Origin: Prochlorococcus marinus XMU1419
GTDB taxonomy: Bacteria > Cyanobacteriota > Cyanobacteriia > PCC-6307 > Cyanobiaceae
DNA length: 64,000 bases
Assembly: GCF_017695955.1 (NCBI RefSeq)
Contig: NZ_JAAORO010000002.1
Span: forward strand, 62,001-126,000
Reading direction: 5' to 3'
Under the pieces are notes generated by a model. That model saw only the letters and a list, made by a program, of their open reading frames with translations, was not told where the DNA came from and searched no databases. The position numbers and the translations under genes were made by a program. Below are positions 1 to 64,000 of the stretch, one piece after another (the first letter of the stretch is position 1; each line of letters starts with the position of its first letter).

Positions 1-1332
1 GTCAAGACACCAATTCCAATCTTGATCCTTTAAGTTTCTATAACTCCAACAACTTTTAACTCTTTCTTTCTCAATTTTCGGATCAAAGCCATTTCCGCAT
101 GCCAAACTTATTAGATGTTGAAGCAAAACATCATAAGATAATTCAGGAAGTCTTATTTTTTCATATATTCCCCTTTTTATAATTCTTCTCATTGAACTAA
201 TCTCTAATAACTCTAAAGAATTAGTAGGCATAAAAATTATTTTCGATTTTCCACCCGGTCTATGCGCACTTCTCCCTGCTCTTTGAATAAGTCTAGCGAT
301 ATTTTTTGCACTGCCAATTTGAACTATTTGATCTACAGGTTGAAAGTCAACTCCCAAATCTAAAGAGCTGGTGCAGACTACCCATTTTATTAATCCGTCT
401 TTAACTCCTTCTTCAACTCTCTCTCTATCTTCTTTATCAAGGGAGCCGTGATGAAGTGCGATTTTGTCTTCCATCTCTGGCAGAAAAAATTTAAGACATT
501 GGTACCATCTTTCAGATTGATTCCTTGTATTAGTGAATAATAAGGTACTTTTATTTTTATCCAATATTTTTAAAAGTGAAGAATGACTTCTAATCCCTAG
601 ATGTCCACTCCATGGAAAGGTAGTTTCCTCCTCTGGTAAAACACTTATAATTTCAATCTCTTTTTGAATATTTGTACTTATTATTTTGGGTTTAATAGCG
701 CTTATACCAACTATTGCTCTTGCCGCTTCTTCGATATTCCCAATAGTTGCAGACATTGCCCAAATTTGTAAATTTTTTATATTGCCTCTTAGCCAACTTA
801 ATGATAATTCGCACTGGTTTCCTCTTTTACTACCCATCAATTCATGCCATTCGTCAATAATTATTGACGATAAATCCTGAAAAAGATTATTTGATTCTTT
901 ATTAGAAAGTAAAAGAGATAAAGACTCTGGAGTTGTAATAAGAATATTAGGTGGTTTGGCTAACTGCTTTTTCTTTTCATATGGGGTGGTGTCCCCATTC
1001 CTAATCTGAACAGTGATTTCTTTGTTAAAATGCAAAGCTGCTAACTGTATGGAATTTTTTAAATCCCTACTTAGGGCTTTTAAAGGCGTTATTACCAATA
1101 TTTTTACACTTTTTTGATTTTTGGGATCTTCTATCTGTGATAGAGGCCCCATTAATGCAGCATAAGTTTTTCCGCATCCAGTAGGAACTTGTATTATTCC
1201 ATTCTCTCCATTTAAAAATGCTGACCATGATTCGATCTGGTAGGGTAATGGCTCCCATCCATTTGAGGAGAAAAACTGTTTAATTTTAGAAATTAAATTA
1301 TTTTGCCTACTATTTTGCGAAATATTTTTCAT
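1..1332 (-). CDS. Lhr-type DExH helicase of a ligase-associated DNA repair cassette (partial)
   Basis: Only the first 444 codons are in the window; the C-terminus lies beyond base 1. The translated N-terminus carries a superfamily 2 helicase core: Walker A PTGCGKT at about residues 50-56, motif Ib TTPES, a DEWH box at about 160-163, motif III SAT, and later the QRAGRSAHRPGG segment typical of motif VI in Lhr-like helicases. ATG at 1332-1330 overlaps the ligase stop by four bases (ATGA), so the two are probably translationally coupled. Together with the downstream-annotated ligase and exonuclease it matches the bacterial ligase-associated DNA damage response cassette. Family membership is clear from motifs and context; the substrate lesion in this organism is unknown. 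Confidence 0.88.
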   Translation of the reverse strand, partial: MKNISQNSRQNNLISKIKQFFSSNGWEPLPYQIESWSAFLNGENGIIQVPTGCGKTYAALMGPLSQIEDPKNQKSVKILVITPLKALSRDLKNSIQLAALHFNKEITVQIRNGDTTPYEKKKQLAKPPNILITTPESLSLLLSNKESNNLFQDLSSIIIDEWHELMGSKRGNQCELSLSWLRGNIKNLQIWAMSATIGNIEEAARAIVGISAIKPKIISTNIQKEIEIISVLPEEETTFPWSGHLGIRSHSSLLKILDKNKSTLLFTNTRNQSERWYQCLKFFLPEMEDKIALHHGSLDKEDRERVEEGVKDGLIKWVVCTSSLDLGVDFQPVDQIVQIGSAKNIARLIQRAGRSAHRPGGKSKIIFMPTNSLELLEISSMRRIIKRGIYEKIRLPELSYDVLLQHLISLACGNGFDPKIEKERVKSCWSYRNLKDQDWNWCLD

Positions 1333-2969
1333 GATATCTTTTTCATAAGTTTATAAGCATTTTCTAGGCTATCTGCATCATTAATTTTTTTATCTTTTCT
1401 CCATTTTGTTATTCTTGGAAATCTTACTGCTATGCCTGACTTGTGACGTTTTGAAATTTGTATTTTCTCAAAAGATATTTCGAATACCATTTCTGGTTTT
1501 AAAGATCGAACAGGACCAAATTTTTCTATTGTATTTTTCCTGATCCATTTATCTAGCTCTTTAATCTCAATATTCGTTAAACCAGAATATGCACTTGCAA
1601 ATTTAACTAATTCTTGGTCTCTCCATAATGCAAAACTATAATCTGTATAAAGACCAGCTCTTATACCGCTGCCGCCTTTAGCGTAAATTAGAACTGCATC
1701 CAGTTGCATAGGATCAACTTTATATTTCCACCAAATACCTTTTTTTCTCCCAGACGCGTATATAGAAGTCTTTTTCTTAATTATTAATCCTTCAGTATTA
1801 TTTTCTCGAGATTTTTCTTTATAAGTTAAAGCATCAGACCAATCTTTAGGATAGATTAAATCACATAATTTGAAAATATCAGAGATATTATTCTCAGTTT
1901 GCTTTTGCCATTTTAAATAATATTTTTCTAAATTAATTCTTCTATTTTCTAATTTAATTTCTCTTATATCTCTTCCATTAATCTCTAAAAGATCATAAGC
2001 AATAAAAATAATTGGATATTTTATTTGGATTGATCTAGTAGGAGATTTTCTATTTATTCTTTTTTGAAGAAAAGAAAAATCAAATGCAATTTGTTCTTTA
2101 AAATTCCAAACTAATAATTCCCCATCAAGAACATAATCATCTTTTATATACGACATTTTCTCTACTAATTCTGGGAAAGATTCATTTACTAATTCCTGCC
2201 CTCTTGTCCATAACGAAACATTGCCTGATCTTTTAATTAATTGCATCCTAATACCGTCGTATTTCCATTCAAATTGAAAATCATTTATTGAATTTTTGAA
2301 TATTTTATCTTCAATGGTATTTGCTAGAAGAAATGGAAATGGTTTGGAATTTAACTCTTGAAGATTGATATTCTTGTTTATTAAAAATTCATATGATTCA
2401 ATTGAAGGTTTGAAATTACCCATCAACCTATGAGAAATAATCTCTTCATCAATATTATTTAGTTTTGATATTGATTTTGTGATTAATCCAATAGAGACTC
2501 CTACTCTAAAAGTTCCTGTAAGAATTTTATTAAAAATTAGATGGTTATCTTCAGGCAGTGTTTCCCAAAGATTTTTAATTTCTAAATTTTTCTCCCCCTC
2601 ATCAAGTTTTGATAATGCAGGTATTGTTTTGCTTAGTAATTCATTGAGACTTATGTCTGATAATTTTTTATTTCTAGAAGTAGTTTTATTTTTAAGTAAT
2701 AACGTTATTACCTCAGCAGAATCACCAACTTTTAAATAACATGTATCAATTAACCATTGCGGATACTCATATAGTTGAGAAAAAAGATTTTTTAAATATC
2801 TTCCACTAATAAATCTCTTACTACTTTTTCCAGTTAATAGATATATTGCCCATGAATTATTTATTGGTTCATTTGATAAAAAATAACTTTTTAAAACTTC
2901 AATTTTATTATTTGTACTTTTAATTGAATCAAGATCCCCAAATAATTCTGAAAAATTTTTTAAGCTCAT
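1329..2969 (-). CDS. ATP-dependent DNA ligase
   Basis: A 546-aa bacterial ATP-dependent DNA ligase, distinct from the NAD-dependent replicative LigA. The adenylation motif I KYDGIR is at residues 236-241, making Lys236 the likely AMP-accepting lysine. Later motifs include DGELLVW (III), EGLIIK (IV) and WWKYK (V), followed by an OB-fold region. An N-terminal helical DNA-binding domain of about 200 residues precedes the core. It sits between the exonuclease (2-base gap) and the DExH helicase (4-base overlap) as the middle gene of a three-gene operon. The family seals nicks using ATP during repair. No domain appears truncated. Confidence 0.95.
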   Translation of the reverse strand: MSLKNFSELFGDLDSIKSTNNKIEVLKSYFLSNEPINNSWAIYLLTGKSSKRFISGRYLKNLFSQLYEYPQWLIDTCYLKVGDSAEVITLLLKNKTTSRNKKLSDISLNELLSKTIPALSKLDEGEKNLEIKNLWETLPEDNHLIFNKILTGTFRVGVSIGLITKSISKLNNIDEEIISHRLMGNFKPSIESYEFLINKNINLQELNSKPFPFLLANTIEDKIFKNSINDFQFEWKYDGIRMQLIKRSGNVSLWTRGQELVNESFPELVEKMSYIKDDYVLDGELLVWNFKEQIAFDFSFLQKRINRKSPTRSIQIKYPIIFIAYDLLEINGRDIREIKLENRRINLEKYYLKWQKQTENNISDIFKLCDLIYPKDWSDALTYKEKSRENNTEGLIIKKKTSIYASGRKKGIWWKYKVDPMQLDAVLIYAKGGSGIRAGLYTDYSFALWRDQELVKFASAYSGLTNIEIKELDKWIRKNTIEKFGPVRSLKPEMVFEISFEKIQISKRHKSGIAVRFPRITKWRKDKKINDADSLENAYKLMKKIS

Positions 2970-2971
2970 AT

Positions 2972-3958
2972 TTATTTGCTGAAGAAAAGAACATTTATTG
3001 ATTCTTTTTCAATTAAATATTTACTTAAGGCTTCACTATCTCCATGATGAAAAAATACATTTTTTGCTTCTGACTTTTTTATGACTTCTAGAATTCCATC
3101 CCAATCTGCATGATCAGAGATTGCGAATCCTTTATCGTATCCGGATCTTTTTCTTAGAGCTCTTATTGACATCCATCCACTAGCAAAGGCTGTTTGAATA
3201 TTTTTGAAATTTTTTAAATAGGAGCCTTTACTTAAAGATGGCGGTAATAATATTAGACTTCCTTTAAGTTCATCAATCTTTTTTTTATTTTCGATTTTCA
3301 TAGTATCTTGAATATCAATTCCAAGTTTTTTATAAATATTGTTTATTTTATGAATACTGCCATGAGAATAAATATTACCTTTAAAACCTGTTTGACTAAT
3401 TTCGTTTAATAATCTCTGAGCTTTTCCAAGTGAATAGCAGAAAAGTAAAGAAGTTTTTTCTGGTGAATTAGTTATCCATTTTGAAATATCATTTGCTATT
3501 TTATTAGTTGCATCCCACTTAAATATTGGTAAACCAAAAGTACATTCACTTATTAAATAATCAGTTTTTACTATTTCATGTTTTTTGCAAGTCTTGTCTT
3601 TTTGAAGCTTAAAGTCACCTGAAACTAGCCATTTTTCTTCAGCAAAAATAAATCTTATTTGACTAGATCCAAGGATATGTCCGGAAGGATGAAAAGAAAT
3701 ATTAATGCCATTTATCTTAAATTCTTCACCATAATCAAAAGTCTTAATTTTTATATTACCTCCAACTCTTTCTTTAAGAAGTATCGCAGTCTCGTTAGTA
3801 GAAATGTATTCTTCACAGCCAAATGTAAAGTGATCAAAATGAGCATGAGTTATAAGTGCTGTTTTTACTGGCTTACTTGGATCAATCCAAATATCGGCAA
3901 TTTCACAGTAAAGATTTCCATCTTTGTATCTAATTAAATCTTCTTTTTTTGTTCTCAA
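2972..3958 (-). CDS. Metallo-beta-lactamase-fold exonuclease, ligase-associated
   Basis: A 328-aa protein with the metal-binding motif HAHFDH (His38, His40, Asp42, His43), a further metal-site candidate in SGHILGSS, and conserved C-terminal SDHADWDG and HHGDSE segments. These belong to the YSH1/CPSF-like nucleases known as ligase-associated DNA damage response exonucleases. It is the first gene of the cassette, two bases ahead of the ligase. It probably trims DNA ends before ligation; that role is inferred from family and context. A fourth usual member, the PdeM phosphoesterase, is not visible here and could lie left of the window. Confidence 0.9.
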   Translation of the reverse strand: MRTKKEDLIRYKDGNLYCEIADIWIDPSKPVKTALITHAHFDHFTFGCEEYISTNETAILLKERVGGNIKIKTFDYGEEFKINGINISFHPSGHILGSSQIRFIFAEEKWLVSGDFKLQKDKTCKKHEIVKTDYLISECTFGLPIFKWDATNKIANDISKWITNSPEKTSLLFCYSLGKAQRLLNEISQTGFKGNIYSHGSIHKINNIYKKLGIDIQDTMKIENKKKIDELKGSLILLPPSLSKGSYLKNFKNIQTAFASGWMSIRALRKRSGYDKGFAISDHADWDGILEVIKKSEAKNVFFHHGDSEALSKYLIEKESINVLFFSK

Positions 3959-3993
3959 AACTACATCTCTAACAATGAAGTTAATTTAGCTAA

Positions 3994-4407
3994 TTATGCC
4001 CACGCTTGTTTTGATAAAGCTATGGCTGAAATTGTTAGTAAAGCAATAACCACAACTTTATTGCTCCAGTTAATCATGAATGATCTAATCATGTTAATGG
4101 AAACTCTATTAGATGGAAAAATTTTTTCCTTATTAATTATTTGATCTTTTTCATTATTATCTAAGTAATTTAAATTTTTAATCTCATTTATTAATTTAGA
4201 TTCGCAAGTTGATAGTTGTTCTACTTGATTTAATACATCAATATCTTCTGGTTTTAATAAAGAATTTAATTCTTTAATTTGTCTTTCGTTTTTTACAAGA
4301 AATTCATTAACTATCTCATCTGTTCCTAACCCCTTCTTTATATTTAAAAGAATTTTATCTCTTTCCCAGGATCTTTCGAGAGAATTTAAAATTTTGTTTA
4401 TGCTCAT
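3994..4407 (-). CDS. Hypothetical protein with C-terminal membrane anchor
   Basis: A 137-aa protein I do not recognise. Residues 1-110 are mostly charged and helical, and the last 25 residues form one hydrophobic segment (WSNKVVVIALLTISAIALS), so a tail-anchored membrane protein is likely. It lies 35 bases behind the exonuclease gene on the same strand and could be co-transcribed with the repair cassette, although nothing in its sequence points to DNA repair. Confidence 0.7.
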   Translation of the reverse strand: MSINKILNSLERSWERDKILLNIKKGLGTDEIVNEFLVKNERQIKELNSLLKPEDIDVLNQVEQLSTCESKLINEIKNLNYLDNNEKDQIINKEKIFPSNRVSINMIRSFMINWSNKVVVIALLTISAIALSKQAWA

Positions 4408-4492
4408 TTTTAAGTATTTTTACTTATGATAATTTATTATTTTTTTCTTTTGTGGCTTCTTTCTTTAAGTAGTTAGATAAAATTATTTTTAT

Positions 4493-4774
4493 TTAAGATT
4501 TGCGAATAAGTCTGTTTGCAAAATATTTTATTTTTACCTTTTCTAAAATTTTCTTAGAACTGCTTTTGGTCTTATGTTTTTTTAAATTGATTACTTCATC
4601 TGACGCATTTTTGCCCGTTTCAAAATAACTTTTAATTTTTTCTAATTCTTCTTCATTTAATCTTTTTGTCGCACCTTTAGCGTTTATTCCAAGTTTCTTG
4701 CAGGCTAATAATATTCTATTACTTTCGACATTAAGATCTTTGGCAATACTGAAAATAGGAGTGTTGATAGACAT
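4493..4774 (-). CDS. Stand-alone IF-2 N-terminal-domain-like protein
   Basis: A 93-aa protein. Residues 4-45 resemble the IF2_N module found at the N-terminus of translation initiation factor IF-2: a helix-turn pattern around FSIAKDLNVES, then ILLACKKLGI, then a turn with KGATKRLNEEE. The rest is a lysine-rich tail with no GTPase domain, so this is not IF-2. It may bind nucleic acid or the ribosome; that is inference. It is flanked by other small unknown genes on the same strand, with about 85-95 base gaps on both sides. Confidence 0.68.
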   Translation of the reverse strand: MSINTPIFSIAKDLNVESNRILLACKKLGINAKGATKRLNEEELEKIKSYFETGKNASDEVINLKKHKTKSSSKKILEKVKIKYFANRLIRKS

Positions 4775-4870
4775 TATTTTCTTTACTATGAAATTTATTA
4801 TTAATAGTATATTTATAATTTAGAAATTAAATATTTTTTTAACTATTATTAATTTCAAAAAAATTTCTAA

Positions 4871-6190
4871 TTAGGCTACTTCACCTTCGAAATTATTTAA
4901 ATCATTAAACTTTTTCTTCATGGTGGGGTTATTTCTAGTTAATTTCTTTACTGTTAAATCTTGTGATTTGGTGTCTGCGGACAAAAGATGTTTTTTTGAG
5001 AGAACTAAAGCCTCTTTAGTTTTTTGTAAATGGGTTATTGATTTATCAATTTCTGAAATTGCATCATTAAATCTATCTTGGGCAAGTGAAACATTTTTGC
5101 CAACTGCATTTTTGAATTGCTCAAGAGTACTTTCAAAATTAGTTATGTCAAAATTCTCTCGTTTCATTAAATCAATTTGTGATTTGTATTTTAAGGTTTC
5201 CATAGAGGCATTTCTTAATAGAGATATGATTGGTAAGAAAAATTGTGGTCTTATGACGTACATCTTTGGAAATCTATGGGAAACATCTACTATTCCAGCA
5301 TTATATAGTTCACTATCTGGTTCTAGAAGCGATACGAGGACTGCATATTCGCAAGATTTTTGTCTTCTATCTTTATCCAATTCCTTTAAAAAATCTTCGT
5401 TTTTTCTTTTATTAGTTCCATTTAAACTTTCATTCTTCATTTCAAACATTATAGATACGACTTCAGTTTTATTTTCATCAAATTCTCTAAATATATAGTC
5501 ACCTTTACTTCCAGAGGTGGCATCATTATCTTTTTCGAAATATGAGTTTTTAAACGCAGAAGCACGATTAAGATTAAATTGGGTTTCGCAATGGATTTCT
5601 AATGTTTCACCAACCATCTTTGTAGATAATCTAGATTTCATTTCTCTTAACTCCTGTATAGTCAGGTCTCTTTCACTAATTTTACTTTTAAACTTTTCTT
5701 CAATTAATTTTTCATTAATTGAATGCTCGAGCCTCATCTTTTCAATGGAATTTGTTAATGCTGAGTTCTCTTTTTCTAAATTAGTAACAGCTTCACTAAC
5801 TTTGTTTTTTAAGGATAATTCTGAAATTAAAGACTGGTTTTTAATTTCATCCTTCAATTTGATTAATTGATTATTCAATGAATTAATTTTATTTGTTGCT
5901 TGATTTTTTAAATCATTAAGCGCATTTGTTTTCTTTTCTTCAGCTATTTTTAATTTAGATTCAAGAGTTTGGATCTCAGATTCTTTAATACGATTTTGCT
6001 CTATTAACTGTATTTTTAACTCACGTTTTAAAATTTCCAAAGCTTTTTTATTATCTTCTTGCGCCAATAGAAGTCGTTGTTCTATTTGCTTATTAAATTC
6101 TTCATCCTTTATTTGAAGAAGTATTTCTTCAAAGCTGCTGGGATCTATACGAAAAGTTTTACCACATGAAGGACATTTAATATCTTTCAT
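4871..6190 (-). CDS. DUF2130 coiled-coil protein with a nuclease-like motif
   Basis: A 439-aa protein. It begins with a single CPSCGKTF zinc-ribbon knuckle (Cys6, Cys9), continues with a long coiled coil (about residues 25-190) and then the conserved DUF2130 core beginning GETLEIHCE. The core contains GDY (Asp231) and FEMKN (Glu250, Lys252), the D-Xn-ExK spacing of PD-(D/E)XK nucleases. The overall design, coiled coil followed by such a core, recalls RmuC. Function is unproven. It is a single-gene unit with AT-rich gaps on both sides. A long open frame antisense to it is an artefact. Confidence 0.85.
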   Translation of the reverse strand: MKDIKCPSCGKTFRIDPSSFEEILLQIKDEEFNKQIEQRLLLAQEDNKKALEILKRELKIQLIEQNRIKESEIQTLESKLKIAEEKKTNALNDLKNQATNKINSLNNQLIKLKDEIKNQSLISELSLKNKVSEAVTNLEKENSALTNSIEKMRLEHSINEKLIEEKFKSKISERDLTIQELREMKSRLSTKMVGETLEIHCETQFNLNRASAFKNSYFEKDNDATSGSKGDYIFREFDENKTEVVSIMFEMKNESLNGTNKRKNEDFLKELDKDRRQKSCEYAVLVSLLEPDSELYNAGIVDVSHRFPKMYVIRPQFFLPIISLLRNASMETLKYKSQIDLMKRENFDITNFESTLEQFKNAVGKNVSLAQDRFNDAISEIDKSITHLQKTKEALVLSKKHLLSADTKSQDLTVKKLTRNNPTMKKKFNDLNNFEGEVA

Positions 6191-6324
6191 TTTTTAATTG
6201 CAAAATTAATATTAGAAGGGATTTAATATTCTAATTAAGTAAAAAAAGAATATTATTCTTGACTAAGAATAAACAATGATTCAATGTTATGCATTAAAAA
6301 ATAAAATAAATACTTAAATGAAAG

Positions 6325-6705
6325 CTATATCAATCCAGATTCTTTAAGTATATTAATTTTATTTGCCAATTCTATGTCTGAAGATGAAATTGAACGATCT
6401 AATGTTTTGTGAGAAGAAACTGTATAACCACTATCATCAACAAATTCATCCTCTGCATCTTTTAAATTTATACTCTTTTTTTGAGCTTCTTTGTAAATAT
6501 CCGATTTGTATAAATTTGATTTATTAATATTACTATATCCAAAGTTTGCAATTCCTCTGGCATCTAAGGCTTCCTCAACCAATATGCCCACAACTTTTGA
6601 ACGGCTTATAGATTCGCTTTTGGATATTTCATCAATGATTTCAAGGACCCTTTTTCTAGGAAGATATCCTATCCTTTTAACTTTATTTTCCATAAGACTT
6701 TCCAT
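6325..6705 (-). CDS. Small ribbon-helix-helix-like protein
   Basis: A 126-aa hypothetical protein. Residues 9-52 (KRIGYLPRKRVLEIIDEI, then SRSKVVGILVEEAL) look like a CopG/MetJ-type ribbon-helix-helix: a short basic strand followed by two helices with S-x-S before the second. The C-terminal 70 residues are polar and unrecognised. Two starts are possible, 6705 and 6693; the second leaves MENKVKR. No toxin-like gene is adjacent, so a stand-alone DNA-binding protein is more likely than an antitoxin. The family call is tentative. Confidence 0.65.
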   Translation of the reverse strand: MESLMENKVKRIGYLPRKRVLEIIDEISKSESISRSKVVGILVEEALDARGIANFGYSNINKSNLYKSDIYKEAQKKSINLKDAEDEFVDDSGYTVSSHKTLDRSISSSDIELANKINILKESGLI

Positions 6706-6918
6706 ATGACGTTATTGTAACATTTCTGTCAAATTTGATCGGATTTTGATTGATCGTAATAAATGTATGGTTTAGTTATTAAAGAAAGTATAATTATCAA
6801 AACCTTTTAAAAAAGTTATTTATTAAGAATTCATCTAGGTTAATTTGAACGTTTTTCCAAATTGCTTTAATGATGAGGGCAAAATTTTAAAATCTTTACA
6901 ATTTAAATTTTAAATCTT
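6706..6918. other. Divergent intergenic region
   Basis: About 210 bases between two divergently transcribed small genes. It is very AT-rich, with no open frame, tRNA-like fold or clear hairpin terminator. It must hold promoters for both neighbours, but I see no unambiguous box. Confidence 0.5.
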
Positions 6919-7122
6919 ATGAAAGACAAACTTTATGACAATGCTGACAGCTTCGCAATGTCATTTGATGAGGAATGGAAGAATGTTGATTGTGACGATT
7001 TAAGATTAAAGATTGATAAAGTTTTTGAACTTTTATCTGATCATCCTTTTTTAAATTCTAATCCAGATAATGCAAGAAAACTGGCTGAATTTAGAATATT
7101 TTCGTTAAAAAAATTTCTTTAA
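6919..7122 (+). CDS. Hypothetical small acidic protein
   Basis: A 67-aa soluble protein, rich in Asp and Leu, with no signal peptide and no family I recognise. The ATG at 6919 gives a compact helical protein ending in KKFL. It stands alone on the plus strand within the array of small genes. Base composition and codon use look like those of neighbouring genes, which supports it being real. Confidence 0.6.
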   Translation: MKDKLYDNADSFAMSFDEEWKNVDCDDLRLKIDKVFELLSDHPFLNSNPDNARKLAEFRIFSLKKFL

Positions 7123-7179
7123 CTATTTTTATAATGCTTTTTAATTAATTATTCACTATTAATTTGGAATAGTAATGAC

Positions 7180-7356
7180 TTACAAATTTGGCGAATTAAA
7201 AAAGCCTTTACTGTAAAGGAATATGGTTATACCTATTAATGGGCCTATTCCAAAAAGAAATAGAACTAATTTTGCAGAATTTTTTGTTTGACCTAATTCT
7301 TGATTTTTCTTATTTGACTTGGCCTGGGGTTGTCTAGATTTTTTTTTCTTTTTCAT
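7180..7356 (-). CDS. Small single-pass membrane protein, 58 aa
   Basis: This short frame reads ATG at 7356 to TAA at 7180. It has a very basic N-terminus (MKKKKKSRQPQAKSNKK) followed by one hydrophobic span (about residues 29-47, VLFLFGIGPLIGITIFLY) and a short polar tail. By the positive-inside rule the lysine-rich N-terminus would stay in the cytoplasm. It is convergent with the gene ending at 7122. No function is recognised; the design resembles many small thylakoid or plasma-membrane proteins of picocyanobacteria. Confidence 0.62.
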   Translation of the reverse strand: MKKKKKSRQPQAKSNKKNQELGQTKNSAKLVLFLFGIGPLIGITIFLYSKGFFNSPNL

Positions 7357-7490
7357 GAAAAATACTTTACTTTATCATAACTTTTAGAAGTTGATTAGTT
7401 ATCCAATCAAAATCATAACTTAACCTAGCAATAATCATTTAGGTCTTATAAAAACGCAATAATGTATAATGAAATGAACGAAAAGCAAAT

Positions 7491-7700
7491 ATGAGTGCGA
7501 CTAAGAGAGAGGAAGTAAGTTCTCACCTAAGATATATAAGGTTAGAGCTTAGAGAAATGCATCAAATGCTTATTAAAGATGATTTATTGCCAGATGCTAA
7601 TGAAGCAAAGGAAGTACATGCACAACTAGAATCTTTGCTTGAACTGATTTCAGATAAAAGAGTTAAAAAGATAAAAAGTCAATTTGGAAATTATAGATAA
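7491..7700 (+). CDS. Small helical protein, member of a local paralog pair
   Basis: A 69-aa soluble helical protein. It aligns along almost its whole length with the minus-strand 58-aa protein at 8903-9079: both share the pattern V-x-x-HL-x-x-x-R-x-x-L-x-x-MH, then LP-x-A-x-E-x-K, then LL-x-LI. The shared Met-His and Leu-Pro positions argue for common ancestry. Function is unknown. Its 3' end overlaps the convergent gene at 7691-7885 by ten bases. Confidence 0.65.
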   Translation: MSATKREEVSSHLRYIRLELREMHQMLIKDDLLPDANEAKEVHAQLESLLELISDKRVKKIKSQFGNYR

Positions 7701-7885
7701 TTTGTAGCAGATTCTATTTTTTTACGGTTATCGTGCATTTGTTCTAATTTATTGTAGATCTCTTTAATTTGGATTTGTAATAAATCAGTGGAATTTATAT
7801 TGCTCAGGGCTTCCATCGCTGATAGAAGACTTTCCTTAGCATCTATTAAATGTCTGCATTCTTTACTGCCTGCTTCGTATGACAT
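7691..7885 (-). CDS. Hypothetical small helical protein
   Basis: A 64-aa soluble protein starting MSYEAGSKECRH, predicted from composition to be two helices. It has no recognised domain and no signal peptide. It is convergent with the preceding plus-strand gene, and their coding ends overlap by ten bases, which is consistent with the compact genome. I see no close similarity to the paralog pair nearby. Confidence 0.58.
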   Translation of the reverse strand: MSYEAGSKECRHLIDAKESLLSAMEALSNINSTDLLQIQIKEIYNKLEQMHDNRKKIESATNYL

Positions 7886-8026
7886 AGAAATTTTAAAAAC
7901 TTTATTATTACAAATATATAAAAAATAGTTCAGTATTGCTTGATACTCTTATCAATTGAAAGGTTATTATTGTAATTCCTAATACAAAATAAGAATACAT
8001 CTTATATAAGATTAAATAAAAATCTT

Positions 8027-8209
8027 ATGAAAGAAAATTCCAAAGATTATGAATTATGTATTAAACAGGCACTAGATAATGCAAAAAAAAGAATTAATTT
8101 ACTAGATAATTTTGATAGGAAGTCTGTTTTAGATGAATATAAGGAATGGATTAATGATGGTTTAAACAAGCATACAATTTTACTTCTAAGAGATGATCCT
8201 ATTATTTAG
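8027..8209 (+). CDS. Hypothetical small protein
   Basis: A 60-aa soluble, charged protein (MKENSKDYELCIKQALDNA...), with two probable helices and a single Cys. No family recognised. The start ATG follows an AT-rich leader with no obvious Shine-Dalgarno sequence, which is common here. It is convergent with the tiny membrane ORF at 8229-8330. Confidence 0.55.
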   Translation: MKENSKDYELCIKQALDNAKKRINLLDNFDRKSVLDEYKEWINDGLNKHTILLLRDDPII

Positions 8210-8228
8210 AAATTATGTAAGAAAAATT

Positions 8229-8330
8229 TTAATTCTTTTGATTAGAGGTAACTTTAAATAAAAAATATAGGCTAAAAATAAAAGTTATTATTAGTACGAT
8301 AGTTAAGGGAGAAAAGCTACTTAAAATCAT
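8229..8330 (-). CDS. Very small single-pass membrane protein, 33 aa
   Basis: A short frame from ATG at 8330 to TAA at 8229. It encodes an almost wholly hydrophobic span (FSPLTIVLIITFIFSLYFLF) with a short basic tail KVTSNQKN. Size and layout are like the one-helix subunits of photosystems and cytochrome b6f, but the sequence does not match one I know. It could also be a chance ORF in AT-rich DNA; there is no ribosome-binding site to decide. Confidence 0.4.
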   Translation of the reverse strand: MILSSFSPLTIVLIITFIFSLYFLFKVTSNQKN

Positions 8331-8381
8331 ATCTTTAAAATTTATATAACTATAACAGTTTTCATTATTTTGCTTTTGAAT

Positions 8382-8510
8382 TCAATTTTCTTTAAACAGT
8401 GAATAGATGAATTTTTTTAAATTTTCTTTTTCTAAGTTTATTTCTTTAGCCTTATAACTTCTCAATTTTTTAAAAATTAAATCAATTAAACGATCTGCTT
8501 TTTGAGTCAT
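8382..8510 (-). CDS. Very small hypothetical protein, 42 aa
   Basis: A short frame from ATG at 8510 to TGA at 8382 encoding a basic amphipathic helical peptide (MTQKADRLIDLIFKKLRSYK...). It sits nine bases behind the stop of the lipoprotein gene at 8520 on the same strand, so it would be read on the same transcript. No homology is recognised. The tight spacing and lack of other content between 8330 and 8520 favour a real gene, but evidence is limited. Confidence 0.42.
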   Translation of the reverse strand: MTQKADRLIDLIFKKLRSYKAKEINLEKENLKKFIYSLFKEN

Positions 8511-8519
8511 AGAGTAAAT

Positions 8520-8885
8520 TTATTTTTCTAATAAATAAATCTTTTCTTCACCAATTTTATCTGGCTTTGTTATTTTACAACCTTTATCTTTTTCCATATC
8601 ACAATTTTTTGTGGCAGGAACTGATTGCCAAGTGCAAATTTTTTCTTGAGAATCTTCTTTTATGATAATCCATCCATCATCTAAGTATTTTGAAATACCA
8701 TCCTCTCCACAAGAAAACTTTATTTCCATTCTTTTCTTTTCTGAACGAACGTTATCTTTAATATCTATTTCATTATTAATTACGGGTAAGTCTTTATTGA
8801 TTGAGGTCTTACATGAAGTTAAAAAAATTAAAACTAAAAGCATCTTTGAAAAATTTATTATTCTTTTCATTTTTTTTAACCCCAT
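8520..8885 (-). CDS. Small putative lipoprotein
   Basis: A 121-aa protein with a lipoprotein-type signal: a basic start, hydrophobic core MLLVLIFL and lipobox LTSC. The mature part has four further cysteines, including CGEDG, and a CTWQSVPATKNC segment, so disulfides are possible. Start 8885 gives MGLKKMKR; an internal ATG at 8870 gives a more typical signal peptide, MKRIINFSK, and may be the true start. Function is unknown. Confidence 0.68.
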   Translation of the reverse strand: MGLKKMKRIINFSKMLLVLIFLTSCKTSINKDLPVINNEIDIKDNVRSEKKRMEIKFSCGEDGISKYLDDGWIIIKEDSQEKICTWQSVPATKNCDMEKDKGCKITKPDKIGEEKIYLLEK

Positions 8886-8902
8886 TATGTTTAAAGTATA
8901 GT

Positions 8903-9079
8903 TTATTTTGATTCGATTAAATTTAATAGTTGATCCATTTTGTTCATCAATATTTTTACTTCATCTGCCTGGGGCAAAATTAATTCTTCTGTAACTGCTA
9001 AATGCATTTTTTTTAAATTTTGTCTTAAATCTTTTAAATGCATTTTTACATTTTCTTTCTTTTGTTCTATATCGTTCAT
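8903..9079 (-). CDS. Small helical protein, second member of a local paralog pair
   Basis: A short frame from ATG at 9079 to TAA at 8903, giving 58 aa. It shares with the 69-aa protein at 7491-7700 the spaced residues V-x-x-HL...R-x-x-L-x-x-MH, an LP-x-A-x-E-V/A-K segment and a closing LL-x-LI-x-x-K. Two genes of one small family on opposite strands 1.2 kb apart suggest duplication with inversion or repeated gain. No known domain. It is 17 bases upstream of the lipoprotein gene on the same strand. Confidence 0.6.
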   Translation of the reverse strand: MNDIEQKKENVKMHLKDLRQNLKKMHLAVTEELILPQADEVKILMNKMDQLLNLIESK

Positions 9080-9166
9080 TGCATTAAAATATAATTTGAT
9101 TGCAATTAAATAATAATTATAGTATTTGATGAGTTATTAAAAGGAAATTATTAAAATTTAATTTTT

Positions 9167-9532
9167 TCAATTTTCTATTTCATAAATTTCCTCACCACCA
9201 TAACAAAAATTAGTAGATAGCATTTTTAGTTCTTTATTATTAATTTGTTTTATATTTTTGTTTTTAATAATGTAATTTTTGGCAATGGCTTCGCATTCTA
9301 ATTTATTTTTTGCATGTTTAATTACTGGATAAAAATAAGCAACTATAGTGAAGAAAAATAAAAATGCTAATAGAGATTTTTTATTGTTTTTTAAAACTTC
9401 TTTGGATTTCTTTTTAGCCTTTAAAATTTTTATTAGTAAAGTATCTGGTAAACCTATTTGAACAAATAGAAATTCTACCCACCATGGAAGATCTTTATCT
9501 TTTTTTTTCTTTGAGGTTTCAGATTTAATCAT
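9167..9532 (-). CDS. Hypothetical membrane protein
   Basis: A 121-aa protein. Its lysine-rich N-terminal part contains PWWVEFLFVQIGLPDTLLIK, then one clear transmembrane span (about residues 54-70, LLAFLFFFTIVAYFYPV), then a polar C-terminal domain with two Cys and FCYGGEEIYEIE at the end. No known family. A lysine-rich N-terminus and one span suggest the C-terminal domain lies outside the cytoplasm. Confidence 0.62.
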   Translation of the reverse strand: MIKSETSKKKKDKDLPWWVEFLFVQIGLPDTLLIKILKAKKKSKEVLKNNKKSLLAFLFFFTIVAYFYPVIKHAKNKLECEAIAKNYIIKNKNIKQINNKELKMLSTNFCYGGEEIYEIEN

Positions 9533-9726
9533 TTTCGTTGAATCATAATTTTCGTTTCTAAACTATTTGATTTTAACTGGTTTTTTTTTCCTATCATCGT
9601 ATTGACTTATTTGGAATATAGAGGTTTTATTTTGATTTGAAGACTATATTTTTATTTTATAAGTTTTAATTTAATTTAACTATGAATTTTAGTATTGTAA
9701 ATTTGTAGTTAAAATAAAATTCATAA

Positions 9727-9996
9727 ATGGCAAAAAAAAGAAGGAAGTTAAATAAAGATTTCGAGAAAAAAATATATTCATCAAAAAAAAATGTTGAATT
9801 AGTTCTGGCAAAAATTTTTGATATAAACGATGAAGATATACAAAAAGAATATATGAGTGCTTTCAATAAAGTTGTCTTTTTATATGATGAATTAAAAGGA
9901 GATTATGAGCAATTAGGATTTAATGATAATTCAGAAGGACTTTTAACAAGGTACCAAAATGCTTTTGATCATTTTGAATCAGAATTTGAAATTTAA
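9727..9996 (+). CDS. Hypothetical small soluble protein
   Basis: An 89-aa protein with a basic start (MAKKRRKLNKDFEKK) and an acidic C-terminal half. It is probably helical, and no domain is recognised. Plus-strand gene in the mixed-strand array; the frame antisense to its 5' half (9666-9866) is rejected as a shadow. About 190 bases upstream of it carry no gene. Confidence 0.58.
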   Translation: MAKKRRKLNKDFEKKIYSSKKNVELVLAKIFDINDEDIQKEYMSAFNKVVFLYDELKGDYEQLGFNDNSEGLLTRYQNAFDHFESEFEI

Positions 9997-10003
9997 ATTG
10001 TAA

Positions 10004-10216
10004 TTAATTTCTATAAGGTATTACGGGAATTTCTATTGGATAGCCCTTTTTAAGATTAGATTTTTTTTCTCGCAATTCTTTTACGCAATTTAATTGCTTT
10101 CTCTCCTTTTCGCAGAATTTTTTTATTTGGTAATCAGTGAGTGAAAGTGATGAATTATTAAATGTGAAGAAGGTTATTAAAAAAAAAGATAAATTAAATA
10201 CTATTTTCATTGCCAT
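10004..10216 (-). CDS. Small secreted or periplasmic protein
   Basis: A 70-aa protein with a clear signal peptide (IVFNLSFFLITFFTF, probable cleavage near SLS or SLT) and a short mature part. The mature part holds two Cys in FCEKERKQLNCVKEL and a proline-containing tail. An internal ATG at 10210 would remove MA and is equally good. Convergent with the 89-aa gene, eight bases apart. No family recognised. Confidence 0.6.
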   Translation of the reverse strand: MAMKIVFNLSFFLITFFTFNNSSLSLTDYQIKKFCEKERKQLNCVKELREKKSNLKKGYPIEIPVIPYRN

Positions 10217-10254
10217 TTTGAATTTAAGTTATGATTTAATATCCTTTTTTTTAT

Positions 10255-10527
10255 TTAATTGTAGTTGTTTATGATCTTTTTGAGTTCATCTTTACTCAAA
10301 TCTGTTGATATAAAAACTTCTTGAGCTGTCTTCCCTTTTCTTGCGATTGCTTTATATCCGTTTATAGTTTTTACTGATAATCTAATTATTAACTTAGAAG
10401 ATTTACCCCTTACTCTTGATATTACAGCAGGAGTTATTGTTTTAATATTAACGTTTAAGGCTAATTTTTGAAGTATTGGAATTAGTCCTTCAATGTTTGT
10501 ACTATGATTTAAAACTAGTCTTCCCAA
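10255..10527 (-). CDS. DUF2103 family protein
   Basis: A 90-aa protein starting MGRLVLNHSTNIEGLIPIL, with VISRVRGKSSKLIIRLS in the middle. This matches my memory of the small cyanobacterial DUF2103 family, often labelled putative metal-binding. The metal-binding claim is not evident: there is one His and no Cys. The basic middle with S-R-V-R-G suggests nucleic-acid contact as an alternative. It closes the small-gene array; petN follows on the other strand after about 115 bases. Confidence 0.65.
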   Translation of the reverse strand: MGRLVLNHSTNIEGLIPILQKLALNVNIKTITPAVISRVRGKSSKLIIRLSVKTINGYKAIARKGKTAQEVFISTDLSKDELKKIINNYN

Positions 10528-10642
10528 TTTAATTTTTTATATATTCTATTTAGAAAATTTTGTTTCTGAGAAATAACTTTATCTTAGAATTGGAAAATTT
10601 TTTTTTAAGTTCTGTTATATTTATAGAAGTGATTCAAATCTA

Positions 10643-10744
10643 ATGATCTTTCAAATAGGTTGGGCTGCATTAGCTGCAATTTTTACTTTTTCAATCGCCA
10701 TGGTTGTTTGGGGTAGAAATGGTGATGGCTCTATTGACATATGA
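10643..10744 (+). CDS. petN: Cytochrome b6f complex subunit VIII (PetN)
   Basis: A short frame encoding the 33-aa [16 protein letters not shown]..., with the family signature [13 protein letters not shown] after a single transmembrane span. PetN is a one-helix subunit needed for assembly or stability of the cytochrome b6f complex in thylakoids, which links photosystem II and photosystem I electron flow. The TGA stop overlaps the ATG of the next frame (ATGA, 10741-10744), indicating translational coupling to a 46-aa membrane protein. Confidence 0.93.
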
Positions 10745-10881
10745 TTTCATTCTTAACTTATGAAGTTTATTTAAATAAATTTCTTATTGTAACATCGTTC
10801 GGATTACTCATACTTATAACATTGGCTGTAATTTATATATCTTATGTCTCCTGGAAGGATAAAAAAAGATTAAAAAAATAA
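10741..10881 (+). CDS. 46-aa membrane protein coupled to petN
   Basis: A frame from ATG at 10741 to TAA at 10879-10881, whose start codon overlaps the petN stop. It has one hydrophobic span (about residues 14-36, [20 protein letters not shown]) and a basic tail WKDKKRLKK. The architecture suits a small thylakoid membrane protein with its tail in the cytoplasm. Coupling to petN makes a link to cytochrome b6f or electron transport plausible, but I do not recognise the sequence as any named subunit. Confidence 0.6.
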
Positions 10882-10884
10882 TTA

Positions 10885-11484
10885 TTATTTTTTCTTATCC
10901 TTTATTCTTAATTCTTCCATTAATTCTTTTGCTTGTTCCAGTTTTGATATGCTGTTCTTGTAAATTCCAATATCTTTTTCTGCTTTATTAGGAGACAAAC
11001 TTAAGTTCTCAAAAATATCAGATATCATATTATTTATTTCGGATTCCTTTTGATCTTTAAAATCTTGGGCCTTTGAAATTAATATATAAATCCCTAAGTT
11101 CAATATCCTTGAAGGGTAAGGTTTGGATTCACTTTTTTCTTTTAAAAATCTCAATATATCCTTTGACGACTTATTCTTAAATTTTTCTAGAGTTTTTTGA
11201 GAAATTTCCTTTATTTCATTTGATTCAAAATTGCTAGAACCGCATAAAGATTCAAATAGTAGGTCCAAATGTTTCTCAGGTTTGTATCCTTTTGTTAATT
11301 CTTTGAATGTTTCAGTGAGACCAATGCAAAAGAGATAATCTTGTTTAAACTCATTTTGATGATTTAAAAGGTTTAATTCGACAAGCATTTCATCAACTAT
11401 TCTTTTGTATAGACCTGGAATAACGTAAGGGAATCGTTCATGAAATAACTTTTTGCTATCTGAAACAGTCAATTTTTCTTTCAA
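10885..11484 (-). CDS. thf1: Thf1/Psb29, photosystem II biogenesis protein
   Basis: The protein carries the family signature TVSDSKKLF...PYVIPGLYKRIVDEMLVELNLL, then FCIGLTETF and LFESLCGSS, with a helical C-terminus. Thf1 (Psb29, Psp29) supports photosystem II repair and FtsH complex function in cyanobacteria; ftsH lies close by. The open frame runs back to an ATG at 11529, only 35 bases from divergent clpP, but family members begin just before TVSD. I therefore favour the TTG at 11484 (199 aa), which leaves about 80 bases for two promoters. Confidence 0.9.
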   Translation of the reverse strand: MKEKLTVSDSKKLFHERFPYVIPGLYKRIVDEMLVELNLLNHQNEFKQDYLFCIGLTETFKELTKGYKPEKHLDLLFESLCGSSNFESNEIKEISQKTLEKFKNKSSKDILRFLKEKSESKPYPSRILNLGIYILISKAQDFKDQKESEINNMISDIFENLSLSPNKAEKDIGIYKNSISKLEQAKELMEELRIKDKKK

Positions 11485-11564
11485 TTTTTTATATGTAAAC
11501 CTTAATAAGGTTAGCGTATGTTGACTCAATATCGTTAATATCTAATAAACAGATAAATATTATT

Positions 11565-12152
11565 ATGATCCCTTTAGTTTTAGAAGAATCCGGTGGTGGT
11601 GAAAGAGTCTTTGATATTTATTCTAGATTATTAAGAGAAAGAATCATCTTTTTGGGGGAACAGGTAACTAGCGAAACTGCTAATAGAATAGTTGCCCAAT
11701 TACTATTCCTTGAAGCTGAGGATCCTGAAAAAGATATCTACATGTACATAAATTCACCAGGTGGATCAGTCTACGATGGTTTAGGCATCTTTGACACAAT
11801 GCAACACGTTAAACCTGATATTCATACAGTTTGTGTGGGTTTAGCAGCTAGCATGGGTGCTTTTTTGTTGGCGGCAGGTACAAAAGGAAAAAGAAGTAGT
11901 CTTAGACATTCAAGAATTATGATTCATCAACCACTAGGAGGAGCTAGAGGGCAAGCTAGTGATATAAGAATTCAAGCTGATGAAATTTTGTTTTTAAAAG
12001 AAAGACTTAATACTGAATTATCCGAGAGAACGGGTAAGGATTATGAAACCATTAAAGAAGATACTGACAGAGACTTTTACATGTCTCCTGTTGAAGCTGT
12101 TGAGTATGGGTTAATAGATTTAGTACTAGATAAGAAACCTGTGAAAGTTTAA
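11565..12152 (+). CDS. clpP: ATP-dependent Clp protease proteolytic subunit
   Basis: A 195-aa ClpP with the serine-protease triad visible: Ser96 in GLAASMGAF, His121 in MIHQPLGG and Asp170 in DTDRDFYM. Full length; the N-terminal [19 protein letters not shown] is typical. It forms the barrel that degrades substrates delivered by ClpC or ClpX. Cyanobacteria carry several paralogs, so the number in the name cannot be set from this sequence. Its stop overlaps the convergent ftsH stop by four bases. Confidence 0.95.
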
Positions 12153-14062
12153 CCCAGCAATTGAGGAGTTCTCTCTTTATCGGGAATATTGGTGAATTCT
12201 GAAAGAATACTTGTGAATTCTTCACCATCTAAAGTCTCTTTTTCTATTAATAAATCAACTATTTTATCCATAGCTTCTCTGTTTTTACTTACGATAGAAT
12301 AAGTTTCTTTATAACAATCCTTAACCATAACTCTTACACTTTCATCAATCTGTTTGGAAATAGAATCAGAGACTTCACTCCTAGTCATTAAATCTCTACC
12401 TACGAAAACTTCTTGATTTCCTCCCTCCAAAGCTATTGGACCTAGATTACTCATTCCAAATCTAGTAACCATTTGACGGGCCATAGAAGCAACTTGCTGG
12501 AAATCACCGCCTGCTCCTGTTGTGATTTCGCCTTTACCAAAAACAACATCCTCAGCTGCTCTACCTCCTAGTGCTCCCATTATTCTGGCCTTTAGTTGGG
12601 CTCTGCTTACGAGTGTTTGTTCATCATCAGGAGTAAACCAAGTTAAACCCTTGGCTTGACCTCTTGGTATTACGGTTACTTTTTGAACAGGGTCATGAGC
12701 TTTAACTAGCGAACCTATAAGTGCATGGCCTACTTCATGATATGCAATTAACCTTTTACTTCTACCATCAGTTAACGGTGAACCTTCCATACCAGCAACA
12801 ATTCTATCTACTGAATCATCTATTTCTGAAATACCTATAGAATCTTTTCTTCGTCTAGCAGTAAGTATAGCTGCCTCATTTAGTAAATTTGCTAAATCTG
12901 CGCCCGTAAAACCTGGAGTTCTTCTTGCAATACTTTCAAGTGTCAAATCATCTTGAAGTTTCTTATTTCTTGCATGCACTTCTAGTATTGATAGTCTTCC
13001 TTTGATATCTGGTGCATCAACAGTTACTTGCCTATCAAATCTACCTGGTCTCATGAGAGCTGAGTCTAAAACATCGGGTCTATTTGTTGCTGCAATTATT
13101 ATTATTCCACTATTACCTTCAAATCCATCCATTTCAGTAAGAAGTTGGTTAAGAGTTTGTTCTCTCTCATCATTACCACCTCCAATTCCCGCACCTCTCT
13201 GTCTTCCTACTGCATCGATTTCATCAATAAAAATTAAACAAGGACTATTTTCTTTTGCCTTCTTAAACAGGTCTCTTACTCTACTTGCACCAACACCAAC
13301 GAACATTTCAACAAACTCAGAACCTGATAATGAAAAGAAGGGTACTCCTGCTTCTCCAGCGATAGCTTTTGCTAAAAGGGTTTTCCCAGTTCCAGGAGGA
13401 CCGACCAATAAGACCCCTTTAGGAATTCTTGCTCCTACGGAAGTGAACTTTTCTGGTTTTTTTAAAAAAGTAACAACTTCTTGTAAATCTTGTTTAGCTT
13501 CATTAACACCTGCTACATCATCAAAAACAACTCCTGTTTTAGCTTCCATAGCAAACCTTGCTTTTGATTTACCAAATTGCATCGCTTGTCCAGGACCTCC
13601 AGGCATACCATTTGATCTCCTGGCTAAAAGAATTAAACCCCCAATTAATATGGCTGGAAATAGTAGATTACCTAAAATTCCTAGTGCAGGAGGTGCTGTT
13701 TTGACAGGATGTACATCAAAACTTATTCCCTCATTTTTTAAATTATTTATAAGTTCTGGTGTTAATCCTGGAAGATCGACCCGTAATCTTTGAACTTTAT
13801 TATCCAAATCAGAATCTATTGTTTCTATTACTGCATTTCTTCCTCCTTCAAAGATATCTACTGATGTTACCCTTCCTGATTTAATGTAATCTAAAAATCT
13901 GCCGTAACTAACTCTTGCTACCGCTGAGTTTTTAGGTGCAACTGTTGTTCCATTTGATTTAAGTGAATCAATATTGCTAGAAGATAAAAATTGGTAGGAA
14001 AGCGCGATTACTAAAAGTATAGGTAAAGCCCATAAAATTAATGTTTTAAATTTCTGATTCAT
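12149..14062 (-). CDS. ftsH: ATP-dependent zinc metalloprotease FtsH
   Basis: A 637-aa membrane protease. Two N-terminal spans (about residues 7-26 and 127-147) flank a lumenal domain. The AAA module has Walker A GPPGTGKT at 221-228, Walker B LIFIDEID ending at 283 and the second region of homology ATNRPDVLD...RPGRFDR. The zinc site HEVGH is at 442-446. The sequence resembles the thylakoid FtsH forms that degrade damaged D1. Neighbours thf1 and sipA are both tied to photosystem or high-light physiology. Divergent from sipA over about 105 bases. Confidence 0.96.
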
Positions 14063-14167
14063 TAATTTGTAAGATGTTGATTATCTGATTCTAGAATGAA
14101 TCAGTTCATTTCGTTGATATTTTCTTTAAGTTTATGCTTATATTATTCATGAATACTTTGTTTATTA

Positions 14168-14377
14168 ATGAAATTTGAAATAAGAGATAAGGTTAAGCTG
14201 ATAGCGCCGATCTCCTACTTAAAGACTTCTGATAATATGCCAATGTTAAGACCTCCGGATTTAGTAGCAATTGATGAAATTGGGGAAATCTTATCAATAA
14301 AATCTCTAGATACTGTCGAAGTGAAGTTTAGAAGAGGTTGCTTTTTAATTGATATTAATAAAATTGAGAAAATCTAA
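14168..14377 (+). CDS. sipA: SipA-like regulator (DUF3148 / NDH assembly family)
   Basis: A 69-aa protein with the family pattern IRDKVKLIAPISYLKT, then MPMLRPPDLV and GEILS...VEVKFRRGCFLI, an SH3-like beta fold. In Synechococcus SipA binds the sensor kinase NblS, which controls high-light genes; a plant homolog is involved in NDH complex assembly. Divergent from ftsH, which fits a high-light context. It ends one base before the convergent M16 peptidase-like gene. Confidence 0.85.
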   Translation: MKFEIRDKVKLIAPISYLKTSDNMPMLRPPDLVAIDEIGEILSIKSLDTVEVKFRRGCFLIDINKIEKI

Positions 14378-14378
14378 C

Positions 14379-15596
14379 TCAAAAATTTTTTTCCCACATT
14401 CTTGTAATTTCTAAACATATTTTTTTATTACCAGAAATACTCAAGAAAGGTTTCGAAAGATATTTATTAGTTACTTTAAGAATATCTAGAGAAGATATTT
14501 CGTCTATTTTTGAATTTAAATTGATCTCAGAGAGTTGTGTTTTGCCATAACTAATTAATTGGATCTTTCGTTGTAAAATTTCATCTAATGATTGATTTCC
14601 CAAAAGAAAAGAACCTTTTAATTTTTCTTTTGCTAAATATATTTCAGATTCAACCAAAGGGTTTAAAAGCAAATTTTTCCATAGTGATGATAAAAGTTCA
14701 AAAGCGAATAGAGCTTTTTGATTGGATACTGACAAGTAAATTAAAAATGGGGCATTGTCACTTCTTATTGGATAATAAACACCAAGATCGTAGGTAATGC
14801 CATTTTTTTCTCTAAAAAGTTTAAATAAAGCAGCGCTCATTCCATAAGATAAATATGACTCCAAAACTTTTAAAGGTAGGTATTCACGGCTTCTACGTGA
14901 GCAAGTTTGGTTACCTATCATAATTATTGTTTGATTTGAATAATTATTTATGTAATCCAATCTTTTAATAGGACTTAAATCATTTTTAATAATTAATGGT
15001 TTTTCTTTTACGATTATTTTTTCTAATGATTCAATGTTTTCTCCATTTACTTCAGAATTATTTGAAATTAGATACTTTTCTCTATTTTTGAAGTTTTTAA
15101 ACTCACGCAAAACATCGTTATGGGTAATCTTTGAAACATCATTTAAATTACCAATTGTATTAAAAGCATATGGATGATTTGAGTAAACAATTTTTCTCCA
15201 TTTTTCAAAGCAGATGTTGAATGGATTCTCTTTATCCTTTTTAATTAAATCAATAGAGGATTTTTTTACTTTTCGAAATTCAATTTCCGATAGAATTGGT
15301 TTATTGATAATTAATTCTAATAGAGGAAATAATTTACTGAAATGTTCATTTAACGATTTAATGCTTAATAGAATTCCATCTTCAAAGACTTCATGATTTA
15401 ATTCTGCTCCATGGGACTCAATATACTCAGAAAGAACAAAATTATTAAAACCTTCACATTCTCTGGTAAGTAATGAACAAAGGATCTTGTTTATCCCTTT
15501 TTGATTGATACTATCCATATCACTACCTCCTTTTATCCAAATTGAAGCGGTAGAAAAATTTCTTTTTTTATGATTTAAAAAATATCTTTTTAACAT
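14379..15596 (-). CDS. M16 family protein, non-catalytic partner subunit
   Basis: A 405-aa insulinase/MPP-type protein. At the position of the zinc motif HxxEH it has ILCSLL, so it cannot hold zinc. It keeps a C-terminal LFREKNGITYDLG segment, which in M16 heterodimers supplies the Arg/Tyr pair that assists the catalytic subunit. It overlaps the catalytic gene upstream by seven bases, so the two are almost certainly translated together and form a heterodimer. Substrate unknown. Confidence 0.88.
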   Translation of the reverse strand: MLKRYFLNHKKRNFSTASIWIKGGSDMDSINQKGINKILCSLLTRECEGFNNFVLSEYIESHGAELNHEVFEDGILLSIKSLNEHFSKLFPLLELIINKPILSEIEFRKVKKSSIDLIKKDKENPFNICFEKWRKIVYSNHPYAFNTIGNLNDVSKITHNDVLREFKNFKNREKYLISNNSEVNGENIESLEKIIVKEKPLIIKNDLSPIKRLDYINNYSNQTIIMIGNQTCSRRSREYLPLKVLESYLSYGMSAALFKLFREKNGITYDLGVYYPIRSDNAPFLIYLSVSNQKALFAFELLSSLWKNLLLNPLVESEIYLAKEKLKGSFLLGNQSLDEILQRKIQLISYGKTQLSEINLNSKIDEISSLDILKVTNKYLSKPFLSISGNKKICLEITRMWEKNF

Positions 15597-16855
15597 TTAC
15601 TAGAGGACGCAATTAAAGTAAATTTATCTGCCCGTATATATTCTGTGATCTCTTTAAAATTATCCAAGTCATTCCAATACCTCAAATAACTTTCTAAATT
15701 ATTGATTGAAGATTTTCTGCCCCAAAGAAGTTCATTTCCAAAGAACGAAGATAGCTGTGTAGGTGTCTCTAAATTAAATACATAATTACTTTTAACAATA
15801 TTTATAGCCTTATTTATTTCATCCAAAGTCAAGGCTTTTGAATTAGAAACTTCATCTATTATTTTATTAATTTGTTCTTCTACTAAATTAATATCTTTCG
15901 ATTCACAACTTGCTTCTAATATGAACAGCCCACCTAATTCTCCAGCATTTACATCTACATATACTGATTCAACAAGATTACTATCTTCTTTTAAAATTTT
16001 CACTAATCTGCTGTTTCTTCCTACCGAGAGTATTGATGCTAATATCTCGAGTCCAATAATATTTTTTTGATCATTTAGGTTTGGGATAAACCAAGCCATA
16101 AATATTCTTGAAAACTCTAAATTATCAAATTTAATTAACTCTCTTCCATGCCTGATTTTTAAGGGTAGGTTATTGTTTTGAGTTTTAAAATTTGGAACTT
16201 TATATATTGGATTTTTATTGATACCAGATAGATCACTTTCTTCAAAATTTTTATAAATTTCTTTCGAAAGATTACCAGCAATTGCGATACAAATCTTCTC
16301 AGTATTGTAATGTTTTCGGTGAAATTCCACAATATCATTAATCTCCAATTTATTAATACTTTCTTCAGTTCCCAAAATAGAATTAGCATAATTAGGATTT
16401 AACCAAACCCTTTTCAAAAAGTAGTTAAATAATCTTTCTTCAATCTGATCATTTTGTTGTTTTATTTCATCAATTACTACTCCTTTTTCTTTTAGAAATT
16501 CATAAGGATTTAAATTTGGAGAAACGACAATATTTGTCAAAAGAGCAAGTGATTCTCTAAAGTTATTTGGTGGAACGAGAACGTGGTAATGAACATCATC
16601 ATAACCAGTAGAAGCGTTACTCAAGCCGCCTAGTGATTCAATTTTGTGGTCAAATTCACCTGGCATTATTTTGTTAGAACCTTTAAATATCATATGTTCT
16701 AGAAAATGAGCAGTCCCGTTTTTACCAACCTCATCAAATGAAGATCCTGCTTTGCACCACATATCAATGCTTATGAGTGGTAATTCTTTATTATCCACGA
16801 ATACACATTTAGTTTCGCTTGAGTGGGTATAGTAGTTAACGTCTCCTACATTCAT
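15590..16855 (-). CDS. M16 family zinc peptidase, catalytic subunit
   Basis: A 421-aa processing-peptidase-like protein with the inverted zinc motif HFLEH at residues 50-54 (GTAHFLEHMIFKGS), followed by the downstream glutamate region around EKGVVIDEIKQQ. No signal peptide is seen, so it probably works in the cytoplasm, possibly clearing peptides. First gene of a two-gene operon with its inactive partner; divergent from pcyA with only about 41 bases between starts, so promoters must overlap. Confidence 0.92.
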   Translation of the reverse strand: MNVGDVNYYTHSSETKCVFVDNKELPLISIDMWCKAGSSFDEVGKNGTAHFLEHMIFKGSNKIMPGEFDHKIESLGGLSNASTGYDDVHYHVLVPPNNFRESLALLTNIVVSPNLNPYEFLKEKGVVIDEIKQQNDQIEERLFNYFLKRVWLNPNYANSILGTEESINKLEINDIVEFHRKHYNTEKICIAIAGNLSKEIYKNFEESDLSGINKNPIYKVPNFKTQNNNLPLKIRHGRELIKFDNLEFSRIFMAWFIPNLNDQKNIIGLEILASILSVGRNSRLVKILKEDSNLVESVYVDVNAGELGGLFILEASCESKDINLVEEQINKIIDEVSNSKALTLDEINKAINIVKSNYVFNLETPTQLSSFFGNELLWGRKSSINNLESYLRYWNDLDNFKEITEYIRADKFTLIASSSKC

Positions 16856-16896
16856 CTGAATTCTCTTATTAAACTCTATTTTGGTACTTTTTAGCC

Positions 16897-17622
16897 TTGT
16901 TGTCTGAATCCTTAACTAAAACAAAATTAACAGACCCTCTTATTTTGGACTTGTTGCGAAATATTAGAGAGCATAGATCCATGCTTGAGAACCTCAAGAG
17001 TATAAAAGTTGATCCAAATCTTACTAACATAATATCTAACGAGATAGGTAGAGAATTTTATATAGAGAACGAATTTCATAAAGCGAACGGATTTAGAAAG
17101 CTCCATATCGAAGTGGCAGAATTTTCAAAGAGTCTTAAAATTTTACACTGTGTTTTCTTTCCTGATCCAAAGTTTGATATACCAATTTTTGGGATGGATT
17201 TAGTAAAAATAAATGATATTGTTTCTGCTGCAATTGTTGACTTATCTCCTGTTTCTCAAAATCAAGGTTCGAAATACGATAAATTTCTTTCTGAAGTTGA
17301 TAAAAGTTCTTTCACCTCATTGAGAGAAATTCCTAACTGGGGTGAAATTTTTTCTAAAAATGTATTTTTTGCTTCTCTAAAAAGTAATTCTGAAAAAAAT
17401 GATTTTTGTAGAGTAGTTGATCAATATCTCGATATTTTGATCAAACTAAATAAAGAGGCAAAACCTGACTATGAGAAGGAAATTATTCAAGAAAGAATAA
17501 ATTATCAAAGGAATTATTGTTTGCAACAGATGAAAAACGAGAAGACAAGCATGGTTCTCTTAAAATATTTTGATGCAAAATGGGTAGATAATTATATAAA
17601 AAGTGTTCTCTTTGATTTTTAA
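16897..17622 (+). CDS. pcyA: Phycocyanobilin:ferredoxin oxidoreductase
   Basis: A 241-aa ferredoxin-dependent bilin reductase converting biliverdin IXalpha to phycocyanobilin. The known catalytic residues align at a constant offset of four: Glu72 (E76), His84 (H88 in LHCVFFPDP) and Asp101 (D105 in FGMDL). The start is TTG at 16897 or 16900; no ATG fits. Its TAA overlaps the ATG of the downstream exporter gene (TAATG), which places pcyA at the head of a four-gene operon. High-light Prochlorococcus lacks phycobilisomes, so the product probably serves a minor or regulatory bilin role. Confidence 0.95.
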
Positions 17623-18536
17623 TGAAATTAAAAACATTTAAAAATTTATTAATTTATTTATTATTATTTACTCCATTATCTCTTGGGATTATTTCCTGTT
17701 CTAGCAATAGTAAATCTAGTTCTAAATTAAATCAGGAAATAAATGAAGATTTTGTACCCCCAATTACAGCTGTTGCTGCACTAGGTCAACTTTCTCCTTT
17801 GGGAGAGATTAGGCAGTTAGAAGCTCCTATAAGTCAGTTTGGCTCATCCCCTCGTATTGTAGAAATCTTGGTTAATGAAGGGGATTTTGTGAAAAAAGGA
17901 GATGTCCTTGCAATTTTTGAAAATAGAAAAAAGTTAATTTCTGATCTAGAAAGAAATGAAAATCTTATTAATATTATTGACGATGAAATTACCCTTAAGA
18001 AAGATCAAATTCAGAGGTATGAATTGGCATTAAGCAAAGATGCATATTCTTTTGTTCAGTTTTCTCAGAGAAAAGATGAATTATTAAAGTTGCAGAAACA
18101 AAAGATAAACCTAATTGGAGATCAAAAAATTATCAAAATAGACCTATTCAATTCAAAACTAAGGAGTCCAATTGATGGTTTTATCCTTGGGATAAATACT
18201 AGAGTTGGAGAAAGGCCTAAAAATGATGGGATATTGGATATTGGTTCTAGTCAAAAAATGCAAGCTCTGATAGAGGTTTATGAATCAGATATCGATAGAG
18301 TCTTTATCTCTCAGAATGTTGAATTGAGTAGTGAGAATGGAGGTTTTCAAAAAAATCTTAAGGGAAAAGTAATTAGGATAAGTCCTCAGGTAAAACAAAG
18401 AAAAGTTTTATCGACTGATCCAACGGGAGATGCTGATGCGCGAATTATCGAGGTACTTGTAAAACTAGATCAAGATTCTATAGACATCGTGAAAAATTTT
18501 GCTGGAATGAAAGTTATTGCGAAATTTATCCCTTAA
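17622..18536 (+). CDS. devB: DevB-type membrane fusion protein (lipoprotein)
   Basis: A 304-aa HlyD/DevB family adaptor. The signal peptide ends in lipobox GIISC (Cys26). It is followed by a biotinyl-lipoyl-like segment (ILVNEGDFVKKGDVLAIFE), a coiled coil at about residues 105-165 and a beta-barrel end. DevB proteins bridge an ABC permease to an outer-membrane channel of the TolC type. Start and stop overlap pcyA and devC by one base each. The export substrate is unknown; in heterocyst-forming relatives DevBCA exports glycolipids. Confidence 0.85.
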   Translation: MKLKTFKNLLIYLLLFTPLSLGIISCSSNSKSSSKLNQEINEDFVPPITAVAALGQLSPLGEIRQLEAPISQFGSSPRIVEILVNEGDFVKKGDVLAIFENRKKLISDLERNENLINIIDDEITLKKDQIQRYELALSKDAYSFVQFSQRKDELLKLQKQKINLIGDQKIIKIDLFNSKLRSPIDGFILGINTRVGERPKNDGILDIGSSQKMQALIEVYESDIDRVFISQNVELSSENGGFQKNLKGKVIRISPQVKQRKVLSTDPTGDADARIIEVLVKLDQDSIDIVKNFAGMKVIAKFIP

Positions 18537-19708
18537 TGAGTTTTTCTTTTTTGAAATTCAGAAAAATACCTTTAGCTTGGTTGTTATTAACCAGGCAACC
18601 ATTAAGGCTCGCAGTTGCCATAGCAGGGATAAGTTTTGCAGGGATTTTGATGTTTATGCAATTAGGTTTCAGAGATGGTTTATTTGATACGAGCGTAACT
18701 ATTCATAAACTACTAGATGCTGATCTTGTTTTGATAAGTCCCAGATCAAAAAGTTCTATAAGCATGAGTGGTTTCCCAAAAAGAAGGTTGATTCAAACCC
18801 TTGCAGTAAATGATGTTGAAAAAACTGCTCCCGTTAATCTAAATTATCTACTTTGGAGAAATCCCGAAAATCTTAAAACTAGATCGATATTAGCGTTAGG
18901 ATTTAATCCCTCTGATTCACTTCTTTTAGATGATGGATTCTCCAAAAATGCTTATAAATTAAGAAATCCATCTAGAGTCCTTTTTGACAAACTTTCTAGA
19001 CCTGAATTTGGACCAATTGAAGAATGGTTTTTATCAGAAAAAAAAGTTGAGACTGAGGTTGCTGGGAAACGGGTAATTGTTGAAGGTCTTGTGGAGTTGG
19101 GACCATCTTTTGGCGCAGACGGTAATTTAATAACTAGCAGAGAAACCTTTTTAAGACTTTTTCCTGCAAATCCACCTGGAAGTATAGAAATTGGTTTGGT
19201 AAAGCTAAAAAAAGGATCTAATCCTGAATTGATTTCAAGAATTTTAAATAACTCTCTACCAAACGATGTTCGAGTTCTTACAAAAAATCAATTTATAGAA
19301 TTTGAGAAGAATTACTGGAAAAATAGTACTGCAATAGGTTTTATTTTTAGTTTGGGAGCATTGATGGGTTTCGTTGTAGGGTGCGTGGTCGTTTATCAAA
19401 TTCTTTATAGTGACGTTACAGATCACCTTCCAGAGTACGCTACTTTATTGGCAATGGGGTATAGACTTAAGTCCCTTTTCTTTGTTGTAGCTAGAGAAGG
19501 GTTTTTGTTAGCATTGTTTGGTTATTTGCCTGCTTATTTTTCCGGTCAAATACTTTACTCAGTCATAAGAAGTTCTACTAAACTCCCAATCATAATGGAT
19601 GCAGAGAAAACGATCTTAATTTTTGTATTGGTTTTGGCAATGTGTATGGGTTCCGCTGCTGTTGCGATGCGTAAATTGGTTGATGCCGATCCTGCCGAAA
19701 TTTTTTAA
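18536..19708 (+). CDS. devC: DevC-type ABC transporter permease
   Basis: A 390-aa MacB/FtsX-like permease of the DevC family. One N-terminal span (about residues 25-45, LRLAVAIAGISFAGILMF), a large periplasmic domain, then three spans after residue 265 ending near RKLVDADPAEIF. The LPEYATLLAMGY segment is the cytoplasmic coupling helix typical of the family. It is translationally coupled to devB through a one-base overlap. Confidence 0.9.
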   Translation: MSFSFLKFRKIPLAWLLLTRQPLRLAVAIAGISFAGILMFMQLGFRDGLFDTSVTIHKLLDADLVLISPRSKSSISMSGFPKRRLIQTLAVNDVEKTAPVNLNYLLWRNPENLKTRSILALGFNPSDSLLLDDGFSKNAYKLRNPSRVLFDKLSRPEFGPIEEWFLSEKKVETEVAGKRVIVEGLVELGPSFGADGNLITSRETFLRLFPANPPGSIEIGLVKLKKGSNPELISRILNNSLPNDVRVLTKNQFIEFEKNYWKNSTAIGFIFSLGALMGFVVGCVVVYQILYSDVTDHLPEYATLLAMGYRLKSLFFVVAREGFLLALFGYLPAYFSGQILYSVIRSSTKLPIIMDAEKTILIFVLVLAMCMGSAAVAMRKLVDADPAEIF

Positions 19709-19722
19709 TGACTTAAATATAA

Positions 19723-20451
19723 ATGTCTAAAGCTTTTGAATCAAAAAATAATGTTAAAAACTTTAAAACAGTCTCAATTAATAATTTGAGTCACTTTTAT
19801 GGAGAAAATGAAAATAAAAAACAAGTTCTTAATGACGTTAATTTAAATATTGATAATGGAGAATTAGTTCTTTTAAAAGGTCCTTCTGGATGTGGTAAAA
19901 CAACTCTTTTAACCTTAATTGGTGCACTGAGAACCTGTCAAAGTGGCGATTTAACTGTATTAGATAACCAGTTAAATGGAGCATCAAGGAAAACGCGTCA
20001 GATTCTTAGAAGAAGTATTGGCATGATTTTTCAAGGACACAATCTTCTGAGATGTTTGACAGCAGAACAAAATGTTCAGATGGGGGCAGATTTAATAAAA
20101 GGTTTAACATATTTGCAAAGACGTGAAATCGCACGAAATTGGTTGTCAGCAGTAGGATTAGAAGACCATCATAAAAAGTTGCCAAATGACTTATCTGGTG
20201 GGCAGAAACAAAGAGTAGCAATTGCTCGAGCTTTATCTGCCAACCCAAAACTTTTACTAGCTGATGAGCCTACTTCTGCTTTAGATAGCGTCACAGGAAG
20301 AGAAATAGTAACCCTTTTAAGAAAACTAGCAAAAGAACAAAACTGTTCTGTACTCATGGTGACTCATGATCCAAGAATTTCTGATATGGCGGATAGGATA
20401 TTAAACATGGAAGATGGTAAAATATTTAGTGCTCATAGTGAGCTAATATAA
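19723..20451 (+). CDS. devA: DevA-type ABC transporter ATPase
   Basis: A 242-aa ATPase with Walker A GPSGCGKTTLL, signature LSGGQKQRVAIARAL, Walker B LLLADEPTSALD and the switch histidine in VMVTHD. This is the LolD/MacB-like subgroup that pairs with DevC permeases. It starts 14 bases after devC and completes the three-component exporter. A short N-terminal extension before SINNLSHFYG is unremarkable. Confidence 0.92.
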   Translation: MSKAFESKNNVKNFKTVSINNLSHFYGENENKKQVLNDVNLNIDNGELVLLKGPSGCGKTTLLTLIGALRTCQSGDLTVLDNQLNGASRKTRQILRRSIGMIFQGHNLLRCLTAEQNVQMGADLIKGLTYLQRREIARNWLSAVGLEDHHKKLPNDLSGGQKQRVAIARALSANPKLLLADEPTSALDSVTGREIVTLLRKLAKEQNCSVLMVTHDPRISDMADRILNMEDGKIFSAHSELI

Positions 20452-20468
20452 TTAAAAGTAAAAATTTC

Positions 20469-20618
20469 ATGTCAAAGAGAAGGAATTTAAAAAAAGAAAA
20501 GCAAGAACGTAATCGAGCATATGCTAGAAAGTTCAAAAAAAGAAAATTAAGAACTGATGGAAGACCCGACGGTGGAAACGTTACAGGTACAGCAAATAAT
20601 GGCGGGGCAGCTGATTAA
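20469..20618 (+). CDS. Small basic conserved protein, 49 aa
   Basis: A short frame: ATG at 20469, TAA at 20616-20618. The product is MSKRRNLKKEKQERNRAYAR... with a Lys/Arg-rich N-terminal half and a Gly/Asn-rich tail ending GGAAD. I recall similar short proteins in many cyanobacteria, with no assigned function. The composition suggests RNA or ribosome binding. It follows devA by 17 bases and is probably in the same transcript. Confidence 0.75.
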   Translation: MSKRRNLKKEKQERNRAYARKFKKRKLRTDGRPDGGNVTGTANNGGAAD

Positions 20619-20674
20619 GAAATATTTTTTACTTTTATCTCCTTGGAGTTCAATATATTATGAATATTTAAAGC

Positions 20675-21592
20675 GTGATCATGAATGTAAGTATTGTAAT
20701 ACCGACTTACAATAGAAAACCTATATTAGCGAAATGTCTCATTGCGCTTGAGAATCAAAAATTAAATACAAATATCAGTAATTATGAAGTAATAGTTGTT
20801 GATGATGGATCCACGGATGGAACAAGCTCATGGATAAATAACAACAAAAATAATCTCCCACATGTGGTTCTATTTCAACAAGAACATGGAGGACCTGCAC
20901 TAGGAAGAAATCTTGGTGTAATTAAATCAAAATATGAAATTATTATATTCATTGATAGTGATCTAATAGTTTTAGATGATTTTATAAATTGCCACGTAGA
21001 AAAATTACTTGCCTCTTGGAGAAAAAATGAAAAAAAATGTTTTACTTATGGCTCGGTTGTCAATACATCTAATTTTTTAAATCCTCAGAGTGAAAAACAT
21101 AAAATAATAGATACTTCTTTTGCTTACTTCGCGACTGGAAATGTTGCGATATCAAAAGAATTGATTTTAAGCGTTGGCTTATTTGATACATCTTTTAGTC
21201 TTTACGGTTGGGAGGATTTAGAACTTGGAGAAAGATTAAAAAAAATTGGGACAAAATTAATTAAATGTCCAAACGCAGTAGGTTTTCATTGGCATCCACC
21301 ATTTAAATGCGAACAAATAGAATCATTAGTAGCTCAAGAAAAAGAAAGGGCCAAAATGGCTTTAGTGTTTTACAAGAAACATCCAAATTTGAGGGTAAGA
21401 TTTATGATTCAATTAACGCCTCTTCATAATTTACTTTGGCAAATTCTTTGCTTAGGTGGATTAATAAGTGTTGATAGAATTCTCCCTTTATTAAAATTTT
21501 TAGTAGATATAAAAAGAAATAGACTTGCACTTGAGATACTCAGGATCCCTTTAAATATGATTTACATAAAACAGTTAACCAAATCAAGTTAA
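20675..21592 (+). CDS. Family 2 glycosyltransferase
   Basis: A 305-aa GT-A fold enzyme: N-terminal SIVIPTYNR, a first acidic motif DDGSTDGT, HGGPALGRN, the metal-binding motif DSD and the acceptor-side motif WEDLELGERL. No signal peptide; a weak amphipathic or membrane-associated helix near residues 245-270. GTG at 20675 or ATG at 20681 may be the start. It ends about 50 bases before the rpsB leader. It probably adds sugar to a lipid or surface polymer; the substrate cannot be read from sequence. Confidence 0.88.
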   Translation: MIMNVSIVIPTYNRKPILAKCLIALENQKLNTNISNYEVIVVDDGSTDGTSSWINNNKNNLPHVVLFQQEHGGPALGRNLGVIKSKYEIIIFIDSDLIVLDDFINCHVEKLLASWRKNEKKCFTYGSVVNTSNFLNPQSEKHKIIDTSFAYFATGNVAISKELILSVGLFDTSFSLYGWEDLELGERLKKIGTKLIKCPNAVGFHWHPPFKCEQIESLVAQEKERAKMALVFYKKHPNLRVRFMIQLTPLHNLLWQILCLGGLISVDRILPLLKFLVDIKRNRLALEILRIPLNMIYIKQLTKSS

Positions 21593-21644
21593 AAACTTTT
21601 AGAAATACACATCACTTGCTAGAATTATCAAAACTTAATCCACA

Positions 21645-21708
21645 CATCTGACAGTTTCGGGTGATTTATTAATATAAATTCCCCGTCAGATGGAGGCCAA
21701 CCCGAAAC
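21645..21708 (+). promoter_or_regulatory. Structured rpsB leader: interleaved stems (pseudoknot or switch)
   Basis: Two perfect complementary pairs occur in interleaved order just upstream of rpsB. Stem A is CATCTGAC at 21645-21652 with GTCAGATG at 21685-21692. Stem B is GTTTCGGGT at 21654-21662 with ACCCGAAAC at 21700-21708. The order A-B-A'-B' permits an H-type pseudoknot or a choice between two folds. A GGAGG at 21692-21696 sits between A' and B', too far (25 bases) from the ATG to act as a normal ribosome-binding site. B' is followed by CCTTTTT. An S2-autoregulatory leader is the most likely reading. Confidence 0.72.
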
Positions 21709-21721
21709 CCCTTTTTAAATT

Positions 21722-22426
21722 ATGGCTGTTGTATCACTATCTGAAATGATGGAAGCTGGTGCTCATTTTGGGCATCAAACTAGACGTTGGAATCCCAAGA
21801 TGTCTAAGTATATATATTGCGCGAGAAATGGAGTTCATATTATTGATCTCGTAAAAACGGCATTGTGTATGAACAATGCGTATAAATGGACCAGAAACGC
21901 TGCAAAAAGTGGTAAACGTTTCCTATTTGTCGGCACAAAAAAACAAGCATCAGATGTAGTGGCTCAGGAAGCTACTAGATGTGGGGCTGCATATGTAAAT
22001 CAAAGATGGCTTGGAGGGATGTTGACTAATTGGACCACAATGAAAGCTAGGATTGAAAGATTAAAGGATCTTGAAAGAATGGAAAGTAGTGGCTCAATAG
22101 CAATGAGGCCTAAAAAAGAAGCTGCAGTTTTAAGGAGAGAACTTGAAAGACTACAAAAATACTTGGGCGGACTCAAGGGTATGAGAAGATTACCAGACGT
22201 AGTTGTTTTGGTTGATCAGAGAAGAGAATCTAATGCAGTACTTGAAGCTAGGAAATTAGATATCTCACTAGTATCAATGCTGGATACAAACTGTGATCCT
22301 GACTTGTGTGAAGTCCCAATTCCATGTAACGATGATGCAGTTAGATCTGTGCAACTTATTTTAGGAAGACTTGCAGATGCTATAAATGAGGGCAGAAAAG
22401 GTTCTAATTCTGAAAGAAAAAATTAA
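21722..22426 (+). CDS. rpsB: 30S ribosomal protein S2
   Basis: A 234-aa S2 with classic segments [31 protein letters not shown] and [10 protein letters not shown]. Assembles late on the 30S head-body junction. Followed by tsf after 44 bases, the order found across bacteria. No Shine-Dalgarno sequence at normal distance: the bases before ATG are CCTTTTTAAATT, so translation initiation may depend on the structured leader upstream. Confidence 0.98.
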
Positions 22427-22470
22427 ATTTCAATTTAAAATTCACTAATTACTATTTTTTATTAATTCAA

Positions 22471-23127
22471 ATGGGAAACATTACAGCAAAACTTGTAAAA
22501 GATCTTAGAGATAAGACTGGCGCGGGAATGATGGATTGCAAAAAAGCACTTAATGAAACTGACGGAAATGTCGATAAAGCTTTGGAATGGTTAAGAAAGA
22601 AAGGCATTGCTAGTGCTGAAAAGAAATCAGGAAGAGTTGCGGCTGAAGGCTCAATTGGTAGTTATATTCATACTGGATCAAGAGTTGGAGTTCTACTAGA
22701 GTTGAATTGTGAAACAGATTTCGTCGCTAGAGGTGATATATTTCAATCGCTGTTGAAGGATGTTTCAATGCAGGTAGCAGCCTGTCCAAATGTTGAGTAT
22801 GTTTCAGTTGATGAAATACCAAAAGATGTTGTAGAGAAAGAAAAGCAGATTGAAATGGGGAGAGATGATTTATCAGGAAAACCAGAACAAATTAAAGAAA
22901 AAATAGTTGAAGGGAGAATAGCGAAAAGACTTAATGAGCTGGTTTTGCTTTCACAACCTTATATTAAAGATAGTTCTCTTACTGTTGAGGATCTCGTTAA
23001 ACAAGCAGCTGCAAAAATTGGGGAAAATATCAAAGTAAGACGTTTTACAAGGTATACGTTAGGTGAAGGTATTGAAAAAAATCAGATGGACTTCGCTGAA
23101 GAGGTTGCATCAATGCAATCAAACTAG
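22471..23127 (+). CDS. tsf: Translation elongation factor Ts
   Basis: A 218-aa EF-Ts. The N-terminal signature [19 protein letters not shown] and the ETDFVARGD motif that contacts EF-Tu are present. Length fits the short cyanobacterial and plastid type, with one core subdomain repeat. It recycles EF-Tu by GDP/GTP exchange. In operon with rpsB. Confidence 0.97.
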
Positions 23128-23136
23128 TTTAATAAT

Positions 23137-24213
23137 TTGAATAATTTCAATAATTACTTAAATATTGATGAAATTAATTCTCAATTAGAGAGAGCAGACA
23201 TAAAAAAAAGAAAATTAATTCGCAATATCCATAGAGAATATGAATTATATTTTAATCTCGTTAGAGATCTTCTTTATGTTTCGATAGAAAAAGGGCTTAA
23301 CGAAATATATAATTATCCAACAATTAATAATAATTCCTTAAATGAAAATGAATTTTTTTGCTTCTTTGAAAAAAAAATAAGTAAATTAATCTGTAATTAT
23401 CTGCCTTTTTTAACAGTAGAACAATTAAAAATATGTGAAATTGAGAAAAACAAAAATAAGGAATTTGATTTTAAGACCTTAGAAAGATCCTTAAAAACAA
23501 AGATTGATCAAAAATCAAAATTTCATTATGAAGATGGTTTTCAATTAGAAGAGCCTATTAAGTTCCAGATTAATAAAGATATTTCTAATACTTCTGGATA
23601 TTATCAAGCTGATAATTTTGAGGAATTAGTATTACTTGATTTAGATAATAATTATCAAAATAATAATTTATCAAATAACAATATTTTTGAAAATATAGGA
23701 ATTGAAAAACAATTTGTTTCCTCTCTACTTGAATTAATAGATGAAGGGAAGATCGAAAAATCAAGATATTCAGAAAAAGACAATATCAATCAAATGGATA
23801 TTTCACCCAAATATCAAAATTTTAAAAATTTTGATTTAATAGATAAGTCATTGGAAAATGTACTATTGAATCTTTCACATGAGATTAACCAAGAATTATT
23901 TAAGGCCAATTTAATAAAAAAGATGATATCTAAAGATTCCTTTTTATACTTAGTAGGCAAAAAATTGATGCTAAAACACCCACAACCTTTTATTATTAAT
24001 TTCGAATTCAATATAAATCAGTCATCATCAAACGATGTTAATCTTCAAAGTATTATTTTCTTCTATATATCTACTGTTGAGTTAGAGTTTAAAAATTTAA
24101 ATCTTTCTATTCAAAGGAATAAAATAAATGAGCTAAAAAATCAATTTCAGCGTTTGATTAAAAAAGAGAAATACTGGAGGCAAAAAGAAATAACTTTGAA
24201 TAAGATACGTTGA
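23137..24213 (+). CDS. Hypothetical protein between tsf and recG
   Basis: A 358-aa soluble protein of unknown function. It starts with TTG at 23137, ten bases after tsf; no in-frame ATG fits near the 5' end. It is rich in Asn, Lys and Ile. The N-terminal 110 residues look helical and conserved (KKRKLIRNIHREYELYFNLV), a low-complexity Asn-rich linker spans about 165-195, and the C-terminal 120 residues end in a basic coiled coil. It appears to sit in the rpsB-tsf-recG transcript. No motif suggests an activity. Confidence 0.75.
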   Translation: MNNFNNYLNIDEINSQLERADIKKRKLIRNIHREYELYFNLVRDLLYVSIEKGLNEIYNYPTINNNSLNENEFFCFFEKKISKLICNYLPFLTVEQLKICEIEKNKNKEFDFKTLERSLKTKIDQKSKFHYEDGFQLEEPIKFQINKDISNTSGYYQADNFEELVLLDLDNNYQNNNLSNNNIFENIGIEKQFVSSLLELIDEGKIEKSRYSEKDNINQMDISPKYQNFKNFDLIDKSLENVLLNLSHEINQELFKANLIKKMISKDSFLYLVGKKLMLKHPQPFIINFEFNINQSSSNDVNLQSIIFFYISTVELEFKNLNLSIQRNKINELKNQFQRLIKKEKYWRQKEITLNKIR

Positions 24214-24235
24214 AAAAACAAATCTTTTTTCAGGT

Positions 24236-26692
24236 GTGACTATTAGCGGGAATAAAAATAAATTAATTAAAGATTGGATAAGACCTCTTCAAAAATCTCT
24301 TACTATTGAAACTGAAAACAAATTCATTAATACTTTAGGAAGAGAAAAATATTTTAATGATTATTTGCATGAATCATTAAAAAAACTAGATAATCTAAAT
24401 CTCTCAGACGAATATTTAAGGATATTTTATGAATTTTCGAAAAAATATAATGAATATAATAAATTAGATGAAAATCAAAGAAAAAGGTTAATTATAGATA
24501 CAAGAAAAAATCTTTATAAACTAAGTAAAACTCTAGAAAAAGAAAGTTCTAATAATATTTCTAATAATGTTTTTCTTAATAAAGCTGATTCAAATTTGTC
24601 TTTTAATTCAGATATTTCATTAATAAAAAATGTTGGAAAAGTTTATACAAATAAGCTTAATGAATTAGGGATATTTCATATAAAAGATCTAATTAATTAT
24701 TTCCCAAGAACATATCTAGACTATACGAATAGAGTCAAGATAATAAATTTAAAACCAGATAATTTATACACCTGCATCGGAAACGTTAAAAGATTTTATA
24801 TCCATAAGAGTAAAAAAAATAATAATTTATCAATAATGAATATTTTAGTTTCTGATGAAACGTCTTCAATAAAGGTTACAAAATTTTTTTTAGGAAGAAG
24901 ATTTAGATCTTACTCCTTCTTCACATCTCAAAAATCTTTGTATACTCCTGGAACCAAATTAGCAATTTCCGGTAAGGTTAAATTGACAGAGTATGGCAAA
25001 ACTTTTGTAGATCCGCAGATTGAAATTCTTAAGGATAACAACGATAATTTTAATTTCTCAGGAAAAATATTACCCTTGTATTCAATAGGTGAAACATTAT
25101 CAAATATGAGTTTTATAAAACTTATGAAAAAGGTACTAATTTATGCAAAGCAATATCCAGAAATTTTAAATAAAAAACAACTTGATTCATTATCTTTATT
25201 ATCAAAAGGAGAGTCTTTGATTAATATTCATTTCCCACCAACTCAACAGGCACTAATTGAGTCAAAAAAACGTTTGGTTTTTGATGAGTTATTCCTACTT
25301 CAAATAAAGTTCCTACTTAGAAAACGAAAGACTAATAAAAATGTAATTTCCCGAAAATTACCTCAAAAGAAATCTTTATTAAAAGAATTTTTAAATACTT
25401 TTCCTTTTGAATTAACAAAATCACAAGAAAATGTTTTAAATGAAATTAAGAAAGATTTATCTCGTCCCGTCCCAATGTCTAGATTGCTTCAGGGAGATGT
25501 GGGAAGCGGTAAAACTATAATTGCAATAGCGTCTCTTTTACTAGTCGTTGAAAAAAATCTGCAAGGTGCATTTATGGTCCCAACTGAGGTATTAGCAGAA
25601 CAGCATTACAAAAATTTATTAAAATTTTTGAATCCCCTTTTAGTTTCTGTCGAACTACTTACTGGGAATACTCCTCAAAAAAAGAGAAAAGAAATTTTTT
25701 CTAATTTGAACAATGGTTTAGTTGATATCCTCGTAGGTACTCATGCATTATTTGAGGATAAAGTCATCTTTAATGCATTAGGCATGGTCGTAATTGATGA
25801 ACAACATAGATTTGGAGTCACTCAAAGAAATAGATTATTAAATAAAGGAGAAAATACTAACTTGTTATCAATGACAGCAACGCCAATTCCAAGAACTCTT
25901 GCGCTTTCTATTTATGGTGATTTAGATGTGAGTCAAATTACAGAACTCCCTCCTGGGAGAGTTCCTATTACAACTAAAATAATTTCAGAAGACGATTTAA
26001 CTAACTTGTTCAAGATTGTTGAAGATGAGATCAATAAGGGAAAGCAAGCTTATGTGATTTTGCCACTTATAGAAGATTCAGAAAAAATGAATTTAAGCTC
26101 CGCAAAGAAAACATTCAAACATTTATCAGAAGAGGTCTTTTTTAACAAAAAAGTTGGTTTATTACATGGCAAATTAAGTTCACAAGAAAAGAATGAAGTA
26201 ATTAATTCTTTTTTAAAGAATGAAATTAATATATTAGTTTCAACCACAGTAATTGAGGTTGGCATTGATGTGCCTAACGCCACAATTATGATTATTTATA
26301 ATTCGGAGAGATTTGGGTTGTCCCAGCTACATCAATTAAGGGGGAGAGTTGGTAGAGGATCAACAAAATCTTTTTGTTATCTGGTAACCCCTGATAAACA
26401 TGGATTAGAAAATAAACGACTTCGCGTTTTGCAAAAATCTAATGATGGCTTTTATATTGCTGAAAAAGACTTGGAGCTTAGAGGACCAGGCCAGATTTTA
26501 GGATATAGACAATCCGGATTGCCTGATTTTGTACTGGACAATTTACCTAATAATAAATTTCTTATTGATAAGGCTCGTGAAGAGGCTAATAAGATTGTTA
26601 GTGATGATCCTGATTTAAAAGAAAATATTGTTTTAAGGAATATACTTGTTGATAATTCTGATAATAAATTCATTCATGATTTCTTAAATTGA
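24236..26692 (+). CDS. recG: ATP-dependent DNA helicase RecG
   Basis: An 818-aa RecG that remodels stalled replication forks and Holliday junctions. After a 120-residue N-terminal extension typical of cyanobacteria come the wedge OB domain (from YFPRTYLDYTNRV), Walker A GDVGSGKT at about 420-427, box DEQH in VIDEQHRFGVTQR, motif III TATPIPRTLAL and QLRGRVGRG. GTG at 24236 is the start, 22 bases behind the preceding gene. Confidence 0.96.
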   Translation: MTISGNKNKLIKDWIRPLQKSLTIETENKFINTLGREKYFNDYLHESLKKLDNLNLSDEYLRIFYEFSKKYNEYNKLDENQRKRLIIDTRKNLYKLSKTLEKESSNNISNNVFLNKADSNLSFNSDISLIKNVGKVYTNKLNELGIFHIKDLINYFPRTYLDYTNRVKIINLKPDNLYTCIGNVKRFYIHKSKKNNNLSIMNILVSDETSSIKVTKFFLGRRFRSYSFFTSQKSLYTPGTKLAISGKVKLTEYGKTFVDPQIEILKDNNDNFNFSGKILPLYSIGETLSNMSFIKLMKKVLIYAKQYPEILNKKQLDSLSLLSKGESLINIHFPPTQQALIESKKRLVFDELFLLQIKFLLRKRKTNKNVISRKLPQKKSLLKEFLNTFPFELTKSQENVLNEIKKDLSRPVPMSRLLQGDVGSGKTIIAIASLLLVVEKNLQGAFMVPTEVLAEQHYKNLLKFLNPLLVSVELLTGNTPQKKRKEIFSNLNNGLVDILVGTHALFEDKVIFNALGMVVIDEQHRFGVTQRNRLLNKGENTNLLSMTATPIPRTLALSIYGDLDVSQITELPPGRVPITTKIISEDDLTNLFKIVEDEINKGKQAYVILPLIEDSEKMNLSSAKKTFKHLSEEVFFNKKVGLLHGKLSSQEKNEVINSFLKNEINILVSTTVIEVGIDVPNATIMIIYNSERFGLSQLHQLRGRVGRGSTKSFCYLVTPDKHGLENKRLRVLQKSNDGFYIAEKDLELRGPGQILGYRQSGLPDFVLDNLPNNKFLIDKAREEANKIVSDDPDLKENIVLRNILVDNSDNKFIHDFLN

Positions 26693-26749
26693 AAAATATC
26701 ATTGTAATTTTTGATATATATGCCACTATAAATCAATTGCAAATTTCAA

Positions 26750-27433
26750 TTGAAAATTTGGAATAAAATACCAATTAAAGATAATGGAGATAAATTAATA
26801 GCTATACCTGGCTGCCTAAAGTTTTTAGATCCCCATCCTTACTCTCATTTGGGAGCACCTTATAAAGATAAAACTTCTATTTGGAAATTAAGAGAGGAGG
26901 TCGTAAATAGATTAGTAAAAGTAAATGATTATTTGATATCAAAGAGTAGTTTTAACCTTTTAATTTATGACAGTTGGCGACCTTTAGAAGTCCAGGAATT
27001 TATGTTTAAAAGAGCATTTTTATTAGAGTGTGAAAAATCCAATATGAATATTTCTTTTGAAAATATAAAATCTTATCCATCCATTTTAAAAAAAGTTGAA
27101 AAATTTTGGGCATATCCTTCTTATGACACTAGGTGTCCTCCCCCTCATTCAACTGGGGGTGCATTGGATGTTTGTTTATCAGATAAAGACGGAAATCTTG
27201 TTGAAATGGGAAGCATGGTTGATCAAATGGATGAGACCTCAAATCCTTATTTTTATGCAAACATAAAGAATGAAGACGCAATTATTTGGAATGGTAGAAG
27301 AAATTTATTAAGGGAAATTATGACTAAATTCGGATTTGCTCAACATCCTAATGAATGGTGGCATTTTAGTTATGGTGATCAATTATGGGCTTGGAAAAAT
27401 AAAAAAGCAAATGCCCTTTATGGAAAAATTTAA
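26750..27433 (+). CDS. VanX-like D-alanyl-D-alanine dipeptidase
   Basis: A 227-aa M15D peptidase. Zinc and catalytic residues are visible: H133 and D140 in PPHSTGGALD, E202 and H205 in EWWHF, and the conserved Arg in YDSWRP. In this family these cleave D-Ala-D-Ala; outside vancomycin resistance they usually recycle peptidoglycan. No signal peptide, so cytoplasmic. TTG at 26750 is the only plausible start. Ends three bases from the convergent sulfite reductase stop. Confidence 0.88.
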   Translation: MKIWNKIPIKDNGDKLIAIPGCLKFLDPHPYSHLGAPYKDKTSIWKLREEVVNRLVKVNDYLISKSSFNLLIYDSWRPLEVQEFMFKRAFLLECEKSNMNISFENIKSYPSILKKVEKFWAYPSYDTRCPPPHSTGGALDVCLSDKDGNLVEMGSMVDQMDETSNPYFYANIKNEDAIIWNGRRNLLREIMTKFGFAQHPNEWWHFSYGDQLWAWKNKKANALYGKI

Positions 27434-27436
27434 AAT

Positions 27437-29224
27437 CTATTGATTTTCATTTAGTAAATTCAATATATAATTTTCATCTTGAGTATTTATGAAATCTCCG
27501 AAATCCAAATCCAAATTACTCTTCCAATTATCAAATAATGGTTGAAGAGTTTTTTCTAAATCGTTGAGTTCCATTCTTTGTAAAAATGGTTTAGCAAGCC
27601 TTTGTAGATTTTTACTTCCCCCCAACCATAATTGGTATTTGTTTTGCCCACTTCCAACAAGTGCTAATTCGGCCATGTAAGGCCTGGTACATCCATTCGG
27701 ACATCCTGTCATTCTGAATAATATTGTCTTTTGTATTTTTAGATCTAATAGTAAATTTTCAATTCTTTTTAGTACATCAGGTAATATTCTTTCAGCTTCA
27801 GTCATTGCAAGACCACAAAGAGGTAAAGCAGGACAAGCTAAAGCGTGTCTTTGAATTTCATTAATGTTTTCTAAATTTTCGTATCCAATTTTTGATAGAG
27901 ATTTTTGAATTTCACCTTTGTTTTTATTGGCGATATTACAAAGTAAAATATCTTGATTAGGTGTGAGTCTTAAATCTAAATTATATTTTTTAACGATACT
28001 TGTGATGGTATTCTTCTTCTCTCCAGATAATCTACCTGATAATAACGGTAAACCTACAAAATGGGAGGTTTTATTTTGTTTATGCCAACCTAGGTAATCA
28101 ATAAGAACTTTATCAGGTTCTTTTCTGATTTTTTTAATTTCTTTTTTGAAATACTTGTCAGAAAGTATCTTTTTGAACCATTTAATACCTTTTCTATGAA
28201 GGAGATATTTCATTCTCGAATTTTTTCTTGATTTTCTATCACCATAATCTCTTTGAATAGCCACAATGCTTTGTATTAATTCATAAACATCAGGTTCTTC
28301 AACATATCCAAGTGGATCTGCAATTCTGGCGAAGGTCTCCTCATTATTATGTGTGCGACCCATGCCACCTCCAACATAAAAATTGCACCCTTCTAAGTTT
28401 CCATCTCTAGAAGTAAAGGCAACTATTCCTATGTCATTGGTAAGAAGATCAACAGAATTGTCCCCAGGAACTGTCACGGCACATTTGAATTTTCTCGGCA
28501 AATAAGTTGAACCATAAAGAGGCTCATCTTTTATCCCACTAAAAACATTATCTTTAAATTGGAGCTTCCTAATTGCTTCAATATCTTTGTCAGGCTTTAT
28601 GGTGTACTCTAAATCTCCATCAGCCCAAAGTTCTAAAAAAGTGCCTTGGCCAGCCATTGGGGTGAGAAGATCTGCAACTTTTTTTGCCAATGCTCTTGCA
28701 ATATTATAGTCTGGTGAATCAAATGGAGCTGCAGGAGCCATAACGTTTCTATTTATGTCTCCACATGCAGCTAATGTAGAGCCCATTGAATTTACTATTG
28801 TTTGAATTACTTCCTTTAGGTTCTCCTTTCTGATTCCATGCATTTGAAAGGCTTGTCTTGTAGTGGCCCTAAGTGTTCCATTACCTAGTTTCTCAGATAA
28901 TTCATCTAATGCTAAAAATAATTTCCCAGGAACTTCACCACCTGGATTTCTTAACCTAAGCATCATTTGCCAATCTTTACTTTTGCCCGGCCTTCTATTT
29001 TCCCTGTTATCTTGTTGATAACTACCATGAAATTTTAATAACTGAACTGCATCATTAGTAAAATGATCACTTTCATTAACTAATTCCGTAGCAAGTGGTT
29101 CCTTAAGAAATTGGCTACTTTTTTTGAAATTCTCAAATTTAGAAACTTCTAGTCCATTTGCTAAACAAACAGTCTCTTCATTTGCAGAATCTTTTTTCTT
29201 TTTTACTTTCTCAACCTTGATCAA
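27437..29224 (-). CDS. sir: Ferredoxin-dependent sulfite reductase
   Basis: A 595-aa siroheme and 4Fe-4S enzyme reducing sulfite to sulfide with ferredoxin, for cysteine synthesis. The four cluster cysteines are C464 and C470 (CPALPLC) and C508 and C512 (GCPNGCTRP). The conserved siroheme pocket segments NRNVMAP and TTRQAFQMHGI are present. The likely start is TTG at 29224, since the next Met is too late. Divergent from glyS with about 87 bases between. Confidence 0.95.
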   Translation of the reverse strand: MIKVEKVKKKKDSANEETVCLANGLEVSKFENFKKSSQFLKEPLATELVNESDHFTNDAVQLLKFHGSYQQDNRENRRPGKSKDWQMMLRLRNPGGEVPGKLFLALDELSEKLGNGTLRATTRQAFQMHGIRKENLKEVIQTIVNSMGSTLAACGDINRNVMAPAAPFDSPDYNIARALAKKVADLLTPMAGQGTFLELWADGDLEYTIKPDKDIEAIRKLQFKDNVFSGIKDEPLYGSTYLPRKFKCAVTVPGDNSVDLLTNDIGIVAFTSRDGNLEGCNFYVGGGMGRTHNNEETFARIADPLGYVEEPDVYELIQSIVAIQRDYGDRKSRKNSRMKYLLHRKGIKWFKKILSDKYFKKEIKKIRKEPDKVLIDYLGWHKQNKTSHFVGLPLLSGRLSGEKKNTITSIVKKYNLDLRLTPNQDILLCNIANKNKGEIQKSLSKIGYENLENINEIQRHALACPALPLCGLAMTEAERILPDVLKRIENLLLDLKIQKTILFRMTGCPNGCTRPYMAELALVGSGQNKYQLWLGGSKNLQRLAKPFLQRMELNDLEKTLQPLFDNWKSNLDLDFGDFINTQDENYILNLLNENQ

Positions 29225-29311
29225 AGGACCAAAACATATCTCTTTTTATACATTAGCGAAAAGCTTATTTAACTGGTAGTAAATTATAGTAAGTGAAGTC
29301 ATATTTTTTTC

Positions 29312-31474
29312 TTGTCTAAATATTTACTTGAGATAGGAACAGAAGAGTTGCCTGCAAAATTTTCTCATTCTGTTCTAAAGCAATTTAAATCTCTAATAGA
29401 ATTTGAATTGGATAAAAAGTTAATCAAATTCGAACATATAGTTGTTACCTCCACACCAAGGAGAATAGTGCTTCTTCTCGAAGGTTTAGTTGATTATGCA
29501 GAAGATAAGATAATAGAAAGAAAAGGGCCTAAAGCAAATTCAGCTTATTTAAATGGATGTCCTACTAATGCTGCTTTAGGATTTGCTAATAGCTTAGATA
29601 TAGATGTAGGTGAGCTACAAATAAAAAATACAGAAAAGGGTGATTTTGTATTTGGAAAGAAAGTTGAGAAAGGATTATCAACAAAAATTTCTTTGTCTTC
29701 GATTATCCCAAAATTAGTAAAGAGTCTTCAAGGCCCTCGATTTATGAAATGGGGGGCTGGGAACATGAAATTTTCAAGACCTATTAGGTGGATTGCCTCT
29801 GTTTATAATGAAGAAATTCTTGATTTTGAACTTGATGAATGTGATCCAAAGATCAAAATAAGTAATAAAACAAAAAGTCATAGGCTAATCAATGAAGTTT
29901 TAGAAGTTCAGAATCTTGATGATTTTTTTGAATTATTGAAACGAAATAGAGTAATGGCTATTCGAAATGAAAGAAAAGAAAAAATTGAAAGTTTAATAAA
30001 TCAGGCATCCAAATCTTTAAATCTGAAACCTGACCTTTCAGAAGGATTACTAAATGAACTAACTGATTTGGTTGAATGGCCAGAGTTAATTATTGGCAAA
30101 TTTAGTGATGAATTTCTAGATCTTCCGGTTGAAGTTCTCTCAACAGTCATGAAAAATCATCAGAGATACGTTCCTCTTTTTTTGAAAAACGAAAGTTTTT
30201 CTAAACTAGATTTAAGCTCTGAAAAAAATATTAGTACAACTTTCTGCCTTATTTCAAATGGTCTGGAAGAATCAAATAATAATATTGCCAAAGGTAATGA
30301 GAAAGTATTAAGGGCAAGGTTTTCAGATGCAAAATTTTTCGTAGAAAGTGACAAAAAAGTTGCCTCAATCAATAGAAATGAAAAGCTTAAATCCGTTTCA
30401 TATTTGAAAGGACTTGGAAATATATTTCAGAGGGTAGAAAGGATAGAGGTAGTTGCTAAAACAATTCTTAAGTTTTTAAATGATAAATCTATAGAAGAAA
30501 CAAAAATAATAGAAGCCGCTAGATTCTGTAAAAACGACTTATGTAGCGAAATTGTTTTCGAATTCCCTGAGCTGCAAGGAATAATGGGTGGTAAATATCT
30601 TAAAAATGAGGGATTTATTGAGGATGTTTGCTTAGCTGTCGCTGAACATTATTTACCTTCTTTTTATAAAGATGCTTTGCCATCCACAAAATATGGTGCA
30701 ATAGTTTCCATAGCAGATAAGGTTGAAACTTTAATAAGTATATTTATTTCTGGTAAACGTCCTAGTGGATCATCTGATCCTTATGCTTTAAGAAGAAATT
30801 TGAATGGAGTGATTAAAATAATTTGGGATTATGAACTTGATTTACCTTTAGATAAATTATTCAACGAACTTATTGATTTTTGGAAAATCGTATTTCCGAA
30901 TTTAAACTTCTCAAGAGAAACAGTATTTAATGATTTAAATGAATTTTTAATTCAAAGAATTGTTAGTCATCTAGAAGAAATGTCACTAAGTAAAGAATTA
31001 ATAAAGGCCGTTTGCTCTTCTAATGAATTATCTCAAAAAAGAGTATTGAATATTGTTGATCTTAAAAATAGGATTAAATCTATTATCAATTTTAACGAAA
31101 AGGATAATTTTGTTAAGATCCAAAAGGTAATTACTAGGGTAAGCAAATTAGCAAATAATAGTTATCTTTCAAGAGACGTTCTCTCAGCAGGAGATTATGT
31201 AAACACAAAACTTTTTGAAAAAGATTGTGAATTGAAAGTTTTTGAATTTATTGGAGAATTAGAAAAACTTTTTTCAGAAGATTATTGCAATTATTTGGAA
31301 CTTTTAAATTTGTTTGAGAAAAATGTAAACACCATCGAGGATTTATTTGATAATAAAAAGGGAGTCCTCATAATGTCAGAGGATTTAAAAATAAGAAATA
31401 ATAGACTCAATTTGTTGAGCTTAATTAGAAATTATTCTCTTAAAATAGCTGACTTTACACTTTTGAACTCTTAA
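29312..31474 (+). CDS. glyS: Glycyl-tRNA synthetase beta subunit
   Basis: A 720-aa beta subunit of the heterotetrameric glycine-tRNA ligase. The N-terminus LLEIGTEELPAKF is diagnostic, and the HD-like segment KDALPSTKYGAIVSIADKV and RPSGSSDPYALRR are present. Needs a GlyQ alpha subunit encoded elsewhere. TTG at 29312 is the start. The 3' end overlaps chlP, read in the opposite direction, by 20 bases. Confidence 0.97.
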   Translation: MSKYLLEIGTEELPAKFSHSVLKQFKSLIEFELDKKLIKFEHIVVTSTPRRIVLLLEGLVDYAEDKIIERKGPKANSAYLNGCPTNAALGFANSLDIDVGELQIKNTEKGDFVFGKKVEKGLSTKISLSSIIPKLVKSLQGPRFMKWGAGNMKFSRPIRWIASVYNEEILDFELDECDPKIKISNKTKSHRLINEVLEVQNLDDFFELLKRNRVMAIRNERKEKIESLINQASKSLNLKPDLSEGLLNELTDLVEWPELIIGKFSDEFLDLPVEVLSTVMKNHQRYVPLFLKNESFSKLDLSSEKNISTTFCLISNGLEESNNNIAKGNEKVLRARFSDAKFFVESDKKVASINRNEKLKSVSYLKGLGNIFQRVERIEVVAKTILKFLNDKSIEETKIIEAARFCKNDLCSEIVFEFPELQGIMGGKYLKNEGFIEDVCLAVAEHYLPSFYKDALPSTKYGAIVSIADKVETLISIFISGKRPSGSSDPYALRRNLNGVIKIIWDYELDLPLDKLFNELIDFWKIVFPNLNFSRETVFNDLNEFLIQRIVSHLEEMSLSKELIKAVCSSNELSQKRVLNIVDLKNRIKSIINFNEKDNFVKIQKVITRVSKLANNSYLSRDVLSAGDYVNTKLFEKDCELKVFEFIGELEKLFSEDYCNYLELLNLFEKNVNTIEDLFDNKKGVLIMSEDLKIRNNRLNLLSLIRNYSLKIADFTLLNS

Positions 31475-32795
31475 CTTTAATTCCTCCCTTTATTGAATAA
31501 TTTTCTAGCATTTTTTCTACTTCTTTATTTTCCCTAACAGCACTATCAACGGGTTTATATTTTAGGGGTGCTAGGGCTTTCCCTCTTAAAATCGAACCAA
31601 GTGTAAGCATCGTAATTTTAAGCTGCTGCAAAGGTTTCATGGATACAACTTTTTTGTATAAGTAACTATCAAAAGTAAGTCTTTGTACATCCATGTCATC
31701 ACACATTTCAACAAAGGCTTCTCTCGCAGAATCATTTCTATAGAAAATATTTTGAAGTATTTCTAGTACCTTATAAGTTGTTCCATATTTTTTATCCCAT
31801 TTTTTAAGATAGTTTTTTAAATCTTTTTCTGACGGAATTACTTGACCGTTTTTTGATGCCTGAACAATTTCTTCAGCACACATTCTTCCACTCTTTGCAG
31901 CAAAATAAATACCCTCTCCAGAACTCTTCGTAACATAACCAGCTGCATCACCAACCAAAGCCATTCTACCGACAACTCTTCTTGGTCTTGGATGCTCAGG
32001 GATAGGATGTGCTTCTACCTTTATTACTTCACCATTAACAAGTCTTTTCTTTGCCCTATTCCTTACTCCCTCTTGAAGTCCTTTAATTAATGACTGATTC
32101 TTTTGCATGGTTCCAGTACCCACTGCAACATGATCATATTTAGGAAATACCCACCCATAAAAATCTGGAGAAACATCAGTACCGACGTACATTTCAGCAA
32201 GATCTTCGTAGTAACTCATCTCTTGTTTAGGTAGTTTAATTCTCTCCTGAAATGCAATAGCGACTTTGTAATCCCCTGCATCCATTGCTTTTGCTACTCT
32301 GCTATTGGCTCCATCAGCTCCGATTAAAAGGTCAACAGTAAGCTCCTTAAGTTCCCCTTTCTTGTCTCCATTCGTAAAGTCAGAATAGGAGAGTTTGTAT
32401 GGCCCTTGATTATTATTGCCAGTATCAATAGAAGTAACTAGTCCATTAATTAGTGTGGCCCCAAGGTCTGATGCTCTATTACGCATAAAAGCATCCATAA
32501 CCTCCCTTCTGCACATCCCAATAAACTCATTGTCGCTTTTCCCATAAACTCTATCTAGACTTATATCTACCTCTCTATTTGATGGAGATATCATTCTCAT
32601 ATGCCTTACTTTTCTATCAATAATTGATTCAGGTAAATTAAATTCTTCTACCATACAAAGAGGAATAGCTCCTCCACATGGTTTCGCATTATCTAATTTT
32701 CTCTCGAAGAGCCAAGTTTTTATACCAGCTTTAGCAAGTATTTCTGCAGCACATGATCCACTTGGACCTCCTCCAATAACAGCTACCCTCAACAT
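31455..32795 (-). CDS. chlP: Geranylgeranyl reductase
   Basis: A 446-aa FAD-dependent reductase that saturates geranylgeranyl groups for the phytyl tail of chlorophyll and for tocopherol or phylloquinone. The dinucleotide fold VIGGGPSGSCAAE is near residue 6, FERKLDNAKPCGGAIP follows, and a second FAD contact is seen in ALVGDAAGYVTKSSGEGI. Essentially full length. Convergent overlap of 20 bases with glyS, within the last codons of both genes. Confidence 0.96.
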   Translation of the reverse strand: MLRVAVIGGGPSGSCAAEILAKAGIKTWLFERKLDNAKPCGGAIPLCMVEEFNLPESIIDRKVRHMRMISPSNREVDISLDRVYGKSDNEFIGMCRREVMDAFMRNRASDLGATLINGLVTSIDTGNNNQGPYKLSYSDFTNGDKKGELKELTVDLLIGADGANSRVAKAMDAGDYKVAIAFQERIKLPKQEMSYYEDLAEMYVGTDVSPDFYGWVFPKYDHVAVGTGTMQKNQSLIKGLQEGVRNRAKKRLVNGEVIKVEAHPIPEHPRPRRVVGRMALVGDAAGYVTKSSGEGIYFAAKSGRMCAEEIVQASKNGQVIPSEKDLKNYLKKWDKKYGTTYKVLEILQNIFYRNDSAREAFVEMCDDMDVQRLTFDSYLYKKVVSMKPLQQLKITMLTLGSILRGKALAPLKYKPVDSAVRENKEVEKMLENYSIKGGIKVKSSKV

Positions 32796-32908
32796 ACGAA
32801 AAAAAAATAATACTGTATATAAAAGCTACATCTTTTTTGCTTATAAAAGTGCATTTCTTAAAATAATAGTTAATATCGAAATATGTTTTCCAAATTCTTC
32901 TCTAAATA

Positions 32909-33616
32909 TTGGAACAAAACAAAGATCTAAATCAATTTGATTTACCTCAAGCCAAAAGAATCTACTTAGATAATTCCAACTCAATATTTTTAAAAAAATT
33001 ATTAATAATTTCTCCATTTCTTTTCTTCCTTTTTGCTATCTTTGCATTGCGTTTAGTTAGAAATATAGAAATAGGATCTCTCCGCAACCTCAATTTTCAG
33101 GCTCAAATAAATCATGACCATAGAATTTTGGGCCATTTACCCTATGCTGAAATTTCTAAGGAGAAATTAGTTTTTATTGAGCCAAATATTGAAGTTCATA
33201 TTGATATGCGTGATTCTTTATTAAAGATGAGAGCCGAAGCAAAAAAGGACGGGATATACTTAGTTTTCTTGAGTGGATATAGATCAATAAATTTGCAAAA
33301 TGAAATCTTCTATTCCTTAAAATCTTTTAGAAATCAAGAAGCTGCAGAAAGAGCTAGGGTTTCAGCACCCCCGGGCTATTCTGAACATAGTACTGGATTT
33401 GCAATTGATATTGGTGATGCTACCCAAAGAGAAACAGACTTTGAGACCGAATTCGAAAATACTGACGCCTTTAAATGGTTAATGAAGAATGCCGCTAAAT
33501 TTCACTTTAAGTTATCGTTCTCCAAAGATAATAAATATATAGATTATGAACCTTGGCATTGGAGATATGAGGGATCAATTGAAGCTTTAAAAGTTTTTGA
33601 AAGTTCAAATAGATAG
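32909..33616 (+). CDS. VanY-like D-alanyl-D-alanine carboxypeptidase
   Basis: A 235-aa M15B peptidase. A single span at about residues 29-48 anchors it, followed by the catalytic domain: conserved SGYRS, metal ligands H160 and D167 in SEHSTGFAIDIGD, and E214 and H217 in EPWHWRYEG. It likely trims the pentapeptide stem of peptidoglycan in the periplasm. TTG at 32909 is the start. The presence of a VanX-like gene 6 kb upstream suggests a peptidoglycan-peptide recycling pair, though they are not in one operon. Confidence 0.87.
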   Translation: MEQNKDLNQFDLPQAKRIYLDNSNSIFLKKLLIISPFLFFLFAIFALRLVRNIEIGSLRNLNFQAQINHDHRILGHLPYAEISKEKLVFIEPNIEVHIDMRDSLLKMRAEAKKDGIYLVFLSGYRSINLQNEIFYSLKSFRNQEAAERARVSAPPGYSEHSTGFAIDIGDATQRETDFETEFENTDAFKWLMKNAAKFHFKLSFSKDNKYIDYEPWHWRYEGSIEALKVFESSNR

Positions 33617-33751
33617 TCATTAACCTAATTCATTAATTAAATTGTTCAATATGATTATGTTTTTCAAAGTCTTAAAGAGAAAATTCTCATAATAAGCATT
33701 CTTTGAGTTAGCCTTAATAAAGTCAATCAACTATTTATATAAATCTTATAA

Positions 33752-35548
33752 ATGTCATCTACGATAAAAGAAATTAGGAATGTCGCAATTATTGCCCATG
33801 TAGATCATGGGAAAACAACTCTTGTTGATGCATTGTTATCTCAATCAGGAATATTTAGAGACAATGAAGTCATTCCTACATGTGTAATGGATTCAAATGA
33901 TCTTGAAAGAGAAAGAGGAATAACAATACTTTCAAAAAATACTGCAGTTAACTACAAAGATACCAGAATTAACATTATAGATACACCAGGACATGCAGAT
34001 TTTGGAGGAGAAGTCGAGAGGGTTTTGGGAATGGTTGATGGTTGTCTGCTTATCGTTGATGCAAATGAGGGACCTATGCCTCAAACAAGATTTGTTTTAA
34101 AAAAAGCATTAGAAAAAGGACTTAGGCCTATAGTTTTTGTAAATAAAATTGATAGACCAAGAGTAGTACCAGAAATAGCAATTGATAAAGTACTGGATTT
34201 GTTTCTGGAATTAGGAGCTGATGATGATCAGTGTGATTTCCCTTATCTTTTTGGAAGCGGCCTATCTGGTTTCGCAAAAGAAGAGATGGAATCTAACAGT
34301 GACAATATGATGCCTCTTTTTGAAGCTATTATCAGACATGTTCCACCTCCAGTAGGTGATGAAAATAAGCCTCTTCAGCTACAAATAACTACTTTGGACT
34401 ATTCTGATTTCTTGGGCAGAATTGTAATTGGTAAAATTCATAATGGAACTATAAAAAATGGTCAACAAGCTAGTTTAATTAAAGAAAATGGAAAAACTAT
34501 TAAAGGTAAAGTTAGTAAACTTCTAGGATTCGAAGGATTACAAAGGATTGATATAAATGAAGCATTCGCAGGTGATATCGTAGCCGTTTCTGGTTTCGAT
34601 GACGTCAATATTGGTGAGACCATAGCATGTCCCGATTCTCCCCATCCACTTCCATTAATTAAAGTTGATGAACCTACATTAAATATGACTTTTGTTGTTA
34701 ATGATTCTCCATTTGCGGGTAAAGAAGGGAAATTTGTTACTAGTAGACAATTAAAAAATAGATTGGAAAGGGAACTTTTAACAAATGTTGCCTTAAGGGT
34801 CGAAGAAACTGATTCTCCTGATAGATTTTCAGTCTCAGGAAGAGGAGAATTACATTTAGGTATATTGATTGAAACAATGAGAAGAGAGGGGTTTGAGTTT
34901 CAAATCTCACAACCTCAAGTAATTTTTAGAGAAATTGATAATGTTGAATGTGAGCCTATTGAGACTTTGGTTTTAGATGTGCCTGAAGTATCCGTTGGTT
35001 CATGTATAGAGAAACTTGGATCAAGAAAAGCAGAAATGAAAAACATGCAAACAAGTTCAGATGGGAGAACTCAATTAGAATTTCTTGTGCCATCAAGAGG
35101 ACTTATTGGATTTCGCGGTGAATTTGTTCGTATAACGAGAGGTGAAGGTATCATGAGTCACTCTTTTTATGAATATAAACCCAAAACAGGAGATTTTGAA
35201 ACTAGGAGGAATGGAGTTCTTATAGCTTTTGAGGAAGGCGTGGCTACATTTTATGCATTAAAGAATGCTGAAGATAGGGGAGTTTATTTTATTAAACCTG
35301 GAGTTAAAGTTTATAAAGGAATGATAATTGGAGAGAATAATCGACCTCAAGATCTCGAGTTGAATATATGTAAAACTAAGCAGTTGACTAACATGAGGTC
35401 TGCAGGTGCAGAGGAACTTGATACATTGCAGTCGCCTGTTGATATTACACTTGAAAGAGCACTTGAATATATAGGTCCAGATGAGATGCTAGAGGTTACA
35501 CCGGATTCGATAAGAATGAGAAAAATAAATAAAAAGAAAAAAAATTAA
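33752..35548 (+). CDS. typA: GTP-binding protein TypA/BipA
   Basis: A 598-aa translational GTPase of the EF-G superfamily. G1 HVDHGKT at about 16-22, G3 [15 protein letters not shown] and G4 NKID are intact, and the C-terminal TypA-specific domain begins around [18 protein letters not shown]. It acts on ribosomes in stress and 50S biogenesis. Preceded by a 135-base gap; a DUF309 gene follows after 11 bases. Confidence 0.97.
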
Positions 35549-35559
35549 TAATTAGTTTC

Positions 35560-35928
35560 ATGAACGAAGAAAGTACAAAAAGCTTTAAAGATTCCCTTTT
35601 TAATGCTTTAAAACTTTTTAACAATCATGAATGGTATGAGGCTCATGATGCTTTTGAAGAAATATGGAATTCCGTTGATGGTGACGAAAGACAAGTTATC
35701 CAAGGAATTTTACAAGTATCTGTTTCTCAGTTTCACTTAAGTAAGGGTAATTTAAATGGAGCTACTATTTTGCTTGGAGAGGGTTTAGGGAGGATAAAAA
35801 CTAGAACCAAGATTAATTTAGGAATTGATCTTGAATCCTTCTGCCGATGTTTGGAAAATTTATTGAGGAAATTACAATATAAAGAGCTCTTAAATGAGAG
35901 TGATAAGCCTTTTTTGAAACTTCTTTGA
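35560..35928 (+). CDS. DUF309 family protein
   Basis: A 122-aa helical protein with the family signature HEWYEAHDAFEEIW at residues 24-37 and the helix GILQVSVSQFHLSKGN. The family is common in cyanobacteria and plastids and may be a metal-dependent enzyme, but no function is established. Its stop overlaps a 32-aa frame (TGATG) that in turn overlaps lptB. Confidence 0.9.
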   Translation: MNEESTKSFKDSLFNALKLFNNHEWYEAHDAFEEIWNSVDGDERQVIQGILQVSVSQFHLSKGNLNGATILLGEGLGRIKTRTKINLGIDLESFCRCLENLLRKLQYKELLNESDKPFLKLL

Positions 35929-36026
35929 TGAATATGATCATATTTTTATCTTCAATTAAATTTATATTTACTATTTCGTTTTTTTTTAAAGAAAATAAGA
36001 AAACTAATCGATCTCAAGGCAAATGA
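35928..36026 (+). CDS. 32-aa ORF coupled at both ends, possible remnant
   Basis: ATG at 35928-35930 overlaps the DUF309 stop (TGATG), and TGA at 36024-36026 overlaps the lptB start (ATGA). It encodes MNMIIFLSSIKFIFTISFFF plus a basic tail, like a lone signal or anchor helix. In many related cyanobacteria, as I recall, an LptA/OstA-like gene sits at this spot. This could be its signal-peptide remnant, a coupling peptide, or chance. Confidence 0.38.
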   Translation: MNMIIFLSSIKFIFTISFFFKENKKTNRSQGK

Positions 36027-36751
36027 ACCTAAAAATTAATAATGTATCTCTTTCAATTAAAGGAAGATTAATAGTAAATGATGTTTCAGTAACTGTAAAT
36101 CCAGGGGAGGTTGTAGGTTTAATGGGACCTAACGGTGCCGGGAAAACTACTACATTTAACCTTGCAGTTGGGAATATAAAACCTGATAAAGGTGAAATTT
36201 TTATGAATGGTAAAAATATAACAAATCTCCCTCTCCCGATTAGATCAAGACTTGGGTTGGGTTATTTAACTCAAGAAGCGAGTATATTTAGAGACCTCAC
36301 TGTTAAGGATAATATAGATTTGGCTTTGCAGAATTCATCATATAGTAGAGCTGCAATTAGAAATAGAAGAGAACAACTAATAAATGAATTTAATTTGAAT
36401 AATTTTGTAGATAATTATGGTTATCAACTTTCTGGAGGAGAGAGGAGGAGATGTGAAATAGCCAGGGCTCTCACTGTAGGTAGAAAAGGACCTAAATATT
36501 TGTTATTAGACGAACCCTTTGCTGGGATCGATCCTCTGGCTGTGAATGATTTAAAGAAACTAATTCTTAAATTAAGTAGTGACGGGGTAGGGATTCTTAT
36601 TACAGACCATAATGTGAGGGAAACCCTTTTAATTACAAACAAATCATATGTATTAAGCGAGGGAAAAATTTTAGCTAACGGATCATCAAGTGAATTAGCT
36701 GATAATCCAATAGTCAAGAAGTACTATTTAGGAGAAAATTTCAAACTTTGA
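36023..36751 (+). CDS. lptB: LptB-like ABC transporter ATPase
   Basis: A 242-aa ATPase with Walker A GPNGAGKTT, signature QLSGGERRRCEIARAL, Walker B YLLLDEPFAGIDP and switch ITDHNVRE. The ERRR form of the signature marks LptB, the motor of the lipopolysaccharide transport bridge. Partner LptF/G permease genes are not adjacent. A short 112-base gap separates it from ccsA. Confidence 0.9.
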   Translation: MNLKINNVSLSIKGRLIVNDVSVTVNPGEVVGLMGPNGAGKTTTFNLAVGNIKPDKGEIFMNGKNITNLPLPIRSRLGLGYLTQEASIFRDLTVKDNIDLALQNSSYSRAAIRNRREQLINEFNLNNFVDNYGYQLSGGERRRCEIARALTVGRKGPKYLLLDEPFAGIDPLAVNDLKKLILKLSSDGVGILITDHNVRETLLITNKSYVLSEGKILANGSSSELADNPIVKKYYLGENFKL

Positions 36752-36863
36752 AATCTTTTTGCAAAATAAATTAAAACTTTATTATTAAAGATTTACTCAT
36801 ATAGGGATGATTTAAATTATTATTTGATTGTCTTAAAATATTAAAACCAGGTTAATTTCTTGG

Positions 36864-37793
36864 ATGATACTAGATAATCTTTTTAAAAATTTAATATACG
36901 ACCCAGTTTCCGTCTTGGGTCTTTTAGTGTTTTATCTCTTATTAGTTAACTTACCAATATCATTAGTCGCAGTTTTTAAAAAAAAACCTTCCTTTACTGT
37001 AAGACTCTTAACAATTTTAGTGAATTTATTAATATCGTTACAATTACTTTTTAGGTGGTCAATTTCTGGACACTTTCCCATTAGCAATTTATATGAATCT
37101 CTTTATTTCCTTGCTTGGGGGATTACATTGGGACAACTATTGATTGAAAGGGAATACGAATCTCCAATAATTCCCTCAATTGCAATACCTATTGAGTTAC
37201 TGACTGCGGCCTTTGCCTGCTTTGTGTTGCCTGATGATTTGAAATTATCATCCAACTTGGTTCCAGCTTTAAGATCTAGTTGGTTAGTAATGCATGTTAG
37301 TGTCGTAATGCTTAGTTATGCGGCACTAATAATAGGTTCTTTACTCTCAGTATCTGTTTTATTCATAAATAAAAATAATCCGCTTCAAATTAGGAGTAGT
37401 TCAACAGGTATTGGGGGGTTCAAAATTTCTAATAACTATCCTTTAAATGATTTAGTTGCACCTATTGAATTTACTCATTCAGAAGAATTAGATACATTAA
37501 GTTATCGTTCTATATTAATCGGCTTTGTTCTTTTAACTCTCGGTTTAATTTCTGGTGCGGTCTGGGCTAATGAGGCTTGGGGCACATGGTGGAGTTGGGA
37601 TCCAAAAGAAACATGGGCATTTATCTCATGGTTGTTTTATGCTGCTTATCTGCATATGCGAATAAGCAAGGGTTGGCAAGGCCGCAGACCTGCATTATTA
37701 GCATCTACAGGCTTTTTAGTGGTTTTAGTATGTTATTTAGGGGTTAATTTCTTAGGAATAGGATTGCATAGTTATGGCTGGATTTTTGGATGA
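36864..37793 (+). CDS. ccsA: Cytochrome c biogenesis protein CcsA
   Basis: A 309-aa multi-span membrane protein with the heme-handling WWD motif GTWWSWDPKETWAF near residue 240 and flanking conserved histidines in HVSVVML and LHSYGW. It belongs to the system II (Ccs) pathway that attaches heme to apocytochromes on the lumenal side, working with Ccs1 (CcsB in other naming), which is encoded elsewhere. Convergent with rpe. Confidence 0.95.
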   Translation: MILDNLFKNLIYDPVSVLGLLVFYLLLVNLPISLVAVFKKKPSFTVRLLTILVNLLISLQLLFRWSISGHFPISNLYESLYFLAWGITLGQLLIEREYESPIIPSIAIPIELLTAAFACFVLPDDLKLSSNLVPALRSSWLVMHVSVVMLSYAALIIGSLLSVSVLFINKNNPLQIRSSSTGIGGFKISNNYPLNDLVAPIEFTHSEELDTLSYRSILIGFVLLTLGLISGAVWANEAWGTWWSWDPKETWAFISWLFYAAYLHMRISKGWQGRRPALLASTGFLVVLVCYLGVNFLGIGLHSYGWIFG

Positions 37794-37816
37794 TTTTTAA
37801 TCACCCTGAATATTTA

Positions 37817-38572
37817 TTAAGTTTCTGAAAGAACATTCCCTTTTTGTGCTTCTTCTGCAACTTTTCTCAAGTCATCACATCCCTCTTTTAATGTTGGGTA
37901 AGCAAACATCCCACTACCTGCAATAAAACAATTGGCACCAGCATCGGCACATTGTGCAATAGTCCAATTTGCTTTTATCCCCCCATCAACTTCAATATCT
38001 ACATTTAAGTTCTTTTCGATAATAAAGTTTCTTATCTCTCTTATTTTATTAAGCATTGTTGGTATATAAGCTTGTCCTCCAAAGCCTGGATTAACTGTCA
38101 TAACCAAAACATGATCAACCATATCCATAATATTTTTAATCATTTCAAAAGGAGTATGAGGGTTTAATGCAACAGAAGGAGATCCTCCTAAATCTCTTAT
38201 TTTTCCGAGAACTCTATGCAAATGAATATTTGCTTCGGCATGAGCTATTACCACCCCTGGTTCACCATTAGCCCCTTTTGTAGCGTTTACATAAGATTCA
38301 AGCATGGTTTCACAGTTGTATTGGCTTACCATTAATTGAGTTTCGAAAGGGACATCGCAATATTTCCTGCATGCAGCAATCATTTCAGGACCGAATGTAA
38401 GATTTGGTACGAAATTACCATCCATTACATCAAATTGAATTCTATCTACCCCAGCTTCCTCGAGCTCTTTCACACATGCACCCATATTTGCCCAATCTGC
38501 TGGTAAAACTGAAGGAATTATTTGAATTGGCCTATTAACACCAGCTAAATTTGTTTGATTTGACTCAGTCAT
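37817..38572 (-). CDS. rpe: Ribulose-phosphate 3-epimerase
   Basis: A 251-aa TIM barrel that interconverts ribulose-5-phosphate and xylulose-5-phosphate in the Calvin and pentose phosphate cycles. Seen: PSVLPADWANMG, the catalytic FDVMDGNFVPNLTFG, VMTVNPGFGGQ and EVDGGIK. About 187 bases separate its start from that of the divergent glpX. Confidence 0.97.
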   Translation of the reverse strand: MTESNQTNLAGVNRPIQIIPSVLPADWANMGACVKELEEAGVDRIQFDVMDGNFVPNLTFGPEMIAACRKYCDVPFETQLMVSQYNCETMLESYVNATKGANGEPGVVIAHAEANIHLHRVLGKIRDLGGSPSVALNPHTPFEMIKNIMDMVDHVLVMTVNPGFGGQAYIPTMLNKIREIRNFIIEKNLNVDIEVDGGIKANWTIAQCADAGANCFIAGSGMFAYPTLKEGCDDLRKVAEEAQKGNVLSET

Positions 38573-38690
38573 TTAATTTTTAAAATATTTAATAAAGATA
38601 CTATATTTAGTTGTTTATTCCTAATTTCAAGTCACGGCCTGATAAAGTAACAGCTGTAAAGAGTTAAAAAAGCTTACTAGCATAATATTT

Positions 38691-38717
38691 CTCATAAAAA
38701 ATGACGTTTTTTGTGAG
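38691..38717 (+). other. A/T-rich 11-bp hairpin upstream of glpX
   Basis: CTCATAAAAAA, loop TGACG, then TTTTTTGTGAG: eleven base pairs including one G-U, located 42 bases upstream of the glpX GTG. It could sit in the glpX 5' leader or mark the end of a short upstream RNA. It is AT-rich and could have arisen by chance. Confidence 0.35.
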
Positions 38718-38759
38718 ATCATACTCAAAACCTTTTAGAAAATCCTCAAAAATTTAATT

Positions 38760-39761
38760 GTGAATCAAACTTTAATTCAAGAAATTCTCGAAGTTGTCGA
38801 GCAAGCAGCAATTGCATCAGCAAAACTAACAGGACTTGGTCAAAAAGATGAAGCTGATGCTGCAGCTGTCGAAGCAATGAGATTGCGAATGGGCAAAATA
38901 GAAATGAAAGGGAAAATTGTTATTGGAGAAGGTGAAAGAGATGAAGCACCTATGCTTTATATAGGTGAAGAGGTTGGTAGTGGAAGTGGTCCAGGGGTTG
39001 ACTTTGCAGTAGATCCTTGTGAAGGAACTAATCTTTGTGCAAATAATCAAAGAGGCTCTATGGCTGTTTTGGCAGCTTCAGACACAGGTGGTCTTTTTAA
39101 TGCACCTGATTTTTATATGAACAAATTAGCGGCACCTCCTGCTGCTAAAGGAAAGGTAGATATCAGAAATTCGGCTAGTGAAAACTTGAAAATTCTCAGT
39201 GATTGCTTGGAACTTGCTATTGATGAATTAACCGTCGTTGTAATGGATAGAACAAGGCATAAAGATTTAATTAAAGAGATTCGAGGCTGTGGTGCAAAAG
39301 TGCAGCCGATTTCTGATGGTGATGTGCAAGCCGCAATTGCATGTGGTTTTGCAGGAACTGGAACACATTGCTTGATGGGTATAGGTGCAGCTCCAGAGGG
39401 TGTTATTTCAGCCGCTGCGATGAGAGCTCTAGGCGGACACTTTCAAGGACAACTAGTCTATGATCCAGCAATCGCTCAAACCTCTGAATGGGCTGATTAC
39501 ACAAAAGAAGGCAATATAAAACGTCTTAATGAAATGGGCATAACTGATATAGATAAAATCTATGAAGCTAACGAATTAGCATCGGGGGAAAATGTTGTTT
39601 TCGCTGGAAGTGGAATAACTGATGGATTATTATTTGACGGAGTTAAATTTGAAAAAGATTGTGTTAGAACAAGTAGTCTAGTTATTAGTACATTAGATAG
39701 TACTGCAAGGTTCACAAATACTGTCCATATAAAAGATGGTGCTAAGAGTATCAGCCTTTAA
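38760..39761 (+). CDS. glpX: Class II fructose-1,6-/sedoheptulose-1,7-bisphosphatase
   Basis: A 333-aa GlpX-type phosphatase, the dual FBPase/SBPase of the cyanobacterial Calvin cycle. Metal and substrate motifs: [28 protein letters not shown] and [15 protein letters not shown] at 38760 is the start. Divergent from rpe, so two Calvin cycle genes share one control region. Confidence 0.96.
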
Positions 39762-39779
39762 AAATCCACTTTTGATTTT

Positions 39780-41081
39780 ATGCATATTGTTGTCGTCGGA
39801 CTGAGTCATCGCACGGCACCTGTCGAAGTGCGTGAGAAGTTAAGTATTCCTGACCAATCCATAACAGAATCATTGAAGGCATTAAAAGCTTTCTCTGATA
39901 TACTGGAGGTATCAATTTTAAGTACTTGTAATAGGCTTGAAATATATGCGCTAGTAAAGGATAAAAATACTGGGATTTCATCCATTACTGAATTCATATC
40001 AGAATATTCTGGAATTATTTTTGAAGATTTAAATCCACATCTTTTTTGCTTTAGACAGGAAGAAGCAGTTTTGCATTTGATGAAAGTCTCGGCAGGACTC
40101 GATAGCCTCGTTCTAGGGGAAGGACAAATTCTTTCTCAAGTAAAAAAAATGATGAGATTAGGTCAAGAGAATCAATCCACTGGACCAATTCTTAATAGAT
40201 TATTAACTCAATCAGTTAGTACAGGTAAAAAAGTAAGATCCGAAACTAATTTAGGAACTGGAGCCGTATCAATAAGTTCAGCAGCGGTAGAACTTGCTCA
40301 ATTAAAAATTGGACAAGAAAAGGGTTTAGATACTCTTGTAAGTTTGGAATCAGAGAACGTTCTTGTAGTTGGTGCCGGACGAATGAGTAGGCTTCTAATA
40401 ACTCATTTAAAATCAAAAGGATGTCAAAAACTTATTCTTGTTAATAGAAATATTGAAAGAGCATTAAATCTTGCTCTAGACTTCCCTGACTTAGAGATTG
40501 TTTGTAGGGGGTTAAACGAATTAGATGAAAGCATATCAATATGTTCCCTTGTTTTCACAAGTACAGCTTCTGAAGAGCCAATAATTGATCTAGCTAAAAT
40601 TGAAAAATTAAATTTGAGTAATAAACTTAAATTTATAGATATCGGTGTGCCTAGAAATATATCTAATGATGTCAAACACCATGAATTTGTAAAATCATTT
40701 GATGTGGATGACCTACAAGAGGTCGTTTCAAGAAATCAAGAATTTAGAAAGAAAATAGCAAAGGAAGCGGAATCTTTAGTAGAAGAAGAAATGATAATTT
40801 TTCTAGAATGGTGGGCAAGTTTAGAGGCGGTTCCAGTAATTAATAAACTTAGATCAGATTTGGAGTTGATTAGAAAAGAGGAATTGCAAAAAGCACTTAG
40901 CAGGATGGGGCCAGATTTTTCGGCTCGAGAAAGAAAAGTTGTGGAAGCTCTTACTAAGGGAATTATCAATAAAATACTTCACACGCCTGTTACCAAGCTG
41001 AGAAGTCCTCAGTCAAGAGAAGAAAGACAAGTTTCTTTGAAAATCGTTGAAAAATTGTTTTCTTTGGTAGAAGAGGATTAA
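39780..41081 (+). CDS. hemA: Glutamyl-tRNA reductase
   Basis: A 433-aa enzyme for the first committed step of heme and chlorophyll synthesis. Catalytic Cys50 lies in STCNRLEIY; GLSHRTAPVEVRE, the LVLGEGQILSQ helix and the NADPH fold (VLVVGAGRMSRLL) are all present. It starts 18 bases after glpX and may be co-transcribed. Usually a regulated entry point of tetrapyrrole flow. Confidence 0.98.
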   Translation: MHIVVVGLSHRTAPVEVREKLSIPDQSITESLKALKAFSDILEVSILSTCNRLEIYALVKDKNTGISSITEFISEYSGIIFEDLNPHLFCFRQEEAVLHLMKVSAGLDSLVLGEGQILSQVKKMMRLGQENQSTGPILNRLLTQSVSTGKKVRSETNLGTGAVSISSAAVELAQLKIGQEKGLDTLVSLESENVLVVGAGRMSRLLITHLKSKGCQKLILVNRNIERALNLALDFPDLEIVCRGLNELDESISICSLVFTSTASEEPIIDLAKIEKLNLSNKLKFIDIGVPRNISNDVKHHEFVKSFDVDDLQEVVSRNQEFRKKIAKEAESLVEEEMIIFLEWWASLEAVPVINKLRSDLELIRKEELQKALSRMGPDFSARERKVVEALTKGIINKILHTPVTKLRSPQSREERQVSLKIVEKLFSLVEED

Positions 41082-41220
41082 AATTACTAATTTTTTTCGA
41101 TTTATATTAAGTTTTTCTAGTGATTTATCGAAATACCTTTGTAAACTGACCATCTGTATTTCTAAATATGTCCATAATCAGTTACTTTAAATAGTTGTAT
41201 ATCTACCTCCATTAGATTTA

Positions 41221-42516
41221 ATGAAGCGTGTGTTGGCCATAATCCTCGGAGGAGGAAAAGGTTCTAGACTTTACCCTCTAACAAAAATGAGGGCTAAACC
41301 TGCTGTGCCGTTGGCAGGTAAATATCGTTTAATAGATATCCCAATTAGTAATTGTATAAATTCAGGCATTGAAAAAATGTACGTATTGACCCAATTCAAT
41401 AGTGCATCTCTAAATAGACATATAGGAAGAACATATAATTTAAATGGACCTTTTGGCCAAGGATTTGTGGAGGTTTTGGCTGCGCAGCAGACTCCTGATA
41501 GTCCGAAGTGGTTTGAAGGTACAGCTGATGCTGTAAGAAAATACCAATGGCTATTTCAAGAATGGGATGTTGACGAGTATTTAATATTGTCAGGTGATCA
41601 ACTGTATAGAATGGATTACAGTTTATTCGTTCAACATCATAGAGATAATGGAGCTGACTTAACTGTCGCAGCTTTGCCAGTGGATGAATCTCAAGCAGAA
41701 GGTTTTGGCCTCATGAGAACAGATGATTTAGGAAATATAAAAGAATTCAGTGAAAAGCCTACTGGAGAGAAGTTGAAGGCAATGGCAGTAGATACTTCAA
41801 AATTCGGATTAAGTAAAGAGTCAGCTGCCGAAAAACCATATCTAGCCTCTATGGGGATTTACGTTTTTAGCAGAAATACTCTCTTCGATCTTCTAAATAA
41901 ATTTCCTAATTATACGGATTTTGGTAAGGACATAATTCCAGAAGCCCTAAATAGAGGCGATACTCTTAAAAGTTATGTATTCGATGATTATTGGGAAGAT
42001 ATCGGCACAATTGGAGCATTCTTTGAGTCAAACCTTGCATTGACTGAGCAACCAAAACCTCCATTTAGTTTTTATGATGAGAAATTTCCAATTTATACTA
42101 GACCTAGATTTTTACCCCCTTCTAAACTTGTAGATGCTCAAATTACTGATTCAATTGTTTGTGAAGGCACAATCTTGAAGTCATGCAGTATTTTACATTG
42201 TGTTTTAGGTGTAAGAAGCAGGATTGAAAGTGACTCGGTTCTTGAGGATACTCTTGTTATGGGAGCCGATTTCTTTGAATCCCCTGAAGAGAGGATTGAA
42301 TTAAGAAAAGGGGGCGGAACTCCACTTGGAGTAGGCGAAGGGACTACTGTAAAAAGAGCAATTCTTGATAAGAATACAAGAATTGGCGATAATGTCGTGA
42401 TCATTAATAAAGATCGAGTAGAAGAAGCAGATAAGCCAGAATTAGGCTTTTATATCAGAAATGGAATTGTTGTAGTAGTTAAAAATGCAACCATTGCAAA
42501 CGGAACTGTTATTTAA
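41221..42516 (+). CDS. glgC: Glucose-1-phosphate adenylyltransferase
   Basis: A 431-aa ADP-glucose pyrophosphorylase committing carbon to glycogen. The nucleotide motif [21 protein letters not shown], catalytic [10 protein letters not shown] and substrate site SEKPTG are visible. The C-terminal left-handed helix holds allosteric residues. In cyanobacteria it is activated by 3-phosphoglycerate. About 140 bases of upstream region precede it. Confidence 0.97.
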
Positions 42517-42610
42517 AATTTTCCATCGTTTTTCGCTGACATAAGTTTTTTTTTTGAGCAATTTTGTTAAGTTGCAGGCACACTGTATTTATCGAGTTTT
42601 TTAATTTTTT

Positions 42611-44029
42611 ATGTCCAAGGCACATTTTGGTTTAATAGGTCTTGGTGTTATGGGCGAAAATTTAGTTCTTAACGCAGAGAGAAATGGATTTTCTAGTGTA
42701 GTTTTTAATAGGACTTACTCAAAAACTGAAGAATTTTTACAAGGTCGAGGACTTGGGAAGAATATAGAAGGAGCTGAAACTCTTCAAGAATTTGTTAACA
42801 AGCTAGAGAGACCTAGAAGAATTCTAATGATGGTAAAAGCTGGGCCTGCAACAGATGCTGTCATTGATAATATTTCTGGATATCTCGAGGAAGGAGACTT
42901 ATTAATAGATGGCGGCAACTCTCAATTTAAAGATACAGAAAGAAGGGTGAATACTCTTGAAAGTAAAAGTTTTGGATATATTGGGATGGGAGTCTCTGGA
43001 GGGGCCAAAGGAGCTTTAGAGGGTCCAAGTATGATGCCTGGTGGTACTAAGGCTTCATATGATGCAATAGAAAGCTTATTAACAAAAATGGCTGCCAAAG
43101 TTGAAGACGGACCATGTGTTGCATATGTTGGACCAGGAGGCTCAGGTCATTTTGTGAAAACTGTTCATAACGGAATTGAATATGGAATTGAACAAATACT
43201 TGCAGAAGCTTATGACCTTATGAAGAGAGTCAAAGGTATGAACGGTCAGCAAATGTCAGAGGTATTTGGTATTTGGAATAACACTGATGAACTAGCTTCT
43301 TATCTTGTTGAGATAACAGAGATTTGTCTAAATACAAAAGATGAGATAACTGGAGATGATGTCGTGGAAAAAATATTAGATAAAGCTGGGCAGAAAGGTA
43401 CAGGGTTATGGACTGTTGTAAGTGCTCTAGAACTGGGGGTATCAGTCCCAACTATTTATGCATCTTTAAATGCAAGAGTAATGAGTTCTTTAAAAGAGCA
43501 ACGTAGTGAGATTGAAAAAACTATTCCATCTAAAGAGATAGAGGATTTTGATTTAGGAAATAAATCAGATGGAATGAAACCTTTATTTGATGCTGTAGTC
43601 CTTGCCACAATTGCTAGCTATGCCCAGGGTATGGATATTTTAAGAGAAGCATCTGCAGTATATAACTATGGTTTGAATATGCCGTCAATTGCTCAAATAT
43701 GGAAAGGTGGTTGCATAATCAGATCAAAATTATTAAGTAAAATTCAAGATGCTTATAACAAAGATCCTAATCTAAAAAATTTAATTTTTGATGATTGGTT
43801 CAATAATGAAATTGCGACAAGATTAGATAACTTAGCTAAAGTTGTTTCTTTATCCACAAAAGCTGGTATACCAGTCCCGTGTCTATCCAGTACCTTAGAT
43901 TATTTGAATAGTTACAGAACCAACAGACTTCCTCAGAATCTTGTTCAGGCAATGAGAGACTGTTTTGGTTCTCATACTTATGAAAGAATTGATAAGGAAG
44001 GTAGTTTTCATACTGAATGGATGAAATGA
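42611..44029 (+). CDS. gnd: 6-phosphogluconate dehydrogenase, decarboxylating
   Basis: A 472-aa enzyme of the oxidative pentose phosphate pathway producing NADPH and ribulose-5-phosphate. NADP fold GLGVMGENLVLN, substrate loop DGGNSQFKDTERR, catalytic GVSGGAKGALEGPS and HNGIEYG are present. It is coupled to the next gene, pgl, by overlap, which gives two of the pathway's three oxidative-branch steps together. Confidence 0.98.
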   Translation: MSKAHFGLIGLGVMGENLVLNAERNGFSSVVFNRTYSKTEEFLQGRGLGKNIEGAETLQEFVNKLERPRRILMMVKAGPATDAVIDNISGYLEEGDLLIDGGNSQFKDTERRVNTLESKSFGYIGMGVSGGAKGALEGPSMMPGGTKASYDAIESLLTKMAAKVEDGPCVAYVGPGGSGHFVKTVHNGIEYGIEQILAEAYDLMKRVKGMNGQQMSEVFGIWNNTDELASYLVEITEICLNTKDEITGDDVVEKILDKAGQKGTGLWTVVSALELGVSVPTIYASLNARVMSSLKEQRSEIEKTIPSKEIEDFDLGNKSDGMKPLFDAVVLATIASYAQGMDILREASAVYNYGLNMPSIAQIWKGGCIIRSKLLSKIQDAYNKDPNLKNLIFDDWFNNEIATRLDNLAKVVSLSTKAGIPVPCLSSTLDYLNSYRTNRLPQNLVQAMRDCFGSHTYERIDKEGSFHTEWMK

Positions 44030-44754
44030 TTGAAAAGGTTAAAAATGGATATACAATTTACATTTACAAAGACAAGTTAGACCTATCTACAGCGGTTTTT
44101 AAGTTTATTGAAAGTCACATTATTCATACTTTAAAAAAGAAAGACAGGTTTAAATTTTGTGTAAGTGGAGGTTCAACTCCTAAATCTGTCTATAAGCTTT
44201 TATCAAAAAGTGATCTTAGATGGGATATGGTTGATGTCTTTTTAGGGGATGAAAGATGTGTTAATCCAAATTCAGAATTGAGTAACTCGTTAATGTTGAA
44301 GAATTCATTGTTAACTAATTTTGGATCTAAAGCTTTTTTTTATGAAATTTTCAATGATTTAAATGCTGATGATGAAGCTACAAAAAATCAATTTATTTCT
44401 AAATTATTTGAAAAATGCGGATCAAACCCTCCAACTTTTGATTTAACATTATTAGGTCTTGGAGACGATGGTCATACAGCCTCACTATTCCCTTATCAAA
44501 AAAATAATAATGTAGATGATTTTGTTATTTTTAATGAAGGTAAAGGTTTAAAAAGAATTTCATTAACTCCAAAGGTTCTTTCAGCTTCTTTAAAGATAGT
44601 ATTTTTAGTTAGTGGAGCTTCTAAAAGAGTTGCTCTTGAGAGGTTATTAGATGAAAAAGAGCCACCAGATAGAACACCATCAAAATTGATAAAATCTATT
44701 AATCAAATTTCAATATTTTGTGATCAGGAATCAGCAAAAGAATTAAAAATTTAG
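44026..44754 (+). CDS. pgl: 6-phosphogluconolactonase
   Basis: A lactonase of about 242 aa with SGGSTPKSVYKLL, FLGDERCV and the catalytic-region GLGDDGHTASLFP. I favour ATG at 44026, whose ATGA overlap with the gnd stop is typical of coupling; an in-frame ATG at 44017 would add three residues. It feeds 6-phosphogluconate to Gnd encoded just upstream. Confidence 0.95.
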   Translation: MIEKVKNGYTIYIYKDKLDLSTAVFKFIESHIIHTLKKKDRFKFCVSGGSTPKSVYKLLSKSDLRWDMVDVFLGDERCVNPNSELSNSLMLKNSLLTNFGSKAFFYEIFNDLNADDEATKNQFISKLFEKCGSNPPTFDLTLLGLGDDGHTASLFPYQKNNNVDDFVIFNEGKGLKRISLTPKVLSASLKIVFLVSGASKRVALERLLDEKEPPDRTPSKLIKSINQISIFCDQESAKELKI

Positions 44755-44784
44755 TTAAAGTCTATTAATAATTCAAATTATTTA

Positions 44785-45333
44785 ATGAGTAAGAAAAAAT
44801 TTTTATTCCAGAAAAAGGAGTTCGACGGTTGGAAAACATTAAATGATACTGTTATGGGTGGATCAAGTTCAGCTTTTTGCGAAACTTCAAATTCGGGGTT
44901 GATATTAAAGGGTAATATTGTAGAGAAAGCAGGAGGATTTGTTAGTTGTAGATCGTCTATATATAAACCTTCTTTAAATGTATCTGAGTATTCATCCTTT
45001 GAATTAAATATTGATGGACAAGGAAGAACTTTTAAATTTGCTGTCGCTTGTGAAGATGATTTACTAGGACTAACCGAATTTATTCCGGGTGGACTTAGAT
45101 GGATTAAATCATTCCCAACAAAAAAATTCGGGACAACAAATGTTCAAATTCCTTTTAGTGAGTTAAAACCTTCAGTAAGAGCTAATAAAGTACGTTTTCC
45201 ATTTAAATTCAAGCCATCTAAAATTAAAAGATTGCAACTACTACACTCTAAGTTCGGTGATGATGGATTACTTAATAATAAGTTTAAACAGGGTTCAATA
45301 AAAGTTTTAATTAAATCGATAAGTGTTGTTTGA
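44785..45333 (+). CDS. CIA30 (NDUFAF1-like) family protein
   Basis: A 182-aa beta-sandwich protein. The family start is visible as GWKTLNDTVMGGSSSAF and the core as GGFVSCRS...FELNIDGQGRTFKFAV. Eukaryotic CIA30 is an assembly factor of respiratory complex I; cyanobacterial members may do likewise for NDH-1 but this is not shown. No signal peptide. It overlaps the next gene. Confidence 0.85.
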   Translation: MSKKKFLFQKKEFDGWKTLNDTVMGGSSSAFCETSNSGLILKGNIVEKAGGFVSCRSSIYKPSLNVSEYSSFELNIDGQGRTFKFAVACEDDLLGLTEFIPGGLRWIKSFPTKKFGTTNVQIPFSELKPSVRANKVRFPFKFKPSKIKRLQLLHSKFGDDGLLNNKFKQGSIKVLIKSISVV

Positions 45334-45709
45334 AAATCCACCTAAAAATATAGAGAGCTTAATCGCTAAGTCAGCAGATTTAACAAATAAACCTTTTGTA
45401 CATTCTGTAGTAAAAATAAATGGTGAATACGAATTCGAAGATGAAGATATTGATTTAACAGTTAATATCTTATGTCGAGATAAAGAAGGTAAAAGATTAG
45501 AAATTTATGATCTTGAGTTAGAACTTTTTAAATCAAATAAAGAATTGGTTTTAGTAATCTCTAAGCTTAACTTCCCTGATGAACCAATATTATGGTGTGG
45601 AGTTAAAACATTATGGATGGATAGCAATAATGGGAAAAAATGTAACTCACCCAAATACAGCGCTAGATTGGAAAATTTAGCAAATAGGATAAAAAGTTTT
45701 ATTGATTAA
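45323..45709 (+). CDS. Hypothetical conserved protein
   Basis: A 128-aa soluble protein that I do not recognise. GTG at 45323 (or TTG at 45326) gives an overlap of about ten bases with the CIA30 gene, so the two are co-translated. Content: an alternating acidic beta-rich middle (EYEFEDEDIDLTVNILC) and a C-terminal helix. Function may be linked to that of the CIA30 protein, by context only. Confidence 0.72.
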   Translation: MLFENPPKNIESLIAKSADLTNKPFVHSVVKINGEYEFEDEDIDLTVNILCRDKEGKRLEIYDLELELFKSNKELVLVISKLNFPDEPILWCGVKTLWMDSNNGKKCNSPKYSARLENLANRIKSFID

Positions 45710-45730
45710 GAAAATAAAATTTGAGCAGAT

Positions 45731-47404
45731 TTATAAATCAGTAACAGCCCCTAAACTTGATGTGCTTACGATTCTCGAATATTTTGAAAGAATTCCTCTT
45801 TTGTATTTTTGAATAGGTTTTACCCAATCTTTTTTTCTTTTTTCTAATTCTTCGTCAGATAAATTAACTTCAATAAGTTGTTTTACAGCATCTACTGTAA
45901 TTAAATCACCTTGTTTTATTAGAGCAATATTTCCTCCTACAGCAGCCTCTGGAGCTATGTGACCCACAACAAGACCATAGGTACCCCCGCTAAATCTGCC
46001 ATCGGTAATTAAAGCCACCTTCTCTCCTAGCCCTTGACCAACAATCGCAGATGTTGGAGCTAACATTTCTCTCATTCCTGGACCTCCTACAGGACCTTCG
46101 TTTCTAATAACAACGACATCACCAGCTTTGATATCGTTATTTAATATCGATTTTAAACAATCCTCTTCACTTTCAAAAATCTTTGCGGGACCTGTTAATA
46201 CAGGGTTTTTTACTCCGCTAATTTTGGCTACAGAACCTTCGCTCGCTAAGTTACCTTTTAATATAGCTAGATGTCCTTTTTTATAAAGAGGATCATCTAT
46301 GTCTCTTATGACATTTTGATTTGTTGGTGGCTTATCTGGAATATTTTGTAAGTATTCTGAGATGGTTTTGCCTTCAATGTTTTTGCAATCGCCATGAATT
46401 AATCCTGCATTCAAAAGTATTTTCATTACTTGTGGAATCCCACCTGCCTTATGAAGATCCACCGTCACATATTTACCGCTCGGTTTAAGGTCACAAATAA
46501 CGGGTACTTTTTGTCTGATTCTCTCAAAATCATTAATGTTGATATCTATTCCTGCAGTATTCGCAATAGCTAAGATGTGCAATACCGCATTTGTTGATCC
46601 GCCAATTGCCATAATTACTGATATTGCATTTTCAAATGCTTTCTTTGTCATTAGGTCTAGAGGTCTTATATCTTTTTCTATTGCATAGACTAATATCTCA
46701 GCACTTTTATCTGCACTTAGTTCTTTCTCAAGATCTTCAGCAGCCATAGTGGAACTGTGAGGAAGACTTAACCCTAATACTTCAATAACCGCAGACATTG
46801 TATTTGCTGTAAACATTCCTCCACAGCTACCAGCACCAGGAATACAATTTTTCTCAACTTGGATTAGCCTTTCTTCATTAATTTTGCCTGATGTTAATTG
46901 TCCAACAGCTTCAAATGCACTAACAACAGTAAGATCTTCTCCATGCAATTTTCCAGGCTTTATTGTCCCTCCATAAATGAAAATTGAGGGAATATTCATT
47001 CTTGCAATCGCAATCATGGCACCAGGCATATTTTTATCACATCCACCTATAGCAAGTACTCCATCCATACTCTGAGCATTGCATGCTGTTTCAATTGAAT
47101 CAGCAATAACTTCTCTTGAAACTAGAGAATATTTCATGCCCTCTGTTCCCATGGAAATACCATCACTTACTGTTATAGTCCCAAACATCTGAGGCATCCC
47201 ACCTGATCTTTTTATTGACTCTTCAGCTTTTAGAGCTAACTTATTTAAACCCATATTGCATGGTGTTATGGTGCTGTATCCATTTGCAACTCCAATAATA
47301 GGTTTATTAAAATCTTCATCATTAAATCCAACAGCTCTTAACATCGATCTGTTAGGGGATCTTTGCACACCTTGGGTTATTGCAGATGATCTGAGTTTAT
47401 TCAT
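45731..47404 (-). CDS. ilvD: Dihydroxy-acid dehydratase
   Basis: A 557-aa Fe-S enzyme of valine, leucine and isoleucine synthesis. Three cluster cysteines are seen: C49 (ITPCNMG), C122 (GGCDKNMPG) and C194 ([12 protein letters not shown]), the three-cysteine pattern of [2Fe-2S] types, which are more oxygen-tolerant. The C-terminal [11 protein letters not shown] motif is intact. Convergent with the CIA30 operon. Confidence 0.97.
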
Positions 47405-47427
47405 ATTATTTGAGAACCTTTTTTATT

Positions 47428-47718
47428 CTATTGCCCCAACTCTTCAAGTTGCTTCCTCACATCAGCAATTGCAGAATTAAGTTGCTCAACTTTCTTCTCC
47501 AGATTCTCTCCTTCAACTTCATTTATATTTTTATTTGAATCAATCGCTTCTGAGCCGTCTTGAATTCTGGAAGAATACATCATTGCTTTTTGTTTTTTTT
47601 CCTCCTTTCTTTTGTCTGCTTCGGATATTAACCACCAAGCTAGACCTGCTGCTCCAATAAAAGCACCGCTTATTAATGATAAAAGATTATTTGAAGACGA
47701 ATCTCTGTATTCAGACAT
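47428..47718 (-). CDS. Small membrane protein with coiled-coil tail
   Basis: A 96-aa protein: one N-terminal span (LLSLISGAFIGAAGLAWWLI, about residues 12-31), a charged middle, and a C-terminal coiled coil (LEKKVEQLNSAIADVRKQLEEL). It is unrecognised beyond this architecture. It lies 23 bases upstream of ilvD on the same strand and could be co-transcribed. Confidence 0.7.
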   Translation of the reverse strand: MSEYRDSSSNNLLSLISGAFIGAAGLAWWLISEADKRKEEKKQKAMMYSSRIQDGSEAIDSNKNINEVEGENLEKKVEQLNSAIADVRKQLEELGQ

Positions 47719-47747
47719 TGGTAAAATATTTACTCCTATATTCTATA

Positions 47748-48365
47748 TTAGTTCTTATCTTGAAATATAGTACTTAAACGCGATAGAGGATTTCCAATAC
47801 CCGGGACTAATAATTGTGTTTTTTCGTCTTCCTCATCTATGCAAGACGTGTAAATTACCTGATTAGGGAGTAATTTCGCAATTTCATTTAACCCTTTATT
47901 TGAGCAAATAGCAGTTATTAAAAGAATCCTATTTGAATCAACACCTAATTCCTTTAATTTAATTAAAGTTTCTAAGGTTGCTGATTTTGTTGTTATTTGT
48001 TCTGAATAAAATATAATTCCTTCATTTGATTCAATAGTTTTAGGAAGTTCTCCTAATGAGAGGGTTGAATTAGGAATTACTTCTTTAGATCCAAACCAAA
48101 GAGATAAACCTTCGGGCATCATTGCGAGCACTTTTATAGGATAATCATTATTAATAAAGAATCCATCTGCGTCTCCATTATCAGTATTTACTATTTCTTT
48201 TTTATATGGCAGCCAATTACGTAATGCTTCATATGTAAGCCATTTCCCTAATTGCTCATATCCTGTTGAGTACAAAATATTTGGAGTATTTTTTTCTCGC
48301 AATATTGAAAGCCAATGTTTTATTAATGGATGAGGAGGAACAATAACCTTTAGTGACATTGCCAT
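47748..48365 (-). CDS. upp: Uracil phosphoribosyltransferase homolog with altered active site
   Basis: A 205-aa protein aligning with UPRT along its length: VPPHPLIKHWLSILRE at the start, LTYEALRNWLP, and VPGIGNPLSR at the end. The PRPP loop, DPMLATGGS in canonical enzymes, reads YSEQITTKSATLE here, losing the acidic residue and glycine pair. The uracil-site GDAGDR has become GNPLSR. A catalytic role as UPRT is doubtful. Two starts are possible, 48365 and 48359. Divergent from the pentapeptide gene. Confidence 0.78.
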   Translation of the reverse strand: MAMSLKVIVPPHPLIKHWLSILREKNTPNILYSTGYEQLGKWLTYEALRNWLPYKKEIVNTDNGDADGFFINNDYPIKVLAMMPEGLSLWFGSKEVIPNSTLSLGELPKTIESNEGIIFYSEQITTKSATLETLIKLKELGVDSNRILLITAICSNKGLNEIAKLLPNQVIYTSCIDEEDEKTQLLVPGIGNPLSRLSTIFQDKN

Positions 48366-48428
48366 ATATTTTCCTTTAAGATACTCTTACAAGCTTTAAA
48401 TACTTAAGTTCTAAAATACAGTCTTATT

Positions 48429-48941
48429 ATGATTAAATCAATTGTCTTCCCCTCACTTAAGAATGCATTAATTACTTTGTTATTCGTTGGGATTTTATTT
48501 TTTAATTTTGTAAATTCTGCATGGGCTAAAAGACCTCCTGAGATTAGAAACCAGCAAGACCTTAATTTAGAGCCAGATATGCATGGTCAAGACTTAAGCG
48601 GAAACGAATATGTTAAGTTTGATTTGAATGGGTTTAATTTCAGTGAAAGTAATTTAGAAGGGGCGGTGTTCAATAATAGTAAATTGCAAAACTCAAACTT
48701 TACGGGAGCAAATTTAAGAGATGCACTGGCTTATGCAACAGACTTTACAGATGCTGATCTTTCAGATGTTAATTTTACTAATGCTTTATTAATGGAGAGT
48801 AATTTTGAAGGCGCAAAAATAGATGGTGCAGATTTTACTGATGCTGTTCTAAGTCGTACACAACAAAAACAATTATGTGCGATTGCTAATGGCACAAATA
48901 GTTCTACAGGAGAGAGTACAGAATATAGCTTAGGTTGTTAA
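48429..48941 (+). CDS. Lumenal pentapeptide-repeat protein
   Basis: A 170-aa protein with a signal peptide (ITLLFVGILFFNFVNSAWA, residues about 14-32) and then about 14 pentapeptide repeats of the A(D/N)Lxx kind from residue 60 to 140, forming a right-handed quadrilateral helix. Two C-terminal cysteines, in KQLCAIANG and SLGC, may form a disulfide. Similar to thylakoid-lumen pentapeptide proteins. Function unknown. CobW gene follows after nine bases. Confidence 0.85.
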   Translation: MIKSIVFPSLKNALITLLFVGILFFNFVNSAWAKRPPEIRNQQDLNLEPDMHGQDLSGNEYVKFDLNGFNFSESNLEGAVFNNSKLQNSNFTGANLRDALAYATDFTDADLSDVNFTNALLMESNFEGAKIDGADFTDAVLSRTQQKQLCAIANGTNSSTGESTEYSLGC

Positions 48942-48950
48942 TAATCAAAG

Positions 48951-50015
48951 ATGAAAAAAAAAATTCCAGTTATTGTTGTTTCGGGATTTCTTGGTTCAGG
49001 TAAAACAACTTTTCTAAGATATCTACTAAAAGAGAGTAATAAAAAATTTGGTTTAATAATTAATGAATTTGGTGATGTTGGAATTGACGGTGATTTGATT
49101 AAAAGTTGTGATAAATGTGATGAATCTGAAGACGACTGCGTTATCGAATTAAATAATGGATGCTTATGTTGTACTGTTCAAGATGACTTTGTTCCATCAA
49201 TAAAAGCTCTCCTAGAATTTAATCCTCCTATCGAATCAATAATTATCGAAACAAGTGGGTTGGCACTACCAATTCCCTTAATTCAAGCGCTTAACTGGCC
49301 TGAGATTAGGTCTTCCATCTACCTTGATGTTGTTGTTGGTATCGTTAATGGAGAATCAATGCTAAATGGTTCACCAATTAATGATTTAAATAAAATAACA
49401 AAACAATATAACGAAACAGATAAAATTGATCATAACGCCACTATAGATGAACTTTTTGAGGAGCAACTAGAAGTTTCTGATATCGTTTTAGTCTCTAGAT
49501 CAGATATCTTAAATGATGATCAGTTTGACGTTGTAAAAAATAAAATTCAAGGAAGTCTAAATTCATCTACACCAGTCCTTAAATCCAGGAATGGCAAAAT
49601 TGATTTAAATTATCTATTTGATTTTAATTTTAAAAAAGAGACTTATAAAGAATTTTTAACGGAAGAACATGACCATAATCATGTTGAGCTTGTAACAGAT
49701 TCATTTAAATTAAATTATTTCCTTGAAAAAAATGACTTTGAAAAGGAGATGTCAAAAATCTTGGATGAATTAAACATTCTTCGAATAAAAGGACGTATTT
49801 GGATACCAAACAAATCATTGCCTTTACAAATACAAATTGTTGGAAAGAAAATTAATACTTGGTTTGAAGAAGCTCCAGACAATTGTTGGAGACCAAATGA
49901 TAATGCTGGGCTTGAATTAGTAATAATTTCCTTTGATGAAAAATCCATAAAAACTTTCAATAAAAAAATTAAAGAGAAATTTAAGATTTTAAGTGAACCA
50001 AAAATAGCAATTTGA
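48951..50015 (+). CDS. CobW/COG0523 family GTPase, Cys-rich
   Basis: A 354-aa P-loop GTPase: G1 GFLGSGKT at 12-19, NGCLCC at 69-74, and a C-terminal CobW_C domain. The CxCC motif binds zinc or cobalt in this family of metal chaperones. An extra cluster C53, C56, C63 in an acidic loop (SCDKCDESEDDC) and a His-rich stretch (EEHDHNHVE) near residue 240 are likely further metal sites. Family role: handing metal to target proteins. The target is not evident here. Confidence 0.9.
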   Translation: MKKKIPVIVVSGFLGSGKTTFLRYLLKESNKKFGLIINEFGDVGIDGDLIKSCDKCDESEDDCVIELNNGCLCCTVQDDFVPSIKALLEFNPPIESIIIETSGLALPIPLIQALNWPEIRSSIYLDVVVGIVNGESMLNGSPINDLNKITKQYNETDKIDHNATIDELFEEQLEVSDIVLVSRSDILNDDQFDVVKNKIQGSLNSSTPVLKSRNGKIDLNYLFDFNFKKETYKEFLTEEHDHNHVELVTDSFKLNYFLEKNDFEKEMSKILDELNILRIKGRIWIPNKSLPLQIQIVGKKINTWFEEAPDNCWRPNDNAGLELVIISFDEKSIKTFNKKIKEKFKILSEPKIAI

Positions 50016-50060
50016 CTTTATAGTTACTTGTCGGGATACTTAATTAGTAGATAGCCCAAG

Positions 50061-50225
50061 ATGGAAAATCCAAAAATTGCTTTAAAACAAATAATCTCTA
50101 ACGAAGTTTCTTCAATTAATAAAATAAAATGTTCAAAATGTGGAGGGTCAGGAAATTTTAAAACACCTGAAAATTCAAGAAAAACTTGTTTAGTTTGTTT
50201 TGGTAGAGGCTACATAGACATTTAA
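50061..50225 (+). CDS. DnaJ zinc-finger-like small protein, 54 aa
   Basis: A short frame from ATG at 50061 to TAA at 50223-50225. It has two CxxCxGxG-type modules, CSKCGGSG and CLVCFGRG, enough for one zinc site of the DnaJ central type. No J domain. It follows the CobW gene by 45 bases, and zinc use by both is suggestive. Similar short proteins occur in cyanobacteria and plastids as thiol-disulfide or chaperone factors. Confidence 0.78.
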   Translation: MENPKIALKQIISNEVSSINKIKCSKCGGSGNFKTPENSRKTCLVCFGRGYIDI

Positions 50226-50324
50226 AAACTCAGAAAACCTTAAGGTAAAAAAATATTTGTTTATTAATCAATAGTACTTTTTATTAAAATTTAAACTAAT
50301 CTTCTAGTAGAAATTAATTTTTAA

Positions 50325-50579
50325 TTGGACCAATTTGCTGTAAAAGTTTTTGTAAGACTAAGACCCTCAGTTTTAGATCCAGCAGGGGAAGCTACTAAAT
50401 CTGCTTCTATAAAACTTGGAGCCGAGGGAATAAAATCATTACGTATAGGAAAAATGATTGAAGTGAAAATAGAAGGTAATGGTGAAAACGAAGTAAGAGA
50501 AAAAATTGATTTATTGTGTGATAGGTTATTCGCAAATACTGTTATTGAAGATTATGAGTATTCACTAGAAAAATTATAA
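50325..50579 (+). CDS. purS: Phosphoribosylformylglycinamidine synthase, PurS subunit
   Basis: An 84-aa protein with the characteristic [18 protein letters not shown] and an alpha-beta fold of the PurS family. It joins PurL and PurQ in the fourth step of de novo purine synthesis. TTG at 50325 is the start. Only one base separates it from purQ, and its upstream region of about 100 bases holds nothing else obvious. Confidence 0.95.
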
Positions 50580-50580
50580 G

Positions 50581-51246
50581 ATGGATAATTTTACTGTAGG
50601 AGTTGTTGTCTTCCCTGGTTCTAATTGTGATCGTGATGTTTCATGGGCATTGGAAGGTTGTCTAGACATAAGAACAAAATACTTGTGGCATGAGTCTTCA
50701 GATTTAAGTGATGTAGATGCAATAGTTTTACCTGGAGGATTTAGCTATGGTGATTATTTGAGATGCGGAGCAATTGCGAGATTCTCTCCATTAATAAATG
50801 CCTTGGATGAGTTTGTTAAAAGCGGGAAAAGAGTTTTAGGAATTTGTAATGGGTTTCAAATTTTGACAGAATCAGGCTTTTTGCCTGGTGCTCTTACTGC
50901 AAATAAAAATCTTAATTTCATCTGTGATGATGTTGAACTTGATATCATTTCTTCAAAAGGAGGTTGGTTTAATAATGGAGGTGAAAAACAAACTATTAAG
51001 TTGCCAATAGCGCATGGGGAAGGAAGATATCATTGTGATTCTGATACTTTAAAAAAACTTGTAGATAATGAATTGATCGCTTTGAGATATAAAAATAATC
51101 CTAATGGATCCTCATTCGATATTGCAGGCATAACTAATGAAAAGGGAAATGTTCTAGGTTTAATGCCTCATCCAGAGCGTGCATGTGACGAGACAATTGG
51201 TGGGACTGATGGTCTCTTTACATTAAAATCATTAATATTGAAATAA
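50581..51246 (+). CDS. purQ: Phosphoribosylformylglycinamidine synthase, PurQ glutaminase subunit
   Basis: A 221-aa class I glutamine amidotransferase supplying ammonia to PurL. Nucleophile Cys89 sits in LGICNGFQ; the His and Glu of the triad are in MPHPERA near the C-terminus. FPGSNCDRD at the N-terminus is diagnostic for PurQ. A terminator follows immediately. Confidence 0.97.
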
Positions 51247-51279
51247 AAAAGACCCCCAATTTTGGAGGTCTTTTTTTTA
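51243..51279 (+). terminator. Rho-independent terminator after purQ, possibly bidirectional
   Basis: A hairpin of AAAAAAGACC paired with GGTCTTTTTT, with further C-G pairs and one mismatch closing a small AATTTT loop, then a T run. The symmetric A tract before and T tract after the stem could stop transcription from both purQ and the convergent class II aldolase gene. This is the clearest intrinsic terminator in the window. Confidence 0.8.
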
Positions 51280-51296
51280 TTTAATTTGGGAAGAAA

Positions 51297-52370
51297 TTAA
51301 ACAGTAGCTTTTACTTTTGGATCTAAATCACCTTTAGCGTAAAGATCAGCAAAGTAATTGGTGCTGTTTTGTTTGATCTTACTTGCTTGACCTTCGCACC
51401 AGAACTGCTTGTATCTGTCAAGACAAACTTGCTTCATGTATTTTCTAGCAGGTTTGTTGAAATGTCTTGGGTCGAAGTTTGCCTTATCAGCAAATGCTGC
51501 CTCTCTAACCGCTGCAGTGAAAGCAAGTCTGTTATCTGTATCAATGTTGACTTTCCTAACTCCATTTCTTATTCCCTCTTGAATCTCTTCAACGGGAACT
51601 CCATATGTTTGAGGAATCTCACCACCATATTTGTTTATGATATCCAACCATTCCTGAGGAACTGAACTAGATCCATGCATTACAAGGTGTGTATTTGGAA
51701 GTGCTTTATGGATTTCAGCAATTCTGCTTATTGCAAGAACTTCTCCTGTAGGTTTCCTTGTGAATTTATAAGCACCATGACTTGTACCTATAGCAATTGC
51801 TAATGCATCAACTTTTGTTTTAGCAACAAAATCTGCCGCTTCTTCAGGATCAGTCAAAAGCATATCTGTAGAAAGTTCACCTTCAAAACCATGACCATCT
51901 TCAGCTTCTCCTTTCCCTGTTTCTAATGAACCTAAGCAACCTAATTCTCCTTCAACACTAACCCCAACTGAATGAGCAAAATCTACAACCTTTTTAGTAA
52001 CTGCAACATTATATTCGTAACTTGCGGGTGTTTTTGCATCTGCCTCTAGAGAACCATCCATCATTACTGATGTGAAACCATTTATTGCCGCTGAATAACA
52101 TGTTGATGGCTCATTACCATGATCTTGGTGCATCACAACTGGAATATTTGGATATGTCTCTGTGGCAGCAAGGATTAGATGACGTAAGAAAATTTCTCCT
52201 GCATAATTTCTTGCCCCTCTTGAGGCTTGAAGTATTACAGGACTATCAGTTTCATATGCTGCTTCCATGATTGCTTGAACTTGCTCAAGGTTATTAACAT
52301 TGAAAGCTGGAATACCGTAACCATTCTCAGCAGCGTGATCTAAAAGTAGTCTTAGTGGAACGAGGGCCAT
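51297..52370 (-). CDS. fbaA: Fructose-bisphosphate aldolase class II
   Basis: A 357-aa zinc aldolase of the Calvin cycle type. [12 protein letters not shown] (catalytic base and zinc ligand), [25 protein letters not shown] and [10 protein letters not shown] show the catalytic and zinc sites. It makes or cleaves fructose- and sedoheptulose-bisphosphate. A class I aldolase gene lies 147 bases upstream on the same strand. Confidence 0.97.
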
Positions 52371-52517
52371 AATTAAAATAAGTTAAATGCTATATAAAGC
52401 ACATGTTTCCGAGAGTTTAGTATAAAGAGGTATCAAATGTCACGTCATTAGATATACAAAATACTAAATTGAAGAAACTAATTTTATGACCCAGAGTATA
52501 TTTTTAAAATTTTTTAT

Positions 52518-53585
52518 TTAGTAAGTGTAGCCTGCCACAAATAATTGCTCATCAGATGAAGGTTGAGATCCTGCTACATAGGCACCTTTTGAAGCTTCAG
52601 AGTTTGCTTGAGCTCTTGCTATTAACGCTTTTTGACCTCCTTCAACGTCGCTTCCTTTCCAAGCCTTTAAGCATGAGTGCTGTAATGCTCTTCCATAGGA
52701 GAATGAAACATTCCATAAAGCTTTCCTGTAAAGAGTGTTCATATTATTTAAATAAACAGAAGCGGCTTCTTCGCTTAACCCCCCTGATAAGAAAACTATT
52801 CCAGGAACAGAAGCTGGAACGCATCTTTCCATAGTTCTGATTGTCATTTCAGCAACTTTTATAGGATCAGCCTTTGTTGGACAATCTGCTCCATTAACAG
52901 TCATAGAGGGTTTTAATAGAGTGCCTTCTAGAAAAACTCCATTTGCTTGACAGGCAATATAAACCTGCTTTATTACTTCTTCTTGGACTTCAGCAGTTTT
53001 TTCAATAGTATGATCGCCGTCCATTAGGATTTCAGGTTCAATAATAGGGACTAAACCAGATTCTTGAACTGATCTTGCATACCTTGCTAATCCCCAAGCA
53101 TTCTCTTGAATTGATAGTTTTGAAGGACAACCATCATTTGTAATCTGCAGAACTGCTCTCCACTTTGCAAATCTTGCACCTTGTTCATAATATTTTGCTG
53201 CTCTTTCAACCAATCCATCTAGGCCAGAGCAAAAAGTTTCTACATCTCCTGCTCCAGGAAGTGGATTTAGACCTTTATCGACCTTTATACCTGGAATAAT
53301 ACCTAGATCATTTAGTTTCTTAACCATTGACTCACCATCTTGGTGATTCTGATAAAGAGTTTCTTCGAAGAGGATTGCTCCGCTTATGTATTTTCCAAGA
53401 TCTTTTGTAGTAAAGAGCATTCCTCTATACGCTTTCCTATTTTCTTCAGTATTTTCAACGCCTATTCCAGCAAGTCTTTTCCCTACTGTTTTAGTGGATT
53501 CATCTACCGCTAATATTCCTTTTCCTTTAGAAGCTAGTAATTGAGCATTTTCTTTAAGCTCATTTTTGTAATAATTTAAAGCCAT
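52518..53585 (-). CDS. fda: Fructose-bisphosphate aldolase class I
   Basis: A 355-aa Schiff-base aldolase of the plant and animal type: GKGILAVDESTKTVGKR, GIIPGIKVDKG, RFAKWRAVLQ and the C-terminal SYGRALQHSCLKAWKG. It ends in YTY, as in many class I enzymes where a terminal Tyr aids catalysis. Occurrence beside the unrelated class II gene gives the cell two aldolases with different metal needs. Confidence 0.96.
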   Translation of the reverse strand: MALNYYKNELKENAQLLASKGKGILAVDESTKTVGKRLAGIGVENTEENRKAYRGMLFTTKDLGKYISGAILFEETLYQNHQDGESMVKKLNDLGIIPGIKVDKGLNPLPGAGDVETFCSGLDGLVERAAKYYEQGARFAKWRAVLQITNDGCPSKLSIQENAWGLARYARSVQESGLVPIIEPEILMDGDHTIEKTAEVQEEVIKQVYIACQANGVFLEGTLLKPSMTVNGADCPTKADPIKVAEMTIRTMERCVPASVPGIVFLSGGLSEEAASVYLNNMNTLYRKALWNVSFSYGRALQHSCLKAWKGSDVEGGQKALIARAQANSEASKGAYVAGSQPSSDEQLFVAGYTY

Positions 53586-53688
53586 TCTTTAAAAGTTCAG
53601 TTCAATTGATTTTTCCAGAATATGAAAAAAAAATAAAATCAATCGAATACTTTATCGGGTGATAATTGCTACTTATAAATGTATACCC

Positions 53689-54786
53689 TTAAATTTTGAT
53701 ACTTAATCCACTTTTCGAAGATTCTCTTATGGCTTCGCAAACTTTATGACTAGCAAGTCCCTCGCATAAGCCTGGGATTACAGGTGTTCTATTAATTATA
53801 CTCTGAGCCCATAAATTTTGAATTCTCAAAACTGGAGCAATCCTCCCATCAGTCCATGTTTTTTCAAAATTAAAGCTTGAATCTGCAGTTAGATTTTGTA
53901 CTTTGTTTTCGTTGTTTGAATATTTCAAATTAAAACCATGGACATAATCTTTTTGGTTTTCGCTTTTAAGAATAAGTGAACCTTCGCTTCCATATATTTC
54001 TAAACTAAATCCTCTACCGTTTTTTGAAATCGATGATAAGGATACCTGACAAGGAATAAGATTGGAGCCATAGTTTGATATTTCTATATTAGCGAGACAA
54101 ACATCCTCGCTTGTAACATCATTTAAATCAGATGAATTAGGTAAAGGTCTTTTTTTGATTGATGTAGCTAACTTACCAGATACATTTATTGATTCTCCAA
54201 AAAACCAATTCAACATATCGAATGCATGAGTACCTAGGGCGCCAATAACTCCTCCACCTTTTTCTTCCAATGAATACCAATTCCAGGACCTTTTGGGATC
54301 GGATCTACTGCCCATTAACCAATCTAATTTGACTAAATATATATCTCCTAAGATATTTTCATCAATAAGTTTTTTTGTCTGAAGGAAAAGAGGTACTGCT
54401 CTATATTCAAAATCAACACATACGCTTAAATTATTAATCAAAGATATTCTCTGAAGCTCTTCAATTTCTGAGGAGGATATTGAAACGGGTTTTTCTAGGA
54501 GCAAATTTTTATTATTCTCAAGAGCTTGTTTTGCTAACTTAAATCTTGATTCAGGGGGGGTGGCAATAATAATTCCATCAATCTTTGGGGATTTAACTAA
54601 GTCTTCCCAATTATGAAAAAAATCTAAGCCCGTTTCTTTTTCTAATATCGATTTTTGCTTTTTCTCGTAATGATAAATAGCTACAGGAGTTAAGTGATCA
54701 GATTCTTTTAATGCCTCTAAATGAACTTTTTTCCCAAACCCTAGTCCAGCGATTGCTATTTTTAATTTTTTATTTTTAATATTCAT
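53689..54786 (-). CDS. Gfo/Idh/MocA family oxidoreductase
   Basis: A 365-aa NAD(P)-binding dehydrogenase: Rossmann motif IAGLGFGKKVHLEAL, IIIATPPESRF, the conserved LLLEKPVS containing the key lysine, and GGGVIGALGTHAFDMLNWFFG. Substrates of this family are sugars or inositols; the specific one cannot be told. Two bases separate it from the small secreted gene upstream, hence probably one operon with accD. Confidence 0.9.
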   Translation of the reverse strand: MNIKNKKLKIAIAGLGFGKKVHLEALKESDHLTPVAIYHYEKKQKSILEKETGLDFFHNWEDLVKSPKIDGIIIATPPESRFKLAKQALENNKNLLLEKPVSISSSEIEELQRISLINNLSVCVDFEYRAVPLFLQTKKLIDENILGDIYLVKLDWLMGSRSDPKRSWNWYSLEEKGGGVIGALGTHAFDMLNWFFGESINVSGKLATSIKKRPLPNSSDLNDVTSEDVCLANIEISNYGSNLIPCQVSLSSISKNGRGFSLEIYGSEGSLILKSENQKDYVHGFNLKYSNNENKVQNLTADSSFNFEKTWTDGRIAPVLRIQNLWAQSIINRTPVIPGLCEGLASHKVCEAIRESSKSGLSIKI

Positions 54787-54788
54787 TC

Positions 54789-55181
54789 TTATCTATTAAT
54801 AAACTCTGAACAGCTATTTTCAATAACAACATCTATAAGTTCATCATTATTAGAAGTTTGCCATTTTGAATTGAATTGAGGAATTCCATTTATTGATGTA
54901 TCTTTGAACTTTTTTTCATTGCAATTAATTCTCATTACATAAAGTGATAACTCTCCATCTTCATCAGAATTAGTTGGATTCTTAAAGAACTTTGTTAATA
55001 CACTTATTTCACCATTTGGCAGCGACTTAATACTCCCTTTATCAAGCCATTCTTTCCCATCATCATTCTCTTTAAGGAGAACCCAATCAACATTTCCTAT
55101 GGCATATGAATAGGAAGCAAAGTTTAAAATAAAGAGTAGAAGGCTTAAAGAAAAATAAAATAAATTAGAAATTATTCTCAT
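54789..55181 (-). CDS. Small secreted protein of unknown function
   Basis: A protein of about 130 aa with a signal peptide (LFYFSLSLLLFILNFASYSYA) and a mature domain VDWVLLKENDDGKEWLDK..., which resembles a short surface-adhesion-like beta domain with two Cys. The frame is open to 55202, but ATG at 55181, one base after the accD stop, gives the natural signal peptide and is preferred. No function known. Confidence 0.7.
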   Translation of the reverse strand: MRIISNLFYFSLSLLLFILNFASYSYAIGNVDWVLLKENDDGKEWLDKGSIKSLPNGEISVLTKFFKNPTNSDEDGELSLYVMRINCNEKKFKDTSINGIPQFNSKWQTSNNDELIDVVIENSCSEFINR

Positions 55182-55182
55182 T

Positions 55183-56064
55183 TTATATATTTGATTCTGC
55201 AAGTTCTTTTACACCATGAATTTTTAAAATTTTAGTCAGAGTATCCTTGAGATCTTTCCTTTTCACTATTACATCAACAAAACCATGCTCAAGTAGATAT
55301 TCAGCTGTTTGAAAATTATCGGGTAATTTTTCTCTTAATGTTTGTTCTATAACCCTTCTTCCAGCAAATCCAATAAGTGCTTTAGGTTCCGCCAAAATTA
55401 AATCACCTAACATCGCAAAGCTGGCTGTTACCCCTCCAGTAGTTGGATGAGTTAACAAGGGCATATATAGAAGATTTTTCTCTTTATGTTTTTTTAGTGC
55501 TCCAGATATTTTTGCCATTTGCATGAGACTTAACATACCTTCTTGCATCCTTGCTCCTCCTGATGCGCAAACAATAAGAATTGGGTAATTTTCTAAAGTT
55601 GCTCTCTCAATTATCCTTGTAATTTTTTCACCAACTACTGAACCCATGGATCCTCCCATAAATCTAAAATCCATAACAGCTAATGCTAAAGGCATTGAAT
55701 TCACAGAACAGATACCTGTTACGACTCCATCTCTTAAACCTGTACCTGCTTGACTTTCTTTAATTCGATCAGCATACGCTCTTCTATCTTTAAAACCCAA
55801 AGGATCTGTAGGACTTAGTGAACTATCAAATTCTTTGAATGAATTTTTATCAGCAATTATATTTATCCTTTCATCGCTATTAATCCTATTGTGGTGTCCA
55901 CAATTACTACAAACATTGAAATTTGAAATTAGGTCTTTTCTATAGGCTACTTGCGAACACTCTGAACATTTAACCCATAAACCATCTCCCTCGTCAGTAT
56001 CTTGGGAAACTTTCCCAACAAATTGATCTTTACGCCTTGCGGCAAACCAGTCGATTAATGACAC
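55183..56064 (-). CDS. accD: Acetyl-CoA carboxylase carboxyltransferase beta subunit
   Basis: A 293-aa subunit of the carboxyltransferase step of fatty-acid synthesis. The zinc ribbon is complete (C33, C36, C52, C55), followed by the crotonase-fold core [30 protein letters not shown] and [14 protein letters not shown]. The alpha subunit is elsewhere. Head gene of a probable three-gene operon. Confidence 0.97.
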
Positions 56065-56204
56065 AACTTTTCCTGTTTTTTCTATTTAAATCTAAGTAAG
56101 GTACTTTTATCAAGAAAGATATATAAAAATTTGAGATCCTCTAGATTAAAAACTTCTCAAAGTTAAAAATATAATGATTTGAATTGATAATCTAAAATTA
56201 ATTA

Positions 56205-57101
56205 TTATTTATTTTTCTCCTCAATCATTTTATGAATTATTGGAGTGAGAATTAGTTCCATTGCGAAACCCATTTTCCCTCCATTTACAACGATACTTGT
56301 TGGACTTGACATAAATGAATCGTTAATCATTCCAAGCAAGTATTGAAAATCAATCCCCCATTTCTCTCTTGCCCCTTTTCTGAAATGTATGATCACAAAG
56401 CTCTCATCAGGAGTTGGGATATTTCTGCATATGAAAGGATTAGAAGTGTCAATTGTGGGAATTCTTTGGAAATTAATATCGGTTTTGCTGAATTGTGGGC
56501 AAATGTGATTTATATAATCAGGCATTCTTCTCAATATAGTGTCCACAATGGTTTCCGCTGAGTAACCTCTTTCTGCGTTATCTCTATGGATTTTTTGAAT
56601 CCACTCTAAATTTGTTATCGGAACAACACCAACAAGTAAATCAGCATAAGATGCCACATTGTATCCATCACCTTCTACCCCGCCATGCAAACCTTCATAA
56701 AAAAGTACGTCTGTACCTTCAGGAATATCTTCCCATGGAGTAAATTGTCCAGGTTCCAAGGATGTCCCAAGTCTTGTATTATGCTCTTCTGCTTCTTCAA
56801 GACTATGTAGATAATATCTTTTCTTTCCTCCTCCAGTTTCACCATAGATTTTAAAAAGTTCTTCTAACTTGTCAAAAAGATTAGCCTCTGGACCAAAATG
56901 AGAGAAATTTTCACCTTTTGAAAGAGCGTCCGCCATAGCTTTTTTCATAGGCATTCTCTCAAATCTGTGGTAACTATCACCTTCTACAACTGCGGGAACA
57001 ATATCTTCTCTGGCAAAAATATGCTCAAAGGCTCTTTTTACGGTACTTGTTCCTGCTCCTGAAGATCCTGTTACAGCAACTACTGGATGACGTTTTGACA
57101 T
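56205..57101 (-). CDS. prk: Phosphoribulokinase, class I (proteobacterial-type)
   Basis: A 298-aa kinase making ribulose-1,5-bisphosphate. P-loop GSSGAGTST at residues 12-20; FYEGLHGG, ILRRMPDYINHICPQF and DTSNPFICRNIPTPDES are also seen. The P-loop lacks the regulatory cysteine found in plant and most freshwater cyanobacterial class II enzymes, and the sequence runs parallel to Rhodobacter PRK. Such enzymes are octamers controlled by NADH or AMP in proteobacteria; that is established for the family and only inferred here. Confidence 0.96.
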   Translation of the reverse strand: MSKRHPVVAVTGSSGAGTSTVKRAFEHIFAREDIVPAVVEGDSYHRFERMPMKKAMADALSKGENFSHFGPEANLFDKLEELFKIYGETGGGKKRYYLHSLEEAEEHNTRLGTSLEPGQFTPWEDIPEGTDVLFYEGLHGGVEGDGYNVASYADLLVGVVPITNLEWIQKIHRDNAERGYSAETIVDTILRRMPDYINHICPQFSKTDINFQRIPTIDTSNPFICRNIPTPDESFVIIHFRKGAREKWGIDFQYLLGMINDSFMSSPTSIVVNGGKMGFAMELILTPIIHKMIEEKNK

Positions 57102-57190
57102 TTTTTAAAAACAATATCTAATGATTCTGACAGGTCATATGCCAACTTTATGTTTTACTTAAAAATATTTTTTTATTTATTAATTTTTTT

Positions 57191-58264
57191 TTAAATTTCA
57201 TTCATTATTTTATCTCCGATTTCACTGCAAGATAAAACTTCAGAAGACCCATCAGCTAAATCTGCTGTTCTAAATCCTTTTGATAAAACTTTATCAATGG
57301 CAGTTTCTAAATTTTCTGCAGCTTCTTCTTCATTTAATCCAATTTTTAACATCATGGAAGCAGATAAAAGCATTGCTATAGGATTGGCTATGTTTTTACC
57401 AGCTATATCAGGAGCCGAACCATGAACAGGTTCAAAAACTCCTGGCCCATTATTGTTTAGAGAAGCAGATGGAAGCATACCAATGGAACCAGTTAACATT
57501 GCAGCTAAGTCGCTTAAAATATCCCCAAATAAATTACTAGTTAAAATTACATCAAATTGACCAGGATCTCTAACTAATTGCATTGCTGCATTATCAACGT
57601 ACATATTGTTTAGAGATATTTTTTTATCTTTTGAGGTGATATTTAAAACTGTATCTCTCCATAATTGACTAACCTCAAGAACGTTTGATTTGTCAACTGA
57701 ACATATTTTTTTAGTTCTTTGGTTAGCAATTTTTATTGCTATTTCTGTAATCCTCTCTATTTCTGCCGAATCATAAACCATAGTATTGAAAGCTTTTGGG
57801 ATTTTTGTATTTGTTATGTGGCCTCTTGGTTTTCCAAAATAAATTCCTCCTATTAATTCTCTTACGACAATAAGATCTACATGCTCAACGATTTCTTTTT
57901 TTAATGTACTTGCATCTAATAGAGATTTTCTTATTTTGACAGGCCTGATATTTGCGAAAAGGTTTAGGGCAGATCTTAACTTTAGTAACCCACTTTCTGG
58001 CCTTAATTCTCTTGCAAGAGAATCATATTTAATATCTCCAACACATGCTAAAAGTACTGCGTCACTTTTTTTACATTGATCTAGTGTCTCATCTGGAGCA
58101 GGAGTACCATATTTTTCATACGCTATCCCTCCAAATAATTTTTCAATAATCTCAATATCGAAATTATGATTTTTTGAAAGCTTTTTTAAAACTTTTTTTG
58201 AAACTTCTGAAATCTCTGGTCCAATTCCGTCTCCTGACAATAAAACAATCTTATATTTCTTCAT
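57191..58264 (-). CDS. leuB: 3-isopropylmalate dehydrogenase
   Basis: A 357-aa enzyme of leucine synthesis: LLSGDGIGPEI, LRPESGLLKLR, VRELIGGIYFGKPRG, SNLFGDILSDLAAMLTGS and PVHGSAPDIAGKNIANP. All substrate and NAD contacts expected for LeuB are present. It follows lpxD on the same strand after 28 bases. Confidence 0.97.
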   Translation of the reverse strand: MKKYKIVLLSGDGIGPEISEVSKKVLKKLSKNHNFDIEIIEKLFGGIAYEKYGTPAPDETLDQCKKSDAVLLACVGDIKYDSLARELRPESGLLKLRSALNLFANIRPVKIRKSLLDASTLKKEIVEHVDLIVVRELIGGIYFGKPRGHITNTKIPKAFNTMVYDSAEIERITEIAIKIANQRTKKICSVDKSNVLEVSQLWRDTVLNITSKDKKISLNNMYVDNAAMQLVRDPGQFDVILTSNLFGDILSDLAAMLTGSIGMLPSASLNNNGPGVFEPVHGSAPDIAGKNIANPIAMLLSASMMLKIGLNEEEAAENLETAIDKVLSKGFRTADLADGSSEVLSCSEIGDKIMNEI

Positions 58265-58292
58265 TTAAATTTTTGTTTAATAGAACAATAAA

Positions 58293-59327
58293 TTATTGCT
58301 TGTCTAATTGTCTAAGTTTTTTTGCTAATTCTGGTAATTTTTTAAAAATACTTGAACTCCTTAGCCATGATTTATTTTCCATCGCGGGGAAACCACTTAT
58401 TACCTTGCCATCTTCAATGTCACAATGTATTCCGCATTTTGAACTCGCAATGACATTATTACCAACTTTTACTCTATTATTGACTCCTACTTGCCCTGCC
58501 AAAATAACACCATCTCCAATATTTGCGCCTCCAGCGATACCAACTTGAGCTGCAAATGCACAATTCTTTCCAATTTTTACGCCATGACCTATTTGTATTA
58601 AATTATCCAACTTTGTTCCCTCATCAATAAAAGTAAATCCAACTGCGGGTCTATCAATACAACAATTAGTTCCAATTTCTACAAAACTCATTATTTTTAC
58701 ACCACCTTTTTGCGGCATCTTTACCCATTTGCCATTTTCAGGAATAAAACCAAATCCCTCTGATCCAATAACAGAATTTGAATTAATTACACAATTATTT
58801 TTTAGAATGGTATTTTCGTAAATAACACAATTAGAATGAATTATATTATTATTTCCTATTTGAACATTGCCTAAAATTGATGATCCAGGAAGAATATGAT
58901 TATTGTCTCCAATTACGGTATTTTCTCCAATATAGACATTAGGTCCAATATGGCAATCTGCTCCAATTATTGCTGTTTTATCTATAACTGCTGAAGCATG
59001 AATTCCTGGTTTGAAATTGATAGTTTTATATAAATAATCCAATACTTCTGCAAATGCAATTCTTGGATTTTTAACGATTATGTTAGATATATTGAGTTTT
59101 TTTAGGGCACTAACAATTTCATCGTTGTTAGTAGTTATTATTGCTGAGGCTTTAGTTTGATCTAATTTTTCTTTAAGGATATTATTTTCCTCTAAAAAAG
59201 ATATTTGATGTTTAACTGCAGCATCTAATGAGGCAGCATCATCTATGTTTAAATCTTCGAAAATATTGGCACTAATAAAATTTGAATTTCCTTTTTTTAT
59301 TAGATCAACTAAATCACTTAAAAGCAT
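58293..59327 (-). CDS. lpxD: UDP-3-O-acylglucosamine N-acyltransferase
   Basis: A 344-aa LpxD of lipid A synthesis. An N-terminal uridine-binding domain of about 100 residues is followed by a long hexapeptide-repeat helix ([I/V]Gxxxx units such as IGADCHIGPNVYIGENTVIG) and the catalytic region with IQIGHGVKIGKN. Its presence, with lptB, implies the cell makes some lipid A-based outer-membrane glycolipid. Partner lpx genes lie elsewhere. Confidence 0.94.
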   Translation of the reverse strand: MLLSDLVDLIKKGNSNFISANIFEDLNIDDAASLDAAVKHQISFLEENNILKEKLDQTKASAIITTNNDEIVSALKKLNISNIIVKNPRIAFAEVLDYLYKTINFKPGIHASAVIDKTAIIGADCHIGPNVYIGENTVIGDNNHILPGSSILGNVQIGNNNIIHSNCVIYENTILKNNCVINSNSVIGSEGFGFIPENGKWVKMPQKGGVKIMSFVEIGTNCCIDRPAVGFTFIDEGTKLDNLIQIGHGVKIGKNCAFAAQVGIAGGANIGDGVILAGQVGVNNRVKVGNNVIASSKCGIHCDIEDGKVISGFPAMENKSWLRSSSIFKKLPELAKKLRQLDKQ

Positions 59328-59346
59328 TTTTCAATTTTAATTTTTT

Positions 59347-60429
59347 CTAAGAGAGAGCAAGAACATCTCTATGAACGACAATTATCGAGGAGTTGTTATT
59401 TTCTTTATTATTTAAGATACTTCTTAATTTGTCGCTACTTATTGATACTAAACCTTTTGCAACTTCTTTATCATTTGTATTTACGATTTTAACTGCCTGA
59501 TTAATCGTAAAGTTTCCTTCTACATTCTTAACACCAACCGCTAAAAGTGAGGCACCTTTTTTTTTAATTGCAAAAGAAGCGCCATCATCTAAAGTAATTT
59601 TCCCTACTGTTTGAATTGCGTGTGAAAGCCAACTTTTTTTGTTTCCAATAGGTTTTTCTACTGGATAAAATAAAGTTCCAATTTTATTATCATTAAATAT
59701 TTCAATTAAGTTTTTTTTATTAGTTCCATCAACTAGTTGGACTTCGACTCCTCCTTTTGTTGCTATTTCTGCAGAAATTAATTTTGTAGAAATTCCTCCT
59801 GTTCCCCATTCATTATTTGAGTTTTGAATATTTTTATCTTTAATTTCCTTTAATTCACTATTATGAACTTCTTTAATAGGTTGCGCATCTTTATTATTAC
59901 GTGGATCTTTTGAGTATAGATTTTCAATATCGGTTAATAAAATAAGCTTGTTAGCATTTATAGCCAAGGCAACTAAAGCAGAGAGGGTATCATTATCTCC
60001 ATATTTAAGCTCTTCATTTGCTACGGTATCATTTTCATTTACTATTGGAATAACATTCAAATCGATTAATCTTTTTAAAGTTTTAGAAGCGTTATTAAAG
60101 GATTCTCGTGAATTAAAATCAGCTTTAGTTATTAAAATTTGAGCAATATTAAGACCTAATTTATTAAATACTTTATCGTATAAGGACATTAAATTAACTT
60201 GACCTACTGCAGCAGTAGCTTGAAGGGTACTTAAATCATTTGGTCTTGTTTTAATATTTAACTTTTGGCAACCTAATCCAACGGCTCCACTAGTTACTAA
60301 AATTAACTTGTTTCCTTTTGAAAGAAAACTTGTAAAGGATCTAGAAAGGTTTTCAATAACTTCTTCTGTAGATGTTTCCTCTGTACCTCTTAAAATACTA
60401 GTACCAATTTTTATAACCCAAGTTTTCAT
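59347..60429 (-). CDS. proB: Glutamate 5-kinase
   Basis: A 360-aa first enzyme of proline synthesis. Amino-acid kinase core: [44 protein letters not shown] and [13 protein letters not shown]; a PUA domain spans roughly residues 270-350. Feedback by proline is usual for the family. Start overlaps the yqeG-like stop by four bases. Confidence 0.96.
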
Positions 60430-60920
60430 TTTATAAAATGAGAAATTAATTTTTCTATTGTCAAAGTTAAATTAAATTTTATAGGCAGGCCATCTCTATT
60501 TAATCTCTTAACTAATATTGTTTTTATATCACATCTATTCCCAACAATAATATCTGTAAAAATTCTGTCGCCAATAATGGCTATATTTTTTGGCTCTCTG
60601 CCAATTTCTTTGATAGCAGACAAAGTTACTTTTTTTCTAGGTTTTGATGCATTGTATTTATAACTTAAATTTAATTCTTTCGCTATTTTTTCGATTCTTT
60701 TTTTTGATGGATTATTACTTATTAGATATAAGGAGAAAAGTTTTTTAGATTCTATGATCCAATTTTTTACAGCTTTTGGGATCATATTTGATTTTCTATT
60801 TACTAGAGTCCCATCCACGTCTAGCAATAAAGAATTAATTCCTTTTTTTTGCAACTCAGATTGAGAAATATTATATATTGGTAAGTTTGAATCCCAATTA
60901 ATATTTAGGATAGATCTCAT
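60426..60920 (-). CDS. YqeG-family HAD phosphatase
   Basis: A 164-aa HAD hydrolase: motif I DVDGTL with the nucleophile Asp about residue 39, motif II ISNN, a conserved Lys in SKPRKK, and motif [10 protein letters not shown]. The YqeG/GEP4 group includes phosphatidylglycerophosphate phosphatases that complete phosphatidylglycerol synthesis, an essential thylakoid lipid. That activity is a reasonable family inference. Confidence 0.88.
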
Positions 60921-60925
60921 TTATT

Positions 60926-61462
60926 TTAAGAACTACTTTTTTCAAGCTCAGTTTCAATCAAAGGTTGAATTTTATCGAACTCATCATCTTCAACTAATAA
61001 GGCACCTTTGTCTTTTAATTTACCAACAATAAAAAAAGGATCTAGTGGTATATATAAGCCATATTCTTGGTCAAAAAGATTAAAGTTAACTAGCAATTCA
61101 TAACTCTCACTATCATCATCGACGTAATCTTCTTCTAATTCATCGTAAATTGGTTCTTCAAGTTCTCCTGATACTGTTAATGTAACTGCTGATCTGACAA
61201 GTCTTAAATCATGTTCTTGAAGGACTGCTTCAGCATTTTTTAGTATTTGTTCATTTTTATCTATTTTCTCAATTAGTTCAGGTTCATCTTTTTCATTTAT
61301 CTTAAAAAGACTTACTGGTGTATCAACTGGCGTTAATAAAGCATATTCTTGGCCTTCAACACTTACTAATTGTTCAAGATAACAAAATAGCTCGTTTCCA
61401 TTTGAGTCATTTAATAAAAGAGTCTGTGCATCATAATTATCATTTGAATTGGCTTCTTTCAT
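60926..61462 (-). CDS. DUF3727 domain protein
   Basis: A 178-aa acidic protein found across cyanobacteria and plastids. N-terminal half is a DUF1292-like fold (TLLLNDSNGNELFCYLEQLVS), and the C-terminal half the DUF3727 beta domain (FNLFDQEYGLYIPLDPFFIVG). The linker is highly acidic. Function not established. Six bases upstream of the yqeG-like gene on the transcript. Confidence 0.85.
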   Translation of the reverse strand: MKEANSNDNYDAQTLLLNDSNGNELFCYLEQLVSVEGQEYALLTPVDTPVSLFKINEKDEPELIEKIDKNEQILKNAEAVLQEHDLRLVRSAVTLTVSGELEEPIYDELEEDYVDDDSESYELLVNFNLFDQEYGLYIPLDPFFIVGKLKDKGALLVEDDEFDKIQPLIETELEKSSS

Positions 61463-61488
61463 TTAAAAATTATCTATCCTTTTTAATA

Positions 61489-61950
61489 CTAATATTTTAT
61501 CTGACGTTTACCAGCTTTTTCTTCTAATTCAGGACCTTCTTCGATCCATTGTTCAAGTATTATTTTTGCTGAAAAACTATCAATTAATCCGGATTTATCT
61601 TTTTTTATTCCAAATCTTTCTGAAGATTCCCAAGTTGAACTATGTTCGTTGACATAAGAAAATGGAAGCTTTAATTCATTTGAAAGTAATTGACCGTAAT
61701 TTTTACAGTCAATAGCTTGAGTGGTCATTTTACCTTTCTCATCTAGCGGAATACCCACAATAAAACCAGTCAAATTAAATTCATTTATATAATTTCTAAT
61801 GATTTTAATCTCTTGATTATTTTCAAATCGTTTTACTGCTGGAAGTATATTTGATGTTATGCAGAGGGGATCACAATAAGCTAATCCTATTCTTTTGGAA
61901 CCTATATCCAAACTCAAAATTGATTTGGGCTTGGGTTTGCAAAATTTCAC
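61489..61950 (-). CDS. ruvX: Holliday junction resolvase-like protein RuvX/YqgF
   Basis: A 153-aa RNase H-fold protein: first acidic strand [17 protein letters not shown] with the catalytic Asp, [24 protein letters not shown] and a C-terminal [14 protein letters not shown]. Essential in many bacteria for 16S rRNA 5' end maturation and proposed for junction resolution. Overlaps the stop of the upstream gene by four bases. Confidence 0.93.
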
Positions 61951-63002
61951 TTTGTTTTTAATGGAAAAGGAGATGGATATGGATTACCTTGTGGACTTAA
62001 TTTTTCAAAGATTGATTCCAAAGATTGATTTATTATATTTACTTGTTTGGCTTCATTCTTAATTATTGTGTTCCTAATAAGAATTATTTCTTGATTTTTT
62101 TCTTTGATATTACACTCTTCAAGAAAAACATTTAATTGAGAATTTTCTTTATAGGTTTTTAAATATGAAACAGGTGATTTTTCAAAAAATCTTTTTATAA
62201 ATTCTTTTAAAATAGAATTGAATCTCTTATCCCAATATCTACTAATAGTTAAAGTATAAATTTCTTCATTTTGATAATTAATATCTTTTAAAATTGTACA
62301 TAAAACTGAATTTTCATATATTAAGGCACCACTCTTAGAATTATTTCTTTTAAGAATGTCGTCTTGATCAAAATCTAAAATATTTCTTATTAAGGGAGAT
62401 TGATTTGATCTTATGAAATTAACTATTTTTAATATATTTTGTTTATTAATGTTTTGGAATTCATTAATTAATGTATAGGCATTGGTATTTTGATTTTTAG
62501 GTTTATTTAGATCAGAACCATCCCAAAGGATTATCTCTCCTAAAGGTTGAAAGCCTAATTCTCTTGCGTTCGATATGAGGTCAACATTATTTATATCTGA
62601 ATTAATTATCCAACTTGAAGTTTTGATTTCTTTTATTGAGATGGATTTTTTTATCAATCCTAAAGTTAATTGTTTATCGGTTAAAGAACACTTGCTTTTA
62701 ATCAACTTGGGCTTAGATATTTTTAAGCAAGTCTCTTTTTTGTTTAAAGGAAAAATATTCAAATAACCAATAATTTCGTTTCCATATATAGCAATTATGC
62801 ATTTATTTTTATTTTTCTTAAGATTATTCAAGAAGATTTTTAAGTCATCAAAGGTATTGATAATTGCCATCTTTAAAAACCAATTATTCAATTCCTTATT
62901 TTTAATATCTATTAAAAGATTAATGTGCCGTATATGGAGTTCTTCAAAAGTTACTTCCATTCCTTTTTTAGATTGAAAAGAATAAGAGGTATCTTTTTTC
63001 AT
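61947..63002 (-). CDS. GNAT-like acetyltransferase-fold protein (tentative)
   Basis: A 351-aa protein I do not firmly recognise. Residues 18-170 have the strand-helix rhythm of a GNAT domain, with [18 protein letters not shown] as the central hairpin and WIINSDINN...[12 protein letters not shown] as the C-terminal part. The second half is helical with [14 protein letters not shown]. No intact acetyl-CoA loop (Q/RxxGxG/A) is seen, so the fold call is weak. Tightly packed between ruvX and the F420-ligase-like gene. Confidence 0.6.
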
Positions 63003-63983
63003 TTACTTTTTTTCTCTTATTAATACTATAGGGGTTTTTTCATCTCCATTGCCAGCTGGATTTGATAATAAGTGTTTTTTGAGTATTTTATTTACCTTTT
63101 TATTTGAACTTGCTAAAACTTTCACACCTCCAAGATCATTAACATCGACAACTGCAACATCTATATTTAGATAGTTCGAGACCTCCTTACAAAATAAATC
63201 CGCATTGAGAGGACCCATAACTATACTCTTGTCGTAAGGTGTAACTGTACCGCTTATATCATCAATGAGGGATGATTCTGAACCAGTTAACCTATAAAAC
63301 ATACCTTTAATCCCAACTAATTTGAAGAGATATCCAACAAATAGTGCAAAGGTTATTCTTGTGACTCCGATTCTATTTATTAATAATTGCATCCCGCAAG
63401 CTGTTGCGAGACTGCTTGTAGGGTGAAAAAAATAACATAAAGCTTTCGAAAATAAACTATATTTTAAATTTTGAGGGGAAATATATCTATTTTGCATAAT
63501 CGCTAGCGGACTCTCACCGATAGTTAAAATATCATTTTCTTCTATAATTCCTTTACAGTATTCAATCACAGTATTTACTGGGTTATCAAAGCAACCAAGT
63601 AAATCAGTTTTAATAGCAAGTGCTTTATATTTATTATTTATTGGAATTTCAAAAACTTCTTTCGGCCTTTGTTTTTGACCATCTAAATTAATTAAGAAAC
63701 AATCCTTATTATTTGAAATACCAAAATGTCCATAGTTCTCCCAATATATTTTTAACCATAGATATTTTATTTTTTTTCTAAAATTATCATTGCTAAATTT
63801 ATATATGATTCTTACAAATAATTCTGAATTTGACTTGATAATTGTTGTTGGCCAGTAATTATTTAAATTCTTAATTTTATTATTTTCATATATGTAAATA
63901 TCTTGTTGATAATTAAAATTTTGGCAATATTCGTTACCTTTACTTTTAAAACAATCTAACTCAAAATTTATATTAGAAACCAT
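63003..63983 (-). CDS. F420-0:gamma-glutamyl ligase-like protein
   Basis: A 326-aa member of the family annotated as F420-0:gamma-glutamyl ligase (CofE-like). The C-terminal half has VTPYDKSIVMGPLNADLF, the metal-site-like VDVNDLGGVKVLA and NPAGNGDEKTPIVLIR. Picocyanobacteria are not known to make coenzyme F420 as a main cofactor, so another gamma-glutamylation or a F420-independent role is likely. One-base spacing to the next gene; the start lies 17 bases from the right edge. Confidence 0.82.
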   Translation of the reverse strand: MVSNINFELDCFKSKGNEYCQNFNYQQDIYIYENNKIKNLNNYWPTTIIKSNSELFVRIIYKFSNDNFRKKIKYLWLKIYWENYGHFGISNNKDCFLINLDGQKQRPKEVFEIPINNKYKALAIKTDLLGCFDNPVNTVIEYCKGIIEENDILTIGESPLAIMQNRYISPQNLKYSLFSKALCYFFHPTSSLATACGMQLLINRIGVTRITFALFVGYLFKLVGIKGMFYRLTGSESSLIDDISGTVTPYDKSIVMGPLNADLFCKEVSNYLNIDVAVVDVNDLGGVKVLASSNKKVNKILKKHLLSNPAGNGDEKTPIVLIREKK

Positions 63984-64000
63984 AGTCTCTTTAGTTTTAC

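What the first reader, a model, noticed from the sequence alone, without database searches (positions are those of the whole stretch)
21645..21721. Interleaved perfect stems in the rpsB leader: pseudoknot or two-state switch
Seen directly: CATCTGAC (21645) pairs with GTCAGATG (21685), and GTTTCGGGT (21654) pairs with ACCCGAAAC (21700), in A-B-A'-B' order, 17 bp in total without mismatch in DNA that is otherwise about 70 % AT. A GGAGG lies between A' and B' but 25 bases from the rpsB ATG, and no ordinary Shine-Dalgarno sequence exists. B-B' followed by CCTTTTT also resembles a terminator, so A-A' versus B-B' may be mutually exclusive. Control of rpsB-tsf by S2 through its leader is known in E. 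coli; a cyanobacterial leader of this shape is inference.
Basis: partly seen in the sequence, partly recalled or inferred. Interest (0 to 1): 0.72.

Follow-up and report, generated by a model that had tools for sequence, protein, structure and literature searches.

The report
Pseudoknotted S2-protein mRNA leader (rpsB)
The stretch just before the gene for ribosomal protein S2 in this Prochlorococcus-like genome most likely folds into a conserved RNA knot of a kind already described in other bacteria, probably letting S2 limit its own production; what stands out is that the gene here lacks the usual ribosome-docking signal.

Summary
The interleaved stems are real, correctly placed and conserved. 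They are helix P1 (21645-21652/21685-21692) and the pseudoknot helix (21654-21662/21700-21708) of the rpsB (S2) leader, published in 2009 (Meyer et al.) for Proteobacteria, Cyanobacteria and some Firmicutes, and related to Rfam t44 and rpsB. In 219 cyanobacterial rpsB leaders read here P1 covaries strongly. The pseudoknot core GGGU/ACCC is nearly fixed; compensatory changes in its other pairs occur only outside the window's family. The homologous GGGU in E. coli is required for S2 autoregulation (literature). Best reading: S2 autogenous repression of rpsB-tsf, inferred from homology.

The terminator idea and the A-A' versus B-B' switch are not supported. GGAGG is a core element of the leader, probably not a displaced Shine-Dalgarno (SD).

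Possibly new detail: 71 of 71 leaders from other families have an SD-like site, starting -1 to 5 nt from the pseudoknot's end (68 measured); 0 of 148 leaders of the window's family have one. There the knot is a near-fixed 9 bp, and a CCC beside P1' (137/148 vs 3/68) offers GGG a second partner. SD-like sites are rare in this family generally, so the loss itself is ordinary.

The parts
21598..21625 (+). putative promoter; conserved -10-like box TAGAAT at 21620-21625 (extended, TTGCTAGAAT)
   Evidence: Consensus scan (10 such sites in the region, 12.5 expected from shuffles, so the match alone means nothing). A TANNNT box sits at the same place relative to P1 in 70 of 79 close leaders, and at -20 to -22 in up to 55 of 69 family-draw and 57 of 71 other leaders. 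No start-site data.
21641..21644 (+). conserved unpaired CACA box 5' of P1 (shared with E. coli)
   Evidence: last three letters are RCA in 210 of 216 rows
21645..21652 (+). P1 helix, 5' strand (A)
   Evidence: 7 of 8 pairs with double changes; Rfam t44 alignment
21654..21662 (+). pseudoknot helix, 5' strand (B); GGGU at 21659-21662 is homologous to the E. coli GGGU whose deletion abolishes autoregulation
   Evidence: literature passage
21663..21684 (+). variable insert: P3 hairpin 21663-21669/21674-21680, then CCC at 21682-21684 that can pair with GGG 21659-21661 instead of the pseudoknot
   Evidence: Nested fold; CCC beside P1' in 137 of 148 rows of the family, 3 of 68 others
21685..21692 (+). 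P1 helix, 3' strand (A')
21692..21696 (+). GGAGG core element between P1' and the pseudoknot 3' strand; probably not a Shine-Dalgarno
   Evidence: GGAGG in 145 of 148 rows of the family, GGTGG in 3; 44 of 71 others (45 of 68 with the slightly wider window); E. coli has GUGGAGGC
21700..21708 (+). pseudoknot helix, 3' strand (B')
21722..22426 (+). rpsB, ribosomal protein S2 (presumed repressor and regulated gene)
   Evidence: TIGR01011 326.2 bits
22471..23127 (+). tsf, elongation factor Ts, next gene downstream
   Evidence: TIGR00116 225.8 bits

Best explanation
The element is the cyanobacterial form of the S2 (rpsB) leader. Shown by sequence comparison here: an RNA with helix P1, a variable insert, and a pseudoknot between the GGGU strand of the P1 loop and ACCC just 3' of P1, directly before rpsB-tsf. 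Inferred from homology with E. coli: free S2 (perhaps with S1) binds and stabilises the pseudoknotted fold when S2 exceeds available 30S subunits. The knot ends 13 nt before the AUG here, inside the region a 30S subunit must occupy, so translation of rpsB, and with it tsf, falls. In the leaders of other cyanobacterial families the knot ends next to an SD-like site. In Prochlorococcus and the rest of its family there is none and the knot is a near-fixed nine pairs, so repression there must act on SD-independent loading of the 30S subunit.
For: Structure: pairing-blind counts on 216 rows, P1 double changes in up to 105 rows per pair; distinct rows 0.943 paired vs at most 0.775 in shuffles. MAFFT alignment of 43 leaders: 98 double-change cells vs 31.9 in shuffles (0 of 500 as high), covariation 0.389 vs at most 0.121 in slid registers; P1 98.4% and pseudoknot 90.2% paired. 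RNAalifold finds P1 unaided. Family: Rfam t44 aligns to 21623-21702, 27.3 bits, E 4.7e-4 in a 221-base search. A model built from cyanobacterial leaders picks out the E. coli leader, 21.7 bits, E 2.9e-4, second only to the window's own leader in 64.6 kb. Rfam t44 and/or rpsB (RF01815) match at 5 of 20 other leader loci, below threshold. Distribution: 133 of 291 phylum genomes match at E<=0.1, all among the 138 of the window's class, 0 of 153 outside it; of 57 matched genomes whose rpsB place was known, 55 have the match within 80 nt 5' of rpsB on the same strand, and 2 weak ones (G289, G369) do not. Function: S2 represses rpsB-tsf in E. coli (passages of PMC10931766); deletion of GGGU at -72 to -69 abolishes this (passages of PMC2834685), and those letters are L231:303-306, the pseudoknot strand. 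Position: SD-like site -1 to 5 nt from the pseudoknot end in 68 leaders of other families.
Against: I found no experiment in any cyanobacterium. Rfam gathering thresholds are not met; with t44 only 1 of 116 class genomes matched at E<=1 (G459, 21.9 bits), and the Synechococcus elongatus control did not ring. Within the window's family the pseudoknot shows no double change; outside it, the double changes in its inner six pairs come from two families only. On distinct rows the pseudoknot's paired fraction (0.856) barely exceeds shuffles (max 0.846), because it hardly varies; and because of its UUU run its outer five pairs still pair in 57-60% of cells when slid by one, vs 91.7% in register. Outer pairs 8 and 9 often fail outside the family (42 and 21 of 71 paired; derived). 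The review says the E. coli mechanism is unclear because SD and start codon are not in the operator. Single-sequence folding is not exceptional.
Confidence: 0.78

Rival explanations
1. Two-state switch between A-A' and B-B', with B-B' acting as an intrinsic terminator (transcription attenuation).
For: B-B' is followed by CCCCTTTTT in the window. Nested folds with either helix are close in energy: -19.7 with P1, -18.0 with B-B'. In 19 of 216 leaders the nested minimum-energy fold is B-B' with P1 lost. The terminator scan lists a different, overlapping site, 21645-21663 with tail ATTTATTAAT (3 sites in the region, 1.1 expected).
Against: The T run is not conserved (69 of 79 close, 8 of 69 family-draw, 2 of 71 other leaders). 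Fixed spacers and joint conservation favour both helices together. The scan could not have listed B-B' (loop limit 8), so its silence says nothing.
Confidence: 0.06
2. Family-specific switch: GGG of the pseudoknot strand pairs either with ACCC (knot, repressed) or with CCC beside P1' (P3 extension, open), and S2 shifts the balance. A refinement of the best explanation.
For: CCC directly 5' of P1' in 137 of 148 leaders of the window's family and 3 of 68 others. The nested minimum-energy fold pairs GGG next to P1' in 123 of those 148.
Against: The GGG does not vary (219 of 219 rows, by anchoring), so covariation cannot be tested. By eye the first C may simply belong to P3's basal pair. Nested folding cannot form the knot, so it favours GGG-CCC by construction; it also pairs GGG next to P1' in 30 of 68 other leaders, most without the CCC.
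Confidence: 0.2
3. The GGAGG inside the knot serves as a structure-positioned Shine-Dalgarno in the window's family, brought near the AUG by the 9-bp pseudoknot helix.
For: GGAGG in 145 of 148 leaders of the family, and no other SD-like site.
Against: GGAGGC is equally a core element in E. coli, which has its own GAGG before the AUG, and is in 44 of 71 leaders that have an SD-like site. Three leaders of the family have GGTGG. SD-like sites are below background in this family anyway (7 of 142 vs 18 of 142).
Confidence: 0.07
4. A conserved RNA leader that serves mRNA stability or initiation (S1 binding) and not S2 feedback.
For: I saw no demonstration of S2-dependence in Cyanobacteria. Prochlorococcus may rely on S1-based initiation (passage of PMC5607370).
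Against: Found at rpsB in 55 of 57 matched genomes compared, and homologous to a leader with shown S2 control.
Confidence: 0.12

Closest known systems
rpsB motif of Meyer et al. 2009 (PMC2704228; section 6 read in full; passages)
   Same: Precedes rpsB; P1; P2 short or absent in Cyanobacteria; P3 variable; pseudoknot between J2-3 and the 3' extension after P1; Cyanobacteria named among holders.
   Different: There the pseudoknot is given as five pairs (three in Firmicutes); here it is nine. Relation to the SD is not discussed in the section read. The paper's alignment file was not opened, so whether Prochlorococcus rows are in it is unknown.
E. coli rpsB (S2) leader / T44 RNA (tff), Rfam RF00127 t44
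   Same: CACA box, P1 followed by GAGGC, GGGU in the loop, AACCC after; E. coli GGGGU/ACCCC would make the five-pair knot; Rfam t44 aligns to the window.
   Different: Below Rfam's gathering score (27.3 vs 44 bits); E. coli has a longer insert, a GAGG near the AUG and a 5-pair knot.
Rfam RF01815 rpsB
   Same: Matches 4 of 20 cyanobacterial rpsB leader loci at the leader.
   Different: All below the gathering score of 40; the window itself gave no match to it up to E 5.
rps2 leader, cluster 394 of Voss et al. 2009 (PMC2662882; abstract and passages seen)
   Same: A predicted structured element before rps2 in model cyanobacteria.
   Different: Apparently two member sequences (column heads not seen); no pseudoknot or mechanism in the passages seen; the four genomes named in the abstract do not include marine picocyanobacteria.

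Membership tests
S2 (rpsB) leader, Meyer 2009 rpsB motif | Located directly upstream of rpsB | tested here: met
   Window 21645-21708 before rpsB at 21722. The 219 leaders were taken by their rpsB start, so they do not test this; model matches do: 55 of 57
S2 (rpsB) leader, Meyer 2009 rpsB motif | Helix P1 supported by covariation | tested here: met
S2 (rpsB) leader, Meyer 2009 rpsB motif | Pseudoknot between the loop strand J2-3 and the 3' extension after P1 | tested here: met
   present in the rows counted, with double changes only outside the window's family and few of them in the core
S2 (rpsB) leader, Meyer 2009 rpsB motif | P2 short or absent in Cyanobacteria, P3 variable | tested here: met
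   P1-to-GGGU span 13-15 nt and insert 9-160 nt in 216 rows; in L175 and L224 an insertion lies at the P2 place (by eye)
S2 (rpsB) leader, Meyer 2009 rpsB motif | Represses rpsB in response to S2 | not testable with these tools
   Stated for E. coli in passages read, not for any cyanobacterium
Rfam RF00127 t44 | Reaches the gathering score of 44 bits | tested here: not met
   27.3 bits; 0 of 116 class genomes over the cut-off (stricter filters)
Rfam RF01815 rpsB | Reaches the gathering score of 40 bits | tested here: not met
   No match in the window up to E 5; 26.2-30.1 bits in 4 of 20 other leader loci
Intrinsic terminator / attenuator | Stable hairpin followed by a conserved U run | tested here: not met
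   U run in 69 of 79, 8 of 69 and 2 of 71 leaders

The most novel reading that the evidence does not exclude
In the family of Prochlorococcus the S2 leader has been rebuilt for SD-free translation. The pseudoknot helix gained a fixed outer G-C pair reaching into the place where other cyanobacteria keep the Shine-Dalgarno, and a lineage-specific CCC beside P1' gives the GGG a second partner. S2 would then throw a GGG switch (CCC = open, ACCC = closed) that controls SD-independent, perhaps S1-dependent, loading of the 30S subunit at the AUG.
Probability: 0.2. Interest if true: 0.62.

Novelty: new member of a known kind. Interest (0 to 1): 0.4.

Why it matters
How S2 represses rpsB is not understood even in E. 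coli: the review read says the operator does not include the SD or the start codon. Cyanobacteria give a natural series, with the same knot beside an SD-like site in the other families sampled and without one in the family of Prochlorococcus. That makes the question of how a remote pseudoknot blocks initiation directly testable. If true, it would also show ribosomal-protein autoregulation in one of the ocean's most abundant phototrophs (recalled), where SD-based models cannot apply. And in what was tested, the current Rfam models at their thresholds miss the cyanobacterial branch.

Tried and rejected
Exact pattern for the whole motif in viral contigs: 0 matches. Exact B/B' pattern over the phylum: 9 of 291, all in the window's genus; its gap limit (38) and its fixed ATGGAGG exclude most leaders seen later, so it is no evidence of absence. 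Rfam at gathering thresholds over the whole window: nothing. Terminator reading rejected. GGAGG as a displaced SD judged unlikely. The thought that a missing SD is special to rpsB was rejected: SD-like sites stand at 2 of 44 window ORFs (inside-gene background 5 of 44), at 7 of 142 in ten 20-kb stretches of the window's family (background 18 of 142) and at 22 of 117 in ten stretches of other families (background 6 of 117) (crude first-ATG starts); an earlier, looser count gave 3 of 50 window ORFs.

Rows dropped: of 80 loci, L050 and L055, whose contigs end before the leader. First-pass helix finding maximises pairing and misplaced P1 in some rows (e.g. L090, L101, L113); the counts used are on pairing-blind columns, where L175, L216 and L224 were left out of the P1 count (insertion at P2, or a wrongly anchored piece) and the anchors of L216 and L224 were reset by hand for the pseudoknot count. 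For alignment A1 and the model, 52 references were preselected (15 family rows chosen by me, class rows with shorter inserts, near-duplicates left out) and 43 of these were aligned; the nine dropped (L169, L181, L183, L184, L204, L208, L215, L220, L225) have longer inserts, and L208 has a P1 of only 5 pairs. All nine are in the blind count.

Papers: PMC3616713, PMC6900531 and PMC2525966 are not held, so the E. coli probing work is known to me only through review passages. PMC7247131 (one passage) names an rpsB-linked leader only for Bacteroidia; PMC7368042 has none of my four terms. No R-scape was run, and P3 covariation was not counted.

Full report
Names. 'The window's family' is family f1; I take it to be the family of Prochlorococcus and marine Synechococcus (Cyanobiaceae, a recalled name), and its class to be the photosynthetic Cyanobacteriia (recalled). 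Only the loci have titles: of the 80, 78 are titled Prochlorococcus and two (L063, L071) Synechococcaceae.

What is there. By chance alone, interleaved perfect 8+9 stems occur about once per shuffled window in such AT-rich DNA (27 hits in 30 shuffles); with at least 8 G or C among the 17 pairs there were 0 hits in 200 shuffles and only this one in the window. That filter was chosen after the fact, so the case rests on conservation.

Conservation. I read the DNA before rpsB in 219 leaders: the window and 78 of the 80 loci (two contigs end too early), 69 from a draw of the family (186 of 201 genomes searched had an rpsB match; 8 of the 69 are in the window's genus) and 71 from other families of the class (106 such genomes were searched). 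No two of the 219 are identical over the leader, though the same or sister strains may appear in two draws. A script that seeks pairing found P1 and the pseudoknot in 219 of 219. Counts were therefore repeated on pieces aligned without regard to pairing. P1 (216 rows) is paired in 95.9% of cells in register and 24-43% when slid; seven of eight pairs have double changes, in up to 105 rows per pair. Inside the window's family (148 rows) four P1 pairs have double changes, with C-G in place of T-A at the third pair in 57 rows.

The pseudoknot core GGGU/ACCC was the anchor, so its conservation is partly by selection. Of the other five pairs, the first (C-G) is kept in 219 of 219, with T-A in two rows (L218, L222, both family f19); the next in 216, with A-T in three rows (L198, L206, L219, all family f18); the last three in 208, 190 and 169. 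Inside the window's family the helix is frozen: 142 of 148 are GTTTCGGGT/ACCCGAAAC and the other six differ by one-sided G-U changes. On distinct rows the pseudoknot's paired fraction, 0.856, is only just above the shuffles (mean 0.816, max 0.846). On a 43-row alignment with both helices, 93.9% of cells pair against 81.9% in shuffles and at most 53.7% in slid registers, and 98 cells have double changes against 31.9 (0 of 500 shuffles as high). These rows are related, so the shuffle figures are not probabilities.

Pseudoknot rather than alternatives. The distances that a pseudoknot constrains are almost fixed: P1 start to GGGU 13-15 nt and P1' end to ACCC 6-9 nt, while the insert between varies from 9 to 160 nt. 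This fits one compact knot with a free P3 arm better than two hairpins that exclude each other. Energies do not decide: P1 with P3 -19.7, nested B-B' -18.0, and the two helices alone as duplexes -10.3 and -13.0 kcal/mol; the tools do not score the knot. The terminator reading fails since the T run is largely confined to close Prochlorococcus.

Kinship. Rfam's t44, which covers the E. coli rpsB leader, aligns to 21623-21702 at 27.3 bits, E 4.7e-4 in a 221-base search, below its gathering score. Over 116 class genomes t44 gave one match up to E 1, at the rpsB leader of G459 (21.9 bits; L230), and none over the cut-off. A covariance model of 43 cyanobacterial leaders (P1 pairs only) finds the E. 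coli leader with 21.7 bits and E 2.9e-4 in a 64.6 kb search, second to the window's own leader. In 20 other leader loci, Rfam rpsB (4 loci) and t44 (3 loci; 5 loci in all) match at the leader, all below threshold; three unrelated families (two microRNAs and PK-repBA) reached similar scores in L192, so single scores of this size mean little, but agreement of two S2-leader families at the same place does. The E. coli sequence reads CACACACGUAUC ... CCGGGGUG ... GAUACGUGGAGGCAUAACCCCAAC: the same CACA box, P1, GGGU, GAGGC and ACCC in the same order. Meyer et al. 2009 (section read) describe this arrangement and name Cyanobacteria; Voss et al. 2009 (passages) list an rps2 leader in model cyanobacteria.

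Distribution. With the new model 133 of 291 genomes of the phylum match at E<=0.1. By the table's order all are among the 138 of the class and none among the 153 outside it (strict filters). For 57 of the 133 I could compare with the rpsB place: 55 match within 80 nt 5' of rpsB, and the weak matches of G289 and G369 do not; the other 76 were not compared. Of the five class genomes missed, G062, G333 and G367 have the leader in the earlier script (L138, L184, L229), G167 gave no rpsB match either, and G423 was not examined.

Mechanism. In E. coli, S2 represses rpsB-tsf, with help from S1 (review passages), and deletion of GGGU at -72 to -69 abolishes autoregulation (passages of PMC2834685). Counting back from the E. 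coli ATG, -72 to -69 is L231:303-306, which reads GGGT and is the pseudoknot strand homologous to window 21659-21662. That ties the pseudoknot strand to function by homology. What follows is inference: S2 in excess binds and fixes the knot, which in the window ends 13 nt before the AUG, and 30S loading is blocked.

Relation to the Shine-Dalgarno. In 71 of 71 leaders outside the window's family an SD-like word (GGAG, AGGAG, AAGGA or AAGGAG) lies between the knot and the start codon; in the 68 measured it begins -1 to 5 nt from the last paired base of B'. In 0 of 148 leaders of the family is there one. There the base after ACCCGAAA, which in a number of the others is the first G of the SD, is C (T in one row) and pairs with G of the B strand, making nine pairs. 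SD-like sites are below the inside-gene background at ORFs of this family and of the window, and one paper states that Prochlorococcus likely does not rely on SD for initiation (passage). The loss is thus part of a general trend, but it means that the S2 circuit, if it works here, must work without an SD. GGAGG inside the leader is a core element, kept in E. coli and in 44 of the 71 leaders that have an SD-like site, with GGTGG in three leaders of the family.

A possible family-specific switch. CCC directly before P1' is in 137 of 148 leaders of the family and 3 of 68 others, and can pair with the GGG that the knot needs. It may simply close P3 (by eye), and GGG does not vary, so this stays a proposal.

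Novelty. New member of a known kind. The relation of the knot to the SD, its nine-pair form and the CCC were not mentioned in the passages and sections read. The listings of nine paper searches (one more failed) showed no work that I recognised as treating this leader in Prochlorococcus; only open-licence papers are held and no supplementary file was opened. On rechecking, no probability needed changing.

Noticed in passing
L198, L206, L219 (family f18): A divergent branch: pseudoknot CTACGGGT/ACCCGTAG, no GGAGG core (the spacer ends TTTGA) and no CACA box, yet P1, knot and an adjoining SD-like site are kept.
   Followed up: partly
L218, L222 (family f19): Pseudoknot core TGGGT/ACCCA, a C-G to T-A double change, and GGTTG in place of GGAGG; the covariance model did not place a match at rpsB in these two genomes (G369, G289).
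   Followed up: partly
L175, L224: Long insertion between P1 and the GGGU strand, at the place of P2 in the proteobacterial motif (by eye).
   Followed up: no
window 21597-21644: Before the leader lies a stretch (CTTTTAGAAATACACATCACTTGCTAGAAT) seen with small changes in several same-genus leaders, presumably the promoter; promoter-consensus matches in the region are no more frequent than chance.
   Followed up: partly
window 9675-9723 and 10181-10260: Two other interleaved perfect 8+9 stems, AT-rich, found in the chance scan; probably chance.
   Followed up: no
window 23137-24213: 358-aa ORF with TTG start after tsf, no NCBIfam match at E 0.001.
   Followed up: no
genome G167 (same genus, 99% complete): No rpsB match and no leader match in an otherwise near-complete assembly; probably an assembly gap.
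   Followed up: no
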